The position numbers and the translations under genes are program-made. Source: a virus. From it: a stretch of 32,939 nucleotides of DNA. Position 1 is the first letter of the stretch, and every line of letters starts with the position of its first letter. Below are positions 1 to 32,939 of this stretch, in pieces. The notes beneath the pieces were generated by a model that saw nothing but the letters and a program-made list of their open reading frames with translations, was not told the DNA's origin and did no database searches. The stretch lies in the IMG/VR virus record IMGVR_UViG_3300042562_002564, positions 1 to 32,939 of that record, one strand, 5' to 3'.

Positions 1-636
1 TATATTAGTGGATCTTGGTCCGATGAAACAGGTAATGGGAATGACGCAACAATAAATGGTGCAACTTGGTTATCTACGGATGGTGGTATATTTGATTTTG
101 ATGGTATTAACGATACTATTAGTGTTCCTCACAATTCTTCACTATCTCTTTCAACTACCACCCAAAAAACTGTACAGGTTTGGGTTAAATTCGATTCTTT
201 AGGTGGACTTAACCAGCAGATACCTGTTTTTGGTAAATTATCTGGATCGTTTGGGTTTGACGGATATTGGGGTGGGTTATTCTCAAACAGTGGGATAGTA
301 AGATGTGTTACAAATGGTACTAGTCAACAGAAAATAAGTAATTCTACCCTAACAGTTACGACTAATACTTGGTACTTGTTAACATTTATGTCACAAATAA
401 CCTCATCATCGAATACAACTAAGGTGTACATCAATGAAACAGAGTATATTACTAATTCACATGGTAGCGACTCATATAACGAAAGCAATCCATTTTATTT
501 AGGTTTTATTGGTAGTGGTGTGGGTTCACTTTTTCTTAACGGTAAAATTGGATCCTGTTATTTCTACACTAAAGGTTTAAGTACTACAGAAATAAGTCAA
601 AATTATAATGCAACTAAATCTAAATTTGGGTTATGA
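1..636 (+). CDS. LamG/concanavalin A-like adhesin or tail-fibre protein, C-terminal part (5' partial)
   Basis: The frame is open from the first base and stops at TGA 634-636, so only the last 211 residues are visible and the start lies outside the window. The visible part reads as one LamG-like (Laminin_G_3 type) jelly-roll domain. It has the typical opening around residues 6-25 (W-D-x-x-G-N-x-x-D-A-T-I-N-G-A), then FDFDGIND, a central VQVWVKF strand, a W-Y-L-L-T-F strand, and the closing FLNGKIGSCYFYTKGLS segment. Such domains bind glycans and in phages usually sit at the tip of tail fibres or other host-recognition proteins. Position next to accessory genes fits the end of a tail-fibre module. 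Function is inferred from fold resemblance; the full protein could be a fibre, a baseplate adhesin or a decoration protein. Confidence 0.75.
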   Translation, partial: YISGSWSDETGNGNDATINGATWLSTDGGIFDFDGINDTISVPHNSSLSLSTTTQKTVQVWVKFDSLGGLNQQIPVFGKLSGSFGFDGYWGGLFSNSGIVRCVTNGTSQQKISNSTLTVTTNTWYLLTFMSQITSSSNTTKVYINETEYITNSHGSDSYNESNPFYLGFIGSGVGSLFLNGKIGSCYFYTKGLSTTEISQNYNATKSKFGL

Positions 637-1574
637 TGAAAAAATTAATTAAAAATATTTTAATGGAGAATACTGAGAATGGGGGAGATTTAGATTATAC
701 TAAAGACAATATTTTTCCTGAAAAATTTTATGAGAGGGTTTTTAAGTTATTAGATAAAAATCCTGAAAGAATGTTTAAAACAATTGAGGACTTACAATTT
801 GGTGAGGACTTTGAAGGTGATTACGATCAATATCAAAAAGAATATAATATTGCCTACAAATATTTAACTGAATATGAAAATAGAACACCGTTTTATATAA
901 CATTTGAATATGATGGTAACACTTTATCAGAATTTTTCGCAGATGATAGAGATTATGATATACAAAGAATGGTTAGGGATTATTTTAATGGTGACTATGA
1001 CTATAATTATGATTACGATTGTATGGATGTAGATTCTTGGTTGATTGATAAGATTAACGAAAAAAATATCGAAACTCTAAAGGAAAAATATTTAAGAGAT
1101 TTAGAAGGTGAGGAAAGTGAAGAAGGTTTTTATGAATACATTCAATCCGAATATGATACAGAAATAGGTTGTTCCGCATCTGAGGCACAAAACAGTGCGG
1201 ATGTCGAATACTTACATTCAGATTTTGAAAATGGGGTATTAGACTACCTTTCCAACCTTAACGGAAAACTAGTCGCAGATGAAAAGAGTTTAGGGTTAAA
1301 ATTTGTTGGTAGTTTAGAAATAGGTGAGTTAACAAACAGTGAGTGGTATCAAGATGTAGTAGAAGATGCATTATATAGTTATTACCCTGATTTAATTGAT
1401 ATTTTTGCAGGAATTAAAGAAAAAGAACAGGATGGGTACAGTGGTGAATATAATTACTTTTTTCCCGATGACTTAATACGAATTAATACGGATAAACATT
1501 TTAGATATGGTGGGGCTGGAGATATAGATTGGGGTTATTTTAATGAAATACTATCTGATAGATTAAATTATTAA
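633..1574 (+). CDS. Acidic tagged protein of unknown function
   Basis: The gene encodes about 313 residues, strongly acidic and rich in Asp, Glu and Tyr, with a striking DYDYNYDYD run near residue 115. It starts at ATG 633 or the adjacent ATG 636, overlapping the stop of the adhesin as ATGATGA. The first 14 residues (MMKKLIKNILMENT) form a basic, hydrophobic helix ending in L-M-E. This resembles the capsid-targeting peptide of T4 internal proteins, cut after (I/L)-x-E. The same start arrangement and 21 identical bases recur at the metallopeptidase gene at 3512. No catalytic motif is recognised in the body. It is a candidate virion cargo protein; the acidic body could also be a DNA mimic, but nothing in the sequence proves that. 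Confidence 0.8.
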   Translation: MMKKLIKNILMENTENGGDLDYTKDNIFPEKFYERVFKLLDKNPERMFKTIEDLQFGEDFEGDYDQYQKEYNIAYKYLTEYENRTPFYITFEYDGNTLSEFFADDRDYDIQRMVRDYFNGDYDYNYDYDCMDVDSWLIDKINEKNIETLKEKYLRDLEGEESEEGFYEYIQSEYDTEIGCSASEAQNSADVEYLHSDFENGVLDYLSNLNGKLVADEKSLGLKFVGSLEIGELTNSEWYQDVVEDALYSYYPDLIDIFAGIKEKEQDGYSGEYNYFFPDDLIRINTDKHFRYGGAGDIDWGYFNEILSDRLNY

Positions 1575-1584
1575 CATTAAAGTT

Positions 1585-1592
1585 ATATTTAT
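1585..1592 (+). promoter_or_regulatory. ATATTTAT element, putative phage promoter
   Basis: The sequence ATATTTATAATAT ends directly before the ATG at 1598. The element is only 13 bases from the start codon, the shortest spacing in the set, so a transcript from here would be nearly leaderless. TATTTATA within it is the reverse complement of the T4 late core TATAAATA. Confidence 0.45.
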
Positions 1593-1597
1593 AATAT

Positions 1598-2239
1598 ATG
1601 AGAACAAGAGATAAAATAAATAATATTAAGAAAGTTAATCTACTTATGGAAATGAGGGATAGAATGATTAATGAAACACCCCCATATCATCCAGAGATGG
1701 GCGAACCTGTTATTGCGCCAAAGGCACAACACGGTTATTTAGAGGGTGATTCACCTGAATTATTAGGTAAAGAAGTATGGTTTCATACTAACAGACATAA
1801 TATCAAACACAATAAAAATGGTGCGTTTGGTGTATATGGTAGAACTAAAAGGGGTAGAAAACATTCTACACCTGGAATTATCGGATATACCAATGACATA
1901 CTTATAGGTGGTGATATTAATTTTGATATTAGTCTAGGTTATCATAATATAATGAGAACGACACAAGATGTAGGTGAAATTGCGAAAAGATCTCAAGTAG
2001 TTGGAGTTGGTGGGGTAGTACAAGATTTACCTGACGATCCAATTAATTTAAAAAATATGGCAGAAGAAATAAAATATAACCCATTTATTTCTGATTATTT
2101 TTATACTGCCGATGCCAATAATAAAGTGTTGGGTGCAGAGTTTGTGTACGCTGAATATCGTCCAGATGGTAGTTATTCGTTACACGCAATAAACCCAATA
2201 TTAGAACCCTTTAAAATGGGTGAATATAATCCAATTTAA
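1598..2239 (+). CDS. Tagged protein of unknown function
   Basis: This 213-residue protein has no domain I recognise. The N-terminus is basic with two possible (I/L)-x-E processing points, L-M-E near residue 18 and I-N-E near residue 26, followed by a Pro-rich turn (TPPYHPEMGEP). The middle contains a KEVWFHTNRHNIKHNKNGAFGVYGRTKRGRKH stretch rich in His, Lys and Arg, then a mixed alpha/beta region. It lies 23 bases after the acidic gene at 633, with its own ATATTTAT element, and 12 bases before the next gene, so it is probably co-transcribed with 2252-3925. Candidate head cargo by its tag; its biochemical role is unknown. Confidence 0.75.
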   Translation: MRTRDKINNIKKVNLLMEMRDRMINETPPYHPEMGEPVIAPKAQHGYLEGDSPELLGKEVWFHTNRHNIKHNKNGAFGVYGRTKRGRKHSTPGIIGYTNDILIGGDINFDISLGYHNIMRTTQDVGEIAKRSQVVGVGGVVQDLPDDPINLKNMAEEIKYNPFISDYFYTADANNKVLGAEFVYAEYRPDGSYSLHAINPILEPFKMGEYNPI

Positions 2240-2251
2240 AAAAAATAAATT

Positions 2252-3088
2252 ATGACAAATAGCATATTATTTAAATTACAAGACACATATGAAATAGGTG
2301 GTTTAGAGGAGATAGTGATGTATGGTAAATTTTATGTCACTTTCAGAGACATGAAAGGTATTACATATACTAGTAACATTATATCAGAGTTAAAATCAGT
2401 TCCCGACTCTAAAGGATTAGTGGAATTTAATATAGACGATTTAGTATACAGTAAAGAATATCAAAGGTATCATGAATTGTGGTATAGTAATGTCTATTTA
2501 TCAGAAGGTATAAAAGAACCTGAAACAAATTTTTTTATATTAGGTAAACTTTATAATTCATCCACACAAAATTTCGCAACTAAAGTTTTTGAAATATCAT
2601 TAAATAATATTGACGATTCTCCCGAAGATATTAGTAGAAAGGGTATATTGGGGGAAATGAAGTATGAAAATAACTTAGTTTTAACTTCTATACAAAATGA
2701 TTTAGACATTTCGAAAATGAAAGAAACATATAAAAAGGTAGAGCGTGATTATCTTGCTGCAAAAGAAGAATATACTACTAACCTTAAAAATGTGTCCATA
2801 GATACTTCAGAAATTTTTGAAAGAGTTGCAGTACATGAACCAACAGCTTGGCTTTACGTTATTACTAGATTATTAGAACTTAATGAAGGTACTATCGCAC
2901 CAGCCTTAAGATTTACTAAAAATGGTGGGATGGACGTAGAACATAAAAAATTAACTATGATACAAAAGACTATCGAGAATCTTTTAAATATGTATCCAGA
3001 AATCGAAATAGAAGACGGAGAGGGTATGCCATATTCTAATCCTAAAAAAAGAATTACAGATGGTGAAGTTAAAGTAGAAAACCCATAG
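2252..3088 (+). CDS. Hypothetical phage protein with central coiled coil
   Basis: The protein is 278 residues and I recognise no family. The first half is beta-rich (YGKFYVTFRDMKGITYTSNI). The second half has a helical Lys/Glu-rich stretch near residues 150-185 (KMKETYKKVERDYLAAKEEYTTNLKNV) that could form a coiled coil. Another helical part follows, ending in an acidic, Pro/Lys tail. It lacks the basic N-terminal (I/L)-x-E segment of its neighbours, so it may be a structural protein or a chaperone rather than cargo. It lies in a tight run: 12 bases after the preceding gene and 1 base before the DUF4314 gene. Confidence 0.75.
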   Translation: MTNSILFKLQDTYEIGGLEEIVMYGKFYVTFRDMKGITYTSNIISELKSVPDSKGLVEFNIDDLVYSKEYQRYHELWYSNVYLSEGIKEPETNFFILGKLYNSSTQNFATKVFEISLNNIDDSPEDISRKGILGEMKYENNLVLTSIQNDLDISKMKETYKKVERDYLAAKEEYTTNLKNVSIDTSEIFERVAVHEPTAWLYVITRLLELNEGTIAPALRFTKNGGMDVEHKKLTMIQKTIENLLNMYPEIEIEDGEGMPYSNPKKRITDGEVKVENP

Positions 3089-3089
3089 T

Positions 3090-3515
3090 ATGACACCATT
3101 TCAAAGTAAAGTATTAAATTTTTTAAATAAAGATTATAATAAAAATACATTACCTAATTATAATTTTAATTTTTTTAGAGATATTATGTTTATCGCTAAT
3201 ACTTCTATTTCAGATGATTTAATTAATCGTTATGGTGTTGATCAAAATAGTGTTGAATTTTATGATATTTTAAAAGGTTGGTGTAGACAAAATTATGGTG
3301 ATGGTAAATATGCGATACCTGGAGATACTATACGTTTAATTAAAATGGAAGACGATCCACAACCAATACGGCCAAATACAATAGGTATTGTAAGAGAAAT
3401 ACAAACTGTAAGTACTTTTAATGAAGATCACTTAATAGTTGATTGGCAAAATGGTAGAAAATTAAATTTAATCGTTGGATTAGATGAGTTTGAGAGAATA
3501 AAAGATGGTGAATGA
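3090..3515 (+). CDS. DUF4314-like domain protein
   Basis: The protein has 141 residues. Its C-terminal part, from about residue 77, matches the small phage domain DUF4314: G-D-T-I-R-L-I-K-M-x-D-D at the start, a G-I-V-R-E-I-Q turn, then D-W-Q-N-G-R-K-L-N-L-I-V-G-L-D-E-F. DUF4314 is common in phage genomes and has no established function; its fold resembles an SH3-like beta barrel. The N-terminal 75 residues are unfamiliar and include a W-C-R motif. The gene starts one base after the previous stop (TAG then TATG), and its TGA overlaps the ATG of the metallopeptidase at 3512, so the two are probably translationally coupled. Confidence 0.75.
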   Translation: MTPFQSKVLNFLNKDYNKNTLPNYNFNFFRDIMFIANTSISDDLINRYGVDQNSVEFYDILKGWCRQNYGDGKYAIPGDTIRLIKMEDDPQPIRPNTIGIVREIQTVSTFNEDHLIVDWQNGRKLNLIVGLDEFERIKDGE

Positions 3516-3925
3516 TGAAAAAATTAATTAAACGTATATTAAAAGAAGAAGTATCCAATATAGTTAGAAATAACATTAACGAAGGTATTGTCGAAGATTT
3601 TATTGAATTTGGTAAGAGTGAATTATCATTAGGTGACGATTTCAAAATAAATTTAACAGACAATACTGATAGTGTTGATACTTTAGGTAATTATGATATT
3701 GAAGGAAAAGAGATTACCGTAGTTAAAAAGAATAGAGCAATACCTGATATAATTAGATCAATTGCACATGAAATGGTACACCATAATCAAAACGTAAGGG
3801 GTGACTTAAGGGGTAACAAAGGTGAAGGTGAAAAAGGTTCTCCTTGGGAAGATGAGGCGAATGCTAGGGCTGGTAGATTAGTTAGACAATTTGGGGATGA
3901 GAATCCTGAAATTTATGACTTATAA
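3512..3925 (+). CDS. Tagged zinc metallopeptidase (HExxH)
   Basis: This 137-residue protein contains a classic zinc-binding helix, HEMVH at residues 86-90, preceded by I-I-R-S-I-A. A downstream acidic helix (WEDEANARAG) could supply the third ligand. Small proteins of this shape in phages are usually annotated as putative gluzincin-type metallopeptidases. The first 12 residues (MMKKLIKRILKE) are basic and hydrophobic and end in L-K-E, matching the capsid-targeting pattern seen around it. It overlaps the DUF4314 gene by four bases (ATGA). If packed in the head, it would be a protease delivered to the host; a role in assembly is the main alternative. The catalytic call is good, the substrate unknown. 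Confidence 0.82.
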   Translation: MMKKLIKRILKEEVSNIVRNNINEGIVEDFIEFGKSELSLGDDFKINLTDNTDSVDTLGNYDIEGKEITVVKKNRAIPDIIRSIAHEMVHHNQNVRGDLRGNKGEGEKGSPWEDEANARAGRLVRQFGDENPEIYDL

Positions 3926-4314
3926 AAAGTATTACCTATAGAGATATTATTATTCTCACAAAATCCTTCATTTACTTCTATATTACCGTCTGAAAATTCT
4001 GAAGGTTTAATAATTGATATGTCATTAGGATACGCACTTTTAATATCTACAATAGTATCTCCGTTCACAAAAATCATCTCAATAGGGAAGTTAACGTTCT
4101 TCATCCAAAAACCACTACTAACGTAGTCATAATACATACCACAGTTTTGACAAAGATTGTCTCTATACATTAAACCAGTAACTTTTTCTTCTTCAGTACT
4201 AGGTACTTCACACTCAACGTCAATTTCTTCACCATTATTATTCGTAATAGTTATCAGACATTTATTTTTAAATGGTATTTGTGTGTCTTCAGATATAATA
4301 TCTAACAATTTCAT
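3913..4314 (-). CDS. Tagged DUF192 family protein
   Basis: I place the start at ATG 4314, giving 133 residues; a longer upstream reading is possible but has a composition unlike a protein. The body matches DUF192 (PF02643): G-L-M-Y-R-D-N-L near residue 42, then G-M-Y-Y-D-Y, G-F-W-M-K-N-V-N-F-P-I-E-M-I-F-V-N and an I-V-D-I-K strand. DUF192 is a small beta-barrel family of unknown function, often secreted in bacteria and archaea. This copy has no signal peptide. It starts MKLLDIISE, which fits the (I/L)-x-E capsid-targeting pattern, so its export route may be the virion. Its 3' end overlaps the convergent metallopeptidase gene by 13 bases. Confidence 0.8.
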   Translation of the reverse strand: MKLLDIISEDTQIPFKNKCLITITNNNGEEIDVECEVPSTEEEKVTGLMYRDNLCQNCGMYYDYVSSGFWMKNVNFPIEMIFVNGDTIVDIKSAYPNDISIIKPSEFSDGNIEVNEGFCENNNISIGNTFYKS

Positions 4315-4318
4315 ATTA

Positions 4319-4326
4319 ATAAATAG
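4319..4326 (-). promoter_or_regulatory. CTATTTAT element upstream of the DUF192 gene
   Basis: Reading the minus strand, CTATTTATTAAT runs into the ATG at 4314. It is a one-base variant of the ATATTTAT element and sits very close to the start codon, so it is a weaker candidate than the others. Confidence 0.3.
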
Positions 4327-4355
4327 TTGACAAATGAATAAAATAATATTATAAT
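4327..4355 (+). promoter_or_regulatory. TTGACA-N17-TATAAT promoter
   Basis: TTGACA at 4327-4332 and TATAAT at 4350-4355 are separated by exactly 17 bases, a perfect sigma-70 consensus. It points at the small basic gene starting at 4378, with an expected transcript start near 4362. This is unexpected in a phage of a Bacteroidota host, whose main sigma factor prefers TTTG/TAnnTTTG, and AT-rich DNA can produce TATAAT by chance. Confidence 0.5.
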
Positions 4356-4377
4356 TATATAATAAAAAAATATATTT

Positions 4378-4554
4378 ATGCCAAAAAGTAAACATAGAAA
4401 AAATCAAAAAGAAAAATCTAAGGCTAGAAGCCAAAGGATTAAGGCGGAACAACAGAAGTATCAAAAGGCATTTCAAGAAGAATTCTTGAAAGAAATACAG
4501 ACTTTAAGGGATAGACAGTTAAGTATTGAAGAAACACAAAAAACCGAAGGATAA
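4378..4554 (+). CDS. Small basic Lys/Gln-rich protein
   Basis: This 58-residue reading frame starts MPKSKHRKNQKEKSKAR and continues as one long, charged, probably fully helical chain (QQKYQKAFQEEFLKEIQTLRDR). I recognise no family. The strongly basic first third suggests nucleic-acid or ribosome binding, but that is only inference from charge. It has a perfect TTGACA/TATAAT promoter 23 bases upstream and ends inside a strong hairpin terminator, so it forms a single-gene unit. The gene lies on the plus strand between two minus-strand genes. An ATATTTAT-like sequence also runs into its ATG. Confidence 0.7.
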   Translation: MPKSKHRKNQKEKSKARSQRIKAEQQKYQKAFQEEFLKEIQTLRDRQLSIEETQKTEG

Positions 4555-4566
4555 TACCTTCGGTTT
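4541..4566. terminator. Bidirectional hairpin terminator
   Basis: AAACCGAAGG, a six-base loop ATAATA, and CCTTCGGTTT form a perfect 10-bp stem, flanked by A-runs on the left and TTTATTT on the right. It closes the small basic gene (stop 4552-4554) and the convergent secreted-protein gene (stop at 4565-4567). Confidence 0.8.
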
Positions 4567-5059
4567 ATTTCTTACTGTAATAGGTGGAATTTTTATTAAT
4601 CAATATATTACTATACTTTTCTTTTTTATAGTAGTTTATTTGAGTAAATTCAACGTAATCACGAAAAATAATTTTAAACTTAATCTTTTTTCCTGATTCT
4701 TTAATTGTGATGTAATATGTATCACCTTTATGTTTGATTTTACTTATATTATAAATTCTAAATGAACCATTACAATCATGTAAATCCAATTCTTTAGTAG
4801 TAAAGTCAAAATAATAGAAGTATGAACCATTTTTTTCAGACGATATGGTGTCTTTAGATAAATTATCAACTTTTCTAAAAGTAGTTTTACCTTTAACAGT
4901 TTCTTCTTTAGGGAAATGAGAATCAATTACAAACCCTTTATTATTAATTGTGTTAATACCATCACTTATTACCCAACCTTCTTTTTTAGAGGTATAACAC
5001 TGAGAATATGAGTTAACAGATAATACTATTAATACGAATAACAAAATTAAATTTTTCAT
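4565..5059 (-). CDS. Secreted protein of unknown function with Bacteroidota-type signal peptide
   Basis: The protein is 164 residues from ATG 5059; an upstream in-frame ATG at 5080 falls at or before the expected transcript start, so I prefer 5059. Residues 1-20 form a signal peptide (MKNLILLFVLIVLSVNSYSQ) with probable cleavage after YS or SQ, typical of Bacteroidota. A Cys follows the Gln, but the lipobox is poor. The mature part is beta-rich with two Cys, near residue 21 and in the HDCNG motif; I recognise no domain. It has its own host-type promoter (5078-5109) and shares a terminator with the gene at 4378, so it is an autonomous unit of the moron kind. Two other minus-strand genes share the same promoter and leader design. 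Confidence 0.78.
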   Translation of the reverse strand: MKNLILLFVLIVLSVNSYSQCYTSKKEGWVISDGINTINNKGFVIDSHFPKEETVKGKTTFRKVDNLSKDTISSEKNGSYFYYFDFTTKELDLHDCNGSFRIYNISKIKHKGDTYYITIKESGKKIKFKIIFRDYVEFTQINYYKKEKYSNILINKNSTYYSKK

Positions 5060-5077
5060 AACAGTTGTTTTATAGGA

Positions 5078-5109
5078 CAAATGTAAAAAGAAATAATGAA
5101 TCCACCAAA
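5078..5109 (-). promoter_or_regulatory. Host-type promoter TTTG-N20-TACATTTG
   Basis: On the minus strand, TTTG (5106-5109), 20 bases, then TACATTTG (5078-5085) match the Bacteroidota primary sigma factor consensus TTTG/TAnnTTTG. TCCTATAAAAC follows, and a similar sequence follows the other two promoters of this type. The expected leader is short, about 12-15 bases. Confidence 0.75.
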
Positions 5110-5128
5110 TTTTTTATTATATTTTTTG

Positions 5129-5136
5129 ATATTTAT
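5129..5136 (+). promoter_or_regulatory. ATATTTAT element, putative phage promoter
   Basis: GATATTTATAATAAAAAG matches the recurrent element. It lies 73 bases before the favoured start codon at 5202, leaving an unusually long leader that contains a hairpin. Confidence 0.45.
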
Positions 5137-5148
5137 AATAAAAAGAAA

Positions 5149-5168
5149 CAAACCCTAATATGGGTTTG
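5149..5168 (+). promoter_or_regulatory. Leader hairpin
   Basis: CAAACCC, loop TAATAT, and GGGTTTG form a 7-bp stem in the leader of the gene at 5202. An in-frame ATG at 5160 lies inside the hairpin. It could modulate translation or protect the 5' end of the message. Confidence 0.4.
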
Positions 5169-5201
5169 GTAAATAATAATAACGTTTTAAAAATTAAAAT
5201 T

Positions 5202-5393
5202 ATGAATAACGAAGAAAAAGCAACGATGTATCACACACTTTTATTGAGACACGATAAACTTGACGGACAAATCGCAGACATTAAATCAGAGGCGGCTGGT
5301 GTTGAACTAAATAAAGAACAAAAGAAACAACTTGAATTGTTAGAATCTCAAAAACAGGTGTTGGTACAACAAGCCATATCATTGATGAAATAA
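5202..5393 (+). CDS. Small helical coiled-coil protein
   Basis: I choose ATG 5202 (MNNEEKATMYH, 63 residues) over the in-frame ATG at 5160. The upstream extension (MGLVNNNNVLKIKI) is low-complexity and its start is buried in a hairpin. The product is almost entirely helical and charged (DKLDGQIADIKSEAAGVELNKEQKKQLELLESQKQVLVQQAI), with heptad-like hydrophobic spacing that suggests a coiled-coil dimer. I recognise no family. It has an ATATTTAT element upstream and lies four bases before the next gene, so it is probably co-transcribed with 5398-6180. Confidence 0.65.
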   Translation: MNNEEKATMYHTLLLRHDKLDGQIADIKSEAAGVELNKEQKKQLELLESQKQVLVQQAISLMK

Positions 5394-5397
5394 TTAA

Positions 5398-6180
5398 ATG
5401 GTTACAAAAAGTAAAATAAGGAGAATTTTACAAGAATCTACCAAAGGTTTAATGGATAGGTTTGCCGAAGGCGTGATTAAATTTAAGTATAAAGAAATTT
5501 ATAATCATAATTTAGAACGTAGAGGTAAAGAATCCGCAGATAATGAATACCCAAAGTCCTTTGAGGGTTATGTTAAACATCTTAAGGACTCATTTGGGGA
5601 CGAGGATGGTGCATTTGGGATAGAAATCAATCGAATGTTGGGTAGTGATAACCCATTAATTGAGGGTATACCTAGTAAAGATGTCGCAGAAAATGTAATT
5701 AATTACATTCTTAACTATAATGAACCAGAAAAAAAGTTTAGAATACACATTGTTGCGGAAAATGATGTCTTTTATTTCATTAATAAAGAAATATTTACCT
5801 GTGATGATAAATTTTTTGAGTTTGTATGGGATAAATTAATAGGTGACGGACGTACTCGTTGGAATGAGGACCTAAAAGATAAATTATGGGGCGAAATTGT
5901 AGAGGTTGTAGAGGAAAAAATGGATGATGAAGAGTGGCAAGAAGAAAACGGTGTTACTTTTGATGATTTAGATAGAGAAAAGTCTTACTTTAGATCATAT
6001 TGGCATTACCCAATACAGTCTTTAGGGTGGGATAACTATGAATTATGTGAATTTTATAAAGATGTTATTGGTGAGGAAAGGTTATATAAGGTAATTAAAA
6101 CTTATGTCACTGAAAATAAGGATAAAATTTACTTAGGAGATACATTTTATTACATTTTCACTAAAAATTTGTTCTATTAA
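5398..6180 (+). CDS. Acidic tagged protein of unknown function
   Basis: This 260-residue protein begins MVTKSKIRRILQES, a basic helix ending in L-Q-E, which matches the capsid-targeting pattern. The body is acidic and aromatic, with many Trp, Tyr and Phe (for example YFRSYWHYPIQSLGWDNYELCEFY near residue 202). I recognise no domain. In composition it resembles the acidic tagged proteins at 633 and 27362, and the three may be distant relatives, though I cannot align them with confidence. It ends with TAA directly abutting the stop of the convergent HNH gene, with no bases between. A packaged head protein is the leading idea, by tag only. Confidence 0.75.
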   Translation: MVTKSKIRRILQESTKGLMDRFAEGVIKFKYKEIYNHNLERRGKESADNEYPKSFEGYVKHLKDSFGDEDGAFGIEINRMLGSDNPLIEGIPSKDVAENVINYILNYNEPEKKFRIHIVAENDVFYFINKEIFTCDDKFFEFVWDKLIGDGRTRWNEDLKDKLWGEIVEVVEEKMDDEEWQEENGVTFDDLDREKSYFRSYWHYPIQSLGWDNYELCEFYKDVIGEERLYKVIKTYVTENKDKIYLGDTFYYIFTKNLFY

Positions 6181-6588
6181 TCACTTTCTCAACCTTTTTA
6201 TACGTCTTAGGGCGTTCATAGACTCAGTTGTAACCTTAAATCCCTTATCTAAGTTCTCCGTATAGGGTATAAACCTTAAATTTTTGATATTTCCCACCTT
6301 TTCTGGTGGGATTTTTTCTTTAAAACCCATAGATATGGGGTAAATATGATCCAAATGATGGTTTTTCCACCCTCTTTTATCAAAATTTTCTAAAATATGG
6401 AGTGGTTGTGACTCTGTAACCCCCCAAACCATCGCATAATACAGTTTTTTTTCTAAATCTTTAATATTTTTGATTTTTTGTTTGATTTTAGGGTATTTTT
6501 TACATATTTTTCTGATTTCTTTCTTTATTTCTTCAGTCAAATCTGTTTTTTTAGTAATTTTTTTCTTATATTTAATTGGTTTTTTCAT
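6181..6588 (-). CDS. HNH endonuclease, free-standing
   Basis: I place the start at ATG 6588 (MKKPIKYKKK), giving 135 residues; the frame extends upstream but through the divergent promoter. The N-terminal 50 residues are very Lys-rich and probably contact DNA. The nuclease core is H-H-L-D-H-I-Y-P at residues 77-84, followed by S-M-G-F, an N-I-K-N-L-R-F-I-P segment and a later N-L-D-K-G, the usual H-N-H layout of homing-type enzymes in phages. The gene sits on the minus strand between two tagged plus-strand genes and abuts the stop of the left one, as expected for a mobile insertion. It shares a divergent, nearly symmetric promoter region with the lysozyme gene. Confidence 0.82.
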   Translation of the reverse strand: MKKPIKYKKKITKKTDLTEEIKKEIRKICKKYPKIKQKIKNIKDLEKKLYYAMVWGVTESQPLHILENFDKRGWKNHHLDHIYPISMGFKEKIPPEKVGNIKNLRFIPYTENLDKGFKVTTESMNALRRIKRLRK

Positions 6589-6606
6589 AAAAGATGATAT
6601 ATTCGT

Positions 6607-6625
6607 ATATTTATATAATAAATAG
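6607..6625. promoter_or_regulatory. Divergent ATATTTAT / CTATTTAT promoter pair
   Basis: The plus strand reads ATATTTATATAATAAATAG. ATATTTAT (6607-6614) faces the lysozyme gene at 6631, and on the minus strand CTATTTAT (6618-6625) faces the HNH gene at 6588. The near-symmetry lets one 19-base block serve both directions, with start codons 24 and about 37 bases away. Confidence 0.5.
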
Positions 6626-6630
6626 ACAAA

Positions 6631-7488
6631 ATGCGTATAATTATAACGGAAACACAATTAAAAAAGGTTTTATTGTATGAAACCAAACAAGAGGTAGTTA
6701 CTGACGAATATTTAGATAAAGCCAAAGATATTGTGACTAAATTACAAAATAGAGGTTTTGGATTAGATGCTGCGTGTGCAATGGCAGGAAATATATGGGC
6801 AGAATCCCAGTTTGATTCGACTAATGAGGGATCTAATGGTGCATTTGGATTATTACAATGGTTAGGTGATAGAAAAAAGGCTTTAAATTCTTTGGCATCT
6901 CATAGAGGTGTAGATGTAAATAGTGAAAAACTACAATTAGATTTTATTAAGATAGAATTGAAAGATGGGTATAAAGTAGGTGGTGAATTAATACCTAATT
7001 TACCTAGTGGTATTAAAGATTCTCCAAAATTTGAAATAAACCAATTTAATAGTGCGATGAAAAGTGACACTATACCAGCAAAGGCTGAAAGTTTCGCTAC
7101 GAAATCCGAAAGATGTGGTGACTGCGGTGGGACAATAAATATAAGAAAGCAATCCGCAAAAAGAATACATGATTATATTAATGGAACCTATAAAAAAACT
7201 AATGGTAATGTTAAAAGTACTACAAGTGCCACCACCAAAAAAGAAGAAAAGGGTTCACATTCAGTAGGTAGTACTGTATACCCTAAAGAATCTGAAGGAT
7301 ATGCAAATGTTAGAAAAGATGCTAATAGAGAAAGTGATAGAGTTGCTAAAATAATGTCACCGAATAAAATTGGTACGATAACTAAAATTAAAACCGATGA
7401 TGATGGGTACCAATGGTATCAAGTAACCTTAGATAAAAAAGTAGATGGGTTTACAACTGGATGGGTTAGATCAGACGCTATTAAATAA
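6631..7488 (+). CDS. Tagged tail-tip lysozyme with C-terminal SH3b domain
   Basis: The protein has 285 residues. It starts with a tag (MRIIITETQLKKVLLYE) carrying both I-T-E and L-Y-E. A phage tail lysozyme-type domain follows, about residues 25-180. A-A-C-A-M-A-G-N-I-W-A-E-S-Q-F-D then G-A-F-G-L-L-Q-W-L-G-D-R-K is its signature, with the Glu of AES as the likely catalytic acid. A Cys pair (CGDCGG) closes the domain. After a Lys/Thr/Ser linker, residues 215-285 form a bacterial SH3 domain (Y-A-N-V-R-K-D-A-N, Y-Q-W-Y-Q-V, G-W-V-R), usually a cell-wall binder. It should cut peptidoglycan during entry. The tag suggests head packaging, which would be unusual for a tail lysozyme. Confidence 0.85.
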   Translation: MRIIITETQLKKVLLYETKQEVVTDEYLDKAKDIVTKLQNRGFGLDAACAMAGNIWAESQFDSTNEGSNGAFGLLQWLGDRKKALNSLASHRGVDVNSEKLQLDFIKIELKDGYKVGGELIPNLPSGIKDSPKFEINQFNSAMKSDTIPAKAESFATKSERCGDCGGTINIRKQSAKRIHDYINGTYKKTNGNVKSTTSATTKKEEKGSHSVGSTVYPKESEGYANVRKDANRESDRVAKIMSPNKIGTITKIKTDDDGYQWYQVTLDKKVDGFTTGWVRSDAIK

Positions 7489-7505
7489 TTTTTTAAAAAA
7501 AACTA

Positions 7506-7513
7506 ATATTTAT
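7506..7513 (+). promoter_or_regulatory. ATATTTAT element, putative phage promoter
   Basis: ATATTTATTATAAAAAAA starts 22 bases before the ATG at 7528, the usual spacing for this element. It lies in the short gap after the lysozyme stop. Confidence 0.5.
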
Positions 7514-7527
7514 TATAAAAAAATAAA

Positions 7528-9174
7528 ATGAAGTACATTATAACAGAAAATCAATATAGAATTTTATTAAAAGAAGATAGAGTTGCCTTTTTGAAGACTC
7601 AAAATGTCATTGACCCCAAATTATTAGATGACTTAACTAAAGGTAAGTTAGAGAAAAAAAGTAAGAGACCTGAGGGTGGTATGGATCCTAACAAAATTAA
7701 AGTAGAACCCATAGAAAATCATGATGGTGTAGACATTGCTTATATTGTAACAAATAATAAAGGTAAACAATCTGTAAAATTAACAGATGAAATATTTAAT
7801 GACATTGTTGAGGCAGATCCATCAAGAAATAAACAATATGTTCAATGGATGATTCAAGTTTTCTTAAGACATATTGCGGATGGTGATATTGAACAAGCGA
7901 TTAGATTTTTGACTGAAGATTTACCTGAAGCAAATGAGTTCTTAACTATTTTTGATGGTGTTAAGGATAAAAAAGTATTTAAGAGAAGTGCACCTAATAG
8001 ACCAAATGCACCTCAAAATGTTACAGACATAAATCAATATAATGATTTGGCACATCTTTATTCGGTAGTGAGTCCGTTTATTGGATCATCAGATGATGAT
8101 AGTGAAGATGGTGAAAGTCCTCTTTGGAAAAAATTAAAAAAATATGTTGATCTTGGTGAGGCGAAATTAGTTTATAGAGATAATGGTGTTTTAGTATATT
8201 CACCACAGACTATTGAGTCTAGTTGTGATCCTTTAGGTCCTTTAGCCTCATGGTGTACTAGAAGAGAGGGTAATAGTTATTTTGATTCTTACAGAAGAAA
8301 TAACCCTAAACCTGACGGTACATTATCGGATTATTATGTAATTATGCCTAAAGCTTTATTCTCAGGAGATGATGAGGGTGGTATGTATCCATTACAATTC
8401 CACTTTGAATCTAATCAGTTACACGATAAAAACAACCAGTCAATAGAAAGAAGTTCTAAACTTAGTGAAGTTCTAAGTAGATTTCCAGGATTAAAGGATT
8501 TCTTTAAAAAGGAATTGGGTAAGTTAGTTGAGATGGATGTAGTTAAAGGTACAGGACTTATGGATAGTGCATACATTAAATATATGAATATGTTTGGTGG
8601 TAAGGCAGAGGAAGTTATTTCTGGTGAAGTTTACCAAAAAGGTGTTGATAACATTAAAAAATTGGCTTCACAACAAAAAGTTCCTTTACAACAAAACAAA
8701 TATTTGAAGTGGTTGATGGAAAATACTGAGAATGTGGAGATATTGGATTATTTAGATCCTGAGGTTACAGAATCTTTAGACTTTTCTAATATGAATTTAG
8801 GTAAATTGCCAAATATGTCTAAATTCCACAAGGTAGATAGAATTACTGCAAATAATTGTAATTTAACTGAGTTACCATCTGTGAATATCTTACCTGATGG
8901 TGGTAGAATGATTAACGTACTTAGTTTCAATGACAACCAAATTACTAAGGCACCTTTAGATGGTTATGAAACATTAAAAGAATGTTTCATGATCACATTA
9001 TTAAACAATCCTATAAAAGAAATTAATGTACCTGTATTAACAAAAATGATAGAGGACGAAACATTTATTCGTTTTGGTGTGAACTCTGATGTGGTAAATA
9101 ACTTATCACCTGATAATGCAAAAGAATTCCAAAGTTTAGTGGATGAAGTAGGTGGAACAATTACATTTAGATAA
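7528..9174 (+). CDS. Tagged protein with WCT-type phage domain and leucine-rich repeats
   Basis: The protein has 548 residues. The tag is MKYIITENQYRILLKE. A region near residues 92-125 (D-P-S-R-N-K-Q-Y-V-Q-W-M-I then a helix) precedes a conserved-looking domain near 205-300 with G-P-L-A-S-W-C-T-R-R, Y-F-D-S-Y-R-R and Y-Y-V-I-M-P. I have met similar stretches in uncharacterised proteins of large phages, but know no function. Residues about 415-510 look like leucine-rich repeats: L-D-F-S-N-M-N-L-G-K-L-P, then I-T-A-N-N-C-N-L-T-E-L-P, then L-S-F-N-D-N-Q-I-T-K-A-P, spaced 23-30 residues apart. These repeats usually bind proteins, so this could be a delivered effector acting on a host protein. 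It has its own ATATTTAT element. Confidence 0.75.
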   Translation: MKYIITENQYRILLKEDRVAFLKTQNVIDPKLLDDLTKGKLEKKSKRPEGGMDPNKIKVEPIENHDGVDIAYIVTNNKGKQSVKLTDEIFNDIVEADPSRNKQYVQWMIQVFLRHIADGDIEQAIRFLTEDLPEANEFLTIFDGVKDKKVFKRSAPNRPNAPQNVTDINQYNDLAHLYSVVSPFIGSSDDDSEDGESPLWKKLKKYVDLGEAKLVYRDNGVLVYSPQTIESSCDPLGPLASWCTRREGNSYFDSYRRNNPKPDGTLSDYYVIMPKALFSGDDEGGMYPLQFHFESNQLHDKNNQSIERSSKLSEVLSRFPGLKDFFKKELGKLVEMDVVKGTGLMDSAYIKYMNMFGGKAEEVISGEVYQKGVDNIKKLASQQKVPLQQNKYLKWLMENTENVEILDYLDPEVTESLDFSNMNLGKLPNMSKFHKVDRITANNCNLTELPSVNILPDGGRMINVLSFNDNQITKAPLDGYETLKECFMITLLNNPIKEINVPVLTKMIEDETFIRFGVNSDVVNNLSPDNAKEFQSLVDEVGGTITFR

Positions 9175-9194
9175 AAATTTTTATAAAATTTAAT

Positions 9195-9202
9195 ATATTT
9201 AT
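9195..9202 (+). promoter_or_regulatory. ATATTTAT element, putative phage promoter
   Basis: ATATATTTATAATAAG lies 41 bases before the ATG at 9236, in the gap after the gene at 7528. It probably drives the small tagged gene and the OmpA-like gene after it. Confidence 0.5.
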
Positions 9203-9235
9203 AATAAGAATAAAAAGAATAAAAAACTTAAAAAA

Positions 9236-9400
9236 ATGAGAAGAGAAAAAAAAGTGATTAGATTGACTGAATCAGAAATGATTAACTTAGTAGAAAGAAT
9301 TGTTAATGAAGTAAAAAGAGAAAAAAGAGCGCAAGTTACTGAATCTTTAAGACAAAGAGAATCTAAAAGATTGTCAGAAAATAGAAATAGAAGAAGATAA
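9236..9400 (+). CDS. Small basic protein that is almost all tag
   Basis: A 54-residue frame begins MRREKKVIRLTESEMINLVERIVNE and continues as a highly charged helix rich in Arg, Lys and Glu to the end. The opening combines L-T-E with a later I-V-N-E, the bipartite pattern of the neighbouring tags, so this protein is little more than a tag plus a basic helix. After cutting behind I-N-E or V-N-E, a 29-residue basic peptide would remain. It resembles in concept the small basic internal peptides of T4 heads, though there is no sequence match to claim. It lies eight bases before the OmpA-like gene and is probably co-transcribed with it. Confidence 0.72.
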   Translation: MRREKKVIRLTESEMINLVERIVNEVKREKRAQVTESLRQRESKRLSENRNRRR

Positions 9401-9408
9401 TTTATTTT

Positions 9409-10824
9409 ATGAAAAAAGTTCAAACCCTTAACGAAGAAATACAAAAAATGAGAAAATTAATGTCATTTAACATTAATGAAAATTCTCATGATTCACTATC
9501 TGAAGAAAATTTTAATAAGAGTACTGAAGGAAAAAATACTGATCCTGAAGAGGGAGAGTGTGATAGAGTATATGGTGGACCACCTGAGGTGTCATTCCAA
9601 ATGAGTAATCAGTTAAATGATTTATTAGAAAAACAATTAAATGTTATAGAACCTCAGATAAAAGTTAAGGTAGTTGCAACTGGACCAGAAAATATATTTT
9701 TCAAAATAGGTGACGTTGAGTTACCATTATCAAAAACTAGTAAGGGTGTATATATGTTTAAAGTAACTGATAGATATATCCCATTCTCAACCGATATTTC
9801 AGTATCTTTAGTTAGGGAAGAACTTTTAAAGGATAGATGTTTTAGATTATTATATGATAGATATGATTCGATTAAAAATCAAATAGATAATGAAACTATA
9901 AAAATGAGATTAATACCTGAAGGTTCTACGCCAATATCATTCAAAATGATGGTGATTGGTAATAAGAGGGACTTAAAAAGGACTATTAAACAAAGTGTTA
10001 ATGGTGCCAAATTAGTTAAACTGGAGGATATTACATTACTATCATTTAATAGAAGGTTTTTCATTAAACTAAATGATAATCTTTATGGTGAGATAGAATC
10101 ATCTTTTAAGGTTAAACTTACTAAAATTCAAATAAACGGTGCAGATATACCTAAAAGTTGGGGTGAGCCCGATCCAAATAAAACTGATCCAGAACCAACA
10201 AAATGTTTTTGTAATGATGTAGAAACAGGTGAACAGATTACATATGAGTGCGGTAGCCCGTTACCAGAAAGATGTAAAGATGGTGAAATTGTTTTTGATT
10301 TTGCAGTAGAAGCGATTAAAAACTTTCCAATTGATGAGGCAGTATTAACTCAAGAAGCGAAAGATATAATTGATGAGAACATTGTTAAAATATGGAATCC
10401 TATCCCACAATATAGAAAAGAAGAGTATTTAGAATTTTTAGAAGATAAAACTATTGTAGTTAATGCATATGCTTCTATAGATGCGTTATCCAATTTCCCT
10501 GATGGTGGTCGTTACGCGGGTTGTTCTAAATACGGTTTGGGTAAAGGTCCGAGAGTAAAATACAATCAATGTTTAAGTGAGGCTAGAGCAAAAGCAGTAG
10601 TAGAATACCTAAAAACAATTGCGAATGGTGCATTTAAAGATGTGAATTTTGTTGCAGTAGGTAAAGGTGAAACAAACCAATGGAGTGGGTTAGTTTGGAA
10701 TCAACCTGAGACAAAAATAAAAGACGGTGTACCACAGAATGTTAAAAGTCCTTACAGTAATGAAGAAACTAGACCAGATAGACGTTTTGAGATTAAATTC
10801 CCTGCTTACCGTAAAGAGGAATAA
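9409..10824 (+). CDS. Tagged protein with C-terminal OmpA-like peptidoglycan-binding domain
   Basis: The protein has 471 residues. The N-terminus (MKKVQTLNEEIQKMRKLM, then F-N-I-N-E) carries L-N-E and I-N-E and nearly repeats that of the gene at 11530. A beta-rich middle follows. A Cys cluster appears around residues 263-288 (C-F-C, then two spaced Cys). Residues about 315-465 fit an OmpA-like domain: I-V-V-N-A-Y-A-S, then N-Q-C-L-S-E-A-R-A-K-A-V-V-E-Y-L, F-V-A-V-G-K-G-E-T-N, and finally R-P-D-R-R-F-E-I. This fold binds peptidoglycan. In a phage particle it could anchor to the cell wall during entry. There is no signal peptide. It faces a convergent CAP-protein gene four bases away. Confidence 0.8.
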   Translation: MKKVQTLNEEIQKMRKLMSFNINENSHDSLSEENFNKSTEGKNTDPEEGECDRVYGGPPEVSFQMSNQLNDLLEKQLNVIEPQIKVKVVATGPENIFFKIGDVELPLSKTSKGVYMFKVTDRYIPFSTDISVSLVREELLKDRCFRLLYDRYDSIKNQIDNETIKMRLIPEGSTPISFKMMVIGNKRDLKRTIKQSVNGAKLVKLEDITLLSFNRRFFIKLNDNLYGEIESSFKVKLTKIQINGADIPKSWGEPDPNKTDPEPTKCFCNDVETGEQITYECGSPLPERCKDGEIVFDFAVEAIKNFPIDEAVLTQEAKDIIDENIVKIWNPIPQYRKEEYLEFLEDKTIVVNAYASIDALSNFPDGGRYAGCSKYGLGKGPRVKYNQCLSEARAKAVVEYLKTIANGAFKDVNFVAVGKGETNQWSGLVWNQPETKIKDGVPQNVKSPYSNEETRPDRRFEIKFPAYRKEE

Positions 10825-10828
10825 CTAC

Positions 10829-11434
10829 CTACTGACGCTTATAAACAACTGTAAGGTTTAGTACTGCGTAAAATCCGTTTTTACCTTTGTAGGTACCGTA
10901 TTTTGTAGAAACACCGCTCATTAAGAATACTTCTTTTCCATTATCAGTAATTTGTTGATTAAATACATCTCTAATCACAAAACAGTGATCAGGAGATGTC
11001 TCCCAATAATCTACAATTGATTTTGCTATATCACCATACGTTAATAGTTTGTAATTTTTTGTCTTAAATAAACAAATTTCAAAACCGTCTACTACATTAA
11101 CACCACCTTTAAATTTATATGTAGAATAAGATTCTCCCATAATTGAGGACTTTAATTTTTCACTATATAGTTCCAACCTACCATCTGGATGATATACTTT
11201 TTCTTCACTGTGTAATTTTTGACATCTTATTTTTGAAACATTGTCACTCACCAATCGTGAGTAATGCATATTGTTATTACCTAATGAATCTCTTACCACA
11301 TTAATCTCAACAATAATCAGACTATCCAAAAGTCGGTAATCGATATTGTTTACGTCCATTACTTTCGAACCATCTCTCTGAGAAAAAACTACTGATGGTA
11401 GGATAAACATCAAAATCAAAATTAAGTTTTTCAT
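10829..11434 (-). CDS. Secreted CAP/SCP-domain protein (1)
   Basis: The protein has 201 residues with a signal peptide MKNLILILMFILPSVVFSQ, cleaved near FSQ in the Bacteroidota manner. The mature part resembles a divergent CAP (SCP/PR-1) domain: an early helix L-L-D-S-L-I-I-V-E-I-N-V-V-R, L-V-S-D-N-V-S-K-I-R-C-Q-K-L, then W-E-T-S-P-D-H-C and late strands G-V-S-T-K-Y-G and G-F-Y-A-V-L-N-L. CAP proteins are secreted, with varied and often unclear activities. The gene lies antisense between two late-type plus-strand genes, with its own host-type promoter (11455-11485). That makes it an autonomous unit, likely expressed early or constitutively. A role in altering the host surface or blocking superinfection is speculation. 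Confidence 0.75.
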   Translation of the reverse strand: MKNLILILMFILPSVVFSQRDGSKVMDVNNIDYRLLDSLIIVEINVVRDSLGNNNMHYSRLVSDNVSKIRCQKLHSEEKVYHPDGRLELYSEKLKSSIMGESYSTYKFKGGVNVVDGFEICLFKTKNYKLLTYGDIAKSIVDYWETSPDHCFVIRDVFNQQITDNGKEVFLMSGVSTKYGTYKGKNGFYAVLNLTVVYKRQ

Positions 11435-11454
11435 AGTTGTTACGTTTATAAGAA

Positions 11455-11485
11455 CAAATATACACCATTTTTTTTATTATACAAA
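11455..11485 (-). promoter_or_regulatory. Host-type promoter TTTG-N19-TATATTTG
   Basis: On the minus strand, TTTG (11482-11485), 19 bases, then TATATTTG (11455-11462) match the Bacteroidota consensus. TTCTTATAAAC follows, nearly the same as at the other two secreted-protein genes. It faces the CAP gene starting at 11434 and lies back to back with the ATATTTAT element at 11505. Confidence 0.75.
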
Positions 11486-11504
11486 TTTTTTTACCGTTTT
11501 TTTT

Positions 11505-11512
11505 ATATTTAT
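11505..11512 (+). promoter_or_regulatory. ATATTTAT element, putative phage promoter
   Basis: ATATTTATAAATAAAATA starts 25 bases before the ATG at 11530, preceded by a T-run as at several other copies. It is divergent from the host-type promoter at 11455. Confidence 0.5.
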
Positions 11513-11529
11513 AAATAAAATAATTTATT

Positions 11530-13488
11530 ATGAGAAAAAATACGTTAACAGAAGAAATATATAGAATGAGAAAATTAATGGGACATGACTCAAATGAATA
11601 TAGAGAAAATGTCACTTCATTCGATAGACTTTTAGAAGAAAAATTGGTAAAAAAATACCTAATAAAGGAACAGGAAGAGGAAGTTCCTGTATTTTCTGAT
11701 TGGTCTAAGGGTGGTAAGTTTAATTGGGAAAATGCGAAATTAAAAGATATTATTGAATATATTAGAGAAGTTGACGAGTATTTTGGTGGTTCTTTTTTAA
11801 ATAATCCATCGTACACAACAATGATGGATTGGTTTGAAGGCAATGATAGTGAAAGTGTAAGGAATTCATTAAAGGAGTGGATGTTTGGTGACATATATTA
11901 TGGGATTAAAAAATCTGAGGATGTAAAACAAACTAAGAAAAATGTGGTTGCACCTGATCAGTACGATAAAAATCTTCAGTCAGAAGTAACAACTATATTA
12001 GACAACGCATCAAAAATTGATCTTAAAACATTTAATGTTACCGATAAAAACTTAAAAAAATCAGTTGATACTTTAGTATCGTCCAGAACATTAGAAAAAT
12101 TAAATAAGGAATTAATTGCAATTAATAATGGTAAAGTTTTTCTAAAAAAGGAAATATTAGAACCATTAAAAACTAATCTTAATGTTTTAATAGATTTTAG
12201 TAAAAATCCTAAGACTGATCCTAATTCTATGGAATCTTTGAAAGATGTTGTAGATTATCTGATAGGATTTAATTTAAAAGATAAAAAAGAAATAGGTTTA
12301 GATGTAGATGATGAGAATGTCAAAATAGATGTTAATACAGATCAAAGAATTGGGATTAAAAATAGTGTAATGAAAAAATTATCTGCTGAAATTGAGTCTG
12401 TTGGTGAGGATACATATAGAAAATTACTTAAGAAAATTACTAATATAACAATTACTGATAAACCTACAGAACTTAAACAGTTTAAAGTTGAGGATGAGGC
12501 GGGTAAAGGTGTACCTATTATGGAAGAAGGAGATTCTGATATATTCCAGTACCCACCAGAAAATACACCTGAAGGTGAAAGAAATAATTTAAGTAATAAT
12601 TTCTTTCCAGATGATGGTACGTCTATGTCTTCAGAGGCAATTGATGGTATTAGAGAACAAGTGAGATTATTAAGAAAGTTTATAGACACTCAAGATTCAG
12701 AGGTTGAAGCACAAAGAACTGAAAATGATTTAGGTGAAGAATTTAAATTAGATGTGTCATCAATAAACATATTTATTTATTCCTCAACCAGTAAAGTAAG
12801 AACATCATATAAAAGTAAAGATAAAAGTTTTAGTGAAGATAATAATATAAAATTAGCGGAAGATAGAAGTAATGTTATAGAAAACTCAGTTAGAGGTATT
12901 TTGAAACAATATAAGTTAGATGGTTATAATATAATCTTAGCCTCTAGAATAGAAAAACCTAATATCGGTCCAGGTTGGGAGAAAATAGATGGTAAATATG
13001 CTGATGGTTCAGACGTACCTATAACCGCATATGGTGCAATGTTCCAAGAGGCATACAAAAAAGACAATGAACTAAAACCACAGTTATTTTATGGTAATAG
13101 AGGTACTGCTTGGGCAAAGAAAGCGTCAGAAAAATTAGGTAGAGAAGTTGCACAACAAGAATTATCTCAAGAATATAACGATATATACGGACCATTTAGA
13201 ATGAATTTGGCTGGTATTAGCGTTACATTAAAAAAACCAACTATAGTAACTAAATCAGAGGTCGGTGAGGATTATTTTGTTATTGCAGTACCAGGAATGG
13301 GAATAGAGCTACAGTCAAATGGAGAATTTAGTTTTAAAGATTCTTGGAAAAATTTTAAGAGAGGTATTAAAAAATTAAAAAGAAAAATAAAGAAGTCTTT
13401 AAGAAATCTTAAACCTAAACGTAGGTTTTTTGGTAAAGCACCCGATTTCTCAAAAGTTTGTCAGACTTGTTGTCCTAAATGGGGTTAA
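11530..13488 (+). CDS. Large tagged protein with OmpA-like region and strongly basic C-terminus
   Basis: The protein has 652 residues. The N-terminus (MRKNTLTEEIYRMRKLM) is close to that of the gene at 9409. A second segment, F-D-R-L-L-E-E-K-L to Y-L-I-K-E near residue 55, could be the real processing point. The middle is helical and Lys/Asp-rich. Residues about 415-575 look like a divergent OmpA-like domain: I-N-I-F-I-Y-S-S-T-S early, L-A-E-D-R-S-N-V-I-E-N-S-V, then Y-N-I-I-L-A-S-R-I-E. The last 50 residues are extremely basic (KNFKRGIKKLKRKIKKSLRN) and end in a CQTCCP Cys cluster. That tail could bind DNA inside the head or act on membranes; I cannot tell which. Confidence 0.75.
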   Translation: MRKNTLTEEIYRMRKLMGHDSNEYRENVTSFDRLLEEKLVKKYLIKEQEEEVPVFSDWSKGGKFNWENAKLKDIIEYIREVDEYFGGSFLNNPSYTTMMDWFEGNDSESVRNSLKEWMFGDIYYGIKKSEDVKQTKKNVVAPDQYDKNLQSEVTTILDNASKIDLKTFNVTDKNLKKSVDTLVSSRTLEKLNKELIAINNGKVFLKKEILEPLKTNLNVLIDFSKNPKTDPNSMESLKDVVDYLIGFNLKDKKEIGLDVDDENVKIDVNTDQRIGIKNSVMKKLSAEIESVGEDTYRKLLKKITNITITDKPTELKQFKVEDEAGKGVPIMEEGDSDIFQYPPENTPEGERNNLSNNFFPDDGTSMSSEAIDGIREQVRLLRKFIDTQDSEVEAQRTENDLGEEFKLDVSSINIFIYSSTSKVRTSYKSKDKSFSEDNNIKLAEDRSNVIENSVRGILKQYKLDGYNIILASRIEKPNIGPGWEKIDGKYADGSDVPITAYGAMFQEAYKKDNELKPQLFYGNRGTAWAKKASEKLGREVAQQELSQEYNDIYGPFRMNLAGISVTLKKPTIVTKSEVGEDYFVIAVPGMGIELQSNGEFSFKDSWKNFKRGIKKLKRKIKKSLRNLKPKRRFFGKAPDFSKVCQTCCPKWG

Positions 13489-13507
13489 TAATTTAAAAAT
13501 ATATATT

Positions 13508-14032
13508 ATGAAAATTAAAAAAAATAATGTTGTAGTTACACTTACAGAAAGTGATATCGCATCAATTAAAAAATATCTTTTAAAAGAAGAAAAAATATCA
13601 TTTAAGTTTTGTTTTAAGACATATCCTGAATGGTTAAGATCCGACAGTACGGATGCAGGTAATGCAGGTACTAACGCTTCTTCAGATAATACTTTATTAA
13701 AGAAAATGAAAACTGGTGTAACATTTTCAGTTACTGGATGTGAAGGGTTAAAGAATGATGAAATTAACGCTGGTATCCTATCAAAAATAACTGATGTCAC
13801 TTTAAGAGAAAAGGCAGTAGAAAAAACAGTTAATTTTTGTAGAAGACATATAGACGAAGTGATTAAGGATCTTAAGTCTAATGATAGTAAATCAAAAAGA
13901 AAACATATTAAAGACGATTTTACACCACAAACAGGTGAATCTGTAGATGAATGGGTAAGTAAATATGATTTTACTACAGATATTGCGAATTTAGTACAGA
14001 TTACTAAATGTCTTTATAATACACAATTCTAA
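13508..14032 (+). CDS. Tagged basic protein of unknown function
   Basis: I choose ATG 13508 (MKIKKNNVVVTLTESD), giving 174 residues; an in-frame upstream ATG at 13430 lies inside the previous gene. The tag carries L-T-E and then Y-L-L-K-E at residues 24-28, the same two-part layout as at 9236. The body has four Cys (F-C-F, T-G-C-E-G, N-F-C-R-R and K-C-L-Y) that could pair. It also has a helical segment D-V-T-L-R-E-K-A-V-E-K-T-V with a following basic patch. I recognise no family. It follows the OmpA-like gene by 19 bases and ends just before a 30-bp palindromic terminator, closing this transcription unit. Confidence 0.72.
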   Translation: MKIKKNNVVVTLTESDIASIKKYLLKEEKISFKFCFKTYPEWLRSDSTDAGNAGTNASSDNTLLKKMKTGVTFSVTGCEGLKNDEINAGILSKITDVTLREKAVEKTVNFCRRHIDEVIKDLKSNDSKSKRKHIKDDFTPQTGESVDEWVSKYDFTTDIANLVQITKCLYNTQF

Positions 14033-14035
14033 TAA

Positions 14036-14065
14036 AACAATGGTGGTTAATTAACCACCATTGTT
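14036..14065. terminator. Perfect 30-bp palindrome, bidirectional terminator
   Basis: AACAATGGTGGTTAA is followed at once by its exact reverse complement, giving 15-bp arms with no spacer. It separates the convergent genes ending at 14032 (plus) and 14047 (minus) and includes the last codons of the CAP gene. A terminator is the simplest reading; a protein-binding site is possible. Confidence 0.7.
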
Positions 14066-14547
14066 GAGGATTCATCTACCATACCGTTAGGTAATAGTAC
14101 AATAGATACTCCGATTTTATTAATATCTTCAGTTAACATATTTTTCTTATGTTTTTCAGAAGTCAACCAACTATTGTAAATTCTATTAGTTACTTCAGAC
14201 ACATATTCCTTAGTCATAGGGAAAACACCAAATGATTTACTGAAATATACGTTTTCTGCAACAATACTATTACTTTGAATGTCGGAGTGGTAGATTTTAT
14301 TTTTATTCAACATATTCACTGACCACTCATCTGCGTAGGTTGATAATGATACATCTTTAGTGAGAATACTTAATCCGTTACTCACTCTAAAAGAGTTTAT
14401 CATACCAACCAAAACAGTTTCCAAAGAATCAATATTCATCTGAGAAACTACTTTCTTATTATTTTCAATGGAATAAGAAACCATATCTTTTTGGGAATAA
14501 GCCTCTACACCCAAAAGAAGACTGAATAAAATCACTAAATTTTTCAT
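14047..14547 (-). CDS. Secreted CAP/SCP-domain protein (2)
   Basis: The protein has 166 residues with a signal peptide MKNLVILFSLLLGVEAYSQ. The mature part is a clearer CAP (SCP/PR-1) domain than the one at 10829: a helix L-V-G-M-I-N-S-F-R-V-S-N-G-L, then Y-A-D-E-W-S, the metal-site-like I-Y-H-S-D, A-E-N-V-Y, and W-L-T-S-E-K-H-K-K-N-M-L followed by I-G-V-S-I-V. Of the two His ligands typical of CAP proteins, both appear to be kept. The C-terminus is short (TMVVN), and its end is embedded in the palindromic terminator. It has its own host-type promoter and nearly the same leader and signal peptide as the other two minus-strand secreted proteins. Confidence 0.82.
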   Translation of the reverse strand: MKNLVILFSLLLGVEAYSQKDMVSYSIENNKKVVSQMNIDSLETVLVGMINSFRVSNGLSILTKDVSLSTYADEWSVNMLNKNKIYHSDIQSNSIVAENVYFSKSFGVFPMTKEYVSEVTNRIYNSWLTSEKHKKNMLTEDINKIGVSIVLLPNGMVDESSTMVVN

Positions 14548-14568
14548 ATCGTTATAGTTTTATAAGAA

Positions 14569-14600
14569 CAAATGTAATAAGAATTATTTAATCTGCCAAA
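14569..14600 (-). promoter_or_regulatory. Host-type promoter TTTG-N20-TACATTTG
   Basis: On the minus strand, TTTG (14597-14600), 20 bases, then TACATTTG (14569-14576) match the Bacteroidota consensus. TTCTTATAAAAC follows, as at 11455. It lies just after the stop of the ClpC gene, so it restarts transcription in the same direction. Confidence 0.75.
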
Positions 14601-14604
14601 TATT

Positions 14605-17070
14605 TTATTCACTTTTTATGATAATTTCATCTTTTGCCTTAGAATAACTTATTTTTATGGTACCATTATCCTTTACATTACCACTTAAAATTTCTTCAGA
14701 TATAGGATCTTCGATATGTTTTTGTATTGCCCTATTTAGAGGTCTAGCCCCATAATCTTCACTATACCCATCATCAATTAAATAATCCCTAACCGTTTTG
14801 TTGATAATTAAGTTATAACCTATTTCACCAACTCTCTTCTTAAGTTTTACTAATTCCAAATCAACAATTTTCCCAATTTCTTCTTTAGTTAAAGATTTAA
14901 ATATGATTACATCATCTAACCTATTAAGGAATTCTGGTGGGAATTGTTTTTTTAATTCATCAGTTAATAGACTTTCTTTAATAGAGTCTTCTCTCTCTAA
15001 TTTTGACTTAGTACCAAATCCGACACCTGTACCAAAATCTTGTAATTTTTTAACACCTACATTAGATGTCATAATAACCATACAATTTTTAAAGTTAACT
15101 TTTCTACCAGAACTATCAGTAAGTTGACCGTCATCCAATAATTGTAATAGTGTATTATAGATTTCTTTATTTGCTTTCTCTATTTCATCAAATAGTACTA
15201 TTGAATATGGTCTTCTTCTCACTTTTTCAGTTAGTTGTCCACCATCACCATGACCAACATATCCTGGAGGAGATCCAATAAGTCTAGATATTGAGTGTTT
15301 CTCTTGAAATTCAGACATATCTAATCTAATTAATGAGTCCTCATCACCAAAAAGGTATTCTGCCAATCTTTTCGCAATATGAGTTTTACCCACACCTGTA
15401 GGACCTAAAAACATAAAAGTACCAATTGGTTTTTTAGGGTTTCGAATACCAACTCTATTTCTTCTAATAGATTTGGCAATCTTTTCCAACGCAATTTCTT
15501 GACCTATAATTGATTTTTTTAACTCACCTTCAATCTCTAACATCCTTTTACCTTGATCCCCACTAATTCTTTTTAATGGTATTCCAGTCATTGAGGACAC
15601 CACTTCATTAACATCCTCAATGGTTACAACAGTTCTTTCGTTATTCAAATTTGTTAACCATTTTTCTTTTTCTAAAACTAATTTTTCATTAACCTCCCTT
15701 TCCTCATCTCTTAACTTTGCAGCCTCTTCGTATTTTTGTTTCTTAACAACCTCACTTTTTCTGTTCTTAATTTCAACAATCTTCTCCTCCAATTTACTTA
15801 TAGATGATGGTGGTTTGATAGATAGTTGACTTTTTGAACCTATTTCATCCATAATATCAATTGCCTTATCAGGAAATTCCCTATCTGTAATATATCTGTC
15901 AGCCATTTTAACACAATGTTCAATAGTTACTAATGGGTAAGTTACTTTATGGTAAGTTTCATATGAAGATTTAATTTTATCTAATATTTGAATTGTTTCC
16001 TCTATTGTAGGTGGTTCAATTAGAACTTGTTGGAATCTTCTCGCTAATGCACCATCTTTTTCGATATGTTCTCTATATTCATCTAAAGTAGTTGCACCAA
16101 TCAACTGTATATCACCCCTAGCCAACGCAGGTTTTAATACATTCGCAGCGTCCATAGAACCTGATGAGTTACCCGCACCTACCATAGTATGTAATTCGTC
16201 AATAAATAAGATTACATTATCGACTTCCATTAATTCATCCACCACACCTTTTATTCTTTCCTCAAACTGACCTCTATACTTAGTACCTGCAACTAAAGAC
16301 GTTAAATCTAATGACACAACTCTCTTATCTAATAAAGTTCTAGGTGCATCACCCTGTGCAATTTTTAACGCTAAACCCTCAATAATTGTAGTTTTACCAA
16401 CACCAGGGTCACCAATTAAGACTGGATTATTTTTTTTCTTCCTAGCCAAAATCTGTGCAACTCTTTGTATGGACTCATCCCTACCAATTACAGGATCAAT
16501 TTTACCTTCAGACGCCCTTTTAGTTACATCCACAGAAAAATTATTTAAAATAGGGGTGTCGTTGGATTTAGTACTACCTTTTGGTTTGGGTATTTTACTG
16601 AAATTGTCTTCACCATCTCCACTTACTGGCTCAATAGAGTTTTCGATAGAAGTTTTGTAACTGTTATAATTTATTTTCATCCCTTTTAATATACTACTTA
16701 TGTCATTTTTTACTTTTAATGTTGCCAACAAAATATGTTCCGTATCCAAATATTCATTATTCATCAAATCACATTCTTTTTCTGCACCCTTCAAAATATT
16801 TTCAGTTACAATTTCCAAAGGGAACTCTTTTTTATTTACCAACATAGTGTTAAAATCGTCCCTATCCTTATGTAATTTCTTCTCAATACTCTTATGTAGT
16901 TTATCTACATCAACACCCATACTTATTAACGCCTTAACCGCATTATTATTATAATCATTTATCAATGAGATGATTATATGTTCAATCTTTACTTCATTGT
17001 CCCCATAAAATTTAGCCTGTTTGATGGACATATTTATGATTTTCTTCACCTTAGGCAAAATCTTTTTCAT
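14605..17070 (-). CDS. clpC: ClpC-like AAA+ unfoldase
   Basis: I place the start at ATG 17070 (MKKILPKVKK), giving 821 residues, full length for ClpC. In order there are an N-terminal Clp repeat domain (about 1-140) and a first AAA+ module with Walker A G-D-P-G-V-G-K-T near residue 222 and Walker B V-I-L-F-I-D-E-L-H. A UVR-type linker coil (Y-E-E-A-A-K-L-R-D-E-E-R) follows. The second AAA+ module has G-P-T-G-V-G-K-T and S-I-V-L-F-D-E-I-E-K. A V-G-F tripeptide in G-T-G-V-G-F-G-T stands where ClpC carries its ClpP-docking loop, so it could recruit host ClpP; no clpP is in this window. An ATATTTAT element 27 bases upstream suggests phage-controlled, probably late, expression. Confidence 0.92.
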   Translation of the reverse strand: MKKILPKVKKIINMSIKQAKFYGDNEVKIEHIIISLINDYNNNAVKALISMGVDVDKLHKSIEKKLHKDRDDFNTMLVNKKEFPLEIVTENILKGAEKECDLMNNEYLDTEHILLATLKVKNDISSILKGMKINYNSYKTSIENSIEPVSGDGEDNFSKIPKPKGSTKSNDTPILNNFSVDVTKRASEGKIDPVIGRDESIQRVAQILARKKKNNPVLIGDPGVGKTTIIEGLALKIAQGDAPRTLLDKRVVSLDLTSLVAGTKYRGQFEERIKGVVDELMEVDNVILFIDELHTMVGAGNSSGSMDAANVLKPALARGDIQLIGATTLDEYREHIEKDGALARRFQQVLIEPPTIEETIQILDKIKSSYETYHKVTYPLVTIEHCVKMADRYITDREFPDKAIDIMDEIGSKSQLSIKPPSSISKLEEKIVEIKNRKSEVVKKQKYEEAAKLRDEEREVNEKLVLEKEKWLTNLNNERTVVTIEDVNEVVSSMTGIPLKRISGDQGKRMLEIEGELKKSIIGQEIALEKIAKSIRRNRVGIRNPKKPIGTFMFLGPTGVGKTHIAKRLAEYLFGDEDSLIRLDMSEFQEKHSISRLIGSPPGYVGHGDGGQLTEKVRRRPYSIVLFDEIEKANKEIYNTLLQLLDDGQLTDSSGRKVNFKNCMVIMTSNVGVKKLQDFGTGVGFGTKSKLEREDSIKESLLTDELKKQFPPEFLNRLDDVIIFKSLTKEEIGKIVDLELVKLKKRVGEIGYNLIINKTVRDYLIDDGYSEDYGARPLNRAIQKHIEDPISEEILSGNVKDNGTIKISYSKAKDEIIIKSE

Positions 17071-17076
17071 ATACGA

Positions 17077-17108
17077 TTTGTTTTTTATTATAAATATCCT
17101 TATCTTTG
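17077..17108 (+). promoter_or_regulatory. Host-type promoter for the methyltransferase, TTTG-N20-TATCTTTG
   Basis: TTTG (17077-17080), 20 bases, then TATCTTTG (17101-17108) match the Bacteroidota consensus and face the methyltransferase ATG at 17132. The spacer contains the ATATTTAT element that faces the other way toward clpC, so the two promoters overlap. Confidence 0.7.
17090..17097 (-). promoter_or_regulatory. ATATTTAT element upstream of clpC
   Basis: On the minus strand, GGATATTTATAATAAAAAAC starts 27 bases before the ClpC start at 17070. It is among the best matches to the recurrent element. It lies entirely inside the spacer of the divergent host-type promoter. Confidence 0.55.
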
Positions 17109-17131
17109 TATTCAAATTTAATAAATAAAAT

Positions 17132-18055
17132 ATGAAAAGTCAATATGAAGTTATTTTGGGTGACACTAAAAATGTGTTAAAAGAAATGATTGAGTCGAAT
17201 GAAAAGGTTGATATGATTTTTACATCACCCCCATATTATTCTATGAGAAAGAACTATAGCGGTAATAATGATGGTGAGGTTGGTTCGATACACGTTGACG
17301 ATTATGCGGATTGGTTTTTAGAATTTACTGATTTATTTCTTAAAGTTTTAAAACCTAATGGTAGTTTTTTCTTAAATATCAACGATAAAATAGACGATGG
17401 GGTGATTCACCCAGTTTTAGATGAGTTAAAATATAAAATGCGTAAACAGGGTTGGTATTTGGTTGCGAAACCATATATATGGTTTAAAAAGAACGCAATC
17501 CCAACAAACTGTAAATATAGGGCGATTGATAGATATGAGTATGTTTTCCATTTCTCCAACTCTAATAAACCTAAATTTAGGGCAGATAATTGTAGAACTG
17601 AACATTCAGAAGTTACTAAAAAAAGATTTCTTAAACCAGTGACAACTATCGGATCGAGGGATGGTGTGTATGACTCACAAATGAGGGAATTAAACGAAAA
17701 AGGTTCATTACCACATAATGTAGTAATTGCGGCTTCAGAAACAAACCCTAGTGTTCTACACCCTGCACCATTTTCTGTGGAGTTAGTTGATTGGTTTGTA
17801 AGAATTGGTAGTGACGAAGGTGACGTAATTATGGATCCATTTGCAGGATCATCTACCACAGGTATTGCGGCACTTAAAAACAATAGAAAGTTTATTGGCG
17901 TAGATTTGGTACCATTCAACGTTGAGTTTGGGACTAAACGGTTAAATCACTTTATAGAGACTGGAGATGAATATATACCTAAAAATCTTTTAGAGGATAA
18001 GGGTATTGATGCCAATTACTATAAAATTAAAGGTAAACATATTAACAACCCGTGA
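17132..18055 (+). CDS. Beta-class DNA methyltransferase, probably N4-cytosine
   Basis: The protein has 307 residues and matches the N6/N4 DNA methyltransferase family (PF01555). The catalytic motif T-S-P-P-Y is at residues 31-35 and precedes the S-adenosylmethionine motif D-P-F-A-G-S-S-T-T at about 235-243, followed by F-I-G-V-D-L. This order defines the beta class. S-P-P-Y favours N4-cytosine over N6-adenine, where D-P-P-Y is usual. The third base-binding residue of motif I is Ser instead of the common Gly, a mild change. No restriction enzyme is adjacent, so it is probably a solitary enzyme protecting phage DNA or marking it. Its host-type promoter suggests early expression, opposite in timing to divergent clpC. 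Confidence 0.88.
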   Translation: MKSQYEVILGDTKNVLKEMIESNEKVDMIFTSPPYYSMRKNYSGNNDGEVGSIHVDDYADWFLEFTDLFLKVLKPNGSFFLNINDKIDDGVIHPVLDELKYKMRKQGWYLVAKPYIWFKKNAIPTNCKYRAIDRYEYVFHFSNSNKPKFRADNCRTEHSEVTKKRFLKPVTTIGSRDGVYDSQMRELNEKGSLPHNVVIAASETNPSVLHPAPFSVELVDWFVRIGSDEGDVIMDPFAGSSTTGIAALKNNRKFIGVDLVPFNVEFGTKRLNHFIETGDEYIPKNLLEDKGIDANYYKIKGKHINNP

Positions 18056-18071
18056 CAAAGTGTCACACTTT
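18052..18071. promoter_or_regulatory. Two overlapping inverted repeats, possible operator
   Basis: GTGACA-AAG-TGTCAC (18052-18066) and AAAGTG-TCA-CACTTT (18057-18071) are both perfect and share bases, so only one hairpin can form at a time. They cover the stop codon of the methyltransferase and lie about 50 bases before the promoter of the next operon. An operator or a weak terminator is possible. Confidence 0.4.
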
Positions 18072-18121
18072 AAGAAATACTTTTTATCTTTACTTATCTT
18101 AGGTTTTATCTATATTTAGAT

Positions 18122-18150
18122 TTGACAAAATAACATTATTTAATTATACT
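18122..18150 (+). promoter_or_regulatory. TTGACA-N17-TATACT promoter
   Basis: TTGACA (18122-18127), a 17-base spacer, then TATACT (18145-18150) is a near-perfect sigma-70 type promoter just before the ATG at 18157; the transcript would be almost leaderless. A host-type TAGATTTG at 18117-18124 overlaps it, but no TTTG stands at the right distance upstream. Confidence 0.5.
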
Positions 18151-18156
18151 TATAAA

Positions 18157-18381
18157 ATGATACCTAGTGCACCAAAATTTAGGAAGATAGTTTTACTTTT
18201 AAAAGATATAGAGGGTAAACCATCAGATAGGATAGAATATTTAGATTCGGCAATGATAATAACAGGAAATTATGTAATCATTACTGAAGAAAAAGAAGTT
18301 TCTATCGATGAACCATCTACAATAGACGGAAGGATTTATCAAATGGAAGACATCCATTCATATAAAATATATAAAGATTAA
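18157..18381 (+). CDS. Small hypothetical protein
   Basis: A 74-residue protein with an acidic, beta-rich body (MIPSAPKFRKIVLLLKD, then Y-V-I-I-T-E-E-K-E-V). I recognise no family. It is the first gene of the run that includes thymidylate synthase and an acetyltransferase, directly after the TTGACA/TATACT promoter, and lies three bases before the next gene. Its position suggests a small early or accessory protein. There is no tag, signal peptide or membrane segment. Confidence 0.65.
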   Translation: MIPSAPKFRKIVLLLKDIEGKPSDRIEYLDSAMIITGNYVIITEEKEVSIDEPSTIDGRIYQMEDIHSYKIYKD

Positions 18382-18384
18382 AAT

Positions 18385-18681
18385 ATGGTTTTAAATAAGT
18401 ACGAAGAAAATGGATCAATAGAATGTCTATACGATTCATCAAATATTTTGGGTTCAAAATATATTATGACAGATAAAAAGTTGGCAATAATTTTTGGTTC
18501 TGGTAGACAATATGTTTATGAAGGTGTCAAATATGAAGATTATAAGAAATTCGAATCATCTGAAAGTCAGGGTAAGACTCTACATAGTATCCTTAAAAAA
18601 TACCCATATACACAATCTAAAGATACATTAGATGTTACACCATTATTAGAACAAATTAATGAGATAAAGAAAAATCTTTAA
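18385..18681 (+). CDS. KTSC-domain protein
   Basis: The protein has 98 residues. The central part fits the KTSC domain (PF13619): S-S-N-I-L-G-S-K-Y at residues 18-26, then a strand L-A-I-I-F-G-S-G-R-Q-Y-V-Y-E-G-V and a helix ending G-K-T-L-H-S-I-L-K-K-Y-P-Y. KTSC domains are small and often found in phage genomes and next to nucleic-acid enzymes; their function is not established. The C-terminal 20 residues form a charged helix. The gene starts three bases after the previous stop and ends one base before the thymidylate synthase ATG, so it is part of the same operon. Confidence 0.7.
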   Translation: MVLNKYEENGSIECLYDSSNILGSKYIMTDKKLAIIFGSGRQYVYEGVKYEDYKKFESSESQGKTLHSILKKYPYTQSKDTLDVTPLLEQINEIKKNL

Positions 18682-18682
18682 A

Positions 18683-19732
18683 ATGAATAGTTTAGATAAA
18701 CAATATAAAGATTTACTCTTTGAGGTTTTAGAAAAAGGTGTGAAAAAAAGTGATAGAACTGGTACAGGTACTAGATCTTTATTCGGTAAACAAATTCGTC
18801 ATAAGATGATAGAAGGTTTCCCTTTACTAACAACGAAGAAAATGCCATTCAAAACAATTACAACAGAACTATTATGGTTCCTACGTGGTGATACTAATAT
18901 TAAGTTTCTTGTAGATAATGGGTGTCATATTTGGGATGGTGATGCTTATAAGAACTATCAATTGTTAATGATTGGTAACGAGCCTGATAAGATTTTATCA
19001 ATGACTGATTTTATTGATAAAATAAAGAACGATGAAAAGTTTGCAAAACATTGGGGTGATTTAGGTCCAATTTACGGTAAGCAATGGAGAAGTTGGGAAG
19101 GATTAAATTCCAACACAGACCAAATCAAAAATCTAATCAACGACCTTAAAACAAATCCTGACTCTAGACGATTAATGGTTAATGCTTGGAATGTTGGGGA
19201 ATTAGATTCAATGGTTCTCCCACCTTGTCATTATGGATTTCAAGTGTATACAAAGGAATTATCATATAAAGAAAGATATCATATTTGGTTTACAAATAAT
19301 TATGAGGGTGGTATGGAATATTGTGAAGAAATAATGCCTAATTTTGATGATCCGTATTATGTACCAACACCAACCAGATCAATCTCTTTAATGTGGAATC
19401 AAAGATCCGCAGATTTATTTTTAGGGTTACCTTTCAATATCGCCAGTTATGGTTTACTATTACACATTTTAGGTAGTATAGTAAATATGGTACCTGATGA
19501 GTTAGTGGGTAATTTAGGTGATGTTCATTTATATGAGAATCATCTATCACAATCTACTGAACAACTGAGAAGAGAACCGCTCCAACTACCGAAATTGGTT
19601 CATATGAAAACAGATGAATTTTATAAATCACTATCTGAAGATACGTCTTTATTTTTTCATTTAAAAAATACGGATTTTGTTGTTGAAAATTATCAATCAC
19701 ACCCAACGATTAAAGCCCCTTTATCAAATTAA
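18683..19732 (+). CDS. thyA: Thymidylate synthase
   Basis: This enzyme makes dTMP from dUMP using methylene-tetrahydrofolate, supplying nucleotide for phage DNA. The protein has 349 residues, longer than the 264 of E. coli ThyA. It keeps the dUMP-binding D-R-T-G-T-G-T near residue 24, the folate-side L-W-F-L-R-G-D-T, the double Arg of P-D-S-R-R-L, the active-site Cys182 in L-P-P-C-H-Y-G-F-Q, and R-S-A-D-L-F-L-G-L-P-F-N-I-A-S-Y. Extra length comes from an insertion around residues 90-120 and a loop after the active site (L-S-Y-K-E-R through P-T-R-S-I-S). It sits one base after the KTSC gene. No dihydrofolate reductase gene is nearby. Confidence 0.95.
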   Translation: MNSLDKQYKDLLFEVLEKGVKKSDRTGTGTRSLFGKQIRHKMIEGFPLLTTKKMPFKTITTELLWFLRGDTNIKFLVDNGCHIWDGDAYKNYQLLMIGNEPDKILSMTDFIDKIKNDEKFAKHWGDLGPIYGKQWRSWEGLNSNTDQIKNLINDLKTNPDSRRLMVNAWNVGELDSMVLPPCHYGFQVYTKELSYKERYHIWFTNNYEGGMEYCEEIMPNFDDPYYVPTPTRSISLMWNQRSADLFLGLPFNIASYGLLLHILGSIVNMVPDELVGNLGDVHLYENHLSQSTEQLRREPLQLPKLVHMKTDEFYKSLSEDTSLFFHLKNTDFVVENYQSHPTIKAPLSN

Positions 19733-19736
19733 GATT

Positions 19737-19994
19737 GTGATTAGATTAATAATAAAATTCTGGATTGTTAGAATTAAACATTTTTTTAAAACGGGCAGGG
19801 ACTTTGAAAAACTTACACCGCCAACAGAAGGTTATTGTAGAGTATATTTTTGTGAACCAGACATAGATGGGTGTACTTGGAGACACCACGAAATGCCTTT
19901 ATATCTTAATGATAAATTTCACGAAGAATATAAAGATAAGTTAGTTGGTTTAACTAGAAAAGAAGTTGTTGAATGGATTATAAAAAATAAATAA
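19737..19994 (+). CDS. Small hypothetical protein with Cys/His/Trp motif
   Basis: I favour the GTG at 19737, four bases after the thymidylate synthase stop, giving 85 residues; the in-frame ATG at 19677 lies deep inside thyA and would read antithetical low-complexity sequence. The N-terminus is basic and hydrophobic (IRLIIKFWIVRIKHFF) and might associate with membrane. The C-terminal part has Y-C-R-V-Y-F-C-E-P-D-I-D-G-C-T-W-R-H-H, three Cys and two His close together that could bind a metal. I recognise no family. Start choice is uncertain. Confidence 0.55.
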   Translation: MIRLIIKFWIVRIKHFFKTGRDFEKLTPPTEGYCRVYFCEPDIDGCTWRHHEMPLYLNDKFHEEYKDKLVGLTRKEVVEWIIKNK

Positions 19995-20005
19995 ATTAAA
20001 ATTGT

Positions 20006-20338
20006 ATGGTAGGAGAGGCAAAGATAGTACACTTAAAGAGTAATGCACAAAAATTAGAGACATGGATTGCAATGATTAATGGTGAGATTGTCGGTCACAT
20101 TTATATGGAAAGAGAAGATGGGTTAAAAATAAAATTCTTAGACGCTTGGGTACATGAGGATCATAGACGTAAAGGTATTTTTAGAATGTTATGGGAGGCT
20201 AGATGGAATTATGTGGCAGATAAATATAGTGGGTGGTTAGCGTACGCATGGTGTAAACCAGCATCATTACCTTTATTATTAGAAAAAGGTTTCGATGCGG
20301 GTGAAATGTGTACATATGTAGAAAAGAAAATAGAATGA
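20006..20338 (+). CDS. GNAT-family N-acetyltransferase
   Basis: The protein has 110 residues, short for GNAT enzymes (usually 140-180), but it keeps the core. There is a strand W-I-A-M-I-N-G-E-I-V-G-H-I, the acetyl-CoA motif A as L-D-A-W-V-H-E-D-H-R-R-K-G-I-F-R-M-L near residues 49-66, a long helix after it, and the C-terminal L-L-L-E-K-G-F-D. It should transfer an acetyl group from acetyl-CoA to an amine; the acceptor is unknown. Phage GNAT proteins can modify host proteins, but nothing here identifies a target. The TGA overlaps the ATG of the next gene (ATGATG), which suggests coupled translation. Confidence 0.8.
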   Translation: MVGEAKIVHLKSNAQKLETWIAMINGEIVGHIYMEREDGLKIKFLDAWVHEDHRRKGIFRMLWEARWNYVADKYSGWLAYAWCKPASLPLLLEKGFDAGEMCTYVEKKIE

Positions 20339-20535
20339 TGTCGTTTATAAAATATACATTACTCTGGGTATCCCAAAATTTATCAATCCCTTTTTGGACT
20401 GTGGGTCATATTCATCTTATGACTACAGTGTATCAAGATATTCATGAAATATTGATGTCTTTAGGGATGAATATAGTAGTAGGTGTAGGATTTTATATAG
20501 GATGGGTAGATTATAAAAATGAATTAAAAAAATAA
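20335..20535 (+). CDS. Small membrane protein
   Basis: The protein has 66 residues from ATG 20335 or 65 from ATG 20338. It contains one clear hydrophobic helix near residues 42-58 (L-G-M-N-I-V-V-G-V-G-F-Y-I-G-W-V) and a weaker hydrophobic stretch near the start (I-K-Y-T-L-L-W-V-S-Q-N-L-S-I-P-F-W). It may therefore cross the inner membrane once or twice. The tail is short and charged. I recognise no family. A lysis or superinfection role would fit its size, but nothing specific supports it. It is coupled to the GNAT gene by the ATGATG overlap. Confidence 0.62.
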   Translation: MMSFIKYTLLWVSQNLSIPFWTVGHIHLMTTVYQDIHEILMSLGMNIVVGVGFYIGWVDYKNELKK

Positions 20536-20543
20536 AAAAAGAA

Positions 20544-20816
20544 ATGGAAAAAGTTATATTAAAGGAAACAGTTATTAGTGGTGACACTAGAAATTATAAA
20601 AAGTATTCTAAAAATAGAAAACCTAAAAGCAAAGTAGAAAATGGTGAGAATAATAATAGGGTAAAAAATGACTTTTTACTTATCAAAGGAATAAAAATGA
20701 TTGGTTCGTATAAGATAGGGAATAATTACTATATTTATTTACAAAAAAAACCTAATTTTGTTCATAGATTTTTCACTAAATTATTGTTAGGTTGGGTTTG
20801 GAAAGATGCGAAATAA
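20544..20816 (+). CDS. Basic hypothetical protein
   Basis: A 90-residue, strongly basic protein with a Lys/Asn-rich first half (NYKKYSKNRKPKSKVENGENN) and a more ordered second half: I-K-M-I-G-S-Y-K-I-G-N-N-Y-Y-I-Y, then F-V-H-R-F-F-T-K-L-L-L-G-W-V-W. The second half could be a small beta hairpin with an amphipathic helix. I recognise no family. It is the next gene in the small-gene operon, eight bases after the membrane-protein gene. Confidence 0.6.
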   Translation: MEKVILKETVISGDTRNYKKYSKNRKPKSKVENGENNNRVKNDFLLIKGIKMIGSYKIGNNYYIYLQKKPNFVHRFFTKLLLGWVWKDAK

Positions 20817-20822
20817 AAAACT

Positions 20823-21017
20823 ATGGAAAAAAATTATCAGATTAAAAAAATAATGTTGTTAAAGGGTAAACTACAACACGTTATACTACTTAACTCACAA
20901 GGTGAGGTTTTCGAAACTAATTGTTTCGGTGAGGCGATGAAGATATGTGAACTATTGAATACAAACACTGATAGTGGGTGGAAATATGAAATAGTACAAA
21001 TATTAAATAATAAATAG
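20823..21017 (+). CDS. Small hypothetical protein
   Basis: A 64-residue protein with alternating strand and helix pattern: I-M-L-L-K-G-K-L-Q-H-V-I-L-L-N-S-Q-G-E-V-F-E-T, then F-G-E-A-M-K-I-C-E-L-L-N, then W-K-Y-E-I-V-Q-I-L. The layout beta-beta-helix-beta suggests a compact fold of the kind seen in small phage proteins; I recognise no family. It begins six bases after the preceding stop. Its own TAG stop runs into the inverted repeat at 21018. Confidence 0.6.
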   Translation: MEKNYQIKKIMLLKGKLQHVILLNSQGEVFETNCFGEAMKICELLNTNTDSGWKYEIVQILNNK

Positions 21018-21029
21018 GAACGGGCGTTC
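21018..21029 (+). promoter_or_regulatory. GAACGGGCGTTC inverted repeat, complementary to a downstream hairpin loop
   Basis: GAACG and CGTTC pair around a GG, a GC-rich spot in very AT-rich DNA. Nine bases of it, AACGGGCGT (21019-21027), are the exact reverse complement of ACGCCCGTT (21483-21491), which lies in the loop of the hairpin after the next gene. Confidence 0.4.
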
Positions 21030-21060
21030 AAAATAACAAATAAAATAAAAAATAAAAATT

Positions 21061-21471
21061 ATGGAAACAATTTCATTCGCTTTAGGTGTGGCTTCTGTAT
21101 TAGTTGTGCTTTTGGGTACAGTTACTGTATGGGTTACGCTTAAGGTTAAAAATTTAATTAAAGAAAATCGTGATTTATTAATTACAATTAACAATTTAGA
21201 TCAAAATATTGATCGTAGATTTGAAAATCTGGAACATCACTATTCAGATGAAATAAAAGATATACATGACACTATAAATGTTAGAACTGATGGTGTTTAT
21301 ATTAGAATAAAAGAAGAAACAGAGGCTATTCGTAGAGATATAGAATTTTTAAACGAAAGAATTGGTAGAACCAATGATGAATGTCTTAGATACACTGATT
21401 CTAGAATAGATAAATTAGTTAATAACCCAAAATTTTGTCTTAATAAAGATAAAGAATTATTAACTGACTAA
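21061..21471 (+). CDS. Membrane-anchored coiled-coil protein
   Basis: The protein has 136 residues. An N-terminal membrane helix spans about residues 5-27 (F-A-L-G-V-A-S-V-L-V-V-L-L-G-T-V-T-V-W-V), followed by a long, charged helical region from 30 to about 125. Heptad-like spacing there (I-N-N-L-D-Q-N-I-D-R-R-F-E-N-L and A-I-R-R-D-I-E-F-L-N-E-R-I) suggests an oligomeric coiled coil in the cytoplasm or periplasm. The shape resembles small membrane scaffolds or lysis regulators; I recognise no family. Its message is flanked by complementary GC-rich elements at 21018 and 21483. Confidence 0.7.
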   Translation: METISFALGVASVLVVLLGTVTVWVTLKVKNLIKENRDLLITINNLDQNIDRRFENLEHHYSDEIKDIHDTINVRTDGVYIRIKEETEAIRRDIEFLNERIGRTNDECLRYTDSRIDKLVNNPKFCLNKDKELLTD

Positions 21472-21472
21472 T

Positions 21473-21499
21473 AAATAAGATTACGCCCGTTTCTTATTT
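21473..21499 (+). terminator. Hairpin with GC-rich loop, probable terminator
   Basis: AAATAAGA, an 11-base loop TTACGCCCGTT, and TCTTATTT form an 8-bp stem ending in a T-run just after the stop at 21469-21471. The loop exposes ACGCCCGTT, complementary to the 5' leader element of the same gene. Confidence 0.5.
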
Positions 21500-21505
21500 T
21501 AAGAG

Positions 21506-21532
21506 ATATTTATCCATAAAGATTATATTTAT
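21506..21532 (+). promoter_or_regulatory. Tandem ATATTTAT elements
   Basis: Two copies, at 21506-21513 and 21525-21532, precede the nucleotidyltransferase ATG at 21546. The second is 21 bases from the start, the usual spacing; the first is 19 bases farther upstream. Confidence 0.5.
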
Positions 21533-21545
21533 TTAAAAATAGTTT

Positions 21546-22340
21546 ATGGATATTAAAAAAATTACAGAACAGGAAGTTAATGATATCATTAACAAAGAAA
21601 ATATAGATTTATCCTCTTTTGAAGTTAGAAGTACTTTAAACCCAAAAATTTTCGATAAAGATCAACACATGTATGAAGAAATAAGAAGAAGACTTCTTAT
21701 GATTGCAGATGATTTTTTTGAAACCCTTAGTGTTGATTGGGTAGACATAGACGATATTATATTAACAGGTAGTTTAGCCAATTTTAATTGGTCTAAATTT
21801 TCGGATGTAGATTTACATATATTAGTGGATTTTGAAGAGGTGGATGAAAACGAAGAATTAGTAAAAGAATACTTCAACTCAAAGAAAAATTTATGGAACG
21901 ATAAACACGACATAACAATAAAAGGTTATGACGTAGAGTTATATATGCAAGACACAGAGGAACCTCACGTTTCTAGTGGGGTATATTCTATTTTATGGGA
22001 TGGATGGGTAGTTAAACCAGACTCAACTAAAAAAGATATTGACGCAAAAAAGGTAGAACAAAAAGTTAACGGTATTATAGATTCAATAGATGAAATATTT
22101 TTTATGTATAAGTCAGGTGAATATGACAAAACAATTAGGAAGATAACCAATCTTAAAGAAAAAATCAAAAAGATGAGACAAACTGGATTAGATAGAGAAG
22201 GGGAGTATTCTTTTGAGAATATAGCGTTCAAAGTATTAAGGAGAACTATGTATTTAGATAAATTAAGTGAAATAGAAACTAAGGCATATGATAAATCTTT
22301 AACACTAGACGAATCATTAATAAGAATTAAAAATTTATAA
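21546..22340 (+). CDS. Nucleotidyltransferase of the DNA polymerase beta superfamily
   Basis: The protein has 264 residues. The catalytic signature is T-G-S-L-A-N-F-N-W at residues 74-82, followed by S-D-V-D-L-H-I with the two metal-binding Asp at 87 and 89. A later acidic strand, Y-D-V-E-L-Y-M, can supply the third carboxylate. The C-terminal half is helical. Such enzymes add nucleotides to RNA, proteins or small molecules; the substrate cannot be read from sequence. No HEPN or antitoxin partner is adjacent, so a toxin pair is unlikely. The N-terminus (MDIKKITEQEVNDIINKE) has an I-T-E but no clean second site, so it is only a doubtful member of the tagged set. Confidence 0.8.
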   Translation: MDIKKITEQEVNDIINKENIDLSSFEVRSTLNPKIFDKDQHMYEEIRRRLLMIADDFFETLSVDWVDIDDIILTGSLANFNWSKFSDVDLHILVDFEEVDENEELVKEYFNSKKNLWNDKHDITIKGYDVELYMQDTEEPHVSSGVYSILWDGWVVKPDSTKKDIDAKKVEQKVNGIIDSIDEIFFMYKSGEYDKTIRKITNLKEKIKKMRQTGLDREGEYSFENIAFKVLRRTMYLDKLSEIETKAYDKSLTLDESLIRIKNL

Positions 22341-22372
22341 AAATCTAATTTTGTTTTTTTATTAAAACTGCA

Positions 22373-22380
22373 ATATTTAT
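22373..22380 (+). promoter_or_regulatory. ATATTTAT element, putative phage promoter
   Basis: ATATTTATTTAATAAATA starts 23 bases before the ATG at 22396 and is the only obvious signal in the gap after the nucleotidyltransferase. It probably drives the block from 22396 to the terminator at 27303. Confidence 0.5.
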
Positions 22381-22395
22381 TTAATAAATATAATT

Positions 22396-22719
22396 ATGGC
22401 TTCAACTTATTTAACTGGTACTTTTACAGTAATACACAACACTGGTAATACTAATTTTGATAGTTACGTTTACAGTGCAGTTTATTTTAACACAAACGGT
22501 ACATATACAATAAACGGATCTTCAATAACAGGTGTTGCAGGTAAAACAATAGACTTATTAATTCAACAGAGCGGTACTACATTAAATAACGGGTTCGCAT
22601 TATTAGGTAATCCTAAACCTATAGGATTATTTCAAACAGGATTAATATCAACAACAACTGGTGGTACAGAAGAATATAGATTTGTTGACATTAGAACTGG
22701 ATTACCAACTAACGGATAA
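22396..22719 (+). CDS. Small beta-rich protein, probably structural
   Basis: The protein has 107 residues, is rich in Thr, Asn and Gly and has very few charged residues. It looks all-beta, with short alternating strands such as G-T-F-T-V-I-H-N-T-G, Y-V-Y-S-A-V-Y-F-N-T and G-T-Y-T-I-N-G-S-S-I. I recognise no family. This composition is common in phage decoration proteins, spikes and fibre tips, so a virion surface role is a fair guess. It is the first gene of the block leading to the terminase, 19 bases before the next gene. Confidence 0.65.
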   Translation: MASTYLTGTFTVIHNTGNTNFDSYVYSAVYFNTNGTYTINGSSITGVAGKTIDLLIQQSGTTLNNGFALLGNPKPIGLFQTGLISTTTGGTEEYRFVDIRTGLPTNG

Positions 22720-22738
22720 AAATAAAAAAATATAAAAA

Positions 22739-24370
22739 ATGAGAAAAATAGTAAATCCTAAAACATTAAAAGGTCAAGACAAGGTAAATAGAATGTTAGA
22801 CCTTATGGGTAAAATGGCAACACTTAATGAAAGTAAGTCATTTTCTGAATTGGAGTTAATAAAAAAGGGACCTAACGGTATTGTTTATGGTATTGTTAGA
22901 GAAAATCACGATTACTTTATAAAAACATCAAATAAACCTTACGGTAAATTTTTATCTGAGGATTTCCAATACGTTGGTGGTTTACAAAATAAGGGTACTG
23001 AAAAATATCATTCTTACGCAGAAGCGTTAAAACATTTAAATATTAAATTTGATATGTTAAACGAATCTTATGGTATTGAGTATAATACAAATATTTTTGA
23101 ATCTGACGGTAATGCAGTTGCAGGTAGTACGGGATATGGTTTTGTAATAGAAAAAGAAGAAGAAATCATTTTAGATGACGATATTAAAGAACAAAAAAAG
23201 GTACTTAAAGTAGACGCACCCGCATCGGCAACTCCCGCAGCACCTGTTGAGGATGAAGTGTCAGATGACGAATTTGGTTTTTCTGATACATCTAATGAAA
23301 CAGATACAGAAGAGGATTCATTTGAGGATGAGTCTGAAACTGATGTAGAAGATACTGAATCAACTGGTGAAGAAGGAACTGAAGATTTAGGTGATGATGA
23401 AATCACTAAAAAAATACAAAAAATGACAGGTAAAATCGGTCAGATGTTGAGAGACTCTGAAGAGGTTGATCCTAAATTAGAAAAATATGTCATCAACTCT
23501 ATTATTTCAGCATTACACTTAGATGAAATGGATGAAAGTGATAAGGAGGATATCATATCTAAATTTGAAGGTGAAGATGAAGAAGATTCATTTGGTAGCG
23601 ACTCAGATTTAGATACTTTAGATAGTGAAGAGGATACGGAAGAAACTGAAACACCAGAAGAAAGTCCTGAAGCACCTGAAGAAGGTACTGAAGAATTATC
23701 GGAAAGTAGAGGTAGAGTATTTTCTAAAAAACAACTTTTAGAATCTTTTTTAAATAGAAGTACAAAAAATTCTATTAAAAAAGTTTTAAAGGAAAGAAAA
23801 GAAATTTGTAATGAGTGTGGTGGATATAAAGGTGGAAACCTTGTTGAGGGTATGATGTGTGAATGTGGTCCAATGAACGAAGAAGAATACGATGGATTTA
23901 AAGATGGTAGAAAAAGAATTGATTTGGCTAAACCATACGGTACAATAAATGCGGACGACTTAAGAAAAGTAAGAAGTATGAAAAGAAAAAGACATATCGA
24001 TGAGGATGAAATGGATGTGATGGATGCATTACAAACAGGACAAGGATATCTTTCCGCAACAGGTGATTTAGATAGAGATTATGACGGTATACCAAATAGA
24101 TTGGATTTAGATAATAACAGTGATGGTAATTTAGACTTCTCAATGAATTCTGATAATTCTTTTGACGATGACTTCATCGAATTAGACATCAACTTTTTAA
24201 GATCTAACGCACCAGTTAAAGAACCAGGAATTAAGACACCTACAACTAAACCAGGAACTGGTACAGATTGGGACAAAATAAAGAGACCTAAGGCTGATCC
24301 GAAACCAAAGGCTATGGGTGATGAAGAAAGAATCAGACCATCGTACAGAAGAAGAGGAATGTTTAGATAA
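22739..24370 (+). CDS. Large acidic structural or scaffold-like protein
   Basis: The protein has 543 residues. The N-terminus has T-L-N-E-S near residue 33, a possible prohead-protease site. A small globular part follows (residues 35-135, G-P-N-G-I-V-Y-G-I-V, then Y-H-S-Y-A-E-A-L-K-H-L). Residues about 165-330 are an extremely acidic, low-complexity stretch of Glu, Asp, Ser and Thr interrupted by one helical segment. Next comes a C-x-x-C motif pair (I-C-N-E-C-G-G and M-C-E-C-G) near 358-380, possibly a zinc ribbon, and a basic tail. Such acidic chains occur in head scaffolds and internal proteins. The zinc-ribbon-like part is unexpected there. Role uncertain. Confidence 0.7.
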   Translation: MRKIVNPKTLKGQDKVNRMLDLMGKMATLNESKSFSELELIKKGPNGIVYGIVRENHDYFIKTSNKPYGKFLSEDFQYVGGLQNKGTEKYHSYAEALKHLNIKFDMLNESYGIEYNTNIFESDGNAVAGSTGYGFVIEKEEEIILDDDIKEQKKVLKVDAPASATPAAPVEDEVSDDEFGFSDTSNETDTEEDSFEDESETDVEDTESTGEEGTEDLGDDEITKKIQKMTGKIGQMLRDSEEVDPKLEKYVINSIISALHLDEMDESDKEDIISKFEGEDEEDSFGSDSDLDTLDSEEDTEETETPEESPEAPEEGTEELSESRGRVFSKKQLLESFLNRSTKNSIKKVLKERKEICNECGGYKGGNLVEGMMCECGPMNEEEYDGFKDGRKRIDLAKPYGTINADDLRKVRSMKRKRHIDEDEMDVMDALQTGQGYLSATGDLDRDYDGIPNRLDLDNNSDGNLDFSMNSDNSFDDDFIELDINFLRSNAPVKEPGIKTPTTKPGTGTDWDKIKRPKADPKPKAMGDEERIRPSYRRRGMFR

Positions 24371-24768
24371 TGAATTTAGTATATATCAATAGAATTGGAC
24401 AGAACTGGAAGGGGAACTACGTTTACGAGTTCCTCTTTTCTGATATTTTAGAAGATATAGATGGTGATGGTTGGGACTCATACCCTTCGTTGGGAAATCC
24501 TGAACCACCAGAAGATAAATACATCAAAAAAAGTGGTTCTTTAACTACCACATTAAAATTAGATTTAGTTAAAGATTCTGAATCTTTTGCAATGTGGGAC
24601 GCAGTTGACGGTATAATTGCGTTGGCTTGGGAAAATATGGAGGGGTATGATGATTACCCAGAAAAAAGATTATTCTTTTCTTTCGGTGAGACATTATCTT
24701 CGGTAGAAGATAAGTTATACGAAAAGGATATGGTAATAAAATATGAAAAAGAAATGATAAATACTTAA
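24370..24768 (+). CDS. Hypothetical protein, probable virion component
   Basis: The protein has 132 residues and begins MNLVYINRIGQNWKGNYVYEFLFSD, beta-rich with an acidic loop (D-I-D-G-D-G-W-D) and a Pro-rich turn. A helical, acidic second half contains W-D-A-V-D-G-I-I-A-L-A-W-E-N. I recognise no family. Its start overlaps the stop of the acidic protein by one base (TAATG), so the two are translationally coupled and probably work together. It belongs to the block before the terminase. Confidence 0.68.
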   Translation: MNLVYINRIGQNWKGNYVYEFLFSDILEDIDGDGWDSYPSLGNPEPPEDKYIKKSGSLTTTLKLDLVKDSESFAMWDAVDGIIALAWENMEGYDDYPEKRLFFSFGETLSSVEDKLYEKDMVIKYEKEMINT

Positions 24769-24772
24769 AATT

Positions 24773-25081
24773 ATGGGTAACAAAATTAGAATTTATGAAT
24801 CTGAAATAAAAAGAGCCACTAGAAGAAAACTAATGGAAAAATATATTGATTCAGTTGACGAGGCAGAAGAGATGACAGTTTACAATCAAGATGAATTTGA
24901 TAGTTCTTTTGATAAATTAGATAAAGGTACTTATGGTGTAAAAGATAAAGAGGGTAAGATACGTTCAGTAACCGTAAATGAGGAGGATGAATTGGAAAAA
25001 GACTCTATGGGTAAGTCTAAGTATTTAAGAAGGGCTACACGTGTAGGGAAGGGTGAAAAAAATTCTAAAAACTTAAAATAA
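24773..25081 (+). CDS. Small charged protein with possible processing sites
   Basis: The protein has 102 residues, highly charged. Its start, MGNKIRIYESEIKRATRRKLMEKY, carries I-Y-E and L-M-E. It therefore could be cut by a prohead protease like the tagged proteins, although it is less clearly amphipathic. The C-terminal 25 residues are basic (Y-L-R-R-A-T-R-V-G-K-G-E-K), which would suit DNA contact in the head. I recognise no family. It follows the previous gene by four bases. Confidence 0.65.
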   Translation: MGNKIRIYESEIKRATRRKLMEKYIDSVDEAEEMTVYNQDEFDSSFDKLDKGTYGVKDKEGKIRSVTVNEEDELEKDSMGKSKYLRRATRVGKGEKNSKNLK

Positions 25082-25102
25082 AAAATTATAATAGTGAGTA
25101 CT

Positions 25103-25840
25103 ATGAGAATTAATATTTTTGAAAAGTCTAAAGAAGAAAAAAAAGATGATACTGTTCACACTAAAAAGTGGGATAGATGTGTTAAAGACGTAGAGAAAAA
25201 AAATAAAGATAATGGTACTGATTATAACCCATACGCAGTTTGTACTGATTCTATAGGTTACAAAGGTTCAGTAAAAAAATCACATAGAAAAAAAGACGAA
25301 TCGATAAATCCTAAAATGAAGAAAAAAGATTTAGTAGAATATATTAATTCTAAAGTTAGGATTAACGAAACACCAGATAATGGTGGTGGTAGACAATATT
25401 TTGTAATTAGAGAAATGCCTTCCGCAGACAAAGTTAAAGTATTTAAATTTTTAGAGAACCTTAGACAAAGTGGTTTAATTAATATGTATGGTGCATCACC
25501 ATTATTAAATTGGACTAAAGATGATTTACATAGATGGTTATATGGAATGGGTAAGGATCCTGAAAGTTTAGAGGAAGAAATTGAAAACTTAGACAGTTAT
25601 GATGAGGATGAAGATGAGGGTTATTCAGATGGTGATAGAGACTCATTGGAAGAACAATTAAATCATATTAACTATCTTTTAGATAATAAACAAGAGATTA
25701 GAGACATTTTAGTAAGGGCAGCATTGGCTAGAATAGAAAATGGTGACGGTAATACTGAATTAAGAAACGTACAAAGGGTATTTGAAAAGATGGCTGGTGA
25801 CTCATTTAAAATGTGGGTAAGTACGGTATATGGACAATAA
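25103..25840 (+). CDS. Hypothetical head-associated protein
   Basis: I prefer ATG 25103 (MRINIFEKSKEEK, 245 residues) over the GTG at 25094. The first 75 residues are Lys-rich, with two Cys (D-R-C-V-K and Y-A-V-C-T-D-S-I-G-Y). An R-I-N-E site appears near residue 92. The middle (G-G-R-Q-Y-F-V-I-R-E-M-P, then L-R-Q-S-G-L-I-N-M-Y-G) is mixed alpha/beta and is followed by an acidic loop and helices. I recognise no family. The Lys-rich N-terminal third before an I-x-E site would resemble a removable head-targeting segment, but longer than in the other tagged proteins. Confidence 0.66.
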   Translation: MRINIFEKSKEEKKDDTVHTKKWDRCVKDVEKKNKDNGTDYNPYAVCTDSIGYKGSVKKSHRKKDESINPKMKKKDLVEYINSKVRINETPDNGGGRQYFVIREMPSADKVKVFKFLENLRQSGLINMYGASPLLNWTKDDLHRWLYGMGKDPESLEEEIENLDSYDEDEDEGYSDGDRDSLEEQLNHINYLLDNKQEIRDILVRAALARIENGDGNTELRNVQRVFEKMAGDSFKMWVSTVYGQ

Positions 25841-25851
25841 AAACAAAAAAT

Positions 25852-27279
25852 ATGAGAAGAAAAAATATCATTAACGAAGTAACTAATAGAGTTATTAAAG
25901 AAAAATATCGACTTAACAAATTAGTTGAGGCTATTGAATATGATCCTGAGCATCCAGAAAGGATGAATCCAGATTTAGAGGGTAGACTTAGAAGTGGGGA
26001 ACACTTATTCGGAAAGAGTAAATCAATTCCAGTTGGTTCTGAGTCACAAAATTATTCTGAAAAAATTGCGGGACAAAGATTCAAAGAAATTGTTAATAAA
26101 GTTAAAAGATATCACGGTGTTAGAAATATTACACCTAATATGATGCAAATGATGTTTCAAATAATGGGTGAGATTAGTCAAATCGAAACTAGACACAAAG
26201 AAGCATTGGAACAATTGGCTATTGATATAGTATCTGAAGAATTCGATATTCCTGATCAAATGTTAGAGGCAACGTTAACACCTCCAGGTTCAGAATTAAG
26301 TATTGAACCAGACGAAGATGAGGACGAAGATGAAGGTGAGGGTTATGAATTACCTAAAAAACCTAAAAGTGCTCAACGTATGGAAGAGTTGGAAATGGAG
26401 GTTGATAAAAGGAGAGTTATCAATGCACTTATGCAAGGTGCAGCCAAAAAAGGTCACTACATTTTCCATATGGTTGCAGATGAATTAGACGCTTTGGATC
26501 CTAGATTAATGGGACTATACGGTAAACTTATGTCATTGGCAGATTTCCAATATTGGATTATCCCTGACAGTGTTATGGGTGGACAAGTCGGTGGTGTAGA
26601 AAAAATCGAATGGAGAAAGGCTGAAAAACCTGAAGACAAAGATGAAGAAAATGATATGGAAAGAATCGATATTGAAGAGGGTGATGATATTCCAGTTGTA
26701 GTCGCTAAGGCTTGGATTTTCCCACTATTAGTACACGAATTAATTAAAGGTACATTAGAATTATCCGCAATTAACTGGGCTGACGATCATTTAGATTTTG
26801 AAGAACAAAAAGAGGTTATTGAAAAGGCAGATACACCTGAAGGTGAGATATGGGGAATGAGATTAGGTCCTGGTATGTGGGAGAAATTCTTAGAATGTAT
26901 TGATTCTGAAAACTACGACATCAAACAATGGTTATTTAGAGAATTAACTAAGTTACCTGCATCACAATTTCACGAATTTATGAAAGAAATACTTAGTGGT
27001 AGTCAAAGATGTAAAGAGGTTGTAGACACACTTAAAGACTTACATAATCAAGATAAGGGTGATACTATAGAAGATATGTTTAATGACACAGGTTATGATG
27101 ATATGGAAGATATTATAGATAATTTAGGTGTAGAACCTAAGGAAGATGATGTGGAAAACATAGAAACAGACGAAGTAGATTATAGTAGAATGTCTAAAAA
27201 TGAAATAATGAAATTAATTGATGATGCATTGGACAAAGGTGATTTTAAAAAGGTAGAAGAACTTCACAAATACGTTTAA
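25852..27279 (+). CDS. Large helical acidic protein, possible scaffold or neck component
   Basis: I choose ATG 25852 (MRRKNIINEVTNRVIKEKYRL), giving 475 residues; the upstream ATG at 25813 lies inside the previous gene. The N-terminus has I-N-E, I-K-E and L-V-E in the first 27 residues. The rest is acidic and mostly helical, with a D/E-rich stretch near residues 150-160, a middle with hydrophobic helices (F-Q-Y-W-I-I-P-D, W-I-F-P-L-L-V-H-E-L), and an acidic tail. I recognise no family. Place in the block before terL and portal suggests head morphogenesis. It ends just before a strong terminator. Confidence 0.7.
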   Translation: MRRKNIINEVTNRVIKEKYRLNKLVEAIEYDPEHPERMNPDLEGRLRSGEHLFGKSKSIPVGSESQNYSEKIAGQRFKEIVNKVKRYHGVRNITPNMMQMMFQIMGEISQIETRHKEALEQLAIDIVSEEFDIPDQMLEATLTPPGSELSIEPDEDEDEDEGEGYELPKKPKSAQRMEELEMEVDKRRVINALMQGAAKKGHYIFHMVADELDALDPRLMGLYGKLMSLADFQYWIIPDSVMGGQVGGVEKIEWRKAEKPEDKDEENDMERIDIEEGDDIPVVVAKAWIFPLLVHELIKGTLELSAINWADDHLDFEEQKEVIEKADTPEGEIWGMRLGPGMWEKFLECIDSENYDIKQWLFRELTKLPASQFHEFMKEILSGSQRCKEVVDTLKDLHNQDKGDTIEDMFNDTGYDDMEDIIDNLGVEPKEDDVENIETDEVDYSRMSKNEIMKLIDDALDKGDFKKVEELHKYV

Positions 27280-27302
27280 TTAAAAAGATTATAAAATAAT
27301 AG

Positions 27303-27323
27303 AATCCCACCAAAAGTGGGATT
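27303..27323 (+). terminator. Intrinsic terminator
   Basis: AATCCCAC, loop CAAAA, and GTGGGATT form a perfect 8-bp stem followed by TTTTTATTTATT. It closes the 22396-27279 block. A new promoter element follows 16 bases later. Confidence 0.88.
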
Positions 27324-27338
27324 TTTTATTTATTACCA

Positions 27339-27346
27339 ATATTTAT
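27339..27346 (+). promoter_or_regulatory. ATATTTAT element, putative phage promoter
   Basis: ATATTTATTAATAAAATA starts 23 bases before the ATG at 27362 and follows an intrinsic terminator directly, which is strong positional support for a promoter. Confidence 0.6.
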
Positions 27347-27361
27347 TAATAAAATAAAGTG

Positions 27362-28375
27362 ATGATAAATCAAAGGGTACAAAACGCAATAAATAAGATT
27401 ATTGAAAAAAAATACGGTGAACTTGAAGATTATATTGAGGTAATTGACTATATAAAAGGGTTATTAGAATTAAGTTATAGTGATGTAATTGAGGGTGTAT
27501 TTACTTATCTAATGAATAAAGGTGAAAACCCTTTTGATGAGGTTGATATAGAATTGGATTATTATGTGGGTAACGATGATATGTTTTCAATACTAACAAA
27601 TATTGGTTGGTTTGACAAATACCTTACAGATAATGAGGCTTTCTATTCAGATTTTGGGGATATAATTAAATCGGGTGATAGGATATATATGTTTTGTAGT
27701 GAATGGAAGGATTTGGCAGATTTATTTGATGTAGACGATAAAACTTTAGTTGAGGATATATTGGATCCTGATTGGTCAGAAATATTCGGTGATTTTGATA
27801 TTAGTTTCGAAAATGATGTAACTGAAGTGTTAAGTGATAAGGCAATTAACCATATTAGAGAATACATCAAAGAAAATGATTTTATCGGTAAAGAGATTTA
27901 TACGTTAGATGATGAGTATGGGGATATTTTAACTGAAGAATTATTAGAAGATAAATACACACTTTTTCACTTAATAGACGAAGAACAAATGTTTAATGAC
28001 TTAAAATGGGAATTAAAAAATATGTATAGATGGTCTTATAATAGTGCCTCTGAAGGTGAACTGTTTAATGGTATAAAAGAAACAATAACTACATTTTTAG
28101 GTTCAGAGGGTGATTGGGATGAGATTAAAAAAGGTGATAAAATCAATCACATATTAAAGTTTGATGTTACGAATATATTTTACCAATATTTAAAACTGTA
28201 TGTTGAGTCCACTGGTAAATTTCCTGGTGATAACGCTAACTATTTTTTAGAAGTTTTAGATGAGGTTTTAATTGAACAAGATGATGAATTGAGAGGACCG
28301 AATATTGATAATTTTTATCCTGACAGTAGAAGGGTAGAAGAGGACATGACGGAACACGTAATTTCTAATTTATAA
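27362..28375 (+). CDS. Acidic protein of unknown function
   Basis: I choose ATG 27362 over the preceding GTG 27359, giving 337 residues. The protein is acidic and aromatic, rich in Asp, Glu, Tyr, Phe and Trp. A segment near residue 220 (M-Y-R-W-S-Y-N-S-A-S-E-G-E-L-F-N-G-I-K) loosely recalls a segment of the acidic gene at 633 (C-S-A-S-E-A-Q-N-S-A-D). The two could be distant paralogues, but I cannot show this by eye. The N-terminus is less clearly tag-like (I-N-K-I-I-E-K-K-Y). It overlaps the next gene by one base and is the first gene of the terL unit. Confidence 0.7.
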   Translation: MINQRVQNAINKIIEKKYGELEDYIEVIDYIKGLLELSYSDVIEGVFTYLMNKGENPFDEVDIELDYYVGNDDMFSILTNIGWFDKYLTDNEAFYSDFGDIIKSGDRIYMFCSEWKDLADLFDVDDKTLVEDILDPDWSEIFGDFDISFENDVTEVLSDKAINHIREYIKENDFIGKEIYTLDDEYGDILTEELLEDKYTLFHLIDEEQMFNDLKWELKNMYRWSYNSASEGELFNGIKETITTFLGSEGDWDEIKKGDKINHILKFDVTNIFYQYLKLYVESTGKFPGDNANYFLEVLDEVLIEQDDELRGPNIDNFYPDSRRVEEDMTEHVISNL

Positions 28376-29217
28376 TGAAAGTAATAATTAATAATAGACA
28401 ACATTTACTTTTGGTTGAAAATAACCAAAGGTGGGATAGATTTATTCAGTATTTTAAGGATAATACCAATAATAAAAATATTGAAGAGTGGTTAAATAAT
28501 TTTTTTAGTACGTTTGGTTTAGATAAAGAAATTTTATTAAATAATGAAACATTTTATAACATATTTTTAGATTTTTTTAGGAAAAATTTTGATTATTATA
28601 GTAATAGTTCTATGAAATATGGGGGTAAGATTGAAGAGATATTTGATTTAATCAGTGAAAGAGAATCTAAAAAAATTTTAAATAGTAATAATAACCCATT
28701 AGAAAAAATAAAACAGTTAATTAGGTTAGAAAAAACTTTTCCGTGGAAATATGAAAATGTTATTTTAAACGATGCGGTAGGTGTAATATTATATGATGTA
28801 GTAGAATATCTTTTTAATAATAAAACTCCCATTGAGGCAATAACACAACTATCAATAATAAAAGATAAAATAGGTGGTAGAATAGAAAGTATTGTACCAA
28901 TAGTTAAAGATTTTGCCAATAAAAACGGTATTACACTAATACCAAAACATAAGGGGATTACATTCCAAAAAGGTGATGAATCAAGGATTAGGGATTTAAT
29001 AAATTATATTAAAGATGTATCAATTTCACCTAAAAAAACTAAAAGAGGTTTTTTAAATCATATAGGACAAACTGAAAGTGGTGGACAACTTTCTACTTTT
29101 TGGAGTGCAGCCAATCAATCAGGTATCATACAAAAAGTAGGGGGTGGTAATAATATTACATATGAATTAGGTCCAAACTTCAAAGACTGGGAACAAGGTA
29201 AAGTAGTAGCGTTTTAA
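28375..29217 (+). CDS. Tagged protein of unknown function upstream of terL
   Basis: The protein has 280 residues. It begins MKVIINNRQHLLLVEN, a short hydrophobic segment ending in L-V-E, matching the capsid-targeting pattern. The body is helical and Lys/Asn-rich. The C-terminal 90 residues look more compact (I-R-D-L-I-N-Y-I-K-D-V, then G-F-L-N-H-I-G-Q-T-E-S-G-G-Q). I recognise no family. In T4 a small terminase gene (16) lies just before 17, but this protein is larger than gp16 and I see no helix-turn-helix, so I do not assign it. It lies 10 bases before terL. Confidence 0.7.
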   Translation: MKVIINNRQHLLLVENNQRWDRFIQYFKDNTNNKNIEEWLNNFFSTFGLDKEILLNNETFYNIFLDFFRKNFDYYSNSSMKYGGKIEEIFDLISERESKKILNSNNNPLEKIKQLIRLEKTFPWKYENVILNDAVGVILYDVVEYLFNNKTPIEAITQLSIIKDKIGGRIESIVPIVKDFANKNGITLIPKHKGITFQKGDESRIRDLINYIKDVSISPKKTKRGFLNHIGQTESGGQLSTFWSAANQSGIIQKVGGGNNITYELGPNFKDWEQGKVVAF

Positions 29218-29227
29218 ATTAAAATAT

Positions 29228-31024
29228 ATGGATAGAGGAGAACAACTAAAAATATTTGCACGTTGTTTAGGTGAACCAATTTATGCAATCGAAACTTTTT
29301 TAAAGACATTCGATTTAACTCAAGAAGGTATGGTACCTTTTAAATTGTTCCATAAACAAAAAGAAATAATAAAATCTTACGAAAAATATAATCGTAATTT
29401 AGTAACTAAACCCAGACAGGCAGGTGTGTCAACTACTACCGCAGCCTATATTGCAGTTAAAACTGCATTTGGTGATCCAGAAAACCCACATAAGGTACTA
29501 ATATTAGCCAACAAACAAACATTGGCACAAGAGTTCTTAAAAAAAATAAAGGAATTTCTAGATCAAATACCTTATTGGGTATGGGGGTTAGATGAGGGTA
29601 CCGATTATTTAGAAATAAATTCTAAAGGACATTTAAAATTAAAATCTAATGGTTGTGAAATTAGAGCGTTAGCAACATCGAAAGATGCTTTGAGGGGTTT
29701 TACACCAACATTCTTAGTAATGGATGAGGCAGCCTTTATCGATAATGGTGCAGATGTGTTTGGGGCAGCATTGGCGTCTTTAGGTACAGGTGGTAAGATT
29801 GCACTGATATCTACACCAAATGGTATGGATCCACTATATTATAAAACTTATGATGGTGCCAAAAATAAAGAAAACAATTTCAACGTAGTTGAAATGAAGT
29901 GGTATCAGGATGTTAGATACAACAGAGGATTATTTTGGGTTAGGGGTGAAGATGAAAAGATAGAGTGTAAAACTTTAAGTAGGACTAAATTGAGATGGGA
30001 ATATTTAGATAAAATTTATGAAACCGATGAATCAACCATAGAATATTACGAGGTTATGGTAAAAGAAGGGTGGAAACCTTTATCCCCTTGGTACGAAGAG
30101 ATGGCGGCAGATATGGGTGACCCAAAAAAGATTGCACAAGAACTTGATGTATCATTTATTGGTTCAGGAGGTAACGTTATAGATGACGAATTTATTTCAT
30201 ATCACGAAGAAAATTTTGTCAAAGATCCTGAATTCTCCGCAGAATTAGAAAAGGCTATGTGGATATGGAAGAAACCTGAGGTTGGGCATAAATACATTAT
30301 GGGGGTAGACGTTAGTAGGGGTGACGGTAAAGATAGTTCCACAATAGTTATTTTAGATTTTGATAATTTAGAACAAGTTGCGGAATTTAAATATAAACTA
30401 CCACCAGATATGTTGGCAGAAGTGGTTTATAAATATGGTAATATGTATAGTGCCTATACGATAGTAGACATCACAGGTGGAATGGGTGTTGCAACAGTAT
30501 TAAAACTGTTAGAGATGGAATATAACTTCTTACACTACGATGACCCTAAAAGTAGAAAATTGTCTGAAAAATACGCTAAAACTAAATATAGTGAAGGGGA
30601 TAAAGTACCTGGATTTAATGTGGGTAACACTAGATTACAATTAGTTTCCGAATTTGAGGAACATATTAGAGAGAATAAAACTATAATACGATCACATCGT
30701 TTAATTTCGGAATTGAGAACTTTTGTTTATAAAAACGGTAGACCTGATCATATGGAAGGTTATCATGATGATATAATAATGGCATACGCTATGTGTATAT
30801 TTATTGTACAAACATCATTCAAAAAATTAGAGATGGTAGAGAAACAAACTAAGGCTATGTTAGAAAGTTGGGTAAATGTTTCAAAAAAGTCAGTTGAACC
30901 TCTATTGTCTAATCAAAAATATACTAACCCATTCTACACTAATACACCAACTTACCACCCAAAACAAGGGAATAATGGTAATAATGATAATGGTGAATAC
31001 AATTGGTTGTTTGGGATAAGATAG
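29228..31024 (+). CDS. terL: Large terminase subunit, T4 gp17-like
   Basis: The motor and nuclease that packs phage DNA into the prohead. The protein has 598 residues, close to the 610 of T4 gp17. The ATPase domain has the atypical Walker A K-P-R-Q-A-G-V-S-T at about residues 61-69, the coupling I-L-A-N-K-Q-T, and Walker B F-L-V-M-D-E-A near 162-168, with a following I-S-T-P-N-G-M motif III. The RNase H-like nuclease domain begins I-M-G-V-D-V-S-R-G-D-G-K-D-S near 358, with further acidic positions in I-V-D-I-T-G-G-M-G and the final H-D-D-I-I-M-A-Y-A-M. The C-terminal 60 residues are Asn/Gly/Pro-rich and look disordered. It ends with TAG. It should act with the portal encoded next. Confidence 0.95.
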   Translation: MDRGEQLKIFARCLGEPIYAIETFLKTFDLTQEGMVPFKLFHKQKEIIKSYEKYNRNLVTKPRQAGVSTTTAAYIAVKTAFGDPENPHKVLILANKQTLAQEFLKKIKEFLDQIPYWVWGLDEGTDYLEINSKGHLKLKSNGCEIRALATSKDALRGFTPTFLVMDEAAFIDNGADVFGAALASLGTGGKIALISTPNGMDPLYYKTYDGAKNKENNFNVVEMKWYQDVRYNRGLFWVRGEDEKIECKTLSRTKLRWEYLDKIYETDESTIEYYEVMVKEGWKPLSPWYEEMAADMGDPKKIAQELDVSFIGSGGNVIDDEFISYHEENFVKDPEFSAELEKAMWIWKKPEVGHKYIMGVDVSRGDGKDSSTIVILDFDNLEQVAEFKYKLPPDMLAEVVYKYGNMYSAYTIVDITGGMGVATVLKLLEMEYNFLHYDDPKSRKLSEKYAKTKYSEGDKVPGFNVGNTRLQLVSEFEEHIRENKTIIRSHRLISELRTFVYKNGRPDHMEGYHDDIIMAYAMCIFIVQTSFKKLEMVEKQTKAMLESWVNVSKKSVEPLLSNQKYTNPFYTNTPTYHPKQGNNGNNDNGEYNWLFGIR

Positions 31025-31040
31025 TATTTATTTTTTTTTG

Positions 31041-31048
31041 ATATTTAT
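31041..31048 (+). promoter_or_regulatory. ATATTTAT element, putative phage promoter
   Basis: GATATTTATTATAATAGTA follows a T-run and lies 37 bases before the portal ATG at 31078. It would give the portal and following head genes their own start of transcription. Confidence 0.55.
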
Positions 31049-31077
31049 TATAATAGTAATAAAGTATAAAGATAAAA

Positions 31078-32939
31078 ATGGCTAAAAGAACGATATTTCA
31101 ACAATTAAATGATTTGTTTGGTCCTGAGGTAAAAAGGGCACAAAATAAATCTAGATATTCTATAAACGATAAGGAACTCCTTAAAACTAAATCTAAGGAG
31201 GATTTTGAATACGAAAAACTTAAAAGACAACAAGACGCCTATTTGTCGAATATGTGGCAGAAAGTAGATAATGAGATATATCAACACTCCATATATTATG
31301 AAACAACTAGGTTAGCCTCTTACGCAGATTTTGAGGGTATGGAATTTTTTCCCGAAATCGCAGCAGCATTAGATATAATGATGGAGGAATCTACAACTTT
31401 AAATTCAGAAAATAAAGTTTTAAATATTTTTTCTGAAAGTAGAAGAGTTAGAAGAATATTAGAAGATTTATTTTTCAATAGATTAGATATACACACTTCA
31501 CTACCTATGTGGACAAGAAACACATGTAAATACGGAGATAATTTTTTATTCTTAAGTATTAATAGTGATGAAGGTATCACAGGTGTTAAACAATTACCTA
31601 ATATTGAAATAAGTAGAAAAGAGAATGAGGGTTTTGGTGAGAATTCTACTATTCCTGATAGTGATAAATTTAACCCTGTCACATTTGTTTGGGGTCAGAG
31701 GAACATAGAATTTAATGCGTGGCAAATTGCTCATTTTAGATTATTAGGGGATGATAGAAGATTACCTTATGGTACATCTATGTTGGAGAAGGCTAGAAGG
31801 ATATGGAAACAATTATTATTATCTGAGGATGCGATGTTAATATATAGAGTAACGAGAGCACCTGAAAGAAGAATATTCAAAATATATGTAGGTAATATAG
31901 ACGAAAAAGATGTACCTGCATATGTGAATAAAATTGCAGATAACTTTAAAAGAAGTCCAGTTATTGATCAACAAACTGGACAGATAGATACTAGATATAA
32001 TCAAATGGCACAGGATCAGGATTATTTTATACCTGTTAGAGATCCAAATGCACCGAGCCCTATTGATACATTGGCGGGTGCGACTAACCTTTCTGAAATT
32101 GCAGATATACAATACCTTCAAAAAAAGTTATTCACTGCACTTAGAGTACCCAAACCTTTCTTAGGTTTCGAAGAAGCAAATGGTGATGGTAAAAATTTGG
32201 CGTTACAAGATATTAGATTTGCTAGAACTATTAATAGAATACAACAATCAATGTTGCAAGAACTTAATAAGATTGCAATTATCCATCTCTATATTTTAGG
32301 TTTAGAGGATGAATTAGAAAATTTTACACTTTCACTTAATAACCCATCTACTCAGGCTGAGATGTTGAAGGTTGAGCAAACTCAACTTAAGGTAACTCTT
32401 TATAAAGATTCTGTTGCAGACGCAGGTAATGGTTTTGGTGCAATGTCTATGACTAGAGCCAAAAAAGAAATATTAGGTATGTCTGATGAAGAAATCAGAA
32501 ATGATTTAGAACAACAAAGATTAGAAAAGGCGGCAGCAGCGGAAATGGAACAAACTGCAGAAGTTATTAAGAAGACAGGTATATTTGATAGAGTGGATAA
32601 ACTTTATGGTGACTTTGACGCATTATTATCGGGTGCTGGTGAAGCCGAAGCAGGTGCTGGTGGTGACGCAGGTGGTGCAGATATGGGTGCAGGTGGAGAT
32701 ATGGGTGCAGGTGCAGAACCAGCCGCAGAACCAGCCGCAGAACCAGCAACTACTGAATCTTTTAGAAAAGACGGTAACCTTTTAACAGAAGAAAAAAGAA
32801 GAATATATGAAGAAAAAACTAAAAGATATCAGGGAATATATTTAAGACGATTAACTGAAAGTTTAGAAAAAAATGATCATATTTACAATTTAGATTCTTT
32901 TGAAAAAGGTACTGATGTGTTAAATTCTAAAATTAGTGA
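31078..32939 (+). CDS. Portal protein, T4 gp20-like (3' partial)
   Basis: The frame starts at ATG 31078 (MAKRTIFQQLNDLFGP) and stays open to the end of the window, giving at least 620 residues; the C-terminus lies outside. It forms the dodecameric ring through which DNA enters and leaves the head. Family features include Y-A-D-F-E-G-M-E-F-F-P-E-I-A-A-A-L-D-I-M-M-E-E near residue 85, L-P-Y-G-T-S-M-L-E-K-A-R-R-I-W-K-Q near 230, Y-R-V-T-R-A-P-E-R-R-I-F, and L-R-V-P-K-P-F-L-G-F-E. After about residue 515 comes an Ala/Gly/Glu-rich insert with short repeats, then a charged helix. It follows terL by 53 bases with its own promoter element. T4 gp20 is 524 residues, so this one is longer. Confidence 0.92.
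   Translation, partial: MAKRTIFQQLNDLFGPEVKRAQNKSRYSINDKELLKTKSKEDFEYEKLKRQQDAYLSNMWQKVDNEIYQHSIYYETTRLASYADFEGMEFFPEIAAALDIMMEESTTLNSENKVLNIFSESRRVRRILEDLFFNRLDIHTSLPMWTRNTCKYGDNFLFLSINSDEGITGVKQLPNIEISRKENEGFGENSTIPDSDKFNPVTFVWGQRNIEFNAWQIAHFRLLGDDRRLPYGTSMLEKARRIWKQLLLSEDAMLIYRVTRAPERRIFKIYVGNIDEKDVPAYVNKIADNFKRSPVIDQQTGQIDTRYNQMAQDQDYFIPVRDPNAPSPIDTLAGATNLSEIADIQYLQKKLFTALRVPKPFLGFEEANGDGKNLALQDIRFARTINRIQQSMLQELNKIAIIHLYILGLEDELENFTLSLNNPSTQAEMLKVEQTQLKVTLYKDSVADAGNGFGAMSMTRAKKEILGMSDEEIRNDLEQQRLEKAAAAEMEQTAEVIKKTGIFDRVDKLYGDFDALLSGAGEAEAGAGGDAGGADMGAGGDMGAGAEPAAEPAAEPATTESFRKDGNLLTEEKRRIYEEKTKRYQGIYLRRLTESLEKNDHIYNLDSFEKGTDVLNSKIS
32713..32748 (+). repeat. 12-base tandem repeat in the portal gene
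   Basis: Three tandem units of GCAGAACCAGCC (the last ending GCA) encode AEPA three times. They lie within a longer Ala/Gly-rich stretch where a GATATGGGTGCAGGT-like unit also recurs just upstream. The length may vary by slippage between related phages. Confidence 0.8.

What the first reader, a model, noticed from the sequence alone, without database searches (positions are those of the whole stretch)
10829..14547. Two phage-encoded CAP/SCP-domain proteins
CAP (SCP/PR-1) domains are widespread in secreted bacterial and eukaryotic proteins, but I know of no established role in phages. The copy at 14047 keeps IYHSD, AENVY and WLTSEKH; the one at 10829 is more divergent. Two diverged copies under the same control suggest selection for a surface or periplasmic activity, such as superinfection exclusion or envelope change.
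Basis: partly seen in the sequence, partly recalled or inferred. Interest (0 to 1): 0.6.

Follow-up and report, generated by a model that had tools for sequence, protein, structure and literature searches.

The report
Swappable secreted proteins paired with virion genes
Both genes do encode secreted CAP-fold proteins; in this group of phages such proteins sit in interchangeable two-gene cassettes, each facing a probable virion protein gene, which suggests but does not prove that they block later phages from entering the infected cell.

Summary
The gene at 14047 is a clear CAP protein (Pfam PF00188, E=4e-11). The gene at 10829 matches no Pfam family, but a CAP profile built without its type finds it at E=1e-8, and its predicted structure matches only CAP folds among the top 17 PDB hits. 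Both have Bacteroidota-type signal peptides and host-type TAnnTTTG promoters, which the flanking late genes mostly lack.

About 20 related IMG/VR phage contigs show a wider pattern. Minus-strand secreted genes (diverged CAPs, DUF2927 or unknown folds) lie tail-to-tail with plus-strand late genes whose 35-40-residue leader is constant and whose body varies, often OmpA-like. Body and secreted gene are exchanged together: window and L004 are 84-89% identical outside positions 9531-11407 and unrelated inside, with the break points in the partner leader and the signal peptide. The same pairs recur at other loci under other leaders (permutation p=5e-5).

Best explanation (confidence 0.42): an early periplasmic superinfection-exclusion protein aimed at the cognate virion protein, like T4 Spackle, T5 Llp or P22 SieA. 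That role is inferred; no function was tested. CAP proteins in phages were already known; the swappable convergent pair was not found in the papers searched.

The parts
10829..11434 (-). CAP1: secreted CAP-fold protein, 201 aa, diverged (type A)
   Evidence: ORF; HMM E=1.3e-8; AF2/Foldseek; hhalign; dN/dS 0.135 on the mature part
11378..11434 (-). CAP1 signal peptide MKNLILILMFILPSVVFSQ (predicted from sequence; Q after the presumed cleavage site)
   Evidence: sequence; first 9 codons conserved in L004 although the mature part is unrelated
11455..11462 (-). TATATTTG, match to the Bacteroidota sigma-A -7 box (TAnnTTTG), 28 nt before the ATG
   Evidence: consensus in PMC9723704
11482..11485 (-). 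TTTG, candidate -33 element, 19 nt upstream of the -7 box
   Evidence: sequence
9409..10824 (+). Partner of CAP1: 471-aa probable virion or late protein, leader MKKVQTLNEEIQKMRKLMSF, C-terminal OmpA-like domain; ends 4 bp before the CAP1 stop codon
   Evidence: OmpA PF00691 E=6.5e-4, below the curated cut-off; OmpA-type proteins are seven of the eight PDB matches, all weak (E>=0.14); leader conserved and body replaced in L004
10546..10677 (+). OmpA-like segment of the partner (residues 380-423; YNQCLSEARAKAV...GKGET, with DRRFEI further on)
9531..11407 (.). Exchanged block: body of the partner plus mature CAP1; unrelated to L004 although the flanks are 84-89% identical
   Evidence: blastn
14047..14547 (-). 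CAP2: secreted CAP protein, 166 aa (type I)
   Evidence: PF00188 E=4.2e-11; 90-93% identical in L002 and L004, 57% in L009; dN/dS 0.14
14491..14547 (-). CAP2 signal peptide MKNLVILFSLLLGVEAYSQ (predicted from sequence)
   Evidence: homology with L030 stops inside codon 3 of this gene (W14540), L030 having another secreted gene in the slot
14569..14576 (-). TACATTTG, -7 box of CAP2, 29 nt before the ATG
14597..14600 (-). TTTG, candidate -33 element of CAP2, 20 nt upstream of the -7 box
   Evidence: sequence
11530..13488 (+). Partner-type gene in the CAP2 slot: 652 aa, leader MRKNTLTEEIYRMRKLMGH, degenerate OmpA-like motif NNIKLAEDRS
   Evidence: no Pfam OmpA hit
11510..11517 (+). TATAAATA, T4-type late promoter consensus before the 11530 gene
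13508..14032 (+). 174-aa protein between the 11530 gene and CAP2; its stop is 14 bp from the CAP2 stop
   Evidence: conserved in L002, L004, L009

Best explanation
CAP1 and CAP2 are periplasmic superinfection-exclusion proteins. Shown by sequence: they are CAP-fold proteins with signal peptides, they carry host sigma-A-type promoters on the strand opposite to the late genes, and each belongs to a two-gene cassette with a convergent late gene whose leader is constant and whose body varies. Inferred: after infection the host polymerase makes the secreted protein early, it is exported to the periplasm (presumably at the peptidoglycan, as for the DalA lipoprotein, whose NCBIfam model weakly matches CAP2), and there it binds the matching variable, often OmpA-like, protein that a second virion brings into the envelope, so that the second phage cannot complete entry. 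A phage that acquires a new pair would escape exclusion by resident phages and still exclude its own kind, which would explain why the pair is swapped as a unit between constant leaders.
For: CAP assignment. Promoters: TAnnTTTG in 28 of 38 secreted genes against 18 of 258 plus-strand genes and 0 of 23 partners; T4 late box TATAAATA in 0 of 38 secreted genes and 25 of 258 plus-strand genes (first count 25/35 against 20/265, p=1e-16). Pairing: secreted gene and partner stops lie -8 to +58 bp apart in nearly all cassettes. Pair-wise exchange: window against L004, homology breaks at codon 40 of the partner and codon 9 of the signal peptide; L050 against L049, 97-98% identical flanks with a replaced block that starts at codon 35 of the partner and ends upstream of the CAP start. 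Type match between body and secreted protein, permutation p=5e-5, n=24. The same pair occurs under different leaders at different sites: L117/L122 69%/63%, L116/L008 54%/60%, L122/L015 58%/81% (partner/secreted). A secreted protein would be expected to meet a virion protein only when one is delivered into the envelope (inference). Known systems with the same parts: T4 Spackle, early and periplasmic, inhibits tail lysozyme gp5 (PMC7677548); T5 llp has an early promoter and lies beside pb5, which has a late promoter, on the opposite strand (AY587007); P22 SieA escape mutants map to ejection proteins 16 and 20 (PMC10883804).
Against: No function, expression or interaction was tested. Adjacent genes can be exchanged together through physical linkage alone. 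Pairing is not absolute: L121 has a DUF2927 gene without a partner, and the L120 partner does not match its DUF2927 gene by type. The partners are called virion proteins only from their late position, leaders and late-type promoters; none has been found in a virion. The OmpA evidence is weak (below Pfam's cut-off) and absent in several partner types. Some secreted proteins are DUF2927 or unknown folds, so one shared inhibitory mechanism is not given.
Confidence: 0.42

Rival explanations
1. Envelope or peptidoglycan modification: the secreted CAPs act on the host cell wall (for example on transpeptidases, as proposed for DalA) to help virion release, delay lysis or change the surface, without recognising the partner protein. 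The slots are simply tolerant insertion sites.
For: CAP2 has a weak match to the DalA family (E=6.6e-5), and DalA binds peptidoglycan and co-precipitates with Pal and L,D-transpeptidases (PMC10470522). Early host-type promoters fit host takeover. DUF2927 proteins can fill the same slots.
Against: Does not explain why body type of the late gene and secreted type travel together across sites and leaders, nor the rapid swapping between near-identical phages.
Confidence: 0.22
2. Polymorphic effector-immunity pairs: the partner body is a virion-delivered effector that would harm the envelope, and the secreted protein is the cognate immunity factor protecting the infected cell, as in bacterial polymorphic toxins with a constant trafficking part and swappable C-termini.
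For: Constant leader plus variable body next to a variable small protein; pairs exchange as units.
Against: No toxin domain found in any partner body; immunity genes in polymorphic toxin systems usually follow on the same strand (own knowledge), here they are convergent.
Confidence: 0.14
3. Linkage without function: the secreted genes are unrelated cargo genes in recombination hot spots, and co-exchange with the neighbouring late gene only reflects short conserved leaders on both sides that act as recombination anchors.
For: The break points fall in or next to the two leaders; promoter-plus-signal-peptide DNA is nearly identical between genes of different fold (L119 CAP against L120 DUF2927, 88 bp at 96.6%); discordant or partnerless cases exist.
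Against: Pairs stay together after moving to new sites under different leaders and down to about 30-60% identity; purifying selection.
Confidence: 0.18
4. The 10829 protein is not a CAP protein and the similarity is due to the shared signal peptide.
For: No Pfam hit; first AF2 model and the first comparison without signal peptides were inconclusive.
Against: HMM and profile tests on mature parts with a larger family, invariant histidines and the second AF2 model.
Confidence: 0.04

Closest known systems
CAP/SCP superfamily, bacterial SCP type (PF00188; BB0689, YkwD, DalA)
   Same: Fold, conserved histidines, secretion; CAP2 over the Pfam cut-off
   Different: Phage-encoded and highly diverged; not DalA orthologues (22.8 bits against a cut-off of 200); no lipobox seen in CAP1 or CAP2
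T4 Spackle (gp61.3)
   Same: Works like: small early secreted periplasmic phage protein of a T4-like phage (PMC7677548, PMC7650644)
   Different: No sequence match to a Spackle family in PHROGs; target unproven; Spackle is not known as a swappable pair
T5 Llp / pb5
   Same: Exclusion gene with early promoter beside a late virion gene on the opposite strand
   Different: Llp is a lipoprotein that acts on the receptor FhuA (PMC9586334); head-to-head, not tail-to-tail; not CAP
P22 SieA against ejection proteins
   Same: Exclusion aimed at proteins delivered into the envelope; several diverged SieA types (PMC10883804)
   Different: SieA is an inner-membrane protein expressed from the prophage; not CAP
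CAP proteins of Bacillus phages Slash and Stills; PHROG 16914
   Same: CAP domain, secreted, phage-encoded (PMC3861416, PMC4541274)
   Different: LysM fusions in Gram-positive siphophages, proposed as a lysogenic conversion gene or of unknown role; no paired cassette reported there
Bacterial polymorphic toxin-immunity systems (PMC3482391)
   Same: Constant N-terminus, exchangeable body, variable neighbour
   Different: Convergent orientation, secreted second gene, no toxin domain found

Membership tests
CAP superfamily (PF00188), CAP2 | Pfam profile over the curated cut-off | tested here: met
   44.2 bits against 21.1, E=4.2e-11
CAP superfamily (PF00188), CAP1 | Pfam profile over the curated cut-off | tested here: not met
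   no hit at E<=1; homology comes from intermediate phage CAPs
CAP superfamily, CAP1 | alpha-beta-alpha CAP fold | tested here: met
   AF2 pLDDT 77, pTM 0.80; first 17 PDB matches all CAP. The alignment given to AF2 contained other CAPs, so this is not wholly independent of the sequence evidence
CAP superfamily, CAP1 and CAP2 | conserved cavity histidines | tested here: met
   two histidines invariant in 15 sequences; the acidic residue between them is present but aligned less surely
CAP superfamily | a biochemical activity (lipid, metal or peptidoglycan binding) | not testable with these tools
   needs purified protein
DalA (NF052539) | score over the equivalog cut-off | tested here: not met
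   22.8 bits against 200
T4 Spackle family | sequence homology to Spackle | tested here: not met
   no Spackle family in the PHROGs matches
Superinfection-exclusion protein (functional class) | early expression from a host-type promoter | tested here: inconclusive
   promoter motif present and statistically enriched; no transcript data
Superinfection-exclusion protein (functional class) | blocks entry of a second related phage | not testable with these tools
   needs expression and phage challenge
OmpA-like peptidoglycan-binding domain (PF00691), partner at 9409 | Pfam profile over the curated cut-off | tested here: not met
   20.4 bits against 27.2, E=6.5e-4; resemblance only: OmpA-type proteins are seven of eight weak PDB matches; motif NxxL[AS]xxR[AS]-like in 14 of 27 partners against 4 of 219 other genes
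Known anti-phage defence families (PADLOC) | match to a PADLOC model | tested here: not met
   no hit for either CAP, the partners or a DUF2927 protein

The most novel reading that the evidence does not exclude
T4-like phages of Bacteroidota carry a polymorphic exclusion system: convergent two-gene cassettes, flanked by a constant leader of a late gene and a constant promoter-plus-signal-peptide, in which a variable envelope-contacting virion protein and its matching periplasmic inhibitor (diverged CAP, DUF2927 or other fold) are exchanged together, giving exclusion types much like incompatibility groups.
Probability: 0.33. Interest if true: 0.82.

Novelty: new variant of a known kind. Interest (0 to 1): 0.62.

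Why it matters
Phage CAP proteins have been noted without a role. The paired, swappable arrangement turns that into a testable claim: each secreted protein should act on the phage that carries the matching partner and not on others. If true, it would give a sequence-readable code for which related phages exclude each other, and a route to new periplasmic inhibitors of phage entry.

Tried and rejected
Single-protein searches of CAP1 against Pfam, NCBIfam and PDB gave nothing. The first AlphaFold2 job, on a poor alignment, was uninformative. Profile comparison that included the signal peptides looked strong but collapsed without them; it was replaced by tests on mature parts with more members. 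An alignment of partner C-termini cut at the wrong place was redone with whole proteins. The idea of a simple tandem duplication of CAP was dropped because the two proteins belong to different types and their slots change independently.

Full report
The record. The window is a whole IMG/VR virus contig of 32,939 bases. A T4-type portal (31078) and terminase (29228) mark it as a T4-like tailed phage. Signal peptides ending in SQ and TAnnTTTG promoters point to a Bacteroidota host; this is inference, as the host is not recorded.

The observation. Both ORFs are real. CAP2 (14047-14547) is over the Pfam CAP cut-off. CAP1 (10829-11434) is too diverged for Pfam. Its mature part was therefore tested with relatives found here. 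An HMM made from the other phage CAPs, without CAP1 and its type-A relatives and without signal peptides, finds it at E=1.3e-8 while the best reversed-sequence decoy has E=0.09. Profile comparison gives P=8e-6. Two histidines are invariant in 15 sequences. The second AlphaFold2 model (pLDDT 77, pTM 0.80) matches BB0689, a Bacillus SCP domain, GAPR-1, PR-1 and other CAP proteins as its first 17 PDB hits. The alignment used for that model included other CAPs, so it adds to the sequence evidence without being wholly independent of it.

Relatives. Scans with CAP1, CAP2, the 7528, 11530 and 17132 proteins and the 21546 protein brought in about 40 related viral contigs, and neighbouring stretches were fetched. 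In nearly all contigs that cover the interval between the 7528 gene and the Clp gene, at least one minus-strand gene with a signal peptide is present. In the G010 phage and in L114 a secreted gene of this kind, with its partner, lies elsewhere.

What fills the slots. Many are CAPs of very different types; an HMM of CAPs recovers them and the two weakest cases, L030 and L049. Others are DUF2927 proteins (E=2e-23, 1.6e-14, 1e-20 in three tested) or unknown (L116:14805-15362; L053:6896-7471).

The pair. Each secreted gene ends within -8 to +58 bp of the end of a plus-strand gene. Those partners share a leader such as TLNEEIQKMRKLMSF or NLTEEIYRMRKLM and then diverge. Several bodies have an OmpA-like segment: Pfam E from 4e-4 to 0.02, always below the curated cut-off, and an NxxL[AS]xxR[AS]-like motif in 14 of 27 partners against 4 of 219 other genes (some of these are orthologues, so the count is not of independent cases).

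Exchange as a unit. Window and L004 share 88.6% identity up to position 9530 and 84% from 11408 on, with no detectable similarity between. The left break is at codon 40 of the partner and the right break at codon 9 of the CAP1 signal peptide. L050 and L049 are 97-98% identical on both sides of a similar replaced block; there the left break is at codon 35 of the partner and the right one lies upstream of the CAP start. In L030 the CAP2 slot holds another secreted gene, with the break inside codon 3. The same body-plus-secreted pair also occurs under another leader at another site in three cases. Body type and secreted type agree more often than shuffled pairs do: 13 concordant pairs against 2.4 expected, p=5e-5, and p=2e-4 without the DUF2927 group. 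Shuffling does not remove shared ancestry, so these p-values are a guide only.

Control. A TAnnTTTG box, the sigma-A -7 element of flavobacteria (PMC9723704), precedes 28 of 38 secreted genes, 18 of 258 plus-strand genes and none of 23 partners; the T4 late box TATAAATA precedes none of the secreted genes, 25 of 258 plus-strand genes and 4 of 23 partners. The secreted genes are thus probably read early by the host polymerase. The promoter-plus-signal-peptide stretch is nearly the same before genes of different fold, for example 88 bp at 96.6% identity between a CAP gene (L119) and a DUF2927 gene (L120), which would let it serve as a recombination anchor.

Mechanism. A secreted protein made early would be expected to meet a virion protein only when a later virion delivers it into the envelope. 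Together with the pairing, this favours exclusion of a second phage. T4 Spackle (periplasmic, early, inhibits tail lysozyme gp5; PMC7677548), T5 Llp (early gene beside the late pb5 gene on the other strand, PMC9586334) and P22 SieA (acts on ejection proteins; PMC10883804) are the closest known cases in how it would work. Membership in those families is not claimed: no sequence match to Spackle was found, and Llp and SieA are a lipoprotein and an inner-membrane protein. The alternative of a peptidoglycan-acting protein is kept open because CAP2 weakly resembles DalA, a peptidoglycan-binding lipoprotein that co-precipitates with Pal, itself an OmpA-domain protein (PMC10470522; the nature of Pal is own knowledge).

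Limits. No expression, binding or exclusion data exist here. The contigs are metagenomic, most of them incomplete. The partners have not been seen in virions. Pairing has exceptions (L121 without a partner, L120 discordant). Physical linkage could explain part of the co-exchange.

Verdict. Observation confirmed. The CAP proteins themselves are new members of a known family; the convergent, swappable pairing with late genes is the new point, rated a new variant of a known kind, interest 0.62.

Noticed in passing
window 4565-5080 (-): A third secreted gene (MKNLILLFVLIVLSVNSYSQ) with the same type of promoter, variable in relatives (49-73% identical), no Pfam match; it has no convergent partner.
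   Followed up: partly
window 3913-4476 (-): DUF192 protein (PF02643, E=4e-18) on the minus strand, conserved in relatives at the same place.
   Followed up: no
window 633, 3512, 5398, 6631, 7528, 13508, 24773, 25813, 28375 (+): Many late genes begin with a short basic amphipathic stretch ending in E (for example MKYIITENQYRILLKE, MRIIITETQLKKVLLYE), reminiscent of capsid-targeting or prohead-protease leaders of T4 internal proteins; even the tail lysozyme at 6631 has one.
   Followed up: partly
L026:2050-5247 and L026:16401-17102: In the G010 phage the Clp gene is interrupted at the Walker A motif (GDPGC...HNTGKTT) and the terminase at ALISC, both looking like inteins.
   Followed up: no
L048:6435-9941: Clp gene of 1168 aa, about 330 aa longer than in the window, with the insertion near residue 578; possibly another intein.
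   Followed up: no
window 14605-17115 (-): Phage-encoded ClpA/ClpB-type ATPase, conserved at 67-96% in the group and beside slot 2.
   Followed up: partly
L112, L118, L119, L120, L121, L123: Secreted DUF2927 proteins (a family resembling metalloproteases, own knowledge) in the same slots as the CAPs, with the same signal peptide and promoter.
   Followed up: partly
L030:5847-6773 (+): Insertion of a gene resembling an NAD-dependent sugar epimerase or dehydratase next to thymidylate synthase, absent from the window.
   Followed up: no
window 3512-3925 (+): Small protein with an HExxH-like motif (IAHEMVHHNQ), possible metalloprotease; no Pfam match over cut-off.
   Followed up: no
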